A DNA stretch of 64,000 nucleotides from Volvox africanus (Eukaryota > Chlorophyta > Chlorophyceae > Chlamydomonadales > Volvocaceae). The stretch lies in the NCBI GenBank assembly GCA_030268105.1, contig BSDZ01000079.1:2113501-2177500 (forward strand), in the 5' to 3' direction. The position numbers were made by a program, and so were the translations under genes. Of the stretch, positions 1 to 64,000 are shown one piece after another; position 1 is the stretch's first letter, and each line of letters opens with the position of its first letter. Under the pieces are notes generated by a model. It did not search any database, was not told where the DNA came from, and saw only the letters and a program-made list of their open reading frames with translations.

Positions 1-1126
1 TCGGCAAATATCGCCGGGGGCCACCAGCATCGACTCATTAGCGATCTTCCTCTACCACTGTCACCGCCATTGCCGCTGCTGCCGTCACCACCGCCGCTGC
101 TGGAGGTTTGGATGTGCAGATGTTGAGGTGCCACTGACCAATCACTAGACACCAGGCTATACGGTACTCGCCCGGAGCCATCCGCGCAGCCAGAGAAGGA
201 GCGGCGACCACCGCTGCTACTGCCACCGCCGCTGTCGCGGTGTCCAGTGGCAGCGGTAGCACTGCCGCCATGCGCCATTACTGTCCTGACGTCATCATCG
301 GGCAATGTTGTGCGCGTAGCAACGCGCAGCAAGGCGTGGGCAGCCATCGATGCGGACGGCATAGGCGGCGGCGATGGCACCGCCGCCCCTGCCGCCGCCG
401 CCGCCGTCCCGCCAAGGGCCACGGCGGTCGGCAATTCTTCAGGTACCGGTGGCCGCGTTGGCGTCGGGTCACGAGGTCGCAGCAGCACGTTCGGTGGGGG
501 AATGGGTGCCACGGGAGCTTCCAACAAGGGCTGGGCCAGTGCCGCCTGCACGCACGCATGCATCGTAGGGCGGGTAGATGGCCTCTTTACGGCACCAAGT
601 AAGATCACTTCAAATGCATCTCCCTACCGATGCAACTGCAACAAGTCTCCACCATCTCCCCCGCAAGCGACCCTGCCGCATCCATCCCTAGCCACGCCTC
701 CCCTGTCCCTCCGCATCGCTATGCACTCCGCAGTGCTCTTCTGTATCGTACACAAAGTTCCACCCTGACGTGAGGCGTTCACAGCCCTTACAATAGACAA
801 TTACCTCCGTCTCCTCGTGTTTATGCAGGTTGGCACACATCTGCATATACACGTCCACAACGAGTACCACAAACCGGCAGCACACCGCCGCCGCATCGCC
901 AATCTCGCCATCTGTAAGGCGCGCAGAGTCGCGGTCCAAATGCACGGCCGTATTCCCGAGCGTGCGCAGCACGTGCAGTGCGGGCGCCAGGAGCGAGTTT
1001 GGGTGGTGGTCTCGGAGCCGGTTAATCAGATCCACCAGGTCACGATCAGGGCGGGGCGCGGCGCGGTCCACCGGGTCCAGCTGAAACAATGCGTCCTGGT
1101 TGGAGGTTTTGATTTCGGGGAGGCCG
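1..1126 (-). CDS. hypothetical protein, two exons visible, runs off the left edge
   Basis: I do not recognise this gene. Two exons join in phase on the minus strand: about 1126-805 and 624 to the edge of the window. The first has a plausible acceptor (GTTATCAG) and a good donor (GAG|GTAATT). It encodes a helical segment with the core LLAPALHVLRTLGNTAVHLD, which resembles the DUF4145/HEPN-like helical domains seen beside nuclease or kinase modules; this is a weak resemblance. The second exon begins GDAFEVILLGAVKRPSTRPT and then turns into Ala/Pro/Gly/Ser-rich sequence that stays open to position 1. The long plus-strand ORFs over the same DNA are mirror images of this GC-rich coding sequence. 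Neither the start nor the stop codon is inside the window. Confidence 0.4.
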
Positions 1127-4099
1127 CTGATAACTTTACATTAGGTTCATGGGAATTCGAAACAAGAGGATGAATTCAATCGGTAACCGCCCACTCCAAT
1201 TTAGGAGAATTGCACACGCATTGAGAGAGGTCTGTGGAAGGGGATGGTGCTGGGAAGAGGGTGGTGCCACAACGCGCTGATGGTACTGCGCTGGCAGCCA
1301 GTACCTTAGCAGCGCCCACAGGCCCACGAGCCACACATGGCGGTGCACGGGGCACGGGACCGGGTCGTGTAGGAGACTATGTGAACGAAGAGGAATCAAG
1401 GGGAATCAAGGAACAGGGGCTCAGACCCTCCCCGCCCCTTTTGCCTGGCCGCTGTCTAACCTTCCAAATCACCGATGGCATGGGAAAGGTGGATATATGG
1501 AAAGGAGCTTCGTCACCGTAAAAATAGCATTGGCTCTTGAGGTCCATTGTCCAACATCGCCCTTTATTAAGTCATCCTAAGGGTAACTTCTCCGCCACAG
1601 CTTGCACCCGACCCACCTGTGCAATCGCCTCCGCCAAAATGCGGCCCTGCACGATTAGTGTCTGCGGCCGGGGTAGGAAAGCGTGGAACCGGTTGTGGCA
1701 GAGGTGGGAGTGTGAGAACGGGACGGGGAAGTGGCAAACGTGATGAAAGCGGTACAAAAGGCAGGTGACCGGATGGCTCGGCTTCTGGATGCTTGGCGAT
1801 AAGCATGCAGATACGCATGCTATTGCGATTGGTGCAGGTGAAAAGCAAGTAGCAAGCTCTCAAGCTGCCGCCTTCCCTTCAATGGGAACAGTTCATCAGG
1901 CCGGCCCACAGCATGCTTTATGCCATTTCCACAAAAAAGCAACTCACTTTCATGCCTGCACGTGGGGGTCGTGGATGTGGCTTACAGGAATGTTGTATGA
2001 GGTCCACCAATACCTGGACGGCAAGCCGCAAAATGGAAGGAGCATTCAGAGGAGGATGAGGGGCATGGGTTAAGCAGCAAGTACCAGAGTGCTTCTGAGG
2101 TTTGTGATTACTGCTCGTCCCAAAGGCCAGCTGATTGTCGGGGCCGGTGGATATGGGAGATATGGGCATCGGGGATCCAATCCTCCATTGTGTATGTCAC
2201 ATGCCGTGCCAGCGGGCTGCCGTATAACGGCCGTCGGCCAGCTGGACCTAAACTTCAAAAATGGCTCTGTTGGGTCGCCTAGAATTATAATGGCCCTGTG
2301 GTTATTGTGTCCAACCCTTTGAAATGAGACACCTTCCGTTCGTTTGCCTGCTGTACAAGTAATTGGTATGCGTGCGAAATGCACGGTGGATTATTCTACC
2401 TGCAAATCATCCTGCAAGTCCTCCTTAAGGGTGCGCTCCAACCGCCCTTTCTGCAACCGCTCATTCAAAGCCTGCACACCGCACAACCGAGGCGCTCATC
2501 CACCCAGTGCACACGTGAGTGACAAACACAGTTGCAGTACACCGTGTGCTTCGGCAATTCTTGCATTGACGGATAACAAGCGACAGAAAAACTTTAATGT
2601 CCTGTTAAGCGACTACGGATATAAAGATACCTGCACGGTGTGCGGCCACAGAGACCGGAGCTCGACGATGGTCCACTCGCGGCCCTTAAACTGGAATGGG
2701 GCAAGCAGCCTATCCCAGGTCTGTTTGCATACCGCATTTGCAACGCCCGCTGGATAGCGCCAACACAAGTCAAACGGCCCTTCGCAACGACAACGGGCTG
2801 GCCGTGGCTGCCCGTTGGGCAGCTGCGCAGGTTCTGGAGCCTGCTCTGTTGGCTTCAGTTGCGCTGGCAGGAATGCTGCTAGAGTTACGGATTTGGGAGG
2901 CATTCCCGTTATGCAACCTTAGTCGCCTTCTACGTGCGCAGAAATCGGTCCGTTAGAGAACGCGCAGGTAGGCATTCTATATTAATTTAAATATCTCCAT
3001 GCCAGGTTTGGTCTGAGGCAAAAAGTTAAACAACAAACATGTTTTCTCTCTTACACTACCGTTCTTGGCAGGCATCGTTCGAGGCAATACACACACGAGC
3101 CGAAGTATACACCTGCGTAGAGAATGGCAACGGAGCTTGCAATCTGTGCAAAAACTACGATGCTAATGATCGGTGCTCATGTGTACGGGAGGCTCCAATG
3201 CAAACAGCTCTAACTGCCAAGGACGTGCAAGCGAAGCAGGATTTAGCAACACGGCAGATCGGTTTCTACAGCTGTGAGCGGGCATAATTTCTGTCACTTT
3301 ACCGAAGAAATATTTGCGAAAGCATCCGTTTTAGTACCTACACAGAGATTTTTGCCGTTTCAATAGCGATCCTTGAGCACTCGCCGAGCCAAGAGGTTAC
3401 AAAAGAGTCACACACACAACCATACTGATGTTGCATTTCTCGTTCATTCGTCCATTCACTTCCTGAAGCCCTAAACCTAACATGCTAAGATCTGCGACAC
3501 CCGCAAGTTGAGGCAAGAGTCTGCACAGTTTTTATTTCCTGCGCTGGCTCCACAGCCACGAATGCAGGTATTTAATAGCATATCTCAAGGCATCCGCAGA
3601 ACCATGGGTGCCGCTTTCTTGGACGCAGCCACAGCGTCTGAGGAAGTCCGCATCCCCTGGCAATGGCGTGCCAAGGTGATAACCTGACGCGCGCAAGAAA
3701 CAGACAGAACCGTTCAAGACCCAGGCCTATGACTCCTCACCCCATGACATAATAGATGGCTTTCGGGCCTCACTGTAATGCACACGTAGTCGCAGTTGCC
3801 CCAGCTCCGCACCGGCATCACATACACGTCTCATTTGGGTATCCCGGCAGGCACGACGTTTCAAGAGCCGCAACGTAGCGAAACAGCATAAACAGATGTA
3901 CTAAGTTTGCAAGTGGGGCCCCCTGGACGCCCGCAATGTCAGCTGGGGATGATCCTTACCAGAATCCAAATGTACCTTATGCTTATACATAGAGCAGGCA
4001 CCTGTAGAATAGCGACATGAGAAAAATCCGCCAGCAGAAGTTGGGGGGAGCTGTGGTCCCCAGCTTACATTCCGCTCGGGATGACGACTTGATATTTGC
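1127..4099. other. intergenic region, no gene recognised with confidence
   Basis: About 3 kb of mixed composition. The best coding candidate is a pair of plus-strand exons, 2883-2967 (acceptor GCTGCTAG, donor GCGCAG|GTAGGC) and 3072-3166 (acceptor TTGGCAG). They join in phase and end in a basic tail with a TAA stop, but there is no recognisable domain and no upstream exon. A minus-strand ORF at 3532-3717 could be a terminal exon but has no recognisable motif. Nothing else here stands out from chance ORFs. Confidence 0.3.
2883..3166 (+). CDS. possible two terminal exons of an unknown gene
   Basis: Two short exons, 2883-2967 and 3072-3166, are separated by a 104-bp GT-AG intron and stay in frame to a TAA stop. 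The peptide is rich in Arg and Ser (it includes YATLVAFYVRRNRSVRER) and matches nothing I know. No upstream exon or start codon could be fixed. The call rests only on splice signals and phase, so it may be chance. Confidence 0.2.
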
Positions 4100-6239
4100 T
4101 CAATGATGGTACGGCACGCCGCGCAAGATCGTCCAAGCTCGATACAGCTGTTCAAGGAGGACAACGACAGCGACCTGCGTGATAATTTCAAAAAATCCAT
4201 TATTTATTACCGGCATGATTTTCCCGTGAATAATTACGAATCAAAAATCCACATCGGAGAGTTCCCCCTTTACAACACTGTGGCGGTCGATGCCAAAAGG
4301 AGGCCATAAAATCAGTGTTAGGATACAGCAGTGAGTAATTAACACATGACCAACAATTGTGATGATCATGACCGTGCTAAGCAGACTAAGCTAAGTGTTG
4401 CGTGTGACACGCGCAGATGCGAGCTCACCAGCTAGAAACCGCCATATGATACAGCCACTTGCCTGGTGATTGAGGACCATGACGGATAATCGTATCACCC
4501 GGTCCGCCCGCGCGCGGACGGCATCACTGTGTCCGTACGGGCCACCAACGCAGAATGCCAGTGGCCGCCCCTCATCGCCAGCGGCTGCTACCAGGTCAGC
4601 CAGATCCTGGCTTCGGAGCTGCCGTACCAGTGCAGAATTGACGATTGTTCAGCATGAGAGCAGGTGCACGAGAGGTGATTCCAAGCGTCAGCGAAGAGTG
4701 AGGAACAAAGGATTCAGGGAACGGGCCCCAACGGCTGGTCCCGGCTACAGCCAAAAAATACGCGAGTAAGGTGCAACAAAAGACTGATTGGCGAATGAAA
4801 TGGCCGAGCTATAAATGCCGAGCGAAATGGAACACTGAAGGCTTGAGGCAAGGGAATAGGCATAGAAAGGTGTTAATGAGCTGGATCGGGGGTTGCCGTT
4901 GCCTGGACACTGACATATCAGCACCGCCAGCTGCATAACCTGAATATGGGTCATGTGGCACAGGTACAGATACAGGTACAGATACAGGTACAGTGGGGCG
5001 GGAAATTAGTTATATGTGCCAAAGTGATACGCGGGGACTAAGCGCATAAGCATCGACATGGGGACCAGCAAACCCGTGCGGTGGGACCCGTGTCTGGAAG
5101 CTTTAAGAGTAGGTGTTCTGGGTGGAGTAAAACGCCCGTTCCTTCTCATTGACGTCTCCGTGCCAGACAGACGCAGCACCCCGCACGTGCGCAGGTAAAA
5201 ACTGAATACCCCTGTATGTCGGCGATACTTCTCGCCCCCTATACGACTTGGTTTCTTGCATATCTCCCCTGCACGTGCCTCCTTGCCGCGCTCGTCCAGC
5301 ACGACCACGAAGTCCCTGGCATCCAGCGCCTTCAGCACCTTCTCGCCCTCGGTCTCTCGTTGGACGGCAGGATCGGTGGAGTTGCGAGGGTTAGGTTTGA
5401 CGATGATACTGCTCACGGGGGCGTACCTGCATGGGGTCAGGCCGTTGTTTTGGGGCCCTGATCATACAAACAGATTTCTGTGAACGGGGCCAGAGGACTT
5501 AGCCATTGCCGCGTTCGAAAAGGACGCATTTGGCGTGATGACGTCGTGTATTTACATGCTGCAAACGCTGCAAAATGCGTACTGCGAGGTGGTATTCCGC
5601 GAAGTGGTATTCCCGGAAAGGATTAGCGAATGGGGTGGGGAAAGAAGAAACCCTAAAGCCACTGTATTTCAATCGCAGAGATGTAACATTATATAATACA
5701 TTATGCATTTTTAGTTATTATGTATGCAAAGTGGGACATCCCCTGGTGGCTTTCGGATGGGCTTTCCACCTTGAGACAGCAAAGGCCACGGGAAATCAGT
5801 TCCACGACGTGTCAAGAATGATGCTGCATCAGACTTGACGTATCCGCGTGCTATGGCTGCGAGAACGAACGAAAAGCCGACCACGGCCGGGGCCGCTGCT
5901 AGTGTCTCAAGAGAGGCCCGCGGAGCTTCAGTATCCATAGGATCCTAACCTTTCGAGCTTTTCACGAAGTTCCTTGGAAAATAGGGTCGCTCCCTTGCTG
6001 TTCTCCTTGGACACGGTGATGATCCTTATTGGCATGGCGCGAACGTCTCTCGCTTTTCCGGCAGATGCCCGGATAATCCTTCCTGGTCTACATGCGTAAA
6101 ACCTACTGCAAAACGGATCGCCGGAGAAGCAGGCTCTTGCTGGTGCTGTTGTCCGAATCCGTTGCGCGGCTCTGGCCGGGTGCGTTCTACCCATCTCGAA
6201 AGAAGCATTACATTCGCAAGAACAAGTTGCGAACGGCAT
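4100..6239 (-). CDS. 23S rRNA (pseudouridine-N3)-methyltransferase, RlmH/SPOUT family, probably organellar
   Basis: RlmH-type SPOUT enzymes methylate N3 of the pseudouridine in helix 69 of the large-subunit rRNA, using S-adenosylmethionine; in plants the homologue is nuclear-encoded with an organellar leader. Four exons join in phase: 6239-5950, 5426-5279, 4618-4463 and 4174-4100, giving about 222 aa. The core starts at MPIRIITVSKENSKG. It continues through VKPNPRNSTD, VVVLDERGKE and the SAM-binding knot CVGGPYGHSDAVRARADRVI, then LSVMVLNHQ, and ends with LYRAWTILRGVPYHH. Family enzymes nearly always end in this YHH-type tail, so the protein is complete at its C-terminus. The first 70 or so residues are Arg/Ala/Ser-rich and look like a transit peptide. 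An in-frame ATG at 6338 is an alternative start. Two introns appear to use GC donors: CAG|GCAAGT at 4462 is a strong match and GAG|GCACGT at 5278 a weaker one. A TTACA at 4065-4069 (TGTAA on this strand) may be the poly(A) signal. Confidence 0.92.
4961..4994. repeat. 12-bp tandem repeat
   Basis: Nearly three copies of the unit CAGGTACAGATA, within the second intron of the RlmH gene. It is an ordinary minisatellite with no obvious function. Confidence 0.85.
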
Positions 6240-6623
6240 AACTATAGGGGCAAGCTTAATAATGTCCAATACTTGCCCTACCGCCAGGCCCGCGGCTTGG
6301 CGGCTGTATCTGTCCACTAGCCAATACGTACAAGTCACAGAGAATTATATCTTCGTTCGTTTTCTTCACATTCGACCAAGAGCACATCCTGCAATTCCGG
6401 TGCTGCGGGGATAACGCTAGCTGCAACGCGAAACAGCAACGGGTCACTGTCCAACACTAATAGCTTTCCCAGAGGACAAGTGTCATGCTCCCAAAGCCAT
6501 ACAAGACGTGAGAATACAACCTTTCTGTCACATTCAAAAAATTCAACCGTGTTTTTGCTCCCCAGCCCCCACCTGGTCTACAAATGCACCCCTACCCCCC
6601 ATCGTCCGGGAAAAGTACATAAC

Positions 6624-8599
6624 TTAATAGTCATCATAATCGTCGTCCACGTCACCTTGCTGCTGAGGTGCCTGGAAAAAGGCAAGTGAGGCCCCCAACG
6701 GTGCCATAAGTGTCCCAACGCCAGCAACAGCATGAGGCACCTGCGCCACTCCCGACATCATTACACCGGCGGTGGCTGCTAGCGGTCCCACACTGGAGCC
6801 CACCATGCTGAGCTGCCCTGGGGCCATCCCCGCGTCCTCACCACCCCACACTTCCGGGCCCGTCCCTGTCATGGTTGGACCGGCTGCACCTGAGCTCAGC
6901 CCCCGATGCCCAAAGGGCGACGGCTGTGCTGCCTGTCCGTGATCACCATACCGTGACGAAGCTGCATCTTGCGCTGCTGCAAACGTCCCAGACGCCGAAC
7001 GATCCAGCGGTTCTAACTTCACAGGGAGCACTCGGGCCATCTGCAGCTGCCGTCTATCGTCCATGCACGTGGCTTCAGCGGTTGTTGCACACACCGATGC
7101 CTCCAATCCCGGCTGTGGTGAAGTGTGCTGCGCATACTGCTGGTGCAGGGACGGTGGATGACTCTGCGTACCAGTAGACGAAGGGGTTATTGCACCACCG
7201 GAGCTCTTGTTCCCCAGGTTTTTGCCCTTGCGCCCTAGCCCGAAGAATGGCTGTTGCGCTCGGAGAGCCGCTACGATAGAGCACCCACCCCCACTCGCTG
7301 CGATGCCGCTGCTGCCAGCTGCCGCTGGGTCTTGCCGGGAGGTTGCTTCATGCTTCACAGCTGTTTCTTGTCCCTTCAAGGCCGCCAAGCCCGAAGAAGT
7401 TGAAGGCCCGGGAACCGGGGCTTCGCTAGGTGGAACCTGGACAACTGGCAGTGCAGGCATATGCAGTACACTGGCCGTCAGCTCGGCGGCATCAGGTGGC
7501 CCAGCCTCCGGCCCTTCGATGATGGGTGCCGCTGCAGCGGTGGCTGCCGCTGCAGCAGCCTTACCCCTTGGCCCTCGCCGGCCACTTGACTCTTTCTTTG
7601 CACTGCCTGCTCCGCGGGAGGAGGGGGCCTGGCTACCAGGTGGCAATGGCGGCTTGGAGCCGCGGCCCTGGGCGGGAGGCCCTGGTGGCGTGTCGTCGCT
7701 GGCCTGCCCAGAGGTTGCTGCGGCGCCACCACGACCTCGCCCTCGGCCTGACCCTTCCGGCGAGGCCACCGCATCATAATTGTCATTTGTCCTGTTGCGA
7801 GCATCATGTTCCGGCAGGCGGTAGCTGTATCAGCATCCGAAACCACGCCATTCAATGACAGGGAACAGCATATAACACAATCCATGAAACAATGGGGGAA
7901 TCCCCAACATGGAAAAACGGAACGCACTGCGCTTTTAAAGTGTGCGACCTCGAGAGCCTTATACGGAACAAAGGCATGATATAGCCTGACGAATATCCGC
8001 TGCTACAAACCATATAGCATTTTGGAAATATAAAGTGCATCCGGCCTAACATTCAAAACCATCAGGCCCGGCTACACACCTGCGGCGTTTGCTGGGTTTG
8101 GGAGCAGCGTCGCCGTTCTCCGTTTCTGCGGCTGGAAGGTCAGGCGCCGGTGCCACAAGCTCCGCAAGAAAGTCCAACGTGGTATCCGCCTTGACAGCAG
8201 CTTTCCTGCATGTTAACGCAGATAAAATATTACACCGATGCCACCATGCTGGCAACCCACACAAATTGTACTGCAGACCGTTAGCAAAGCCATAAACCAC
8301 CATGCTAGCAACCCGTGATACAGCCAGCTTACAAATGACTCGGCGTGAGGGTTTTGGCTTGGCGGGTCTGGGCGACCACGATGGCCTGCTTGCAGAGCTT
8401 TTCAAGGAATAGCTCCATCGCGCGGCCTGCGAATCCCCGAAATCCATTATTGGCACATCTTAAAGGGTCTAATTGTAGACGGTTGTGCTAGCTTACCGAT
8501 TAGAATGGGTGTGGCTTGTGATATTTTCCCCACGTCATCGTCCGTTTGCATCATTTTTTTGATCCGCGTGGCAAGTGGACATATTTTCCTTGTCTTCAT
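6624..8599 (-). CDS. NC2alpha/DRAP1, TBP-associated histone-fold corepressor subunit
   Basis: NC2alpha pairs with NC2beta (Dr1) through histone folds; the dimer clamps TBP on promoter DNA and blocks TFIIA/TFIIB entry, acting in the nucleus. Four exons join in phase: 8599-8497, 8426-8333, 8205-8080 and 7791-6624, about 496 aa. The fold starts at residue 1 with MKTRKI, then ATRIKKMMQTDDDVGKISQ and TPILIGRAMELFLEKLCKQA. It goes on through AKTLTPSHL and ends at TLDFLAELVAPAPDL, a close fit to the NC2alpha histone fold. A basic KRRR patch and a GRGRGRG motif follow, as in plant NC2alpha. The last exon adds about 390 residues of Ala/Gly/Pro/Ser-rich sequence ending in DVDDDYDDY. The human protein is only about 205 aa, so this tail is unusual. 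The start at 8599 puts Met right before the conserved fold. An upstream in-frame ATG at 8638 would add 13 hydrophobic residues and is less likely. Confidence 0.92.
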
Positions 8600-9171
8600 A
8601 CTGAAAATAAGTAGGCTAAGACTTGAAAATGGCTTCAAAACTAAGGGCCTTTCTCACCGGCTCCCGCGAACAGAGCTACAAAACCGTCAACCGCCTGCTT
8701 GTTCTACCGCCTACTGAAATTGATCGAACACTTCGAGGGCCTCACAACATCAACATGGAAACAAACATAAATGACGTCTATGTGTTAGGCGGTGGCGCGA
8801 TCGATTCACCCAGCTGAGAGGTCGCGGCCTAAGCTTAAGATGTCCGGCAGATGTTGCCGCTGAAGAAATTCTCCGCCAAACCACCAATATAGAATTTGGG
8901 AGAAGTGAAGGTATATATGGTATTTCTGCGTCCTGTCAAGCGCATGCACCTAAGCGGGCTCGGGGTCGCGCAGCAGTTTATATAGCTCCACACATAACGA
9001 CTTCAGTCCAGTGCCGTACTGAAGGGCTCCCTGGAGCTGCAACCCAACGTGTCTCCCAGTACCCCAAAATTCGATAGGGAAGCAGTGTTTACATAAAGCG
9101 GTATATTTTCCAGTGGCTTGTGCGTCGCGGGCCGTTTTCGCTTTCCTTTTGCGTGCTTCCGATAGACGACT
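8600..9171. promoter_or_regulatory. shared 5' region between divergent NC2alpha and OSCP genes
   Basis: The 572 bp between the two start codons must hold both promoters and both 5' UTRs. I see no firm TATA box; ATATATGG near 8913-8920 and TTTATATAG near 8974-8982 are candidates on the OSCP side. A plus-strand ORF at about 8629-8817 begins with ATG but has no recognisable motif, so I do not call it a gene. Confidence 0.45.
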
Positions 9172-12100
9172 ATGCTGGCCCGGGCAGCATGCCTGCTGGC
9201 GTGCCGTGCAGAGCAGCTTCAGCTGTCTAAGCAGCTGGTTAGTATATTTGTGACAATTTTAATGTTACTTTCAAGACGGGGGACATATCACGGTCTGATT
9301 AACGTTGGCGCTTTCGTTGTGGCCAGGTCCGCTGCTTCGCTGCTGCCGCATCCGCTCCAAAGACGGATTACAAGCTGGTGAGGCGGGTTGGATCGCAATG
9401 TAATCAGCACAGCTGAAACATCCAGGCTGCGCGGGTCTTTTCAAGTAGATTTTTCAATTATGGCCATTCTATCTTGCAGCCGGTGGCACCTCTCCAGCTG
9501 AGCGGCACCTCGGGAGCTATTGCCACGCTGGCTTGGCAGGTGGCAGCAAAGGAAAACGTTCTCGCCAATGTCCAGGATGAGCTTTACCAGGTAAAGGACC
9601 CTTGTTTCATTATGGCATTTATGTTTTAAGTATTGATCTTGCTGCTTTAATGTTACGGGCTGACACAACTTCGGCCGATGTTATTGTCACAGCTCGTTGA
9701 GGTGTTCAAGACATATCCGGAGATCCGGCGCCTGGCAACGGACCCTTTCCTCCCGGTGGCTTTCCGTCAGAAGGTCGTATGTGACATGTGCGCTGCAAAG
9801 GAGGTCACGGAGGTCACCAAGCGATTGATGGGTGGGTATTGTCTGTGCCACTGCCTATTTGGCATCAGATATCGAAACCTCTTTCACTCTGAAGGGACAC
9901 AGGAAATGCCTTACCTCTCTTGGCTTCGGGACTCCCGTCGTTGGCATAGATCCACGTAGCGTAATAGAGTCAAAAGGTGCTTCACGCCGCACAGCTACAA
10001 GGAGCTGACGTGAAGGTTAAGCGTCCTTTCGCACAATACGTATTGAACCCAGATCCTGCCCTTCCGACATGGCGCCTTGATTCAGAGGCCCTGGCGGAGG
10101 AAAACAGCCTGAGCGCCATCGTTCAGGTCACCCTGGCGTACGAGGAGCTGATGTTGGCGCATAAGAAGGAGGTGCATTGCACTGTCGTAACCGCCCAGGT
10201 ATGTTTCCTGGACAGGGACGGCCTCTGCTGCACTGCAAGGGTTTGGGCCGCGTGGTGTTCATGGTGTGTGCGACATAAGGGAACATGGAAAGCCGTCGTA
10301 CAAGGTTCTACACGACGTGAGAGAATGGCGGGTGGTGATTCAGAGTCGCGTTCATAACTGGCAGCGGGAAGGTGGTAGCGATGCTCTTGACTCAGTGGCG
10401 AGTATCGGCACGCCAGGCCAGTGCTGCAGTAACTTTGCCAGTGGTTTGAACTGTCGATCGCTGCCACTGCTGTGGTGGTGGCGCACGGGAGGCGGTTGTC
10501 ACGCTGCTGTACGGCAGCTGCGGGGAGCAAATGTGGGAATTCTCCTTGGCATCAGTAGCAGCGGTGGCAAAGATTAGGCAACGATGGTAGTTGATAACCG
10601 GATAGGGAAGGGAAATACAGCGGGGGGCATCATTTGTGTCGGCTCAGGTGTAGGGCAGGAAGGGTTTGGGTTCTGTGGCCTCGTTTTGCCGGGAACGCTG
10701 GCACGGTTTCTTATCGCCAGCTAAGCCCTTAGCACATACGCTGTTCGTATGCAGCTGGCACAGGATGCGCGCACTTGCAGACAGCCCGAAGGTGGCTTAG
10801 CAACTCCAGGTCCGGCGCTAACTGCTGGGGATTGCGACAGCTGATTTGGTCAACCAGTCAGCCACCTGCGGGCCTGACGTTGTGTTGCCACGCCCTACGT
10901 ATGGCAGCGCATCCGTCCGTGTCAGTTCATTCAGGGTAGCTGAGACCTTTCCTGAGCTATTTGTTCAGCATGACTTGCGCACGCGTTGGGTGGTATGTGA
11001 AGACAGGCCAGGTCGAAATTGGAGCAATGGATACAGTGCAGTCTTGCGGCAGCCTGTAGCCGGGAAAGAATGGGTTGGCACGATTATGTTTGGTGTATGT
11101 AAAATGAGCACAAGAGCTCATCACAGGCTTGTAGAATGTAGGGGTTTAGGGTTACAACGTGTCGAAAGGTTCCGGCGTAAACCTTTTGGCGCCGTCCTCC
11201 TGCTTTTCAAAAAGACGTCGTAACATATAACTGTGTTCAGGCACGACTGTTATGGCACGACTAATATGCCCCTGGAGTTCCAGGATCTACCCTGACTGAG
11301 AGCGGGCCAAAAGACCCTAAAGTTAAGGGCAGGGTGCCCCCATGTCGATGGACGGTGACGACCCCAATTAAAGTGACCTGCGAGCTGACCAGTAGCGGAG
11401 TTGACGCCTTAGTTGATTCGGCAGATTCTGCTGGATGATGGTGGTGGGTGCTGAACCTGGGAAAACCACTGATTTCGGAGAAGTCGGCATGGGAGACTGG
11501 ATGAGGGTGCCCCGAAACACCGGGGAAGGTAGGGACTGCCAGGTTAGTGGCCACGGGTGATGTACCCCCCTATCCTACACACAACTGGACAGGGTCCCGA
11601 GAGCATTTCTCCTATCCGTGTCTCTATATGTATTTGGCATGCTCGCAGCCTCTGGATGACGCCGAGCGCGCAGTGTTCACCAAGCAAGCCCAGGCGTTCG
11701 TGGAGCCGGGCTTTAAGCTGGTTATGAAAGAAAAGGTAAGGTATACGACGATACCGTGGTGCCAATTAATGTGCAAACCCTGACACTGTTCCATCTTTTC
11801 TTCACTGAAATATGCCGTGCTATGTGCCTCAATATGACTTGTTACTCGCTGACTAGTCAACGCATTATAGCTGTAACCTTAGGCAACGAGCTGGTGCTAT
11901 AGCTCTCTCGGACGTGCGTAGGTAGGTGTTCTCTTGACTGTCGCTGGCATTGGGACAGCCGGTGGACGTGTTAGGACCGGCTTGCGTATGTATGGATAAA
12001 GATTAATACCAGATAGTTGACCGGTTTTGGCTGCAAGGTGGCTCGCTGGCCTGATCTATAAATGGACTTTGTATCAGCGCCTATACTGGGATGGGTACCT

Positions 12101-12611
12101 GTGCAAGTTTGGAAATATGACATGGGGGATGAGGTTTCTCCAAGGCAACCACGGCATGAAAGTGCGCCTACTCGGGGCTTGGAAATTATTCTTTCATCTC
12201 ACGGTCACGTGCACTTGCGGGCAATATCCTGCCGCTGCTGGAGTATGCGTACGGTCTTTTAGTTGTCATGTTGCCCGTTGTCACCTGCCCACGCACACCT
12301 CCTGGCATTGCCTCCTTGGTGGGCTCGCCGATGCCATGATGGAACTTTGCCAGAGCAAGCCCACTCCCCGTTCGTTTCGTTTTACTAAATCGGACTTCTC
12401 GGGCGTGGGTCGTGCGAACGGAGCCACGTAAGCATAACTGATGTTGCGTGTTCTCTTGCCCTGTTTATGCTGCTGGGGACCTCAGGTGGACCGCAAGTTG
12501 CTTGGAGGCTTCGTATTAGAGTTTGAGGACCGACTGGTGGACATGAGCAAGGCCAAGAAGCTGGAAGAGTTCAACAATCTGGTCACCAAGCTGGAGAATG
12601 ACCTTAAGTAA
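9172..12611 (+). CDS. mitochondrial ATP synthase OSCP (delta-type) subunit
   Basis: OSCP links the F1 head to the peripheral stalk of mitochondrial ATP synthase. Seven exons join in phase: 9172-9237, 9327-9377, 9480-9590, 9693-9831, 10086-10198, 11649-11735 and 12486-12611, giving 230 aa, normal for the family. The first two exons form a mitochondrial leader ending RCFAAAASAP. The mature part starts PVAPLQLSGTSGAIATLAWQ and runs on through VFKTYPEIRRLATDPFLP, EVTEVTKRLMEALAEENSL and LAHKKEVHCTVVTA. The last exon holds the hallmark VDRKLLGGFVLEFEDRLVDM and a short tail to TAA. The donor after TKRLM and the acceptor before EALAEEN were chosen because they restore both frame and family spacing. 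Introns 5 (about 1.45 kb) and 6 (750 bp) are long. The first TGTAA I see downstream is at 13066-13070, implying a 3' UTR of about 450 nt. The gene is divergent from NC2alpha. Confidence 0.93.
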
Positions 12612-13160
12612 ACTACGTGTTGCCCGGGGAAATGCGAAGCTGTCATCGTGAAAATCTTCTTGGGGAAGTTTCGCAATCCTGCCATGAAGGGGCAGTTGCT
12701 TCATGTTCTGGAACGGGAAGGCCCTGTGCGCTCGTTGGTGCCGAAAGGCCTCGGTCAGGCAGGCTCCTTTGTTGCCACATTGTGGCGGATAGCGTGGCCG
12801 GGACCAGTGCTGGTGGCCGCATCCCTGATTTTGGCTGCTGGCCACGCCCGTACGTGCAAATGGAACTTCGGGTTGTGCTTCTGCGCACTGCCATGGGGCC
12901 GGTGTGTGTCACAGGCCGGCATCTATGCCTGCCGGGACAGTCATTGCCTTGGTATGGTTGAACGTTCGTTTGGCAAACGAGTATATGCGCTTTTGAGGCA
13001 TTTAACAATTGTTTGACATTGTTCGCACGATTAGCCCAATGCTAGCTCGACACACGGCACAACAATTGTAAGCATTGATAAGATGTCGACGTGCTGTGTA
13101 TGCATTTGTTTATCATCATCCCGCAGCACCCCATCCCCCATGCCTTTCGCGTTTCCAACA
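12612..13160. other. 3' UTR and downstream spacer of the OSCP gene
   Basis: GC-rich open frames on both strands occur here, but none has a recognisable motif and the stretch directly follows the OSCP stop codon. TGTAA at 13066-13070 is the likely poly(A) signal. Confidence 0.4.
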
Positions 13161-13169
13161 AATTTTACG

Positions 13170-13280
13170 CGGTACCTTATCGCCGCCACCAGCAGTAAGG
13201 CCACTATATATAATATTACGGATCTTATTTCTGGCTTTTATTTGCGGCCTTGGCGGCTGCCTAGTTTACGTTCTAACGTT
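13170..13280 (+). repeat. dispersed repeat, copy 1 (its relative is at about 31070-31170)
   Basis: The stretch has a block like CCACCAGCAGTAAGGCC, then a variable AT-rich middle, then GCGGCCTTGGCGGC and CCTAGTTT. The same ordered blocks recur near 31070-31170. Each copy lies just 5' of an AT-rich bacterial-like segment. Confidence 0.6.
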
Positions 13281-13634
13281 TTCACCTTCTCTACCTCGGA
13301 AGGAGCTAGATGTCATCCTCCACTATCGCGGTAAGTCGTATTTACAGCAGCATATCAGGCGTCGTTTATTCGTCTTCCCCCTCATGCCGCCGCCGGTGCA
13401 CGTGGGTGCACGTTTGGTTAACGACCATGTGATGTATGTGAACTGGGAACATCTTCCCCCACCCAAACACCTGCGCATACCATTAGCATACCAACAAAAT
13501 TTATGGTTTGTGCCATATCCTAAACATGAAGCCTGTCCTAAGGGGGGGGCATCCATATCGCCCTTACTGTCTATTTGCAAAGTATAAATGGTTTGTCCTG
13601 TGATGCCAATGCATGCACGCAAGCGCCAACACAT

Positions 13635-15245
13635 ACGTAAAATCAAATCCCAGAATGCTCTGTTCTCCTAATGCAGCTTTAAAGAGAAGTTTGTAATGCT
13701 TTAATTTAATTAAATCAAGATAATACTCCATAGAGGAAAGGAAAGGTTTATTGTTTTCTACGGACATAAGAAAGTTATCTAATAAGATAAATTGTAGGGT
13801 TATTTAGATGAAAAATATTTTCTATTATGAACTATTTCATTTGCTTCTGCTCCGGCTTTTTCCTGTGAGTTCTTCCTTCAAGAATGGATAAGTGCCAATT
13901 TCAAGAACTGTACATTTTTCCAATAACATTTCACTTTTTAAGCTTTAAATTTGTTTAGGCCTTACTTTCTTATAATTTAGCTAAATTTTGTTTAAGACTT
14001 ATCTCTTGAAATAAATTTTGCGGGAATAAACTAATTCAGAAGTTAGAATATCTATCAAAAGCGATTTTTCATAAAAATTGTATTATTCATAAAATCCATG
14101 TACAAGGTAACCTCGCTTTAATAAGCCTAAAAGCAGATGCAGAATATATCATTGAAATGAGCGAGGATTTAATTGAAGATTTTTACCATTCCTCTTACCA
14201 TTTGGTCTGAGTGCCTTGGATCAACCCCCAGATTCATAACGACATCTAATGTCTGATCAAATGCAATTTTTTTGCGGCAGATTGGCAGTGTAAACAATTC
14301 TAAATTATCAAAAATAGTGTCAATTTTATATAAAGATATACTGGTACTATCATTGATGTGGATATGTTTTCTTGGACATTATTTGATTATGTTGATGCTA
14401 ATGACAAGCCAGCATTTAATCCTATTAAAGGAATATTAGATTGGCGTTTGATAGAGCCTTTCCAGAATTGTTCCCTTACTTTCTCAAAAGGCAATGATTT
14501 TGTTTTCTTAAATTAAGACTTCCATTTTTTCCTTAATGCTGCTAAAGATATTGTGAAAAGATTATTGGAAGAAGGCAAGGTTGCTGAGTCAATTAAAAGC
14601 CAGGCTAAATCTATTTCAATGAAAAGGGTCAATAAATGGAAAGGATTTTAATCTTAACACTTGCATTATCTCTGGCAGCTTATAGTGAATCAAGCAATTA
14701 AAATCTAGTGGCAAGATAGAACGTGGTAAGCTGCGAATTGAAGTTCAAGATTTAACGTGGAAAAAAACTATATGCTACCTGAAAAGCTACCTTTTGATTA
14801 GATTAGATTACTCTGCATGAAGAAGTTACTATTATTAGGGAAAGATGAGTAATAGAAAAGGCATCAACTAATTGATTTTGTTTTTTCAACAGATAAAAAT
14901 AAAAGTTGGTAAAAGATTCTGGTTGGTAAGTCATCTGGTGCTATCATCCAGTTCACGGTTTCACTTTTTTCCCTAATGTACATTATGGAGATATAGCGCT
15001 CACACTTAACGAAGCTGTTCTTCTCAAGTTTAAAATTTCACCAATTACAGCGCAATTCTAGATTTAATAAAATACTTTTTTCTGACTATGAAATTGCAGC
15101 ATTAGGGCTAGCTTTATTTCAGCCACTTCAGCAACAAGCAAGATTGCTTCTTCTAACTTACCTAAATTTCTCCTCTTTAAAGCAGAAACACCGAATATTA
15201 ATGAATCATCACCATTAGCGTAATTTTCTTTGGTGAGAATTGTTT
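13635..15245. pseudogene. decayed AT-rich island, bacterial-like in composition
   Basis: Base composition drops abruptly to very AT-rich compared with both flanks. Short reading-frame pieces look prokaryotic but are broken by stops. On the plus strand, 14350-14510 reads through [17 protein letters not shown] and GILDWRLIEPFQN, and 14940-15060 reads through HPVHGFTFFPNVHYGDIALT to a stop. On the minus strand, a piece at 15270-15070 contains ALKRRNLGKLEEAI, reminiscent of a TPR helix pair, and one near 13767-13635 contains MEYYLDLIKLKHYKLLF. I cannot assign any piece to a named family. The state of decay suggests old inserted DNA. A degenerate AT-rich transposon is the main alternative. Confidence 0.5.
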
Positions 15246-17880
15246 CTTTATGTTGCGTGAGGGCTACACCAAAAAGTTTCCAAGGAGAGCACCACAAATG
15301 CTACACATAGCAGCACAGTGCTACCCACCACGTTCACAGGGGGGTTTGAAGTTAGCACCTGCAATGTGGTCAATAATGTCATCATACCTACTGGCCCCTG
15401 GCTCGAGACGCTGGCCAGGAGCATCCACACAACAGCATCCTCACCTGGCAGCCCAGCCCCAGTACAGTGTGCAGGCAGCTTGACAACACGGCAAATGCAC
15501 TTGTGAGCTAAGTCAGCACACTGGCACTTGGGACTGTGCCAGAGGGAAGGCGAGCTACCAACATCATGGTAGGCTATGAGTTGGGGTCGGCTCAGCTAGT
15601 ACTAAGGTGGATTGGATGGATAAGAACTGTAACGTGGCTATACTGGGCCAACTAAGGATGTGCCAACTTGCACAGAACTTGGATGTGGACTGCCAAGTGA
15701 CTGCTGGTTTGGGGGCGATTGAGAGTGACCAGGAGAACATGTGTATCAAATTCAAAGAGATGCACTTTAGTATCTGCACTGTGCAGCAATATTGCACTGG
15801 TACTTCAGTTCATGGCATTGGAATACACCCATTATCTCACAGTTCAGTCATCTACTCGAAATATCTTAATAATCGTTCGACAGGATATAGCGCTCTGCCG
15901 CTGAACTCGCTCGCAGCAGTAGAGCGCTGTATCCTGTCTCATTCTTGGCAATATTTATCTCATATACTGCGTGACCCGTCAGTTTACTACTCGATAGCGA
16001 GCCCCTTCCTGCTTGTCCACTCCGCACCGTGCCCTGGCAAGACCTGGCAATGTGGTTCAACCAAATCTCTTTATTGTGGTGCTTCCAAGTGGGACAAATC
16101 TGCTTAGATGGTGTGGACAAGTTGGATGAAGAAAGGGACTCTCCGTTACACTGCTGTCTCCAACCCCACACACGGCGTGGTCGCCCTACTGGTGACCCTA
16201 TTTGTAACAGAGGGGTCGCCTAGCTGTTAGGTGTAGCTATAACGGCGAGCTCCGAGTCATGGTGCCGTAGGGCACGAGGTGTAAGGGTGACTCCGTGTAG
16301 ATTACATTACATTACTATCTTACAATAGAAGAAGAATGTAATTGGAAGTGTCTGACTTAACTATGCGGGCGCATTAAATAGCGCTGCCTGGCACCTTAGG
16401 GGGCCTTACGTCTATTCAAAACTGGCGCGCATTCTACAACTGACACCGTTGTACGAATGCTCGCATGCAAGTGGCCTCATGCGACTTGTCCAAGTTCTGT
16501 GCGTTACATCTATTATAACTAAGCTATTATTACGCAATTATGATATTTGTCATAAAAGCCAAGTTACGACAACTCAGTTTCGCTCTTTCTGGCGCTTCTG
16601 CGCCATTCGCCCTATTACACTATTCCTGACAGGCACATCATCAGATGATGTCCTCCTTCTCCCCTTCACCAACGGCCTCACAGCCAGACCGGCCGTTGAG
16701 TACAAGTAAGTCCGCGTTCACATTAGTGACAAGAAAAGTAGCAGTGGGTACAAGTACGTTGGCACCCTGAAGCCCCCCATCCACTCTGCACCTCCTGTAC
16801 TTTGCCCAGCAGGCACAGCATGCAATGTGCGTCCTTGGCTTCAGCACTGCTTTCTATCTGGTACATTACATGGTGACTAACACCATGATCTTTTTGGTGG
16901 AGCTGAACAATCTCTGGTGCAGTCAGGCGCTAGTGTGGGAAAAATTGTTCTGGCAGCTAGGGGGAGTGTTGTTGGAGAACTTCGGCTATATTGTGAAAGT
17001 GAGCGAAATTGAGGAGCTCATCAAAGCAACAAAGCACTCGTGTCTTTGTTGAGAAAGTCAAGATGGAGGCGATCTTGGAGATTAAGTCTGAAGGCAGGGT
17101 CTTGATTAAGGCAGCTGACATCGTCAGGATTCAGACTGGTGCAGGATTTCGAGTCGCAATATCCCAACGTGAAACCCCAAAACCCCAAGACAGGGAGGAC
17201 GCTCCTGATGGGAACTATACATATGCACATGGAAGCATGTCTCGGAGCAGATGTTAGCTCCCGCGCTCCCGCAAGTCCAGACGGATTTAGTCAGTGCGGT
17301 GCTTGTACCTACAGGACACAGTCAAGAAACCAATTGTTCGTGTTGCCACGTGCGTATGACAAGAACTGGCTAACCAGGAGACCCCTGTGGCTAACCGTGG
17401 CGATCGAAAAGAACGCTCAACGGTTGCATTTATTTAAGCATGGGGTGAAATCCCATACATGTGCAACACTGATTGATGTATGTCGAATGTTGCTGAATCG
17501 ATTGGGATTCAAACAATCGCAACCCTTTGGATGCCACAAACTTGCTATGCCAAAATCTGACTATCTGAGCAAGTCAGCGATGTAACTTATTGAAGTATTC
17601 TTTTATATTGGCAATAATTTCTTTTTATTTTTCGTGTGCGATGCTTTGTATCTTTGCACAAACCCACTTTGCAACTGTCTTGGCTGGATCGTGGGATCGT
17701 TCAGACAGAAACCTTGGGATGTTAGCAATTATCATATAAATATTAAATCCATACATGATTAAAATTGCAAATATTAACCTGCATCTGCTGGCTTCCAGCA
17801 GGGCCGAATATGTTTCAACCGCCGCGACAATAGCTCCCAAGGAGAAGGCCTCAAATTCCTTTGCTTATACAAATCGTTCC
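15246..17880. other. repeat-rich spacer, no gene recognised
   Basis: Several ORFs of 60-170 codons occur on both strands, but none shows a recognisable motif and the longest (15607-16107) overlaps a dispersed repeat. The stretch may contain eroded transposon sequence. Confidence 0.35.
15745..15985 (+). repeat. dispersed hairpin repeat, copy 1
   Basis: This segment recurs in reverse orientation at about 21170-21440. Shared blocks include CTGCACTGTGCAGCAATATT, CAGTCATCTACTCGAAATAT, TTCTTGGCAATATTTATCTC and an internal hairpin. The hairpin arms here are 15880-15896 and 15921-15937, 17 bp each with one mismatch, reading ACAGGATATAGCGCTCT on the left. It looks like a non-autonomous foldback or MITE-type element. 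Confidence 0.75.
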
Positions 17881-18039
17881 AACGCGTCCAAAACTATTTG
17901 AATTCGGGCCCCCCCCATCGCTGGCGTCGCGCAACTCACTCCATTATCGTCACGACGGCCTATGCGGGCATCCACGATCAGGCGAACGAGCTCCAACAAC
18001 CACAACTAATCGCTAATATCAAATTAGTCTGTGTTTTTA

Positions 18040-19086
18040 ATGCGCACGGAGGTAACCTCTATTGTGTGGCGGATGCGAACCTTGGCCCCGCCCGTAATAG
18101 GGCCCTACAACAGGCAGCCCGTCCAACCCCCCATCAACATCAGCACAACGACCGGGACCATCACGAGCCCGCAGTGCATGGCCGAAGCGTTATCGATTCC
18201 TGACGGCGCCTTAGTGACGGCTCGCTGCTCCAGTTCTACAGCTTCCTCAATCGCCGCCATACCTGCCGCTGCTAGCACATTCAATGCCGCCACCACATCC
18301 GACAGTGTACCCGAGGTATCCGCCGGGGCCGCCCGAAATCTTTCTCGAGCGAACAGTCGTCCTCGACCCGCCGTGGCTCTGGCACTCGCCGCCATTGCGC
18401 TAATGGCGCTGCCGTTCCTGCTCCTCCTCCGTCACGTGGAGCTGGCCGCCCATGGCTTGACTACCGTGCTCGCAGCCGCTACCGCCGCCGCATCCGGGAC
18501 GCTGCAATTCGCTGTATTCGTATTGGCGCGCAAGAGGCGGCAGACGGAGCTGAATGACCGATTGCAACAGCAACAGCAGCAGTGGACGATGGCGGTTGTG
18601 CCCAATAGGGCGGGCATCGCCTTCGGTGTACGAGGCGCCTTTATCTTGCCGCTGCCCATGGAGGTCGCACTGCATCCTTTGTTCTCCGTGTTGCTGTTGC
18701 TGCCGCTGCTCATCTCCGCCGCCGTGGTGGTGCTTTTGCTCGCCGTTGGAGCCGTGGCGTCCACCGACGCTGCGGCAGTGGCAGTGACGTCTAGACAGGC
18801 CTGGTACCGAGCTCTGCTGATGTACACAGCAGCGCTGCTCGTCCCGAGCCCGGATCCGCGTAGGGCCCGCGGCCGTACAAAGGTCCGCCGAATTTGGGAC
18901 CCTTCCCTTGCCCTCGTAATTGAGGGGCTACGTGTGGCACTAGTGGGCGTCGGTTTTGCGGCGGTGCAGAACAGCACGGCGTCTACGGCTGGCGTGGTGG
19001 CGACGGCAGCGGCAGCCGTTGCGGCGGGCGCCTTCTGGGCCTTACATGCTGCCAGTGTGCTAACAATTGTGTTACAGCGTAGCTAA
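18040..19086 (+). CDS. hypothetical Ala-rich multi-pass membrane protein
   Basis: A single open frame of about 348 codons runs from the ATG at 18040 to TAG at 19084-19086. A Ser/Thr/Pro-rich N-terminal 110 residues are followed by hydrophobic segments. The first is VALALAAIALMALPFLLLLR, the next ends GTLQFAVFVLA, then come LFSVLLLLPLLISAAVVVLL, WYRALLMYTAALLV and LALVIEGLRVALVGVGFAA, with a last one near the C-terminus. Positively charged linkers such as RKRRQ and a QQQQQQ run separate them. This predicts five or six membrane spans. I do not recognise the family. GC-rich Ala frames can be artefacts, but alternating hydrophobic and charged blocks favour a real gene. An upstream exon is possible. 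Confidence 0.5.
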   Translation: MRTEVTSIVWRMRTLAPPVIGPYNRQPVQPPINISTTTGTITSPQCMAEALSIPDGALVTARCSSSTASSIAAIPAAASTFNAATTSDSVPEVSAGAARNLSRANSRPRPAVALALAAIALMALPFLLLLRHVELAAHGLTTVLAAATAAASGTLQFAVFVLARKRRQTELNDRLQQQQQQWTMAVVPNRAGIAFGVRGAFILPLPMEVALHPLFSVLLLLPLLISAAVVVLLLAVGAVASTDAAAVAVTSRQAWYRALLMYTAALLVPSPDPRRARGRTKVRRIWDPSLALVIEGLRVALVGVGFAAVQNSTASTAGVVATAAAAVAAGAFWALHAASVLTIVLQRS

Positions 19087-19767
19087 AGTAAGATAGCATG
19101 GCATTCTGCCCGTAAAATGTACCATCAATTATTTATTAAGGAACAGATGTTTGAGTGGATGCACAGGATGTGCCGCCGTTTCCTGAGCTCAGGGCCTTTA
19201 TGTCGCCACTTAGGCTTTGTCGATACGAGATGACGCTTGTGGCAAAGGCAACGAGGCCTGTTGGTTTGTTAGGTTTTTTTGAGGGTCCCGTTGGCGGCTG
19301 GGACTTTGGTCGTGGGCGCCAGACCCCCTTCCGGTACCTACAAAGTTAGCTTGGATGATGGTGGTGGAGTCGTTGACACGTTGTTGAGGTTTCGCTATTT
19401 GTTGTGATTGCTGGTGGTCATGGTGATATTGAAGCAACAGGCCAAAGGAAGGAAGACCGGAGAGCAGAGGATGGGGAGGAGGCAATTCATGCTGGTCTCC
19501 ATGGCCTTGTCAACAATTAATAGCTCCGCCCGGAAGCCCGCGCAAGGAAGCTAGGAAAGACAAAACCGTGTGAAACACGGGGGGTCAGGGATGGGATCGG
19601 CTAGACACATAATAGCAAGCGTTACACCTCTATGTATGGGAACCCGCTGTTGCAGCGCAGCGTGCCCATTCACACCACAGCTTAGGGGGGTTGTTCGGGC
19701 GGCGGTCACTCCACTCCCCCCCTCGCGGTTTCATGTCTCGATTAGTCGTCTCCCCCCCCCTGCCGAT
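19087..19767. other. spacer between convergent genes
   Basis: No coding signal is recognised. TTACA at 19621-19625 (TGTAA on the minus strand) lies about 145 nt downstream of the glycosyltransferase stop codon and is probably its poly(A) signal. Confidence 0.45.
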
Positions 19768-22700
19768 TCATTCGGCCGCGCCCTCTTCTTTCCGGGCAAT
19801 CTTCTGGCGAGGTAATCGCTTGAGGACCGCCTGTCGTAGCTTAGGCACTGCTTCCTGTTGTGCCGCGAGAGCCTGTGTATGGGACGAGGTTTAAGGCATT
19901 GCTTTGGTAAAAGAGAGGACACGTCACGCGGCTTCGGGTCATGCAAGTCTAGGAAACAGCATCCACGATGGCGGGTGCAACGATGGTCTCATCGCTGTGG
20001 GGAAAGGGGGGGGAATGAGTAAATTGAGGTCTACAAGCACGAGGGGTAAGGCTATACGGTACGGGAAATCCCGACCATTAAGACCGGTTCATTGGTTTTC
20101 CTCCCACGCTCCTCCCCGTCCCCCCCCCACATACACACACCTTGATGTCTTTTTTGATTCGGGCGTGCATATGGATAGAAACCACGTTTCGAAGCATCCA
20201 GGTGCAAAGAGCATTGCATGGCTCTTCCGTGCCGGAGAGCTCCAAACCGACCAGCGACGGCAACCGCGGCGCACCGCCAAAGATGACGTACTGGTAGTCG
20301 TAACTGTGCCTTACTAGCGGCCCCGGGTCGGTGAACGCAATACCGTGGCGCCAAAGGCACTCCGAAACCATTTGGTCACCGCCGGTGGCGTTTGTGAAGG
20401 TCAGAAAGCAATCCAATGCATCGCGAAAGGGGATGGAGCGCATAAGGCCCACGGAGAAGATCATGCCAGCACCTCCATGTGCGGTGGGGGGCTGTGGGAA
20501 CGCGAATATGGAGGCGTGTTGCGAGAACCGTGCGGGGGAGGGTGGAAGGAAAAAGGAAAGGAAAATAAATGGGTGGGTTCTTCTCATTGCCATTCCCACG
20601 TGTACAGGTGTCACACACCTCACTCCCGGCCTGAGCTCATTTCACCACCAGCGCCATCTCTAGAAGATCCCCGTGCAGATGTCAAGATGCAGGATATGGG
20701 CTTTTTGAGCGGACGGAAGTTGAGATCTGAGCAGCTTTCCACTGGCATGAGGCCACCCCCGTGCCACTTCCTCGCTCCTGCACCCTACCCCGCATTTCCG
20801 TCTTCCCAACTCTCATCTCTCTCCTGCATCCACCTAATGGCCACCACCACCACCACCACCACCGAGAACAACAACACACACCAGTACGACAGTCCCACCG
20901 TGCAGGGCGCTGTCGAGCCGCTGTCCACCACGGGTTTACACGCGGCCTCCGTCGTACACACCCCTGGACACACCGGCTCCGGCCGATAGCGCTCCCCTGG
21001 GACCTGTGTGGTGTTGCGGGCGAAGGCCTCGTACACCTCCTTGCTTATGGTCCTCTGTTGATACGTGGTCCGTATTTCCACCTGCGGAAATAGTATGTAC
21101 ATGGAAGAGTGTTACACTGTGGGCGACTAGTATATGGATATGGAGTACTTATCTCACGGGCCAGGCAGGACAGGAGAGATATATTGCCAAGAGTGAGACA
21201 TGGTACAGCGCTCTGCTGCTGGGCGAGCGAGCGAGGAGTGAGTGAGGGCTGCTGGACGAGCGAGCGAGTTCAGCAGCAGCAGAGGGCTGTACCCTGTCGA
21301 ACGATTTGCAGGATATTTCGAGTAGATGACTGACCAGCATTGAGAAAGCGGGTTAAATCCAATGGCAGGTGCCGAGCTACCAGTGCAATATTGCTGCACG
21401 GTGCAGATACATTTAACCTGCATGTCATTCTCACTAATTGCACTCCTCACACCGTTTGATATGCGATATATTTGCATCGAGTATTAGAGTTCTGAGGCGC
21501 TGCCAGTGTAACAAGTATTGGAGTGTCCGAAGAAAGGAAAAATCGGAGATGGAGGTATGTTTTGGCCGAGCAGAAGTCACCAGGAGCGCAACGAATGAGC
21601 CGGTGGGGTAAGAGCGGTAAGAGGGCACTTGAGCGAGCGGGGCAACAGTGAAGATGGGCGTATGAGGGAGGGCACTGGCAAAAGATGAATCCGGGCAACG
21701 CCGGGTTTCCCCACCCCTCCTCTTCCCGGCCTTTTCCCCGCCTCTTCCGTTTCCCTGTCCTACTACCCTAATACCCCCGTCTCCCTTACCATGCAAGGTT
21801 CAGACTCCTTTCACAACCCTTGGGTTGCCACGGCCGGGTCCGCTGTTCCCATACCTTCCCGGCCATCTACGTTCGTACACTACATACACCGGGTCTGAGG
21901 AATCCCCCTAACTAGATGCCGCTATGCCATACTCACCCTGCCCGGCGCTGACATGAAGATTTCCTCCAGGGAGGGCAGCGTCTCATTAGCCATATGACAG
22001 GGCAGGCAGCGAGGCGCGTTAGGGTTGGGATGGCGATTGGAAAACCAGAGGTTGTCGGAGAGCGCGATGGGAAGCTCGGGATCTAGGTTGGCCACCAGCT
22101 GCTTCACTGCGTCCATGAAGAATACCGTATCTAGAAGGTCGGGGGAAAACGGGAGAGGGTGGAAGGAAAGGGGGGAAGAGGTAACTACTTGAGCAACTAT
22201 AATACCCGTTATTACGTGCGCTTAAAGGTTGCGTCGCGTAGCGTGCTTGGTAATCCAAAAAAACGAGGCAAGTAAGTGGGAATGAAAGTCATCGGTTGCC
22301 GCAAAGCAGTTTTTTTGGCAAAAGTAACGGCACCCCTAAAATCGCACCGTCATCACCATACAGCATCCACTTGTAAGTCTTCCCGAAGTGTCTGAGGTTG
22401 GAGAATGCACGCCGTCAAGGGGGGGACACAGATGATGGAGGGAGTGTTGGGGATATTGCATCTGTCGTACAGTGTTGGGGATGCGTTTTCACGCTGTGCT
22501 GATTTGCGAATTTGTGAAAGCTGTGCGCAGGCAGCAAGACGCACGGAAGGGTAGGTTTTCGGGTCTAATCATAAGGTTGGCAAAACCGAAGAACAAAGGC
22601 CGATGGGATGGCAACTTGGCAAGTTTCGGTCGAGCCGAGCTGCCCCTCCCACTGCAGTATCCTAGCCGCACTGAAGCATACATGTGTTCCGGCGGGGTCA

Positions 22701-23608
22701 CCCCGAGCGGGTGCCTCGCAGGGTAATCCCGTGCACGCATTTTGGATTGAACTCGGGGCCCAACGTGCCCCAGTGTAACACTACACCATTCTTGCATCCC
22801 CACTCTCCCTTCTCCCCGCCTCCCCAGCTGCTACCTCACCGACTCCCAGAAGGTGCGCCTCCAGTTAAATACCGATTGGTACATGTCATAACGTCCATTA
22901 TCATATATTTTCGGTTGTATGTTGGCCGTTTGTTTGTATCCCAATTCAACAGAGCACGACCCCTCACGACTACACAGACGACCAGTAAGACCTTTGTACG
23001 GCAGCTCACCGATGTGCCGCGAATGGCGCAGCCGCGACACGTGTATCGCCGCCTCTAAGGCTCCGAACCCATCCTCCCAGCTCTGGTGCACCCTCACTGG
23101 GGAAGTAAGCGTACACCTCGCCGGCCGATTCGCGACGGGTGTTGAGACCATGAGGGGCAGTCGGGGAGTCAATCAGGAAAAAGGCGCGCACTTTCGAGCC
23201 ACGCCAGCCCCGGCTGGCACTCGCTAGCCGTATGCGTTTGATGAATGTCCCTGTAGCGAAGACAAAGTCAGAATCGGAAACGTGAGCCTTGTCCGTCCGG
23301 GCCTTCAATCCGCCGTCGGCGGAAGCGCCCGCCTCAGCGCCGGAATCCGTGTCGGTTAACAAGTCCGTTGCAGCGTTGAATCCGGTTCCGCTTTTCTTGT
23401 CGTTATCGCGTCTCGAATAACGGCATTCGTTTATTGGGGATTGATGAACGCAGCCTTCGAATGAAGAATCGGGATGGATAACAACGCCGTACTCAAGCAA
23501 TTCGTCTGCAGTGACGTTACGCAGTCCTCCCGGTGTTTTTGGTGAACTAGCATATGAAGTTACGATGCTAAGGAACAAGAGAGAACAAAAAGTCAGCAGC
23601 CAGCCCAT
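19768..23608 (-). CDS. Fringe-like (GT31-type) glycosyltransferase, type II membrane protein
   Basis: The protein probably transfers a sugar to a glycoprotein acceptor in the Golgi; donor and acceptor are unknown. Five exons join in phase: 23608-23010, 22391-22348, 22130-21937, 20491-20141 and 19872-19768, about 430 aa. The N-terminus MGWLLTFCSLLFLSIVTSYA is a signal anchor, followed by a low-complexity stem to about residue 115. The catalytic part runs from SDFVFATGTFIKRIRLAS through APFAAHRHFGKTYKWMLYGD. Across the exon 2/3 junction this completes the metal-binding DDD followed by TVFFMDAVKQL. It continues with ALSDNLWFSNRHP, then AHGGAGMIFSVGLMR, GGDQMVSECLWRHGIAFTDP and a Cys-x4-Cys segment before NVVSIHMHAR. 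The final exon adds a basic tail (LRQAVLKRLPRQKIARK) to TGA. Exon junctions were fixed by phase and the GDDD motif. Intron 4 (about 1.45 kb) hosts a dispersed repeat. Confidence 0.88.
21170..21440 (-). repeat. dispersed hairpin repeat, copy 2, inside a glycosyltransferase intron
   Basis: Reverse-orientation relative of the element at 15745-15985. The hairpin arms are about 21199-21222 and 21276-21299, spaced by GAGCGAGCGAG-type repeats. The shared ends include TGCACGGTGCAGATAC. It lies in intron 4 of the glycosyltransferase gene, on the same strand as the gene. Confidence 0.75.
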
Positions 23609-24613
23609 AGGGTGGTTAAACCATGTAGTTCAGCTGGTTCGTGCTCCAGGCAGTGTTGCTAAGCCCCAGACATTAATTAAGGTCAGCTCGTCATGACATT
23701 ATTTTTAATATGGTTAAGCGCTACTGTACGTCTTAGACGGTAACTAGCCGTTTCAGCACAGAAAATGTTATTAAAGCGCGATGGAGATAGTTCATAAAAT
23801 TAATGACCTTCTTGTAAGGATGTTTATGCATTAATCCGATTAAGTTAAAGGACCAAGGCCGATGCGCCCTCCCCGATTACGGGAACGCATGTAACGCAGA
23901 AGATAACATGCCAAAAATAAATACTTCAGTATTATCTCCGAGGCTCCAAAGAACAATTTCATGGCTTTATAGACAGCATACGTACTAATGGGCGACAAGC
24001 ACGGACACTCACTCTGCGCCACCCGGTATGCAATCTAACCGGTTATTATGTTTTGATTGTATTTTATACGACAGAAATATAGTTTCCTTTCCAAAACATC
24101 ATTCCAGACAGGACTACTGCTGGCCCGCAATATTTACCTTACGTGTATAAACCATCTCCGCGCGGTCCCGCGCGCCGCCTGCCTTCAACCTTCAAATCAT
24201 GCCTATGGTCAGGTCAGCCCTACAATCAAAGCCATACGGCAACCTCTCAAAGAAGTTTATGTCATGACTCAAAACATTCAATGGACATGCCACGTGGCCC
24301 TAAGCCCCCACGCATACTTGTCCAACAGGGAGCACTAGCCTAGCAAGCAGAAAACACCTATCAGGCGTGTGTCTGCTACCTCGCTTTAGGCTAGCAAGGC
24401 AGGCGTATGCTAGGCAGTAGGTCCAGGTTAGCAGCTAGCCTACCTGATACGTACCCACCCGTACAGCTACATATGTCCCGCCTTGATAGGCCGATGCCTG
24501 ATAAAATGCTCGTCGACCTGATAAGCAGCTGCAAAACTGCAGGTAGGTAAGTGTGCTCGTACTATAAATACCCTGCGTTTATATGTATATGTGTAAATAT
24601 AGACGCAATAAAA
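23609..24613. other. spacer, upstream of the glycosyltransferase; TAGC-rich repeats
   Basis: It should contain the glycosyltransferase promoter. At about 24340-24560 the motif TAGC and variants such as CTAGCAAG and CTAGCCTACC recur many times without a strict period. No coding signal is recognised. Confidence 0.4.
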
Positions 24614-24835
24614 TTACATTGGCAGAGCACGTAGCACAGTTGCGGTGACTATTTGCGAGGTTCCAAGCAATACCTACATACTTTTAACTATATATAGTTA
24701 TATATATATAGTTTAACTATATATAGTTAAAGTATATTTATTTAAATTATATATATATAGTTAAAAAGTATGTAGGTATTGCTTGGAACCTCGCAAATAG
24801 TCACCGCAACTGTGCTACGTGCTCTGCCAATGTAA
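24614..24835. repeat. long perfect inverted repeat (foldback element)
   Basis: The left arm starts TTACATTGGCAGAGCACGTA at 24614 and the right arm is its reverse complement ending at 24835. I count 72 bp of perfect arm identity, after which the match continues into the AT-rich centre with a one-base offset. The centre is itself made of small TATATA palindromes. The transcript would be a stem of more than 70 bp. It could be a MITE-like foldback element or a source of small RNAs. No clear target duplication is visible beyond two bases. Confidence 0.92.
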
Positions 24836-26920
24836 AAGGACTAAGTTTTACCATGTACATGTACGTGTAGGCACGTAGCTATCTGGATAGTTCCCTACAT
24901 GGTCCATGTTATATTCCTGCTGCCTTTCATTCACTCATTTACGCATTCCCGATTGTATGTTTGGATAATTCCCATCTCCTTAGCTGGTTCGATTCATACG
25001 ACCATACACACTTTGCGTGATTCGTACGCAGCACGCAGCAGCATGGTGCAGCAAGGCACATAAACGGATAAGCTGCACAGGAAATAACATTATATTATTT
25101 ATCTATTTGTCTAGGTGGTCATGCATGCACCACTATCAGTGCGGCGCGTACAACACCACGCCTGGAATATCTGCGATAGTCATCGACTTAGGCATGCCGC
25201 CCACCACCACGGTGCGCCCGCCCTCGTCGTCAACAACCTCGCCCGGCGCGTGGTTGTGGCCATGATGGCCGCCGTGCTCTGCATGAACCACGTGAACAAC
25301 TCCCCCGGCGGGTCATCCGGAATGTCGGACTGCATGAACGGCGCAGCCTTGTTCACTGGGAAGCCGCCCGCGCGGATCTGTGGATGGGACAAACACCCAT
25401 ACACATACTATTTGAAAGTAAAGCGCCCCCCCCTCGAGGTATTGTATTACTTCTTTCTTCCTTCTCATCCTTATACCTGTATCGCTCATCCTCGCTCAAC
25501 ACACACACACATCCACTCATGCAGCCTTGCTTCGCTTCCCCTCATATCGGACACACAAAATGCATGATGCTTGCTTGGGGCCACATTGGACAGTCCCTTT
25601 TACTACCGTGCGATAGATTTGCTTGACCATTGGAGATATAGCTTGCATTGGGCGAGAAGCAAAACGCAAATTAAGAATACATGTGTTATCCTTCTTTTTA
25701 ATTTTCCAAATACTATAGCACAGCTTTGGATAGTACATATGATAAGAATTCACATATAAGATATTATATTCTATCTATGCGAATAAGTGAAAGGATTTGC
25801 ATGGCGCGCCCAGGCACACAAAGTTTGTTATCAACTTACTAAGCTGCTTCCCAGAGGAGCCCCAGTATTGCCATCGTACATGACCATAATGTACGACAAT
25901 AGCGACGACAAAAAACAAAGGATACATGGTAAGAAAAATTATACTAAAAGAAAATTAAAATAATAAAATATACGATTAATATGCCAGGTTTCTAAAGAGG
26001 TAGCAACGACGCAGTCGTGCTTGCCCTGTTGCACACGCATGCACGTTGTCACGACACAACACGTAGCCTGCACAGCGGTCAAGAGATCGATCACGCAGTG
26101 TGTTGTACAATATACAACGTAGCCGATTTGTAACTCCCTCACTGGCTTGTTTCTCGATCGATTGTGCGAGCCATCCCCCTAATAATGGTTCTTCTTTGTC
26201 GCCGCAAAACGGTTAGTTTATCTAATAACAATTTGCGTGATGCGTGATCTATCTAGCTTCCCAACGAGCTACCTATCGATCTAGCTACCCGCATCATCTA
26301 TCCAGTCGATTTGCGTCTGCCCTGCCAAAATTATGAAGAAGAGCGAGCTCTAACTTACGTACAACTATTACTGGGCAATCAATCGCGTGCTATATATGTA
26401 TAGAGTACGTAGGTGCTACCGGCGTTTTAGACCCCGCTGGGTGCTTTTGAGTGCTACGTATCAGCCTAGCTTAGTTCCAGCTGGCTGGCTGAGTGAGTGC
26501 GTCTCTCGTAGATATGTATTTGTGATTATGAATCACTAATGTACGGCGGTGATTATGTAGCTCCAATCATTTTCATTTTCAGGGGTACGGTTTATAAATG
26601 GTAAACGTTCCACGTGTAACCTTGAATGTGCACGTGCATCCTGCGGCAAGTAGATTGATTGATTGATGTAAAAGTGTTGATGGATATGTTTATTTGGTTG
26701 TAGCGGGCTGCATGCGGCTGTGAGTAATTGAAACAAGCAATAAGTAATAAGCGCAAGTTGTTTGAACACACCGGAACACATGGATGAATGATCGAAGGTT
26801 GGGATGCATCAGCAGCTGTGCATGAGCCATGTTGTGCATGAGCCATATATGTCTACATACATGTCGACAAAAGTTGAATGATGGTGGATGATGATGTCGT
26901 TGGGTGGTTGTTCGGAAAGA
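24836..26920. other. spacer, no gene recognised
   Basis: Low-complexity and AT-rich sequence with many short GATCGAT-like and CTAGCTA-like words. A minus-strand open frame at 25180-25404 (it includes PDDPPGELFTWFMQ) might be an isolated exon, but has no partner exon or known motif. Confidence 0.35.
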
Positions 26921-26922
26921 GA

Positions 26923-27018
26923 CGGATCCGCGGATGATTAACAGCTACGGCCGTACGGATGTTCATTATCCGTACGGGTGCTAATCATCCGTACGGATCG
27001 GCCGTACGGACGGATCCG
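26923..27018. repeat. cluster of CCGTACGG palindromes between CGGATCCG ends
   Basis: Within about 60 bp the 8-bp palindrome CCGTACGG occurs four times, and the cluster is bounded on both sides by CGGATCCG. The arrangement is loosely palindromic as a whole. It could be the remains of a foldback element or a protein-binding array. Confidence 0.6.
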
Positions 27019-27071
27019 CTGCGCAGTACAGACCGAACAAACACCAAACCTGCTAATGATGAGCGCAACTG

Positions 27072-27151
27072 GGATGGACCGCGTATATATGGGTATCTTC
27101 CGGTTGGGCCTTTGCTGCATGTAAAGGCGGATATGACATACAGAGATACAA
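27072..27151 (-). mobile_element. truncated LTR of the TRIM family
   Basis: Read on the minus strand it starts TTGTATCTCTGTATGTCATA and continues with CCGCC, TGCAGCAAAGGCCC and CCGGAAGAT, matching the LTRs at 37944, 44962 and 46772. The far end is lost. Confidence 0.65.
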
Positions 27152-30100
27152 TAGTAGTTGGGGTGACAAAAATTGCTCATCAGTGACAGCTTCCCAATCC
27201 GCGTCGTACCCCCGGTAGGTGCTCTGGAACATAAATTGAGCACAGAGCAAGAGCAGAGGGCCAGAAGAATCTGCCACATCAGTTGAAGACTCAGCCCCGT
27301 CCAGCAGATACTGCTGATACAGGCGGCCGTATTTGACCTCCGCTGTGCGTACCTATGATACCTCCTCATATATAGTTGCCCACCACTTGAAGCAAGGCGG
27401 GGTGGCTAAGACTGAGGTAGTCACAGGGTTGAATGTGGCAATCAAGCAATACGACCAGCCCGTGAGAACCACCAACGGCAGCACTATACCCCTCCCTGCT
27501 GCCTGGGGTCCGTCTCATAAAAGCCAGTCAGTCGCAGTGGCGCAACAACAGTTGTAAGAGGTGCCGAGCACGCAGGGACACAGCATGATAAGGTGATGCA
27601 AGTACATGTCAGCAGCAGGGAATCCCAGTTGGGGCCCCCAGAGGGAAGTAAGCCAATCAAGACCCAACAATCCCACAGTGAAGATGAGGGAGCACCGCCT
27701 GGCGGGAAAATGACCGTTCCTGGATCAGCTCGCGCTCATCTATCAACAATCCGAGTGACCTGCAAATAAGAGGGAGGCTGGTTAGGTTTGACGCAGCAAG
27801 ACGTCGGACACAACTTGCTGGGAATATCATCAAGTAGATAGACGCACCACCGAACTGACAAGTAACGAATATAGGAAGAGATACAGAAACCATCAAGCAC
27901 GTAGGTACGTAGATCCGTACCGCGGCCCGATGGGCGGGAGTCCCAAACGACCGGATGGATGCACAGTTAGCAGCGAAGCGGTCTCAATCAACAATCCATG
28001 CATCCCTGAAAACCAAAAAATCTTCATGAAACGTCCGGGAGATTGTATATATAGTGTAGAGGTCGTACACGCACGGCCAACACACTATCACGATAAAAAG
28101 GTGCAGAAGCACCATATCAGCATCTTGAGAGGCCTTTGCGGCTCTCACCTACTACATATAGAATCAGAAGCCGGTCAGCAATTTCCCCCCATGCACTGTA
28201 TGTGGCTTACTTCAGCCACATCCAGCACTTATTGTTTCCTTGTCTATCGTTGACATCATCGTAATAACTTGCTCATGTTACCAGCCATGCGACATACGAG
28301 CAAGCAATGAAGCAATGCATACACTCCAGAAATTTCATAAAATAAAGTATCCATACATTTCTTGTATACTGAGCAGCAGGTAGACCAAGCAACCAGCAGT
28401 CCTCAACCCCCAAACGCAACAACTCAATCACATCCCATGCACAGTATCGTTCGTTCGTTCATCATACAGACTGACGAACTTGGCACAGCATGCACAGCGC
28501 GCTATATATGGCCGCGCTATGTATTTCATCCCCGCCCTACCTGCGCATTCTACATGTCAGTGGCACCTCAGTGGCGTCTTCCCGCTGCGCGCCCTGCTGC
28601 CAAAGGTGTATGTAAAGACAGAGCATGGAATGCAGATCTGCGCACCCAACACTTGTATGCGTTCCAGTCCAGTGCCTTCTGAACTACGAGAAAGCTGAGA
28701 AGTTGGTCTTGTTCGGCATCTTTATTGTGCGCTCCCCCTCCCTCTTCCTCCCCCCTTCTCCCCCCCTTTCCCTCCTCTCCCCTTTTCTGACCTCCCTCTC
28801 CCGGCCCCACTCCCCCTTGCTGGTGTGTCTCATTTACCTCATTTGCATGATGAGCGTCTTGATTCATGAGGACCGTGCGACGACGTCATTTTAAAAATCC
28901 CCTCCGCCAATATCCAGACATGACGATTACGACCCACTCCACCCTACCGGCAACTACCTGAGCACACCGGCATCGCGCAAAAATACAGCAGCTCCGTTAC
29001 AAAAATTCATCGACTGAATAGACAACTAACCACAAACATGTGACCCTTCTGCACCCGTAGGTAGGTAGCTAGGTAGGTGTTCTGGGGTTGCTATGTTGCT
29101 TTTATGCTTGAAAACGCAAATGCTCCAACCAAGCACCCATTTTAGCTATCGTCCAAGGCCCCAGCAGGTACCTCGTTGAGCAAGCAACCACGACGACCAC
29201 ATTCACTTGACATCTATCGTTCCACGTGGACAGGCCGCTGTCTACCATCACATGCAGGTATGGCATTTGGCCGTGGCGGGTGTTGTTCCAACCAGCCATG
29301 TCTTGCTTGTTCCATCCAACCCTTACAGCCATCAACCGATGCACACGAGGAAGTATTATTTACCTGTGTCTATATTTGTGCGCGCGTGTGGGTATATGAT
29401 GATGCTACACAGATGTATACATGCGTGTGCTCCGGTTTTCATTACCTTAACAAGCCTCCTTGGGTTCTCTCTTTAGGTCCCTCTCACTCACTTAACCCTG
29501 CTGACCCCAGCCTCCATCCATCCATTCATTCATTAGCTCGGTTTATGTGCCAAGCAAGGAAATGGACAGAGCTGATTCATTTAAGGTGATGAATCCGTTT
29601 AAGCTCTTGATCCAGACCGATCGATCGACCGGCATGCGATGCAGTTCACATCATCATCCATATGAATACCTTTGATGTTACATTGCCACGTTTGTTACCC
29701 GTAGTTACGTTGGCTCCAGCAGAAGAGGCCGCAGAAGGAAGGTCTGCAAGAGGCCCTTGCCCTTGGCCTGCCGGACGGGATGGAAGGGGACGCATGATGA
29801 GCGTGGGCAGCAGATATTTTGGCAATCCGCTTTGAACCAGAAACAGAGACCCGATTACGTATGCTAGACCCCAAGCTGCAGACACCAAGTGTGTAGGCGA
29901 TCGGGGGAGTGTAGGTGATGTAAAGGATGGAGGAGATGCTGCTGGTTCGGGATACATGTCGGGACGCGTAACGGGCGGGGAGAAGCTCCTCTCACACCCC
30001 GATATCGCACGTATTGCACCCTGTGTTACAGAGGCGGGTGTACCTGCTGTTATGCTGGCGTATGGCTGGATCGGATTGTTTTTAAGTGGGGCCGAGCTGG

Positions 30101-30634
30101 AAGGCAGACGAGGCGAGAAAATCCATGGGGACGGAAGTTGGGTTTGCTGTTGATGACGTCATCATCAACTGCCTGACTTACCACCAGCCATACACCATGT
30201 CTTACTTAGGCACATGCATAAGGAAATGCCTTTTTGGGCCTAAAGCACGCAGGTCCCTATCTATCAGCATAAAGCCACGGGAAGCCTAGGAGCCCTACTT
30301 ATCACACCCAAAGCACCGTGAGCCAATCTAACTGAGTGTTGTGGCATCTTAGAAGAAGCAAATGGAAATCAAACGAAGTTAATTTTGTATTTGAGACTTT
30401 ATTACCTAAAGATGGTAGGCCTAGTTAGGAACTGTAAGGTGAAGTGACCAGGCGTAGTGGTGAAACGCCTGGATATTGGAAAGACTCCGAGCTTTTGAGG
30501 GTAACCCCCGAAGTGAGGAGACACTGAGCCCGTACAGAAGTCGTTTCGGCCTCCTAAGCAATAAGAGCATTTAATGCCCTTGGGAGGAAGCAAGGAAGAT
30601 AGAGAACTTTTAGATTGAAGCCTTAGGTTGACGG
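27152..30634. other. repeat-rich spacer, no gene recognised
   Basis: The stretch contains pyrimidine-rich runs (about 28730-28810), GGTAGGTAGCTAGGTAGGT near 29060 and many scattered short ORFs. A minus-strand ORF at 29646-29957 contains a hydrophobic stretch (WGLAYVIGSLFLVQSG) and could be an exon, but nothing supports it further. Confidence 0.35.
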
Positions 30635-30670
30635 GTCGTAACCGTCGTAACCGTCGTAACCGTCGTAACC
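30635..30670 (+). repeat. 9-bp tandem repeat, four perfect copies
   Basis: The unit GTCGTAACC is repeated four times without change. A (CTCCCC)n run follows at about 30790-30818. Confidence 0.9.
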
Positions 30671-31069
30671 GATTTTGCAACATACAAGTCAACCTTCCCT
30701 TATGGATTCAAGAGCAAGACGCTCTAACACTGCGTGAGTCTCCGGTCACCGGAATTCCCGACTCCAAAACCCTAAGGTTAAAAACGACACGCTCCCCCTC
30801 CCCCTCCCCCTCCCCCTGCTGACTGCTGACTGCATGTCCACATCTTTGCTGTTTGCTTCGGTTCCGCCGCCGCCGCCATAGGTGAGTTCGCGTGGGTCCG
30901 CGTTTCGTTCGGTTGGTTCGCGCGCGCGGTCGTCGTGCTAGCCCGGGTCGGGTTGGTGGGTCGGTCGGGTCAAGGCGCGTTAGTTTGATGCTATACAGGG
31001 GGGTTGGGAGGAGCACGCGCATGACAGCGACCAGCGGTCAGCTTAGTTTTTCTTCTTCTCCGCGGTTTT

Positions 31070-31170
31070 CTTTCTCCGCCAGCAGCAAGGCCGATAGTAT
31101 ACTTTATGACGGTTTCGATTGAGTTTTCTCTACTTTTATTCGCGGCCTTGGCGGCAACCTAGTTTTCTTG
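31070..31170 (+). repeat. dispersed repeat, copy 2 (its relative is at 13170-13280)
   Basis: GCCAGCAGCAAGGCC, then an AT-rich middle, then CGCGGCCTTGGCGGC and CCTAGTTTT. The copy ends about 40 bp before the composition switches to the bacterial island. Confidence 0.6.
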
Positions 31171-31233
31171 GGTCTTCGCGTCGGCAGCAGCCTTGCACGC
31201 GGACAATCATTAAGAATTGAAGGGAGACGAATA

Positions 31234-31365
31234 TTATTTTATCCACTTACCCCCTATTTTCTGAACTTTCATCCTACCAGCTTTTATATAATTATAAAGG
31301 GTCCTTTCCGTAACACCTAAAATCTTAATGGCTTCCTTTAATGAATATACTTTAATGTCTAACAT
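31234..31365 (-). CDS. excisionase-family helix-turn-helix protein
   Basis: A 43-aa ORF with the typical excisionase/HTH_17 layout: VYSLKEAIKILGVTERTLYN is the helix-turn-helix and KVQKIGGKWIK the wing. Family members bind DNA at attachment sites of phages and integrative elements or regulate such elements. It is shorter than usual family members and stops right after the wing, close to the island edge, so it may be truncated. It lies downstream of the IS element on the same strand. Confidence 0.7.
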   Translation of the reverse strand: MLDIKVYSLKEAIKILGVTERTLYNYIKAGRMKVQKIGGKWIK

Positions 31366-31429
31366 GCTAAAATCCCTCTTATATAAAACTTATATAAAAC
31401 TGAACCACCCTCAGCTTAGAGCTGAGGGG

Positions 31430-32275
31430 TTATAATGTGGAGTCAATTTGAAATTCACCTAGCTCCATCGGTTCACCTTCTTGTTCCTCTATATACCTTT
31501 GTATTAGCTCATCCGTTATATTTCCTGAACTAATTGCCATATACCCTCTTGCCCACAAATGCCTTCCCCAAAATTGTTTTCTAAGATTAGCGTATTCCTG
31601 CAAATAAAATTCTGGAACTACCACCTTTCAAATATTGCACTAACTTACTAAGCGCTAACTGTGGTCTGTATGATAAAAACATGTGAACATGGTCAGCTGC
31701 TACTTTCCCTGAAACAATTTGTACCTCATGTTCCATGCAAATTTGCCTCAGTATATGTTGTATCTCTGTTGTGTCGGCCAACAAAGGCCCGATCGGAAGG
31801 ATGACCATCTAAGGTCCAGGATCCTTTGACACTGCCCGTAGATACCCCAGGATACTACAAGTATTCCCCCTCAGATAGGGTGCGTCCTCGCATCCTACAG
31901 CCTAAGGGCCAGCCCTCACCCTAGTCTGTAGTCAGACGATTCGATCCCTCACGGCCTGGTGACGGTTTCCCAAGCCATCTACCAGTCAGAACCGCCCTCA
32001 CCATCCCGTAGGTGGGGGGATTCGAACCCGGACAACCTGCTCGATACCAATGTTGTATCTCTGTTGTGTCGGCCAACAAAGGCCCGATCGGAAGGATGAC
32101 CATCTAAGGTCCAGGATCCTTTGACACTGCCCGTAGATACCCCAGGATACTACAGTATATCTCTTGTCCTTTCGGCTATTCCTCCTGTTAAACACCTCTT
32201 CCTATATTTTGGTATCCATATTAGATGCACTTTTAAGTCATACTTGCTGTCGCTATTACTTCTATAATTTCTCAT
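31430..32275 (-). pseudogene. tnpA: IS200-type Y1 transposase tnpA, broken by a retroelement and a frameshift
   Basis: The N-terminal part (32275 to about 32155) starts MRNYRSNSDSKYDLKVHLIW and reaches GGIAERTRDI. The gene is then split by the TRIM element at 31756-32154. It resumes with LRQICMEHEVQIVSG and the HUH metal-binding region DHVHMFLSY, then LSKLVQYLKGGSSRIL. A one-base insertion near 31625 shifts the frame. The C-terminal part (RKQFWGRHLWARGYMAISSG, NITDELIQRYIEEQ) carries the expected Tyr and ends at TAA 31430-31432. Removing the insertion and one GTATA copy leaves the coding sequence continuous. The enzyme normally moves single-stranded IS DNA; this copy cannot be functional. Confidence 0.92.
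31756..32154 (-). mobile_element. TRIM (terminal-repeat retrotransposon in miniature), 399 bp, complete
   Basis: Two 104-bp direct repeats (31756-31859 and 32051-32154) are identical base for base by my reading, and each begins TG and ends CA. The internal region is 191 bp with no ORF of interest. Read on the minus strand, the base next to the 5' LTR is followed by TGGTATCGAGC, close to the initiator-methionine tRNA primer-binding site TGGTATCAGAGC. A purine tract GAGGGGGAA lies just before the 3' LTR. The target duplication GTATA flanks it at 31751-31755 and 32155-32159. The element is non-autonomous and needs enzymes supplied by a larger LTR element. Confidence 0.93.
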
Positions 32276-32359
32276 CCCTTGCTCTTCGTCGTTGGCACGA
32301 CTTCAGTTTATCTTCCCTTCGCCTGAAAGGCGAGGGATTTTATATCCCCGAGGGGGACA

Positions 32360-34115
32360 TTAAAAAATTGCATTGGCAATCAATTCTTCACTTCTATTCT
32401 TTGCCCTGTCTATGTGATGCAAGTAAATCATGGTAGTATTTATGTTGGTGTGTCATGTTAGTAATTATATTTACTGCGAATATAACTTACCTAACGAATT
32501 AGGTAAGTTTTTTTCTGATTTAAGTGAAGAGCTGGCAGATATTGATGGAGCAGTTAAGGCGTTACAGGATGGAGAAAGAGTAGTGCATATCCATACAAAT
32601 GTTATTTTAAAGGGCAAAAAGAAAAGGTCAAACCAGCCTCCAAAAGATACGCTGGGATGCTGCGCCGTAATGGTTGGAATTTCATACCGACAAAATATGA
32701 TCATTTAGCGCATGTATTAACTGCAATGCCCATGAGTATGGTTGAAGAAGAAATGGGATTATTTAAAAACAACATAACAGGCGCTGGGGTAGCACTAAGT
32801 ATTATAGGTCGTGGCAAACAAACAGTTTCGGGTGAGAGCAAAGCCATTCATCGGTGAATATAAAGGCGATTTAAATGCTCCCGGTTTATTACTTACCGGC
32901 CGGAGAGGGCAGTTAAAATTCTTTTCGCAGTTCGGAGGTGATTTTACCCCGCATTTGGCAACAAATACCGGTAATCTTGGCAATCCTAATGTTGTTATCG
33001 TAGGTGTTACAGGAAGTGGAAAATCGGTATTAATGCAAGAAATGATGTTATCTACGCTTGGTGTTGGTGGCAAGGTTTTTGTCGTAGATTACGGCAAAAG
33101 TTTTGAGAAACTTTGCCATGTGCTTGATGGAAACTATATCGAGTTTGATCCGAGCAATCCAATTTCGATAAATCCTTTTTCCGGAGTGCCTACCGGTGAT
33201 GATGAAGTTTCCAGCGCAGCAAGAGCTGATTTTCTAGCAAGCTTTCCAATAACTCTTGCTACGATGGCTGCTCCAAAACACGGAACAACTGATTTACAAC
33301 AAACAAATCTGGAAGAGGCTTTAAGAAAATGTTGGGATGAAAAAGGAGGTGATTTGCTAATTGATGACATAGCTGATTGGTTGCTTGTACAAGAGAATAA
33401 TCCTGTAGCAAATGATTTGGGACGGATGTTGTTCAACTATACAAAAAATGGTGCATACGGTGGATTCTTCCAAGGTAAAGCAGAAGTAACATTGGATGCG
33501 GATATTGTAGTTATTGAAACTGATCATTTGCGGAACTTTCCTGATTTAATGGCGGTTGTGACGCAAATAATGATGACCCACATTAACAATAAAATGGCTA
33601 AGGGAAAAACGGACAGGCCAAGTCTTTTGGTGTTTGATGAAATTACCAAGACTTTGGAAAATCCAACTGCTTTAAAGTTTGTTTCAGCGGTTATCAGGAT
33701 TGTAAGAAAATATAAAACTTCAGTGGTATTAGCTTCGCAGTTAATTACAGATTTTCATGATTTAGGAAAAGAAGCTATGAGTATTTTTGCAGGTGCTGAT
33801 TTTAAGCTGATAATGAAACAGAATCCAGACACATTAACTACTATGCGAAGTTTGCCGTTATTTCAGAGTTATGTTAAGGATGACGAGCGGATGCGCAGGA
33901 TGGGATCGATAGAATCCAAAAAAGGAGAATATGGAGAGTTTGCGCTGTGAGCACCCGGTATTAATGGGGATATTTGCCAATTAAGAATAGATCCGTTCAC
34001 ATTGCTTTTAATGACTACCAATCCAACTGAAAAGGAATTAATCAAAAATCATCGGGAGAGTGGCTTAAGCCTAGCAGAAGCGATTAATACCATATTAGCA
34101 GAAAGGGGTCTTTAA
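32360..34115 (+). pseudogene. traC: traC, F-type conjugation ATPase (VirB4 family), broken
   Basis: TraC is the VirB4-type ATPase that powers pilus assembly and conjugative DNA transfer at the inner membrane. Recognisable sequence starts near 32480 with LGKFFSDLSEELADIDGAV and runs through ALQDGERVVHIHTNVILKG. The frame changes near 32625 and again near 32815, so a segment of about 190 bp is read in another frame. The rest is continuous: Walker A GVTGSGKSVLMQ, VFVVDYGKSFEKL, Walker B region PSLLVFDEITKTLEN and LASQLITDFHDLGKEAMSIF. A TGA at 33948-33950 interrupts the last 55 codons, which end at TAA overlapping the traW ATG (TAATG). The N-terminal part is missing, cut off at the IS end. Two frame changes and one stop make it a pseudogene. 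Confidence 0.9.
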
Positions 34116-34807
34116 TGTTGATAATACCATTCTCAAAAGCAGACCTTACCTCGAAGGTATTAAAAACATTCCTGCTAGTAGGAACCGGTATATTAATTAA
34201 CAATGGAGCTAGCGCAAGAGGCTCAGGCATTCCAAGGGAAAAAACTAATTCCAAACCAATAATAAAAGATTATGGCACGCATGGACAAGTTTTTAACATA
34301 GCCGAGGAATGTCTTCTTGAGGAAATTATGAGCAGATTGGAGCTTGCAAAAGAGGATGGAACACTGGACCTGTTACAGAATGAATTTATCGAAAAAGTAA
34401 AAGCCAGAGTACTTCGCCCATTACCAGTTCCAAACTTAACAAAAGCGACTATTAATAGAAGCTGGACATATAACCCAACTTTCACTCAAGAAGCCGATAT
34501 TGTCGATGATAAGGGTAGGGTGATTGTTGCAGCTGGAACAAGTATAAATGCGCTTGCAAAGTTAAAATGGGGTGAGCCATTAATTTTAATTGATGGTGAT
34601 GATCAAGAGCAAGTGGAGTGGGCAAAAGGAAAAACCGGCAAGATTGTTTTAACTAATGGTGCGCCTATGCTAGTTGCAAAGCAATTAAAACGTCCGGTGT
34701 TTTTTGATCAAGGTGGGATACTTTGTCATCGTTTTAAAATAGAGGCAATTCCTGCTATGGTTGAGCAAGACGGCTTGTTGTTAAAGTTAAGTGAGGTGAG
34801 TATATGA
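34115..34807 (+). CDS. traW: TraW, F-type conjugation pilus-assembly protein
   Basis: TraW is a periplasmic protein needed for F-pilus assembly. The ORF of 230 aa is intact. It has an N-terminal hydrophobic export signal (VLKTFLLVGTGILINNGASA), then a helical region and the family core PLPVPNLTKATINRSWTYNP. PLILIDGDDQEQVEWAKG and RPVFFDQGGILCHRFKIEAI follow. A purine-rich AAAGGGG lies just upstream of the ATG at 34115, a good bacterial ribosome binding site. The start overlaps the traC stop (TAATG) and the stop overlaps the traU start (ATGA), which is typical of translational coupling. The frame is free of stops although the neighbouring traC is broken. Confidence 0.9.
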   Translation: MLIIPFSKADLTSKVLKTFLLVGTGILINNGASARGSGIPREKTNSKPIIKDYGTHGQVFNIAEECLLEEIMSRLELAKEDGTLDLLQNEFIEKVKARVLRPLPVPNLTKATINRSWTYNPTFTQEADIVDDKGRVIVAAGTSINALAKLKWGEPLILIDGDDQEQVEWAKGKTGKIVLTNGAPMLVAKQLKRPVFFDQGGILCHRFKIEAIPAMVEQDGLLLKLSEVSI

Positions 34808-35838
34808 TTATCTCCTCTCAACAACAGGAAAATCTTAAAATCACAAAAAAGCAGTGGGTGCTAGGCTTTTTAAGCATAATAATAATTTTTATATGCAATC
34901 AACCGCCCAAGGTAAATGCCGGAATAGGATGTACCGGAAAGTTTATCAATCCTATTACTGATGTATGCTGGAGCTGTTTATTTCCAATTACTCTTATTGG
35001 GATTGAAATAGTTGGAGGGGATGGTTTTGATACTAAAACTACCAAAGACCCTATTTGTTTTTGTTCAAGGCCCGGGATACCTGTGCCGGTGCCGGGAATT
35101 CCTGTTGGATTCTGGGAGCCGGTGCGTCTTGTTGATGTGACCAAATCGCCTATGTGTATGGTTAGTCTGGGGGGAATTTCACTTGGAACTAGTCCGCAAA
35201 AAGGCTTTAAGAGCGATGAAGGAACGGCTTTCTATCATGTTCATTGGTACATCTACCCTGTTCTTTATTGGCTTGAGATCCTGCTTGATTTTATTTGTAT
35301 AGAAGCAGCGGCGGTTGATGTTGCTTATTTGACTGAATTTGATCCTATGTGGGGAGATGATGTTAAGACAAGCATATTAAATCCGGAAGCTTTGTTGTTT
35401 GCTGCAAATCCTTTAACAACAGCTTCATGCGTGGCTGATTGCCTAACCTCAAGTACTGGTTTGTCAAATGATTATATGTTTTGGTGCGCCGGTTGTCAGG
35501 GTTGTATTTATCCATTTTCCGGAACTACCTCTTATCACAATGGGGGAGTCGGCACGGCTCAGCTGGTGGTTTCCAAATTCATGGCAAAGATGCATAGGGA
35601 GCTAATGCTCTGGGGTTATTATGGCAAAGAGGGTATGTGCGGAAAATATCCAATGCCGATTATCAAGAAAAGTCAGTATCGTTTGCAGATGACTTATCCA
35701 ATTCCTGAAATGAGTTCTTGCAAACGTATCGGTCAAACGGAAGTGTTGTGGCAAGCCGGACGAGAATTTCCGGTATGGGGTGAGGATTTTAGTTTCTTGA
35801 TATGGCGCAAGCGAGATTGCTGCGTGCGGGCGATGTGA
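34804..35838 (+). CDS. traU: TraU, F-type conjugation protein
   Basis: TraU is an exported protein required for DNA transfer and pilus assembly in F-type systems. The ORF encodes 344 aa, near the F plasmid TraU length of about 330. The N-terminus has a signal peptide (WVLGFLSIIIIFICNQPPKV, then NA before GIGCTG). Many cysteines follow, as in the family: CTGKFINPITDVCWSCLFPI, DPICFCSRPG, ASCVADCLTSS, MFWCAGCQGCIYPF. The C-terminus EDFSFLIWRKRDCC matches the family end, so the protein looks complete. It starts four bases before the traW stop codon ends. In bacterial operons trbC/traN would follow; here the island ends within a few bases. Confidence 0.93.
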   Translation: MIISSQQQENLKITKKQWVLGFLSIIIIFICNQPPKVNAGIGCTGKFINPITDVCWSCLFPITLIGIEIVGGDGFDTKTTKDPICFCSRPGIPVPVPGIPVGFWEPVRLVDVTKSPMCMVSLGGISLGTSPQKGFKSDEGTAFYHVHWYIYPVLYWLEILLDFICIEAAAVDVAYLTEFDPMWGDDVKTSILNPEALLFAANPLTTASCVADCLTSSTGLSNDYMFWCAGCQGCIYPFSGTTSYHNGGVGTAQLVVSKFMAKMHRELMLWGYYGKEGMCGKYPMPIIKKSQYRLQMTYPIPEMSSCKRIGQTEVLWQAGREFPVWGEDFSFLIWRKRDCCVRAM

Positions 35839-36044
35839 AAGTCGTCTATGTGATTGTTTAACGGCGAAAGCTGATTAAACCTGTTGTTCTACCAACAGTA
35901 GCCTACCGGTACATGCATTGGAGTGATCCTTTGTATGAAGCTATCGGGACAATGTATTCGGCACGAAAGAGGATCCAAGCCGTGAGGCGAAGATTAATAG
36001 TATCCCTTCATTCTCAGAACAATATAGGATCATTAAACAGTCAG
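35839..36044. other. junction between the bacterial island and the 3' end of the cyclase gene
   Basis: Only about 200 bp separate the traU stop from the guanylate cyclase stop codon on the opposite strand. I see no TTACA (TGTAA on the minus strand) in this stretch, so the cyclase transcript may end with a different signal or run into the island. Confidence 0.5.
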
Positions 36045-39000
36045 TCATGCTTCACGGTTAGTCCTGGCTTCGTCAGAGATTATTACCAGCCATTCGATGT
36101 TCGTCTCCCTCCCCTTCCCGCGCACCTCCACGCCCCCTGTGGGCTCCCAGGGCTCGTTTGGCGTCAGATCGCGTGTGGCCTGGCTGACGTGTATTGCCCC
36201 CGGCATCCCCGTGCTCTCCATGCGGGAGGCGGTGTTGATGGTGTCCCCGAAGAGACAGAACCGCGGCATGCGGGTGCCCACCACGCCGCTCATGGCGGGG
36301 CCGCTGTGGATGCCCACCCGCAGGCGCACGGGCTCGCCTGTGCTGGGCAGGCGGACGGCGCTGGCGGCATGGAGGAGCGCCTGGGACAAGGGAACAGGAA
36401 GGGGAGGAGATGGGCCGAGTTGGGGATTGGGTGGGCGAGTTGCGCTTGTACGGAATTTACGAATGAGAATTGCTGGGCAGTGCATCATCTACCGTGGGTT
36501 ACCTTATATTACCCGCTTCCATCATCACAACCTCAGCGCAGATACTCAAAGAAATCTGGTCTGCCTCACCCTTCTCCTGTCCCTCGTTCCCTCACCTTGG
36601 CGAACTGCACGGTGCGGTGCGCGTGCTGTGGGTCCACATCATCCGACCGCACCGTCACCGCGCCCGTCTCCTCGTCCACCTTCATAAGGCCCCCCGCCAC
36701 CATGTAGCAGTCCCCGATGGTTTCCACCTTGTACACCCCGAACGCGTCCAACATGGCATCCAGCCGGGTGAACAGGTCGTTGAGGAAGGACATGACGGTG
36801 GCGGGCTTCACGGAATTGCACATCGTGGTGAAACCCTGGATAGGGGGAAGCGAGGGGGGAAGCGAGGGGGGAAGCGGCTAACGAAATGAGGGCCAGGCGG
36901 CTTCCTGGGGTTTAGGGTACCCCATTTTCTCTACTTTGAAAGCGCGCTCTCACACACACGCACCCTCCTCCTCCCACTCCCTACCTGTATGTCACAGAAC
37001 AGCACCGTGAGAGCGCTGTGGGAGGTGGCAAGATGCAGGAAAGTGTCGCCCGTAATGTGCAGCACGGGCGGTTCTGGTGGCTGATGTTCTCTTCTGCGAC
37101 TGACCGCCCTGGCAGCTAGGCAGGGCACCGGTCCGCCACCGAGTGCGTTGGCTGGCAACATCGAAGGCGTGGTCGTGAGCCCGGCGGCCTCCGCTGCCTC
37201 GTATGCGGCCGCCGTCAGGCCCTTAAGCGTTGGCCTTTGAGGCAATGAACCACCACCGCATTCAGTGTCAGCCTCGTCCCCTCCCGCTGCCGCAGCCATG
37301 ATGGCGATATGCTCGAGGACTGCCAGATACGGGGCGTAGGGACAAAAGAAATATCATCAGCTGGTCGACCTGGCCTCCTGTTTAGTTGCCTGTTTGATTC
37401 ATGCACCTGTTAGTCACCGCTATCGAAGTTCCCAGTCCGTGCGAAAAGGCGAGCGGACCCCCTTGGGCTGTCCATGTGTGTTGCCTCTCCCCTCCTCCCC
37501 TCCTCCCCTCTCCTTGTACCGTGTGCAGGAAATATGGCTTCCAACAGCGCGTGCTCCGCCTCCATCACTCGGGCCAATTGCTGCTCGGCCCATACACGGG
37601 CGGATACGTCGTGCTGCGGAGAAGAAAGAAAGGTGTGGTGGTTTAAGTTTAGGACAAGAAGCAAGGACGGGCGGAGACGGGACAGCGTTGGCGGTAAGGA
37701 ACACGGGGAAGGCGGTGGATGTTCAACAGTCCAGGGTTGCGGCTTCCACGGTATGGAATAGCCAAAAAAGGGGTAGGGATATTTCGCTCTCCCACTTTCC
37801 TTCAGGTGGTCAGTACCGCTCGCCAGTACCGCGGTCCAACACCCTTCATACACCTGCACTCAACACGTTCTGCATAACCTCCAGCATCGCGGATCACGCT
37901 TCCTATAAAGGTGAAGCCGCTGGTGCCCCACCCATGGCCCCTTTTTGTATCTCTGTATGTCATATCCGCCTACATGCAGCAAAGGCCCGAGAGATCGGGA
38001 GATGTCCACCGGATAGACAGACACGGTCCATCTATCCCGCATACGTACCATCCCTGCCTAGACATCCTAACCCATCACCTGCCTGAGTCACCATGATAAG
38101 CTGCTCGCCAGTGTTGGGGTGACGCATACAGCTTACAACCACCTCGTGCCAGATCTCCATGACTGCGCTACCGCCGGCGCCGTGGCCGCCGACCGACGGC
38201 CGCATCGGCGACGTGGGCGACTGAGGCGGGATTCGCGGCAATGGCGGCGCAGTGATAGGGCCCTCCGGAGCCCCAGTGCTGCCTTCCTGGACTGATGACA
38301 GTGCTCGGCCCGTGAAGGCTAGCGATCCCCCCAGCTTCGGCGACACAAACCCCGCCGCCGTGAAGGTGCCTTGGGACCGGTGGGAGGCGCGCCAACCCCA
38401 TGCTGATGCTTGGGGCGGCAATTCCACGCCGCCGTCGGGATGCATCATCCGGGCCTCCTCAGCCGCCGCCGCCGCGGCCGCCGCCGCTGCGAATAAAGCA
38501 GCTCCCCCAAAAACGGAATTTTCTTCAGCTGACCCTCCATCTGGAGATGTAGGTGTTTCTGACAGAAGTGGTTTCGGTGCCAGGCTAGCGGCGGTAGGAG
38601 CGATGGTCGCCGGCTGCGGCATAAAGGTAATTCGCTCTCCAGATGGGCTTTGACTTGTCAGCCATTCACCGCAGCCGCCACCGCTGCCGCCATCACTACC
38701 CAGACTGCCACCAACGTCGCCGCTGCCGCCGCCGTTATCATTATCGCCACCCCGGCTTCCACGAATCCCGCCGCCGCCACCACGGCTGCTAGGGCCACTG
38801 CTCCGAATGGTGTCAAGGACACCGGAAGCGCATGTGTCTGCACGCTGCGCAGGTGTTAGTGAAGTTTCCACACACGGATTCAATTCAATCGACACGTGTC
38901 AGTCCACATGGCAAGGAGTAACGAGAGATGCGCTGACACTGAATATTTTAAGCTTGCTGCCACAAGTGGTATTCCTTAATCCCATCAATGTGGCCATAAC

Positions 39001-42000
39001 CATACTGGGCGGTAGCGGTGGAATGATACGTGCCATTTCATCAAGGCATAATGTATTAGCCGTGAGATTTTGTGGCCTCAGCGACTAGGATCGCAATGGT
39101 GTGGTATACCTATGTGGCCTGAATGGGGACTAGCATTCTAAGTGGCTCTGCCTCGTAAGGCGATGCAGCGTTACGCTCTTGAACACGCACCCTGACCCAA
39201 CGGCTGCTGCAATTATTACAGGAGCTGGATCAAACCCCCCTTCTTTTACAAAACCCGCAACCCTTAATTAAGTCCCATCCCTTCCTCGCCACATTCAGTG
39301 ACGTCGTGGCTAGCGAGATGGCGCATCAGCTTTATGCTGCGCACACCTGCATGAATCGAGAGAAGCTCGGCTGCCGTACTCCTTGCATCCCAGCCTTAGA
39401 AGAGCTTGCTCCCAAGCTGGCCATGCGTCCCGCAGCCATGGCCGGGCTTCCCGGTCCGCTGCTGACGCTCTCGCCGCCGGCGCTGCAAACCCCACCGCCG
39501 CTGCGAGCCCCACCGCAGCCTGACAACCCTGATTTATTCGGTCCAGGATCCACCATCGTGAAGCTGACCCCGCTTCCCAGCTCCAAAGCCGCGCCGCCAC
39601 CGCCGCCGCCGTCCCCCGTTAAGATAGCAGCAGCAGATCCACTACCGCCACTCAACTGCCCGAGTCGTGACGCCGACCCCCTGGTACGAAGCGTCCTCAC
39701 AGAGACCTTGATCGCCAGGTCCAACATTCGGGGCAACACGCCGAGGGTGCCGACTGGCGAGGCCGTGCGGCCGCTGAAGCTGCCAGCGCCGCCGCCAACG
39801 GAGGGGACGAGAGTGATGCCAGGTCGGGATCCGCCCGAGGTGTTGGCGACGCCGCTCCCGTCACAGCCGTGAGTGTTAAGGTAGGCACCACGCGTGGAGC
39901 GAAGCGCCGCGGTTTCAGTGACCAGCCCGCCGCTGAAGCCGCGGCGGAATTTCGACATACTCTCCCTGACGCCAACCGAGTGTCGAGGGCCCGCTGGCGT
40001 CCCAACCTCCGCCGCTACAGATGCAGGGGTATCGACGCCGCAGCTGGTCGTCGGGCCAAGCTTGGCAGCATGGGACGGAAGGATGCCGCAGCCGGCCTTG
40101 GTAACGGCAAAGACACCGCCGCCGCTGGCCGCCGACATGTGGCACGAGGTGGCGAACATTCCAGCTAAGGTTTCGCTGCCATTGAAAGTGCTACCGAAAT
40201 TATTAGCAAAGCTGCTGACGTCACCGTTTTCTTCAATGCAGGGACCACTCAATGAGGCCCCGAACGCCACCGCCGCGAAGCTGTCCGCGGGGCTGCCGCT
40301 GCTGTGAACATCCCCGTAGTCGCAGCTTCGGTACAAACCGGCACTCGGCGGCATCAGCTCCCCTGCCTGGTCAGATGCAAGGATGGATGGATTGGTGGAG
40401 AACGGGCCTGACGCGGCGGAGATCCACGCCGCGGCGCTGTTGCTGTGGCTGCCGCCGGCGGCGGTGCGGCCGAGGAAGCCCATGCCGGCGGCGCCGGCGG
40501 AGCCCAGCGAGCCGAATGCGGATCGCTGACTCACGTTCTGTGCCATCTGTGAAGCTAGAGCCTCACTGAATGGGCTGCTGACAGCATGGGAAAAGAGAAG
40601 GCCGTGACCGGAGCTACCAGCCTGCGCCCGAGATCTAGGATACTTATCAGATGTAGTGATGAAAACAGCGGCACGGTGGTCGCCGCCGGCATCACGACTG
40701 CCGCTGCCGGCGCCGTGGCCGGCGCCGCCGCCATTGGTATATGCCAAAATGGCGAAGGATTCGGCGCGCCGCAAGGGACGGAGATGGCGACCATTGATCC
40801 GTGTACCCCAGGTGCTCGTAGTTAACGCTTCTAGAAGGTTCTGTGAGTGGGGTAACAGCGCGGGCTGCGCTGCAGGCTGCACGTTATTGTTGCGTCGTCG
40901 TGCGGGAAGCCCGGGCTGCAACGGCTGCGGCGAAGCGGCGGCCTCCGTTGCTTTCGGCACCTTCGACGATTCAGACATCACCGTCGCAGTAGAATTGGTA
41001 ATGTCCCCTCCTCCTCCTTCTCCTTCAGTACCCCGCCGCGCCATGAGCGGCACTGTGAGACGCCGCCCTTCCATTCCGTCATGCCACTCTCCAAGGCTGT
41101 GGTGCAATCGGACCCGGTCCGTGGCCGCGGCCCGTGCTGCCGCTCCCGACGTCTCCGCGCCCAGGACAACGGTCGCCGCTGCTAGCTCCAATCCATCGAA
41201 ACCCTGCGGCCCATTATGCAGTGCCGTGGGCGCCTCGTTACCTTGCTGTTTCTGCTGCTGCTGCTGTTCCTGCTGGTGGAAGACACCCAGCAGCTCTGCA
41301 GCCAGCCCCGCCCCCATCAGCGCCGACGTGGACCCTGGCCGTATAAGCGCCATCGGCAGCCGGTCATCAGGTAGTATATCCGCTACAGCTCTGGCTCCAG
41401 ACCAGCTGGGAGGGTCAGCCGACCCAAGGGCCAAATCCCACGTCAGGTCATCCCCGCCAGCAGCAGTGGCGGCGCTATTGCCGCTGCTGAGGGTGGATTT
41501 TAAGTTCGCCACAGCGGAGGCCGTGGCACCCGGCTGCGTAGTGTCTGGTGAACTTAGGCACACTTGCGGTGGCGCCGGCTGAGGCAGCATAGGTAACGGA
41601 GGTGCTGTCGGGCTGTCACGAGTTGGCGCGGAAATGGGCCGGGTGCGTTCCGCCTCCGCGGCGGCCTCTGCCGCCGCAGCCTGCGCTGCGGCCTTCGCCA
41701 GGGCTGCTGCGCGTGTTGCCTTCACGATAGTGTCCGCCGCCGCGGTGGCGGCGTCGGCAGTGATGGCAGTCACGGTGAGACCCACCATCTTGCCGTTACC
41801 GCCGCCAGCTCGCCACTGCGTGAAGGAGTCAGTTGGCAGCAGCACAGGCTGCTGCAATGCGGCACCGGGGTCGTCATAAGCTAACGTTGCTGCCGCCGCC
41901 GCCGTCGACGCCGGTGAGCCATGGAGGCGCAAGCTAGGATATGCTACCACTTGTAGCGCCTGGCGCAGCCTCGTCGAGGAAGAGGCGTGGCCTAAGTTAT

Positions 42001-42805
42001 GGATTGGTGCAGGGTCGGTCATCTCAGGTACCCGTTGCATGGACGGACAGGGTGGAACGATTCCATTGCCGGTGCTGGGACGCGTCGAGGACACGACAGG
42101 TACCCATGGGCTTTGCAGGGAAGCGTGGCTCTGCAAACCGGCGGGAAGCTGGATAAGGCCTGCATGGAACAGGTCGGGCGGCGGATGTGGTTCGCGGGGT
42201 TATGCACGGGGAGTAGCGAATACACTGAAGGGAGCAAACGGAGTCATGAGGTGACAGATATACATACGGGTATAATGCGGTGGTAGGTCGTAACACGGGC
42301 CAGGGGTGATGAGAGTGCGATGCAAGATCGCAGGCGCAAGAGGCTGGCCAGCTAAAGTTCGTAACTAGTACGGTAACACACCTTGCCTGTCGGTAAGGCG
42401 TGGCATGGCAGCAATGCGCGCCCACACGTCGCACATACCTCTCCAACAGAGCCCAGAATGCACGCGTGATAAGGCATCGTGAAGGCTCGCTGGGTCAAGA
42501 GCAAAGAGCCCAGGGAGGTTGACGCATCCGCCAGGCAAATTTTTGAAAGCTGCGTTGCTGAGGAGCAGCCTCCCTGTCGCGAATTCGTAGACGCTAACAG
42601 GCTCTGGACTAGAGTCAATAAGTGCCTGGCACAACACCATACGCTCTGTTGATGCAAGATATTCAAAGCTGGTTCTATTTTGGGCATTTCTGAAAGGATT
42701 TGGTGCATCGATTCCTCCCCGCTGAAACTGGGTATGCTGCAAGGATGAGAATTCCCGCACCTCAACGGGCTGAAAACAAGCACAGAACCACTCCTTAAGT
42801 TTCAT
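36045..42805 (-). CDS. PAS-domain class III guanylate cyclase
   Basis: The enzyme should make cGMP from GTP. Exons: about 42805-42400, about 42150-39347, 38844-38083, 37613-37520, 37319-36985, 36835-36596 and 36380-36045; all junctions after the second exon keep phase. Exon 1 holds the first half of a PAS domain (VLCQALIDSSPEPVSVYEFA, TGRLLLSNAAF). The second half (IWHEVVVSCMRHPNTGEQLI, MVTQHDVSARVWAEQQL) comes only at the end of exon 3, so over 1,000 Ala/Gly/Ser/Pro-rich residues interrupt the domain. The coupling helix MEAEHALLEAIFPAHVLEHI precedes the catalytic domain. Metal-binding Asp residues are in LFCDIQGFTTM and ETIGDCYMVAGG. The Glu in KVETIGD and Cys in RFCLFGD are the guanine-selecting pair, and INTASRMES holds the catalytic Asn and Arg. 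The exon 1/2 junction is unresolved. Intron 3 starts with a GC donor (CAG|GCAGGT). The total is about 1,650 aa. Confidence 0.9.
37944..38073 (+). mobile_element. LTR of the TRIM family, in intron 3 of the cyclase gene
   Basis: It begins TTTTGTATCTCTGTATGTCA and continues with TGCAGCAAAGGCCCGAGAGA, TCGGGAGATGTCCACCGGAT and ACATCCTAACC, nearly the same as the element at 46772-46912. The last dozen or so bases (AGGATAATACA) are missing and no target duplication is visible. It ends about 10 bp from the GC splice donor of the intron. Confidence 0.75.
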
Positions 42806-44880
42806 ATTTTGCTTTGAGAGGCAAAACTTTTCCTTGAATGCCGCATTATTTTAAGCACTTCGCGTCGCGTCCCAACCAGGCAACAGGAAGCCGTTGGGTT
42901 CTTTCTCCTCAACGTAACGTTATTGCGACTGACCGACCTGCAAGCTGCAAAAATTGCGTTAAACATACAATTATTGCGCTTCATTAGTGGATGACTTTTA
43001 CAGCAAACAGGATCCTGCAGAAACGGCTTACTCTGGCGAGACCCGGAGACCCAGAGCGCTTAGAACCGCAAGTGCGCAAACGATCACACACCTTTACCAT
43101 CCTGGAAAAGGGGACACTTGAACATACAAGAACGCTATCAAGGTGGTTGGACAACACAAATGCTGTGGCAGGACGCTCAAACGCTCGAATAACAAAAGAA
43201 CGACAAATAACCAATCATTGGCAGTGGTAGCTACTCAGCGAGCGCTAACAGCGCGAGCATAATAGCGTCGTACGAAGACGGAGCACTACATCCTTCGCCT
43301 TAATATCCGGCCCCGAAAAGGGTGTTGTGTTACGAGTGACGGTTTAAGTTTTGGCCTATTATAATCTTTCCTATTTATCCTCAATTCTTCCCTTCTGCAT
43401 CCTATTACTGTTTTGGTTCTTAGAAGTGGTCGTTGTCCACGAATCTGATAGCTTTTTGGGCCTTTACAATAGCAATGTAGTAGTTATAAAGCACACATTG
43501 TTGAAAACAAATTGTATTAAGATTACCACCATAAAAACTTGACATACTTCATGTTGATGTCTCAGTGGTAGGTAAGTAGTTAACGTGCCTGTATGTACGG
43601 GTACGAAGCGGAAACGCCTCACGGTTACCTTTCGGCAGGGATTGAGCTTGCTTGCAAAATATGTGTATATGCAGGACATAAGAGATCCGGCGAGACAAAA
43701 AAGCGCAGTCACGCAGCATTGAATACATGTGACGCGCTGCTGATACACCCCTACGTAGATCCCCTGCCTACGCTTCCCTACGTCATTCCGCACCTGCCAT
43801 TCCGTACCTGCGTACCGGCCAGACAAGCTCAACTTGACCTGCGCCGCCTCACCCCAACACTTCGACGCATCCTTCGAGGCCATCAAAATGACCTGTATGT
43901 ATAGGCTAAATCAACGCAGGTCGTCGTTGCCCACCGTACCGTCATCATCCCTCATCATCCCATTCGACGCAACCAGTCCTGCTGGGGACCAGCTCTTGGC
44001 CACTGAGTAACTAGACACCATACCAAGGTCAGGTTTAAGGCACCCCTTCCACCCTCCCTTACCGCGCTTCAGTCGGCCATTGTGAATGTAGCAAGCCATA
44101 TTTCTTACTTCAGCATGAAAACTCGGAGCATCCATCATAAATACGGCAACGTTGTCTTCATTCAGCACATATGAAGCATCGATGGATAACAGATTACCCT
44201 AAATCATAAGAAGTGTGCATCATATGTACGTATTGTAGTACGTACGCATGTGCCAGAAAATCTCTGGTCTCCTCTATCTCATAGTCACCATATGATTATT
44301 TTGATGATGATGGTGTCCACGTGCACCATACCGTGCGCAGCGCGACCTACCATGCATGCATATCGTGCCGCGTCATCTACTATATGTACGGTACTTAACG
44401 CTGTAATAATTTATCCAATATCTTCATCCATCTTTCAGCCTCCACCTTTCTTGCTTGTCTCGTCTTGTCCACGCCGTCATGCAAGAATAGACATTCGGAA
44501 CGAAGACAGCAGACATACACCATTGTCAACACACGCGATGCAATAGGTATGACCGTTCGAGTCATGTGCAGATGTATCTCTGGCAGCCACCATCATAAAT
44601 TGACTCCGTTGTCCTTGCTTTATTTATCTGCCCGGCACCCATCTGCCAGGTAGGTATTCCATTCCAGTACGCACGCCGGGAGTCGATCTGAATACCTCAT
44701 CCGCTCACCATCCGCTGTTCATTTCCCAATCGCTCATCATGGAGTTATTAGGACGCCTTTATTCGTGGAGACAGTAATCTCGGTATGTTTATGATGTTGA
44801 TTATTGACGGATGGATGCTTTGGACATGGTGCATGCCCTTGATAGGATATATATATATATACATACGTTTGGTTCGTTCA
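42806..44880. other. upstream region of the cyclase gene and spacer, no gene recognised
   Basis: It should hold the cyclase promoter. ORFs at 43464-43886 and 43911-44168 (minus) and 43593-43904 (plus) have no recognisable motif. Confidence 0.35.
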
Positions 44881-45145
44881 TTCGCCCCTGCCTGCTATTT
44901 TCCTATATATAATATATAGTATATAATATATATAACATTAAAATTATATATACACAATAATTGTTGTATCTCTGTCATATCCGCCTCGACAAATAAACAA
45001 AGCCCGATCGGAGAGATGTCCAGACACAGACATCCCCGGATATTGCCCGTAATTACCCCAGGATAATACAATTACAGTACAATACAATATACATATACAG
45101 ACACAGTAATAATACACATACAATATATATATATATATATCAGTA
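44840..45145. repeat. TA-dinucleotide-rich block
   Basis: Runs of TATATA at 44840-44950 and 45125-45140 surround the LTR at 44962-45070, with ATACAATA-type words between them. Confidence 0.7.
44962..45070 (+). mobile_element. solo LTR of the TRIM family
   Basis: 109 bp, starting TGTTGTATCTCTGTCATATC and ending CCCAGGATAATACA, so it has the TG...CA ends of the family. It shares GCCCGATCGG and the terminal CCCCAGGATA with the TRIM at 31756-32154. The flanks (ATAAT and ATTAC) are not an exact duplication. Confidence 0.8.
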
Positions 45146-46766
45146 GTAACTGCGCTTTTCCAGCACCCAAGCAGCGCGCGCTTTGGGCGTATGGCGGAGG
45201 GGGAGGATCACAGCAATGCGTTGTCACAAACGTTCACGGGGTAACGGGTGCCCACAGCAATTCGTCACGAAGTGCATATAGGGGGATTATTACGGTTTAG
45301 CAATTCATCGTACGTGCAATGTTCGTGAGAGTCGGTGGGGTCGCTAGCGCAGTCCGCCATATACATTGTGTCACATCCATCCATACATACAGTAATGCTT
45401 GAATCGGTTTGATGATCTAGATTTAAAGCTGTGACAAGTATGAATGTGCATATATGCTGATGTATGTGCCTTGAAAGTTGACCGGGCGAACCAGCAGCAG
45501 AAATTTATACATAGATCCGCCATCTGCCATATCTTGAAGGTGGATGGAAACCAGCTAGCAGCAGGCCACATATACTGCATGCAATCACCGCCTCCGTCCA
45601 TACATCCGCCGCCTTCGCCAGCTGGCGTTAAGTAACCCACCCAGGTCCCGACCTGCCTAGCATGCGAATGCACCTGCCTTCCCGAATGCACCACCATCAG
45701 GTAGCAAATTCCCCTATCTCTAACTGCATACAGCCAACATCCAACTACGTGCAGGTCAGGTGCACATTCATTTATTCATGATGAGGTAATATATCTCCCC
45801 TTGAAAATGCATGCCTAGACCGCGATTCGTTAGTTGGGTGTGGATAGGGGGACGCGCGCCGCTCATGCCTCATCCCCTTCCATCTGAGGACGCGCGCACG
45901 AGTCGTCGTCAGCGCTTTGCATAAATAAACACCTCCCCATCCCGCCAGCCAAACCAGTAGTAGTGCGTTCCCTGAAGCCAATGCTGCCCTGCATCTCACA
46001 GCACTGCTCGACAGCACTGCTCGACAACCAAACAACCAACATCCCCCAGCGTCTGAGGCCACCTCGATCACACCCGCCCAGCACTGGAGACCACTCACCC
46101 AGCCTTAGTCGCCCTTATTGGTAGTACCTGCTGCCCGTGCTTTGACCGGAACGTTTGATCCAGCTTTCAAGGCTCCCCGTCTATCTGCATGTTCCAGTGG
46201 CTGAGGGCTGAGCTTGGCATCATCGCTGCTGAACAGCAGGGGAGCCCGGGTCAGGGGAGCTGAACAGGGTGGAGAGGGAGGGCGGAATGAAGGTGGGGGA
46301 AGTGCGGCGAACAAATGAGGTCTGCCACTATCGTAGAAGGATGCAATCACTAACCGAGATGCATGTTGCTGCTTGCGGACTCCAAGATCGCCTATATCAC
46401 TGCATGCGTGCGTGCGTGCTGTTGCAATCATTGCTGCTGCTACTGTTGCTGCTGTGCCTGCCGTTAAGGGTCAACTGACGTGGCATCTGCATGCCTGCCG
46501 TCCATCTGCCTCCATAATTAGCTGCAGCTCATCAGCCCGCTGCAGCCAGCAGCTTGCTGGTAGATACGTGGGTATCACACACGCACGCATGGCAGAGCAG
46601 AAGGCAGCAGCAGGTGGACAGCGTTGAAGCTGTAGCAGTATATCATGAGAATGGTTAAATACCTAATGTATCCGTGTCATTAACACGCGAGCAGTTTACT
46701 TGCTAAGAGGCCATGATACAACATCAGCTGCACATCATACATTTAGCTTCATTCTGGCTGTTGCTG
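45146..46766. other. spacer, no gene recognised
   Basis: Short ORFs only. A minus-strand ORF at 46105-46431 ends in a basic stretch and could be a terminal exon, but has no motif that I know. Confidence 0.3.
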
Positions 46767-46771
46767 CTGAG

Positions 46772-46912
46772 TGCTGTATATCTGTATGTTATATCCGCCT
46801 GTATTCAGCAAAGGCCCGAGAGATCGGGATATGTCCACCGGATAGACAGACACGGTCCATCTATCCCGGATACGTACCACCCCTGTGTAGACATCCTAAC
46901 CAGGATAATACA
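46772..46912 (+). mobile_element. solo LTR of the TRIM family with 5-bp target duplication
   Basis: 141 bp, starting TGCTGTATATCTGTATGTTA and ending CCAGGATAATACA. It is flanked by CTGAG on both sides (46767-46771 and 46913-46917), a perfect 5-bp target duplication. Inside are the palindrome CCCGAGAGATCGGG and GTCCACCGGATAGACAGACA, shared with the copy at 37944. Confidence 0.88.
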
Positions 46913-46917
46913 CTGAG

Positions 46918-48391
46918 CAGCGGCGCCAGCCAGCTGAAATCCCAATGGCCCGGCAGCCCCGGCCGGCAGGCTTTATTACCGCAAACCCTTGAATTACTTT
47001 CGACCACCTTTGCACCCCACTTTCTCTGCAGCAAACTGGTGACTGTATTGCCAGCCAATACGTTCTACTTACAATTAATGAAACCAAATCCGTCCAGCAG
47101 CAGCCGTGGTGTGAAGCAATCGGGATAAGCTCCATCATGTCCCGATAATATTAGGTTTTGTTTATCTATATGTTTTGGGGAAAGACTTGCTGTCGTCGTG
47201 CGTAGAAGTGCAAGTCCGTCCGTAACTGGTGGACTCGGTAAGCACTGTGGGCAACTTGACCTGAACGGACAAGAGCCGGGCGACCTGGCCGGGCCGAACC
47301 ACAGCGCAGGGGGGAACACTCGGCTTAGTTTGTACGTCCTGCCGTTAGTCAGGTATGTCCATATGTGACCAGGGACGTAGGGGCCTACTGAATAAGGACA
47401 GCAATTTCTATCTAGCATGCGGGGACAAGCATGCACGAACACCGACCATCGCTCAATAGTCCTATAAGTGGATGGTGAGAACTTTGTTGAAGCTTGGGCG
47501 CTGTCTGAATGACATGGCGTATGTATGTATGTGCTCGGCCGTAGGACGCCAGGTAGGAGCTCCCGCCCGGCTCCAGTGGACGTCCCAAAGGCGTGCGGGC
47601 AAAGCTCAGCCTTTCCATACACACATCGTTGCCATCGCTGCTGTATGTGGGTGTCCATGCATTACTTGGATAAGATAGTCCCACTGCCGGCACAGCTGCC
47701 CCAGCTTCCGAAACTGCGGCTGTCAATCCATATGCTCACATGGATGCTACATCACATGGTCAATGGTGCTGGTATTGCTGCCGTTGCTGCCGCCGCCACC
47801 GCAGAGACGATCGAGCCAGGGCATCATATCCGCTAAGGGTTGTCTGGCAAGATATTTTGCCGCTGATAACGGTAGTTTTAATCATTTTATGCGCAGTGCA
47901 TAAGCGTTGGGTGGTTACTGCGACGTTTTATAGAAGGCGATGACATAATACTTGATGGTGCGGACGAGTCAAGCGCTGCAACGATTGATAATATAAGCAA
48001 CTAAAGCGATATGACATACCATATGTTGACGTAGCAGTGTTATCCATATTTGGCACCCTCGTCTGACGAATTCAACAGTACAATATGGTACCGGTACTAC
48101 CGGTCATCGGGAAACCAGCCGAGTTGATAGACACTAGGAGACTGGGTTGATACAATAGATGACAAGGACTTAACATAACGTTAACCTAAAAGCGCGCGAT
48201 TATAGTCAGGAGGAAGATAAATAACACGAAGGTAACACGCAAAAACAATACCGGTATCCATCTTCCGTTGCACGATAAAACTTCTGTTGAGGGTAACCCA
48301 GACTGTCTGCTTTCCACGTGCTGAAGATAGCTCCATTGATACCTCGCGGCTGGACTGCCTGGAAACTTGCTACTCGCATACTATCCGTGCG
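46918..48391. other. spacer and 5' region of the WD40 gene
   Basis: No coding signal with a known motif. A (GTAT)n run occurs near 47521-47532. The last few hundred bases should contain the WDR53-like promoter and 5' UTR. Confidence 0.35.
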
Positions 48392-50376
48392 ATGTCTTTA
48401 GCCGCTGGATCTTGGGGCCCATACAGCATCCTTCCGACGTGTAAACTTAAGGGTCATCAGTCTGCAGTGCTCTGTTGCACATCCGCTGGATCACGAGTTG
48501 TGTCCGGCGCCGAGGTAAGGTCCTCACGCCGGTGTCGGCGGTGGTTGACCGGCCGCAGCCCCGCAGCCCCGAAAGAGCGTCAACATAACAAACATTAGTA
48601 TCCGGCATAACATCGTTAATAGTAATAATACGGCAACTAGCTGAATTATACCGTGGCCCTCTAAACCTCGTTTGCCCGCAGGATGGAGTCCTGCTGATAC
48701 ATGACCTCGAAAGCGCATCGTGCGCAGCCAGCGATTTTGTTGCGGAATCACCTGGGAAGGCACCAGTACCCAACACAGCAACAACGGCCAAACTGCCAGC
48801 CTCGAAACCGCTTTACAGTGTCTCCTTGAGAGGGGCTGATGGCCAGCCGGCTGCTGTTGCCGCCGTGGCGTCCAACCCGCTTAGTCAGGAAACCAGCATC
48901 TTCGCCGCCGCGGGCTCACTGGTGCAACATGTGGATCTGAGAACAGGATCAGTCGTACAGACGTACAGCAACAGCAAGGACGAAATCAATAGTTTATGCC
49001 TGAATGCGAAAGGAGCCATGTTAGCTGCCGGGGACGACGCCGGGGAGGCGCAAGTGTACGACTTGACAGCCGGTGGGTCCAGTCAGTCGACTAACGACGG
49101 CGGGTTTGCTATAACCTAGAGGGGCAGGGACGCCATGACGACAGCTACAACTATAGTGTGAAGGAATCTGCATCGATGGGTTATGAGGCAGGCATCAATG
49201 GGTCTGAGGCTTGTGTAAGGCCCCTCAACGGTCAGGTTGTCGCTGGCTATCTTTTAGCAGCGCAGGTTTTTAATCCGAAATCTGAAACTTGGATCCCTTT
49301 CATAAGCTGAGATTATTTTTAGGTGGTCATTTCTCATCATGCTGCACCCATTCCGTCCCTCCTTAGGTCGCCTGTTCAAGAGCATCCGCAACGTGCACAG
49401 CAGCATATGTTCATCGGTGGCCTTCCGCGGCCACAAGCCCTGGGATCTGCTCACTGGAGGCTTAGACTGCACGATCGCCAAGTATGACTTCTCCCGACCC
49501 AAATGCGTAGACCGATGGGACATGAATGCGCTGACGGTGGCAGCTGCAGGATCCGCTGGCAGTGGCAGTGGCGGTAAGATCTTCAATCCACCCTTCGTAC
49601 ACCAGCTGACCGTGCCACCGGGTGACAACCGGTCCGCATGCCATTGGGTGGCGGCGGCGTGTGGCGACGGCGCCGTCGTGGTGCTCGACGCTGACGTTAG
49701 CAGCACTGCTAGCGGCACATCGGGGCCGACAACTCAAGTGGCGGCGCGTGGTCGGGCCAGTGGGCGCAGCGGCGCTGCTCACGGCACCACATCTAAAGGT
49801 TCAGCTGTGGGGAAACGTGGCGGACTGATGCAGCCACTTGTGCTGGATCACGATGTTGGCGGTCACACGATGCCGGTATGCTGCGTTGCCTTCTCACCTT
49901 GCCTCTCATGGCCAGAGGGCCAAGCGGCGGTGTCGGACACTAGTGAGGTGGCGGTGCTGGCTGGCAGCTGCCGTCTGTACTCTGCTGGGGAAGACCGCCG
50001 AGTCATTCTGTGGGATGTGGGTGCTGCGTTGGAGGCACGGGCCTCGGGCGTGCCTCTGTGTAACCCAAGAGCGGCGGCTCGTGGCGGGAGGTTAGGTGTT
50101 GCAGATGAGGTTGAGAGATTAACCCCACAACGCGCCGAGGCCGTGGCTCGGGAGCCGGAAGTGCAGGGAGTGCGCGTCTCCATTAACGAGGAGGGGGCGT
50201 TAGCTGGGGTATACGGAAATGGGGGATTGGAGGGCCGGGCCGCGGTGTTGGCGGAGGTGCAACACGGACGCAAGGTGAATCAGTTATGCTGCATGGAGCA
50301 GGGTGGGCAAGAGCTTTTAGCAGTGGCTGCGGTCAGCAAATTTGTGATTGTGTATCAAACGCACTTTGGGACGTGA
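48392..50376 (+). CDS. WDR53-like WD40-repeat protein
   Basis: Three exons join in phase: 48392-48514, 48682-49072 and 49367-50376, 507 aa. WD40 units are visible as LKGHQSAVLCCTSAGSRVVS, DGVLLIHDLES, LVQHVDLRTGSVVQTYSNSK, DEINSLCLNAKGAMLAAGDD and AGEAQVYDL. HSSICSSVAFRGHKPWDLLT, GGLDCTIAKYDFSRP and LYSAGEDRRVILWDVG follow. The order and the phrases EINSLCLN and HSSICSSVAF...GGLD match the WDR53 family, whose animal members are proposed substrate receptors of CUL4-DDB1 ubiquitin ligases. Human WDR53 is about 358 aa; the extra length here is Gly/Ser/Ala-rich loops in exon 3. The first ATG in frame with the conserved repeat is at 48392. A TGTAA about 40 nt after the TGA (near 50414-50418) is a likely poly(A) signal. 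Confidence 0.85.
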
Positions 50377-51507
50377 TGCACCAAAAAAATAACGTTTTTC
50401 GAGGAATGGAGCGTGTAACTTCCGAAGGTAGCAGGCTGATGTACGACAATTGAAAAACTATGCACGTTGTATCAATACAAAAATGGACAACGGAATACGA
50501 ATATATGTTATGGTTGTACAATGACACTCGAGGTTAGGAGACTTATGTGAGCTTATGCCACAATGCTAATAGTTGTATGAACGTTAGGACCGAGTTATAT
50601 TCGATGATATTTTAGAAGTTACTATATTAAGCTATTAAAATGACGGGTGATATCTTATTTAATGCTTCACAGCTTGGAGCGATGCTTCCATCACCTTCAG
50701 TTCTGACTGGTGGGTAACGATGAGAGCATAATTGGATGCATGAGACAAAAGTTCTCAATGTGTATATTTTGTTGGCGCACATGACTGTCTTTCGACTGAG
50801 AGGTATGGGCATGGCGCCCACCGCGGCCCACAGGTTTCGTCGATACGCATTGGTTGACCATGTGAAATACTAATATTATCCTTCATATGAATTGTAGGCA
50901 ATTTTCGGCCACAGACAGCCGCTGCGTTTGTTGAGCAGACGCTAGCGGAGGCCAGGACTCGCGCGGCGTGTGGCTCGCGGTTGGGAACACCTGCACTATC
51001 ACAAGCACATTCACAGCATTCATTGCACTCAAAGGGCCGCGTTGAGGAGGTCGGTACGTGGGGCGTTACAAGGCGCTCCCGGGTTTACGTTGTGCCACGA
51101 AATGCGGCACACAAACCACAACCCGACCCACATGTGCCTGAACTGCCTTGTAATTCTCTGCCAGTATCATGGCAACCTCCTTACCTGTCCATCTGACTTG
51201 TGCACGCCGACGCTCCTGACGTCCTTCCAACATCTCCCGCCGCAGTTCTCCCTTTGTCCTCCATGCCAGTCGAACCGTTTCCCGTGATTCTCACATAGCA
51301 CGTGTGTAAGACACGTGCCACTGAGACAACGCCCACCCTTCACTACCAAAACACACTTCTGCTGTGCTCTGCTGTGCTGTGTGGGTCGCTTGCCTTGATT
51401 CTGAGGATTCATACTAGGGGGACCCCATACGGCAATAGCCTATCCAGAGCCCTGACCTCAAACATAATGACAATCATGCCTGGAAACAGGTCGGCGCGCT
51501 GCGCAGC
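50377..51507. other. 3' UTR of the WD40 gene and spacer before the EF-hand gene
   Basis: AT-richer than the genes on both sides. No exon with a known motif was found, although an upstream exon of the EF-hand gene cannot be excluded. Confidence 0.4.
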
Positions 51508-54145
51508 ATGGCCTCCAAACACTTGGGTCAGCTGCGCCAGACTCCTCCGGCTCCGTACCTCCCCCAGCACCCGCCGCTGCCGACACGATGCCTATCTACA
51601 CCGCCTCAGAGGCCGCACTCCTCAGCGATACCGCCGCCCCTTACGCCATTGCTTCAGCCCCAGCCGCAACCCCAGCCACAGCCACAGTCGCCGCGAGATT
51701 TGCTGCTGTCTCGAGGCGGCGCTAGTGGTGGGGGTGGTGCTGCTGCTCCAGCGCTGGCTGCCCGTGGCCACGGTCGTGCGGCCGGCGGCTCAGATTCCCC
51801 GACAGTGCTGGCGGCGGGCGGTGGTAATGGCAGCCCCACTGGCACCGGCGTTGTGGGTGGCGTTGTGGGCGGCATGCATTTCGTTATTGAGACAGCACCG
51901 CCACAGGGCGCCATAACTGCATGCAGCTCACATCCCCTCTTTGCCTCCCATCAAGTCCCGACGGCATCCACCCTACCGCGGCTCGTCCTGCTGCCTCCCG
52001 ATGACGCTTCGACGATAGCAGTGGCGGGCACGCCGATGGGGCCCAGCCCGCCGTTGACGGCCCGAAGTAGCGACGGTGCGAACCCGAACACCGGTCATTC
52101 GCTGCCCTCGACACCGCCGCCGCCGTCGCCGCCACCGTTGGCACCAGCACCGGCGGCGGCGGACCCGCAGTCCAGTTACCAAGTCCACAGGGGCTCACGC
52201 CGCTTCGTCCAAGCTTCCCCCAACGCCTCCCGGCCCACTACCAGTCTTTCTGTCCAGGACCTCAGCTTACCCAAGCCGGGCTCGCGTCTCTACTCGCGGT
52301 CGCCGACCCGTGGGTCAGGGACACAGATCCTGGACCTTAGCCGAACAGGCGATGTGAGCACCGGCAGTTTCAGGGCCCTTGGCGGCGGCAGTGCCAATGG
52401 CATGGGGGAGGGAGCAGCAGGCAGTAGTAGTAACAATGGCAGCGCTGCAGGTACTAAAACTGGCGGGGGCAATAGTGCCGCCCCCGTTGCCACTACCGCA
52501 TTATCGCCGCGCAGCGTGGGGCGGTTCCACCACACAGCCACGCGATGGGCATCAGAAGCGGCAGCGGAAGGGGCTCTGGGTAGCAGCGAACCAACCCGAC
52601 CCGCAGGCATTAAGGTCACCCGTGGCCTGTTGTACAGCGTTTTCCAGGTACGACAACACGGTACTACCTGTTTAGCCGTGCTCTTCCGTGTAACGTGCTT
52701 TAATCGTTCGGTTTTCCTGTACGTTCCTGCAGGAGCTTGACGAGTTCGATTCAGGCCGGTTAACGTATTCGGCATTCGAGCAGGCGGCGTGCAAGATCGG
52801 AATGAGGCCTGCCCAGGCTAAGCGCCTCTACGAACAGTAAGTCCGTCAGCATCCCCGTCGCCCGCTTGCTCTCCTAAGGGCTTCTGGAAAGTGTCGTTGT
52901 GCTGGTGGTTGTGGTGGCGGCGGTGGTGGTGGTGAGTGATGGTCAGTGGTGGTGGTGATGGTCAGTGGTAGTGAGTGGCGTCGCTCCTTGAGGCTGACTG
53001 AGCTCTAGCGCCTGCCTGAACAGTGGATGAAGTACTGTGAAAAAAATATGCCATCCCCTATCTGCTGATTGCACACGGTTGCATCGCATTTCAAACCGCG
53101 TACAGCTTGGATCCTCTGGGCCGCGGCTACGCCACCATGCGGGAGTGGAGCAGCCCACAACTGCAGCGCCAGATGGAGGCCTTCACCCGTCTGTATGTGC
53201 AAGCCACCCGCGGAGCGGATGGACGGCCTAAGGACATAACGGAGGTGGGTGGTGTGGGGACGGGCATGAGCGAGGGCATGAGCGAGGGCATGAGGCTTGC
53301 AGCGACATGGCGCTCTGGGCAGGGCTTTTGATTGACGCCATGCCACTAACCAAGGGCCAAATGGGCGCAACCAGAGGACAACGGAGTACTTCAGAGCTGA
53401 GCATTCTGGTGTGCGTTCTGGTTTGGCTTCTGAGGATTCCGTAGCCTCTCCGGCCCCTACTCCGCATCTGCGGCCGCCTCACGTTGAAGCGCTGTTGCGA
53501 CCATCCGGATGGCGGTGGCTGCTCCTTGCCAGCAAGCTGCCCTTGTCCATCCTCGGCCCCTCGGTGCAGTGCAATGCAGTGCAGTGCAGTGCAGTATCAC
53601 ACTCCCCTTTCTCCCGCTTCTGCAGGTCCGCTCCATGCACATGGCCATCCAGATGGCGATGGTGAAGCTGCAGCTCAAGCGCTCCGGCCGCGCAGTGAGC
53701 CTTGACCGGCTTGTGCAGGCATTCTCGTACATGGACCGGGACTGCAACGGCGCTCTTAATGCGGAGGAGGTCGAGGATGCGCTCAATTCCCTGGGAATCT
53801 TCGTTAGCAAGGACGTGAGATACGGCTCCCGAGCGCGATGTGCTGATTTTCCGCTGATTTTCCAGTAACATCCTTATACCTGTAGCACCCTTTTCACCCC
53901 ACGTAACTTTAGTTTTCTGGCTGGATGGCCAATGTACGTCATCATCCTAGTTTCACCCCGCATGCATGCCGTCATCATCGTGTGCTCCGTTGAATCCCAC
54001 TCTTTGTTCTGCAAATGTTGAATTGACCCAGGTGGTGGACACCATAATGAAAACGTTTGACAAGGACGGCAACGGCTGCGTGGACTACTACGAGTTTGTC
54101 AAGTCGCTGTATCCCACACTTGACTCCTCCGTATATCACCAGTGA
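51508..54145 (+). CDS. EF-hand calcium-binding protein with long disordered N-terminus
   Basis: Five exons join in phase: 51508-52647, 52733-52836, 53106-53244, 53626-53814 and 54032-54145, 561 aa. The first exon encodes about 380 Pro/Ser/Ala/Gly-rich residues (for example QPQPQPQPQPQ and PPPPSPPPLAPAP) ending GIKVTRGLLYSVFQ. The C-terminal part carries four EF-hand-like units. ELDEFDSGRLTYSAFEQA and LDPLGRGYATMREW are degenerate. YMDRDCNGALNAEEVEDAL and FDKDGNGCVDYYEFVKSLYP have full calcium-binding loops. It probably acts as a calcium sensor or a calcium-regulated scaffold; the partner is unknown. The ATG at 51508 is the first in this frame, but an upstream exon is possible. A TGTAA near 54297 is a likely poly(A) signal. 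Confidence 0.85.
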
Positions 54146-55038
54146 CCGGAATGGAGGGCAGTGAGCTCTGTGAGCAACCGACTGCAACACACATGCGGTG
54201 CTGCAAACACATTTTTGCGTTGGACCCGCCACGAGGCGCCAGGCGCCGGTAGGAGCTCCCCCCTTGTCCACGATTGAAGGGAAAGCCGCAGCCTTTGTGT
54301 AAGGGTGAGGAAACATGTAGGTGAGCTTCGTTTCGTAGGATGGCGCTCCGAAGCCGTGGAATAAAAGGTTTCGGAGCGATTCGCAGCCGATTGTTAGCTG
54401 CGATTGTAGCTGCTTTTTCTATCGCAAGAACGTATATTGTTCTGCCCATAGTTTTCCTGCACTGCTTTATTACCAATGTTATGACTAGTATTATTACTCC
54501 TGGCAGTGGGCCTGCTGCTGCTGCGACAAGTGGTGGTATTACTACTGCTGCTGTTACTGCGGTTGCAGCAGCAGCTTTGGAGGCCGGTATGTCATTTTGG
54601 CAACAGTGCCAACTCTTACTCATTCATGCCGAATATAGAAAATGTGGTACGGTTCCATGCGGTGCGGTAAAATATGAAGCTATGTAAACATGCTACTGCA
54701 TGATCATGAACGCGGAATATATATGTCGGCTGTTTTATGTTGTACGTTTTAAGTAGGACGTTTTAGGTAGTACATATGATTCATGGATCCCTCAGGCTGG
54801 TGTTTGCCAGGGTGAAGCCTGCGGTGCTGATGCTTGATGGGAGCGGTCCGTGACTTTGGACCAGCGCAGCTAAAAGCGATACTTCATGCTAAATGAGATG
54901 TGCAAGGTAGGAGCCAGGACAAATGTAACGGTGGCTCAGGAAGAGCGCATTACACATGTATAAGGCATATGGTGAAAACCTATCGATTGTTGTCAGCACG
55001 ATGTTTGCTATTAGCAGTTGTACATGAGCACGCGCTTG

Positions 55039-55082
<44 letters not shown>

Positions 55083-55744
55083 GGCAATGACATACGAGCG
55101 CGTGCGGCACTAGCCTCGACTCAAGGAATTGGCGTGGGGGTGTTTTATGTGGCTCTGGAGCTTAGGAAAGGTAGCAGGAGCTGCATTGCGGTTCAGGTTC
55201 TGGGCTCTGGTTCCTTTGCATGTGCCATTTCGGGGCCCAAGTCCTCTTGTTCCGAGTTGTCATATGTACTGGTCCGGTGCGGGACTCACGGTATCCTGTT
55301 GACACATGCAGTGGGGGCGTTACACGGAGAGACCGGCAGGAGACATGCGATGCTACGCGATGCTACCAGGTATCCATAGGCGCAGTGCACCGGACGCACG
55401 GCTATATGATATGATGTGCTATCGGGCATAGGGGTGTGGTAGGCTTTTCTCCTCCAAACCCAAGCAGGTATTATAATAACAATGTGAACGAAGAGGTGCA
55501 GGGGATCAAAGTGTGGCAGGTGTGCTCAGGAATGCGGTGACGGCCCAGCAAACATGAGGGCTGCGGAATGAGATATTTCTTGGGGGGTAGGGAGGACTTG
55601 GGGGGTAGGGAGTGTCGGTGGTGGTAAGAAAACTTCTCGGAATGGGAGCGAAAGGACACCGGCGGGACGTGGTATATGCCTGTCAGCATGGCTTTCCTCA
55701 CGTCCCCCCTCAAATGTAGCCTATTACTGGATGTTTCAATGTGC
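54146..55744. other. 3' UTR of the EF-hand gene and spacer
   Basis: An ORF at 54340-54687 follows the poly(A) signal and has no known motif. A perfect TG-dinucleotide run of about 40 bp lies at 55041-55081. Confidence 0.45.
55041..55081 (+). repeat. (TG)n microsatellite
   Basis: About 20 perfect TG units, capable of forming Z-DNA. Confidence 0.97.
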
Positions 55745-56283
55745 TTAGGTACTGATCAACTCTCTGCACCATGGGCAGGCCTCTCGCTTGTAAAGCACAG
55801 TAGGACCTGCAAGCTGCTGACTTGAAGCTTTCAGATACACAGGGAGCCGTGAGAGAATCCCTTCCTGCTTCACGGGCAAACCTGCTGAAGCGTGTGAAAC
55901 TGGGGCGTTGACACACCTGGCGCTGGCGATGCACATTTCCCGATACCTGCTTCGTCCTACAGATCTCATACCGCGCTGCTGCCCGAAGTGGTGTAAGCAG
56001 GAAGCGGGAAATTCCTGACAGCCACGAACTTGAAAGATTTTGTATTAAAGTTCGGCTTGGGCTTGGCGGAAAACCCGACCGAGGAAAAATCGCTGACTTG
56101 AGGACCCATAGCAATGAGACCACCTGGGATTAGAAGGCAAGAATATGAAACATATGGGTATCGTGCTGTGGTGGCTTTTGTCGTGCGTCGTAGTAAGTTG
56201 GAGTCCTGAGCAAGGTGTCGGAGCAGGTTTAGGACCATGTATTTTTCGGTAGCCAATGCTATGCCAGACGGCGTGCTAGTCAC
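55745..56283 (-). pseudogene. fragment resembling a thioredoxin-fold / GST N-terminal protein
   Basis: Two minus-strand pieces fit plant-type proteins with a GST-N or glutaredoxin-like fold. The first (near 56140-55980) reads GPQVSDFSSVGFSAKPKPNF and then FKFVAVRNFPLP. The second (about 55870-55745) reads AGPTVLYKREACPWCREL, with a CxxC redox motif in the usual place after the first beta strand. The next conserved stretch of the family is not found downstream, and I could not set the intron between the two pieces with confidence. It is either a truncated gene copy or a gene whose remaining exons I cannot see. Confidence 0.35.
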
Positions 56284-57940
56284 AATCTAGCAACTGGACA
56301 CTTCGATGGCGGCTTTACCGTGCAGTGCCGTTTAGCGCATACCTATGCACGCTACGAGTTCGGGGTGCGCGACTGCCGTCCATATTGTAATTTCTGTTAA
56401 TCGGTGCAAAAATGCTATATGCGATGGAATGGAGAAACGATTCAAGACTGTACCCCTCTGTACTGCGCACTCCTGGCCACAGCCGGTGACGGTAAAACGG
56501 TACCTTGACGGCCGCTAACTCTCAATACAACCTTGCCACGAAATGAATCATCACCAAATCTTCGTAATATTGGATCACCATGATTTCTTGCATGCGCAAC
56601 GAATGATATATGTTTCTCAGTCCGTCGCACGTTATCATGTACGGGCAACTGAAACACGAGCACTAGCATATGCCATGTGTACAATTGATAACAAAATCGT
56701 CTCATTGCCGCTTTGAGTTTTCCTCCACTCTGTTCTGGGCGCATGCAGATCAGCATGGGGCCGTACAGGCAAATTCTGTACGTCTTGGCCTGTGCAAGCA
56801 CCCAAGCACTCCATGTATCCGGGGTAAATACACAAGGAAAAATGTTTTTGGATTGAAGCTGACAACAATCTTACGCAGAACTACGTATCCAACATAGGAC
56901 ATCTTCACTAAGCAGTAAGACGGTTAGGGCCTACAACTTTACGATGAAGGAATGATGGAATATAATCCATATTTCATCTGACTGTCCTGCCGAAGATATC
57001 CTCTTATAGACGGCATGTGAGGGCCTATCGTGGTAGTTTCACAGTACATTCCACTTGTATCCATCGCGAGGACAAAGTAAGAGTTTCACATTTAAGTGAT
57101 TTCAATGAATATAAATGTTTACAAACTTAAACTTTAAAATGCCTCAATACGATCGAGATATCGCACCACACCACCTAGCTGGTTCTGTTCAGTTGGCCCA
57201 GATCTGTACTCAGCCATTGATAAATACTAAATAATTGTATAAAGTTAAATTCTACATGTGTATATGGTGACATATGGCTGGTGACGGAATCGTTCGGACC
57301 TGTACTGCCAGCGTAAGGCTCGCATTATGGACAATTTCTGGGCTCTAATAGCAGCTCCTGTCGATACAGCAATTGTCAACATTACCTCATGTACACCAAT
57401 ACAGGCACAATTTGGCTCGAACGTGGAGACAGCAATACATATCAGCCGTTTTCTTCACGGTTCAGGGCGAACGCAAGAAGGTCTTGTACATTGCACATAG
57501 GACAGCAACAAGAGCAAGGATGCCGCCTACACTAGCTTGGAGGGGGCCCCTAACGTCAAAAGAGACAGGGGGACAATATTTCCTGATGGTAAGGACACTG
57601 AATTGTATGGCAGGAAAAATAAAAACGATAGATGTGCACTTGGTAGTCGAGATTTGCTTCCGTATGCTATGCTCGTGCAGTGTTCAGGGTGTCGGCTCCA
57701 TGCTGCCACGCATTAATATAATATGATGCGCATAGCACAATGTTGCAAAAGAATCAATGGTAGTAACAGCCCTTGAAATAAATGAAGAATTTCTCATGTA
57801 CTAAATTAGCGCTGCGTAAGCAGAAGCTGGGTAGTCACGGGCCGTCGGGCTCCGTTTGATTACCAACGCGCGTTTAGGGTTACCCAAGGCTCCAACCTTA
57901 GTCATCTGTATGACCCTAATGCTTCTCTACCCGAACGCAG
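56284..57940. other. spacer, no gene recognised
   Basis: AT-rich compared with its flanks. A minus-strand ORF at 56442-56801 has a compact charged stretch (RNHGDPILRRFGDDSFRGKV) but no recognisable family. No SBP zinc-finger exon could be found for the gene that follows. Confidence 0.35.
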
Positions 57941-59605
57941 ACTTGGGCTGCGTGGCTGCTTTCCAAGCTCGTTAGACTCTTGCCTGCATTTCTCGGCGCT
58001 CTTCGCACGGGCTGTTACCTGTGGCCAAAGCGTTATGAAAGTTACCATCGTGGCCGAAATGCATTACGACACACTTTGAGGCGGCATTTCCTGCCGACGC
58101 CGTCGCCATCATGGTCAACGTGGTCATCCCCGGTCATTCGTGTTTCCCTGGCGCACCCGAAGCTTTGGGAGCTAGTCAATGAGAACAGATCGAATTGCCT
58201 GAAGGACATGACATTTTGCCTATTGAAGTACGACGCCGGCTGTTCTGGTGCGCCCAGGCCGCGTGTCCACCAGGCTGGTATCTTGCGATTTGAAAAACTG
58301 AACAGCTGTCTGTCAGCTGCCTCCAGCGCCGGGGAAATGACGCCCACAAACGCAGTGCCTTGGGACTGCCGACTGTCGGCAGGTATCCTTTTGCATGACC
58401 GATCGCCGAGGCACTTCCAGCCGCGAGTGCTGGTCACGCAACGAGGTGGAAGCCCCATCACGACCCTGGTCGCGGCTGCGACCGCGGACACAACAGCGGC
58501 GTCATGGAGCCCTTACGGTGGCTGCACAACTGCACTTAGCATCCGCTACAAAATCCACGGCTACGAGCCCAGCGACTTGCGGCCCGACTGGCGGACCCGC
58601 CTAGACAGCCTTACGTACGATGACGTCACATTCCTGATGGGCTCGTACGTAAGGCCCGGCTGTGTGGAGCTGACGGTCGATTTCCTTGTCCCAGTGGTAA
58701 CGGCAACGACAACGCCGTCGGAGAAGGCGATGGGGGCGTTGGGGTTCGGGGCAACTGGGCTCGGCTTCGTCGGCTGTGAGCAGCACATCGGGAAAACTCC
58801 AGTGCTCGAGCTGGCGGCTGCGTCACCAACACGGCTTGCTGGCGGTACAGACGGCGCCTTGGACGTTTGCGTTCGCGAAGAGGTAACGGCGCCCGACGTG
58901 GCGCAGATTCTCGATGCGCTGGGCTTGAATGACCACACCGGTACCAGAAAGCAAGCCGGAGCAGCACCACCGGCACCAGAGGACAGTCCGGCAGCAGCAC
59001 CAATGGCGACGCTAGCCAAAGAGCAGGTGCAGGTGCAGGTAGAAGTGCTGGGAACAGAGCCCGCAGCGCTTAACGCCCCGCGGGTGGTGCACTTGTGGCC
59101 ACGTGTATTGACGTTACCGTCGCCGCCATCTCTCGCCGGGTGTGTTCAGAGGTGCAGGGTCGAGGCGCCGCCGCCGCCGCGGCCGCCACAGCAGCAGGCG
59201 CAGGCGCTGCACGCGCACTACCATGGCCCGAATGAGACGGCAAGCAGGCCCGTGGGCCCGCTACCTGATGCATTTGAGCTGGAGCCAGCTGTGTGGGGCT
59301 CCGAGGAAGATGTCGAAGAGGATAGTAATGGGCCTGCTGCCGCGCCATCTCCCCTCGCGGCTGCAGACGGCACGGTGTTACTACGGGCATTATTATCCCG
59401 ACCCGCGGGTCAGCACCATCGTGAGGGCCGAATGATGGGCGCACCCGCCGTATTCGCCCGCGCACACAACGAGATACTGGCGGCGAAGGTTGTGAGTCTC
59501 CGCCTCTTAAAGGATAGTGCGCCGCCGCCTTCCTGCGATGGCATGGGACCCCATGGACAAGATGGCGGCGCCGGAGCCGCCGGAGCCTGTACCTGGAGCA
59601 GCAGT

Positions 59606-59637
<32 letters not shown>

Positions 59638-62157
59638 TTCTCACGACGTCGAGTGCTATGAGCTGGCAGTGCTACTCAATCTGCCACGATGTGCGGGCCT
59701 CGTCCTGGTACGTCGTACATGGAACCCTTAAATTGGGCAGGCCGTGATGTAGCGGGTTGCGACTAGTCACCTAGTCACGTAGTCACCTAGTCATAACAAG
59801 CCTGTCATCATGCCTGCACCAATTTAATACATATATTGCGCCGCACCGGGGCGGGGTGCTGTACGCATTTCCTGGGTCCTCTCGACATCAACCTTATCAA
59901 CGACCTCAGCCATGCATGCCACGAAACGGTATCCTTCTTGCCGTACATTACATGACATGATAACACATTACAATACATTACCAGTACGATTGCATGCTTC
60001 CATCAGGTTGAGGTTCAATGGAATGGTCAGCCCGGTCACGTAGTGCCGCTCATATCTATTTCGGCCGACGATGCCGCTGTGGCGTCAGAGCTACAGAGCC
60101 TCGCGGACGCCGTGGCGGCGGTGGCGGCGCCGTCATCGACTGCACCGAACACCGATGCCGCCGTCACGCTGAACGCTGCGTTTGCACGGCGCCGGCAGCA
60201 GTTTCTTGATAGTTTCCTGCTAGATACTGGCGTGTGGGCAGCAGCAGCAGCAGCAGCGCAGTCGCAAATGCCGCCGCTGGGTGGCCCCCACGCCGCGCAG
60301 GCCTGCAACAGCCCTGCGGTGCAGCACCAGCAGCTACACCCCCGGCAGCGGGCGCGGCTGGGCACGAACTTGCTACGGTTCGCTATGCACTCGGGACTTA
60401 GGGCGACGGAGGCTTGGTTGATGCAAGGATTGGCGGAGCTGGAGCTGGACCTAGCGGATGTGGAGGCGCGTGGAAAGTGCGTGGGAATGGATGGAAGTGC
60501 AACCGCAGCATGTAATGGAGCAGTTTTTGCGACAGCAGCAGCTGGGGCAGCAACTGGGGCGACGGCTGGTTGCGGAAATCCTAAGGCGATCAACGTCGAT
60601 CCATCATGCCGCGTATCGGCGCCGGCGTCGGCGTCTTCACTGGCGTCGAGCACGACGGCGGCTGAGCTGCTGCCAACGGCGCATGCTGAGGGTTCCTGCG
60701 GTAGCCTTAGCGACGGCGGAGCCGCCAAGGCCGCCAAAATCGACGAAAGAGCTAAGAATGAAAATGATACGAATGAAAATGAGTGCGACCTTCGGCGCCG
60801 CCATTTGCACACAACATACATTAGCGACGGCGCCGACGGGCGGACTGTGCCATCGGCGGCTAACACGCCAACTAGACACCTGTGCGACACACAGACTAGC
60901 GGCTGCCCATCGTCGGTTATCCGAGGATTAAATACTGTGCGTCAAGTTCTCTCACCAGCGCCGGCGGCGGCAGAGAAGGTTGCGGAAAGCACTCAGTGTA
61001 GTGGTTGGGCTGATTGGCGGCAGGCACTGTTTCAAGTGCTGAAAGGTCGCTCTGTGAAGTCCTCAGAGGAGGAGGAGTACCGGGCGTATGCGGCGCACTG
61101 GACTATCAATCAGGAGCATGTCATGTGGGTGACTCGTTGGGTCGTAACTGCAACGCGCGAAAGTCCGCATCCGAGCAGCAGTCCTGTCTGGTGCCGATGG
61201 TAGTAATTGCGGCGCGGGTAGTAATTGCAGCATTAACGCGTAACCCACACTAAGCCATCGAGGGACCAAATACACCGTGTGACACGGGGACTCCTGTTTT
61301 AAGAAACGCACGGGGTTTGCGCACGACGTACACGGCTAAACGTTATATGCATTTACATTTACATTTACATTTACATTTACATTTACATTTACATTTACAT
61401 TTACATTTACATTTACATTTACATTTACATTTACATTTACATTTACATTTACATTTACATTTACATTTACACACATACACACATACACACATACACACAT
61501 ACACACATACACACATACACACATACACACATACACGCATGCACATTCTTGCGAAGAGGGGCAAGGAACGGAAAAGCGGACTGGTCTTGAATTGCCCTCA
61601 CCTCAAGCCTTCGGGCCAACTAACTAACTAGATGCAATCTAACCGAACGAAATCCACCCTGACCAAAACGTTTCTCCCCCTCGCGCCACTCTCCCCCCCT
61701 TGCAGTCAAACCTTTGAGGTTTTAGCGCTGCTGACGTGGCTCTTCCGCGCTCGAGCCGATGCACTCAACCCCGTCGACGTCACGGCGCTGCTGGGCGGCG
61801 TCCCTGGACTTGCCTCCCTGGCGGCGTACCTGCAGCTTCCGAGAAGCGCCTGGCAGCGTGTGGTAGTGGCGGTGAAGGTACCCCGCTTCGTGACGTACAT
61901 GACCGCGAAGGCGCTGTCATTGGTGTTGAACGTGCCGCTGCCGCCGGGTATGAGCTCCTCCCAGCTTGGTAAATGCATGGTGCTACACGAAGGACTGCTG
62001 CTGCCGTTGGCTTGCCTGGTAGGTAATGACTGGTGCGGAAAGGTGCTGTGTGGGTTGGGGGGGGTGAACAAAAACGTCTTCTTCGATGCGGGTTGTGTGT
62101 CTGTGTCTGTGTCTGTGTCTGTGTCTGTGTCTGTGTCTGTGCATGTGTATGTGCGTA

Positions 62158-62206
<49 letters not shown>

Positions 62207-62807
62207 GTGTGTATGAGTGTTTCACGAACTGTGCCGCAAGTACATGGCGGGCGAACTTTACCCATCCCAACCGAAAAATAGGTTCAGTTCTTGCAGCTTG
62301 GCTAGCTTGTCCTTTTAAGCCCATACGTCTACGTCATGATATCTAGACTCTATCCTCCTCGCAGCCCACCGCTCAGGGCGCACTGAAATAAAAATCAGGA
62401 GACACAGGCGGCGTGGTCTCCTCCCCGTGACCCAGACCATACCAGCATCATCTGCGCTGCACGTACGGCTTTGTCTACCGGTCGACCTTTCCCACCAACT
62501 CCAATCCCCACCGTGCCTTACACGTGCGTTTACCCAGGCTGCTCTGCCGTATCAGCTTCCGCTCCGCTCCACGATCTTTGTGACGATCGCCAAGGTGCTA
62601 CCCTGCATGATAATGATGCTCGTGAGCGGCGTTGCGCCAAACCGCCTCCAAGCCGGCCTCCGCTGCGCCGCAGTCGCAGCGGTGACACTGCCCAACACCA
62701 TAATGTGCTACACGTACCTGCGTGTCTGCTTCACGCGGTGGCGGCGGCAGAGGCAGAGGCATCAGAGCACCAAAGACGGTGGCGCCACGGGGGCCGAGCT
62801 GCAGTGA
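57941..62807 (+). CDS. SPL/SBP-box C-terminal-type protein with membrane segment, 5' end unresolved
   Basis: Four exons join in phase: about 57941-59707, 60007-61124, 61706-62018 and 62538-62807, 1,155 aa as far as seen. The part recognisable in plant SPL1/SPL12-type factors runs from [20 protein letters not shown] through [31 protein letters not shown] and CAGLVLVEVQW. It continues with [17 protein letters not shown] and [20 protein letters not shown]. In plants these segments correspond to the conserved region after the SBP DNA-binding domain. The last exon holds a hydrophobic stretch ([20 protein letters not shown]), as SPL1-type proteins have near their end. No SBP zinc finger is visible upstream in the window. 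The sequence stays open back to an acceptor (GAACGCAG) at 57940 and no ATG is convincing, so exons are missing on the 5' side. Introns 2 and 3 carry long microsatellites. Confidence 0.7.
61351..61535 (+). repeat. (ATTTAC)20 followed by (ACACATAC)n
   Basis: Twenty perfect hexamers occupy 61351-61470, then about eight ACACATAC units run to 61535. Both lie in intron 2 of the SPL-like gene. The open frames here (His-Leu or Asn-Val repeats) are artefacts. Confidence 0.97.
62093..62215 (+). repeat. (TGTGTC)n and (GTATGT)n microsatellites
   Basis: About eight TGTGTC units followed by about ten GTATGT units, in intron 3 of the SPL-like gene, just after its donor. Confidence 0.95.
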
Positions 62808-64000
62808 AAGTGGAAACTTAGGAAAGAGGCAAGCTGGCAGGAGGCAGGAGGCAGGAAGAAAGAGGCAGGGGGCAGGAGGCACGAGGATTTCGCAAGACGG
62901 CCGCTAGCGATGGTAGATGGGAGATATAGGGCGCCGCCGCCGCCGCCGCGTTCATGTAATGCGGTGGTGTGGGTGGGACGTGGATGACGTGCCATTGATA
63001 TTGTCGTGCGGGTGCTAGTGCTGCTCGTCGTCTGCCAACTGGGGACTGTTTATTTGTATGCTGGAATGTGGGAGCATTGCGCGTTATCCCTCGTGACATG
63101 TAATGGTTTTTTTTTGCCACAAGCCGCTTCGGATTGAGCGCGCCAAAGTGGATTGTACAAGGTATAGGCCGTTAGCGGTGGAAAGCGGCGCCGTACAAAC
63201 TGAGACAGGTTGTCCGCCATTGTGTGTGTATGTGTGTTTTGAGTGCCCTGGCGTTTTGCTTGCACGCGTCGTTCTTTTAGGGCCCTATGATAATGTGCTG
63301 TTTGCAGGATGAATATTTATGCTGTGTTTATGTTAGGGCATTAAAAAGAAAAGGCTTTTCGAAGGCACCCATACTTGCACCCATACTTGCACACATCATT
63401 ATGAAAGCCCGCTACGTGTGTCTCTCCAACCAGGTGGGGTGCAACGCACCTGGGAATGATACAGCGTAGCGTGCGTCTCTGCAAAACGTTTGCACAGAAG
63501 CACATAGCAGGTTTCTGTCCCTCGCTTCTTTGCGCGTCCCTCTCAGTTGCACATTCTTTGTTTGTTTTGTTAGTCTCTTATCTTTTGTCTCCATCTCCAT
63601 CGCTGTCTCTCGACGGCCACTTTTCTCGTCTTTGTTGCTATGGCCCCGTGTCATACGGGGCTCGGATCCCGATGATGTTTTGAGGAGTGTACGTGCGCTT
63701 AAAGTGTACGGCATTGAAAGCAAGGCCTGAGGGCCAGCTTGGACCGAGTGCCTGGGTGATACCATGTCCTAAGACTGCCCCAGCCCTGGCTCATCAGATG
63801 AAGACTGGCTGTATTGGGGGCACACGGCAACTTGGCAGACGGTGCCGATGCAAGCGACGAGAGAGCATGTGGCCCTGCTTTTTGGGGGATGTTTTGCCGT
63901 TGGCACCTAACGTCAAAGTTGTTCGCTCGAACAATGTGCGCATTGATTTTGGCGATAGGTTTCATCGGGGACGCCGTGCATATTGCGAGGTGCGATCTGT
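62808..64000. other. 3' UTR of the SPL-like gene and right-hand spacer
   Basis: A purine-rich AGGCAGGAGGCAGGAGG run lies near 62836-62880 and a GCCGCC run near 62931-62948. No exon with a known motif was found up to the edge. Confidence 0.4.

Follow-up and report, generated by a model that had tools for sequence, protein, structure and literature searches.

How genes for bacterial conjugation came to lie in the chromosome of a green alga is the question raised by a stretch of 64,000 nucleotides of the Volvox africanus genome (the window), which covers positions 2,113,501 to 2,177,500 of a contig of 6,217,339 bp (BSDZ01000079.1, here C76). A first-pass annotation made from the letters alone had reported F-type conjugation (tra) genes of a bacterium at this locus, and the observation is confirmed: a block of about 4.6 kb at 31.21–35.84 kb of the window, with its left edge near 31210, carries tra genes in bacterial operon order, with algal genes on either side. 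From its sequence, this island is most probably a relic of DNA transfer from an endosymbiont to its host, to which we assign a probability of roughly 0.92.

The bacterial parts of the island have a GC content of 0.36–0.42 (0.358 in the left part, 31210–31754), as compared to 0.55 at 30600–31209 and 0.64 at 36091–36700 outside it. A guanylate-cyclase domain in two exons (36.05–36.82 kb) adjoins the island on the right, and a WD40 gene at 49.4–50.4 kb has its best protein match, at 86% identity, in V. africanus Vafri_8467. Given this match and the lack of any murB match in the genome, V. carteri EVE is an unlikely host, and 86% is also too low to make V. africanus JP itself likely. These GC values and the algal domains in the flanks bear out the earlier description of an AT-rich block between algal genes. 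The following features were found.

31237–31365, minus strand: open reading frame of 43 amino acids for an HTH_17 (MerR/excisionase-like) protein (PF12728, E 1.1e-9)
31433–31754, minus strand: 3' part of an IS200-type transposase gene (tnpA), with a frame change near 31600–31612 (PF01797, E 7.1e-15; NF033573, 59.2 bits, cut-off 55)
31751–31755, no strand: left copy of the target-site duplication GTATA (from the sequence)
31756–32154, no strand: LTR-type miniature retroelement (TRIM-like) of 399 bp (repeat search, LTR identity, genome-wide relatives)
32155–32159, no strand: right copy of the target-site duplication GTATA (from the sequence)
32156–32275, minus strand: 5' part of the tnpA gene, severed by the LTR-type element (from translation; N-terminus assigned by eye)
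32478–34115, plus strand: traC remnant (tblastn with TraC of loci L050 and L049; TIGR02746)
34115–34807, plus strand: traW, open frame of 230 amino acids (TIGR02743, E 3.6e-51, 173.8 bits)
34804–35838, plus strand: traU, open frame of 344 amino acids (PF06834, E 5.8e-108; NCBIfam TraU, 312.4 bits, cut-off 298)
35839–36090, no strand: right boundary zone with a GC content of 0.42–0.49, in which the adjoining cyclase reading frame ends (stop near 36045)

The excisionase-like HTH protein proposed earlier is recovered by its profile match, and the overlaps of the traW start with the traC stop (TAATG, 34113) and of the traU start with the traW stop (ATGA, 34804) are indeed present. Profile searches also agree with the families and the order traC-traW-traU, but traC turned out to be truncated and broken: it lacks the first ~277 codons, the tblastn alignment to the L050 protein starting at residue 278 of 829, and contains two frame changes and one in-frame TGA. 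A traC reading frame of 379 amino acids matches TIGR02746 with an E value of 7.5e-88; its score is far below the cut-off for full-length proteins, since only the C-terminal part is present. The score of traW is slightly below the TIGR02743 cut-off (174.75 bits), and no Pfam family matched traW at E 0.01. For the IS200-type element, the transposase family assignment stands, but the gene is broken, and the LTR-type element inside it had gone unnoticed.

This overlooked element is the strongest evidence for a nuclear location of the island. TRIM elements are multicopy elements without coding room that have short LTRs, beginning with TG and ending with CA, and that cause a 5-bp target duplication. 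The element in tnpA has all of these properties: two identical TG...CA repeats of 104 bp (31756–31859 and 32051–32154) enclose 191 nucleotides, too few to code, and the insertion is flanked by a 5-bp duplication. At least 46 matches to it were found on 24 contigs of the same genome (40 of 970 candidates scored), and exact 5-bp duplications flank seven of the ten copies examined, the one in the island included. A candidate tRNA primer-binding site and a candidate polypurine tract can be recognized in it by eye. Since a repeated element of the algal genome with its target duplication interrupts the island, and since the island sits 2.1 Mb into a 6.2-Mb contig, where bacterial and host genes are contiguous, location in the nucleus is backed. 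What is present on this algal contig, which is as large as a chromosome, is a contiguous stretch of F-type tra genes of the Rickettsiales type, with a multicopy LTR-type element inserted in it, and on the basis of these sequence features the earlier reading of bacterial conjugation genes in an algal chromosome appears to be supported.

A step in GC content and a bacterial operon order would also be produced if reads of an endosymbiont or contaminant had been joined to algal contigs during assembly, and living rickettsiae are known in Volvox strains, as stated in an excerpt of the report on V. carteri (PMC4324946). Such a chimera is nevertheless extremely unlikely and would have to be rejected on the retroelement insertions and their target duplications, as it does not account for an element repeated across this genome that sits, with a clean duplication, inside a bacterial gene, nor for the copia element likewise inserted in bacterial DNA on another contig (C36). 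Moreover, traC is already broken and pieces of tra genes occur on several large contigs. The published assembly that matches this genome was, according to an excerpt of its description, based on about 197x PacBio and 166x Illumina coverage, and contigs resembling bacteria were filtered out by its authors (PMC10291315). Searches of the 126 contigs of the present genome (140,993,249 bases) gave six matches to the 16S rRNA gene, all of them partial (of 3062 candidates, 5 were scored), no dnaA above the cut-off among nine matches, and no match at all to murB. Because of the filtering, the missing endosymbiont genome says little about the living strain.

Since one of the three tra genes is broken, the remaining apparatus is absent from the island and the operon structure is bacterial, the island would have no function as a conjugation system; an integrase or relaxase was not seen in it. 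Decay is uneven, as traC and tnpA are broken, yet traW and traU are still open. That traU, traW or both have been kept and now make a protein for the alga could be envisaged from these frames, which are open from start to stop, and from a traH gene on contig C16 that is open over 371 amino acids with no internal stop. However, the island genes have no intron, their GC content and start/stop overlaps are bacterial, and two stops lie inside the other large traU copy of the genome (C36:332521–333393), which makes such domestication hardly credible.

The donor had been proposed earlier, expressly as an inference, to belong to the Rickettsiales, and this is now backed by a TraU tree of 43 rows. A search gave 2134 TraU relatives at E <= 0.001, the best with 96% identity over 311 columns. 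In the tree, the window TraU pairs with P0001 (100/99) inside a set of six rows (100/98); this is part of a group of 20 rows (99/95) in which the three rows from named genomes (L049, L050 and L053) are Rickettsiales or Rickettsiaceae. The tree thus points to an intracellular donor, with the nearest rows unlabelled. The island is also collinear with the tra clusters of L049, L050 and L053. A donor from other alphaproteobacteria, outside the Rickettsiales but carrying a similar plasmid, is most unlikely. F-type systems do pass between lineages, the closest relatives (P0001–P0005) are unlabelled metagenome proteins, and rows of Paracaedibacteraceae and Holosporaceae are included once the group is widened to the next starred set (29 rows); but identity to L049–L056 and L058 is 67–76%, as compared to 44–48% for the plasmids of free-living alphaproteobacteria among the matches listed, and C36 carries low-GC chromosomal genes other than tra. 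The plasmid collection itself, with at least 5000 records matching TraU, is uninformative on the donor, since all matches are below 60% identity and the 15 listed are all from free-living alphaproteobacteria. The published tra plasmid of 'Ca. Megaira' is absent from the list that includes L049–L056 and L058 and from these 15 matches, so that a Megaira donor is unsupported. An AT-rich stretch of the window at 13.0–15.5 kb gave no tblastx match to 12 Rickettsiales loci.

A rickettsial source is also indicated by other parts of the genome. Fragments of traC and traU are present on contigs C20 and C15, and C36 contains tandem units of about 11.3 and 4.43 kb with rickettsial genes, recurring over 66.8–252.1 kb. 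Contig C69 is collinear with C36 at an offset of about 169.27 kb and may be either another array or a duplicate from the assembly. One traW copy on C36 is interrupted by the copia element, and the C36 traU falls in a different donor clade from that of the island. Low-GC rickettsial chromosomal genes outside the tra set were found there as well (Der GTPase, PrmC, TruA, cytochrome b561 and PCuAC). Three weak matches to the DnaA model on this contig (50.8, 350.4 and 381.3 kb; 30–37 bits) are not dnaA; at a guess, they may be IS21-type ATPases.

The best reading of these observations is that DNA of dead endosymbionts was joined to the nucleus more than once and was partly amplified. DNA from a lysed or degraded rickettsial endosymbiont would have been captured by end joining at a break in an algal chromosome, next to the guanylate-cyclase gene; further sites of the same genome would have taken up rickettsial DNA, the tra lineages involved being at least two, and the DNA on C36 would have undergone tandem amplification followed by insertion of host retroelements. 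It is likely that the nucleus repeatedly acquired Rickettsiales DNA in this way (at least two tra lineages), that one capture was amplified in tandem to at least about 185 kb, with copia and LINE-like elements inside (C36), and that traC-traW-traU on C76 is a dispersed piece. Delivery by a conjugation or effector secretion system of the bacterium itself, instead of lysis and passive capture, might be suggested by the fact that genome-wide searches with TraU, TraC and TraH, all from self-transfer systems, each gave matches inside or outside the island. It is very unlikely all the same: C36 has ordinary chromosomal rickettsial genes, as expected from passive capture, and the island edge showed neither a relaxase nor an oriT or an element end. 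Since some Rickettsiales carry many tra elements, according to an excerpt (PMC10732058), a random sample of rickettsial DNA would include them.

The kind of transfer favoured here, passive capture of endosymbiont DNA, is already known, since rickettsial DNA of about 9 kb with other genes was reported in 2015 from the nuclear genome of V. carteri f. nagariensis strain EVE, which has lost the donor endosymbiont (PMC4324946, excerpt). Thus, the transfer is not as unusual as initially thought, but tra genes and a tandem array in such DNA were not found in the literature searched. The EVE insertion resembles the island in having multicopy and transposon-like host sequences inside. It differs in gene content, with 16S, murB, ddlB and ftsQ and no conjugation genes named in the excerpt, whereas tra genes are found here and murB gave no match, and it forms one synteny region instead of several loci and a tandem array. 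As in C36, many near-identical endosymbiont copies occur in the nucleus of Drosophila ananassae, on chromosome 4; according to the excerpted account, these are whole Wolbachia genomes, which at about 5 Mb account for over 2% of the genome of an animal host (PMC4299567), whereas the units on C36 measure 11.3 and 4.43 kb, extend over about 185 kb and belong to a green alga. The F-type tra clusters and RAGE elements of Rickettsiales share gene order (traC-traW-traU) and protein families with the island (PMC9098888 and PMC10732058, excerpts), which differs from RAGE in its eukaryotic chromosomal location, in having only three tra genes with a broken traC, and in the integrase and relaxase not seen.

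With conjugation genes and several loci in another Volvox, endosymbiont-to-nucleus transfer in volvocine algae would go beyond the single 9-kb region of V. carteri, and would be linked to tandem amplification and retroelement invasion. If this is true, the C36 region would parallel, in an alga, the amplified Wolbachia insertions of D. ananassae. Such DNA escapes filters that rely on similarity to bacteria, and these filters do not separate it from contamination either. Published assemblies exist for V. africanus JP, V. reticuliferus and V. carteri, so that the presence or absence of each insertion in these relatives can date it and its decay can be traced. The intact frames of traW and traU would be unusual for an old relic and would fit a recent capture.

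Every feature that the first-pass annotation had named in the island (window ~31.21-35.84 kb) was found in the sequence, and the island, described there as AT-rich, is richer in AT than its flanks. The ORF described as an excisionase-like HTH could be identified as HTH_17. The reported genes traC, traW and traU are all present, with traU and traW open, but traC is a remnant: compared with TraC of L050, a genome locus labelled Rickettsiales or Rickettsiaceae, it misses the first ~277 of 829 residues, changes frame twice and is interrupted by one in-frame TGA. Likewise, the IS200-type element has its transposase gene, on the minus strand, but this is broken by a frame change and an insertion. 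A tblastx comparison of the window with 12 Rickettsiales loci gave matches at 32478-34133 and 34208-35879; a further short match to one of these loci lies at 26696-26860, and a second AT-rich stretch, at 13000-15500 with GC down to 0.32, gave no tblastx match to the 12 loci compared. Short pieces that are 83-97% like the island IS200 stretch occur at C77:1316202-1316290, C113:1401444-1401532, C11:283919-283966, C15:2147748-2147806 and C3:5723712-5723744 of this genome, and are possibly further bacterial insertions.

A 399-bp element interrupts the IS200 gene; it has two identical 104-bp terminal repeats, the ends TG...CA and a 5-bp target duplication, GTATA. This element has at least 46 matches on 24 contigs of its own genome (40 of 970 candidates scored). 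Exact 5-bp duplications were present in seven of ten fetched copies, including the one in the island; two overlapping copies on contig C100 and one on C22 are without. We take an element with such LTR-type features to be eukaryotic, which implies insertion after the bacterial DNA was already in the alga. The window is situated at 2.11-2.18 Mb within a 6.22-Mb contig, and a WD40 gene exon in it has 86% identity to Volvox africanus Vafri_8467 and, among the matches listed, at most 60% to other named volvocine proteins. The guanylate-cyclase gene has its final ORF reaching into the boundary zone of lower GC, with the stop within window 36045-36090, so the insertion may have altered the end of this protein.

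Rickettsial DNA is also present on contig C36, where GC is below 0.45 in 151 of 180 one-kb bins of the stretches read (60-200, 274-284 and 313-343 kb), as compared to 9 of 64 in the window.

C36:66850-252103 (loci L009-L021 and L028) and contig C69: tandem units of rickettsial genes, ~11.3 kb and 4.43 kb
C36:180,710-185,581: copia element with RVT_2, rve and gag domains

A 6-kb probe from one C36 unit gave at least 55 matches in the genome (29 of 106 candidates scored), of which 31 measure at least 1.9 kb (24 on C36, 7 on C69); 12 span nearly the whole probe. Nine C36 copies start at spacings of 11.1-11.7 kb and nine more at 4.43 kb, and the array copies are 98.8-99.9% alike among the 80 of 249 matches listed. 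The unit contains cytochrome b561, PCuAC, a split PrmC, an IS701 transposase, a TruA piece, and TraW and TraU pieces. A 125-bp tandem repeat, with two to five copies at each of the 11 places found, overlaps the TraU piece. Adjoining the array are a Der GTPase, a HemD-like ORF, and TrbC and TraN pieces; four of ten C36 ORFs had no match in an NCBIfam scan. Part of C36 recurs in collinear order on contig C69, shifted by ~169.27 kb, so that C69 may be a duplicate made in assembly.

By its coordinates, the copia element sits inside a traW copy. Its LTRs have one mismatch in 303, its target duplication is ATAAT, and relatives occur on at least eight contigs, including C36 and C69 (20 of 639 candidates scored). 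Since a copia element with a target duplication lies within a bacterial traW, the argument made for the island also places the rickettsial DNA of C36 in the nucleus. At C36 313-323 kb, LINE-like ORFs encode RVT_1 and endonuclease domains, and a short TTTTAGGG run is found at C36 60,798-60,857, a motif that also occupies the start of contig C19. On another contig, copia copies form two groups, at C88:58075-68513 and 84105-100398, and are spaced a constant 5,855 bp apart within each, which looks as if element and flank were amplified in tandem.

A Rickettsiales donor had been proposed for the island, and a protein search with TraU, which gave 2134 relatives at E <= 0.001 (best 120 listed), and a tree of 43 rows (window, one C36 copy, 17 of 72 genome loci and 24 of the 120 listed proteins) make this likely at the level of the order. 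The window TraU pairs with P0001 (100/99) and next with P0002-P0005 (100/98). These five are metagenome proteins that carry no label, and together with the window they belong to a 20-row group (99/95) that holds the loci L049, L050 and L053 (Rickettsiales or Rickettsiaceae). Holosporaceae and Paracaedibacteraceae come in with a wider, starred set of 29 rows, and the Rickettsia and Orientia rows fall outside that set under midpoint rooting. P0001, the closest among the listed relatives (96% in the alignment), is without 18 mid-protein residues of the window TraU and comes from an unlabelled 1,650-bp contig. In the same tree, traU of C36 groups with the listed relatives P0017 (99/89) and P0010 (100/100), apart from that of the window. 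These different clades indicate two tra lineages, and thus either that DNA was captured twice or that a single donor carried two elements.

A 9-kb rickettsial region was described in V. carteri (PMC4324946); a term search of that paper gave neither conjugation genes nor V. africanus. The words 'rickettsia', 'endosymbiont' and 'horizontal' are absent from the main text of PMC10291315, and in a literature search that covered few subscription journals 'Volvox africanus' and 'rickettsia' co-occurred in one paper, and there only within the reference list. Searches of the genome for a living symbiont gave at least six partial matches to a 16S model, none of them a continuous full-length gene (5 of 3062 candidates scored), nine weak dnaA matches, all below the cut-off, and no match for murB. 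The authors of the V. africanus TH assembly discarded bacterial-looking contigs (PMC10291315), so a symbiont may nevertheless have been present in the strain.

Most likely, DNA of a rickettsial endosymbiont, which would have lived in this lineage, was joined into chromosome breaks by end joining, at places and with an identity that are observed directly. Some captured pieces would then have decayed, while the amplification seen in others could have proceeded through unequal exchange or a similar process; algal retroelements, the insertions of which are equally visible, would have entered the captured pieces, which are presumably without function.

Further tra pieces are scattered over the genome. 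The TraU search gave 50 matches, the majority on C36 and C69; C20 has a single short piece (83% over 30 aa) and C24 a single weak match.

C20 1,074,651-1,074,974: TraC match, contains stops; 84% DNA identity to the island over 544 bp
C15 2,029,554-2,029,757: TraC match
C16 2,054,226-2,055,191: TraH match, the one given by this search; 148.8 bits

The TraH match has a 371-aa open frame with no internal stop, and is located on another large contig than that of the window.
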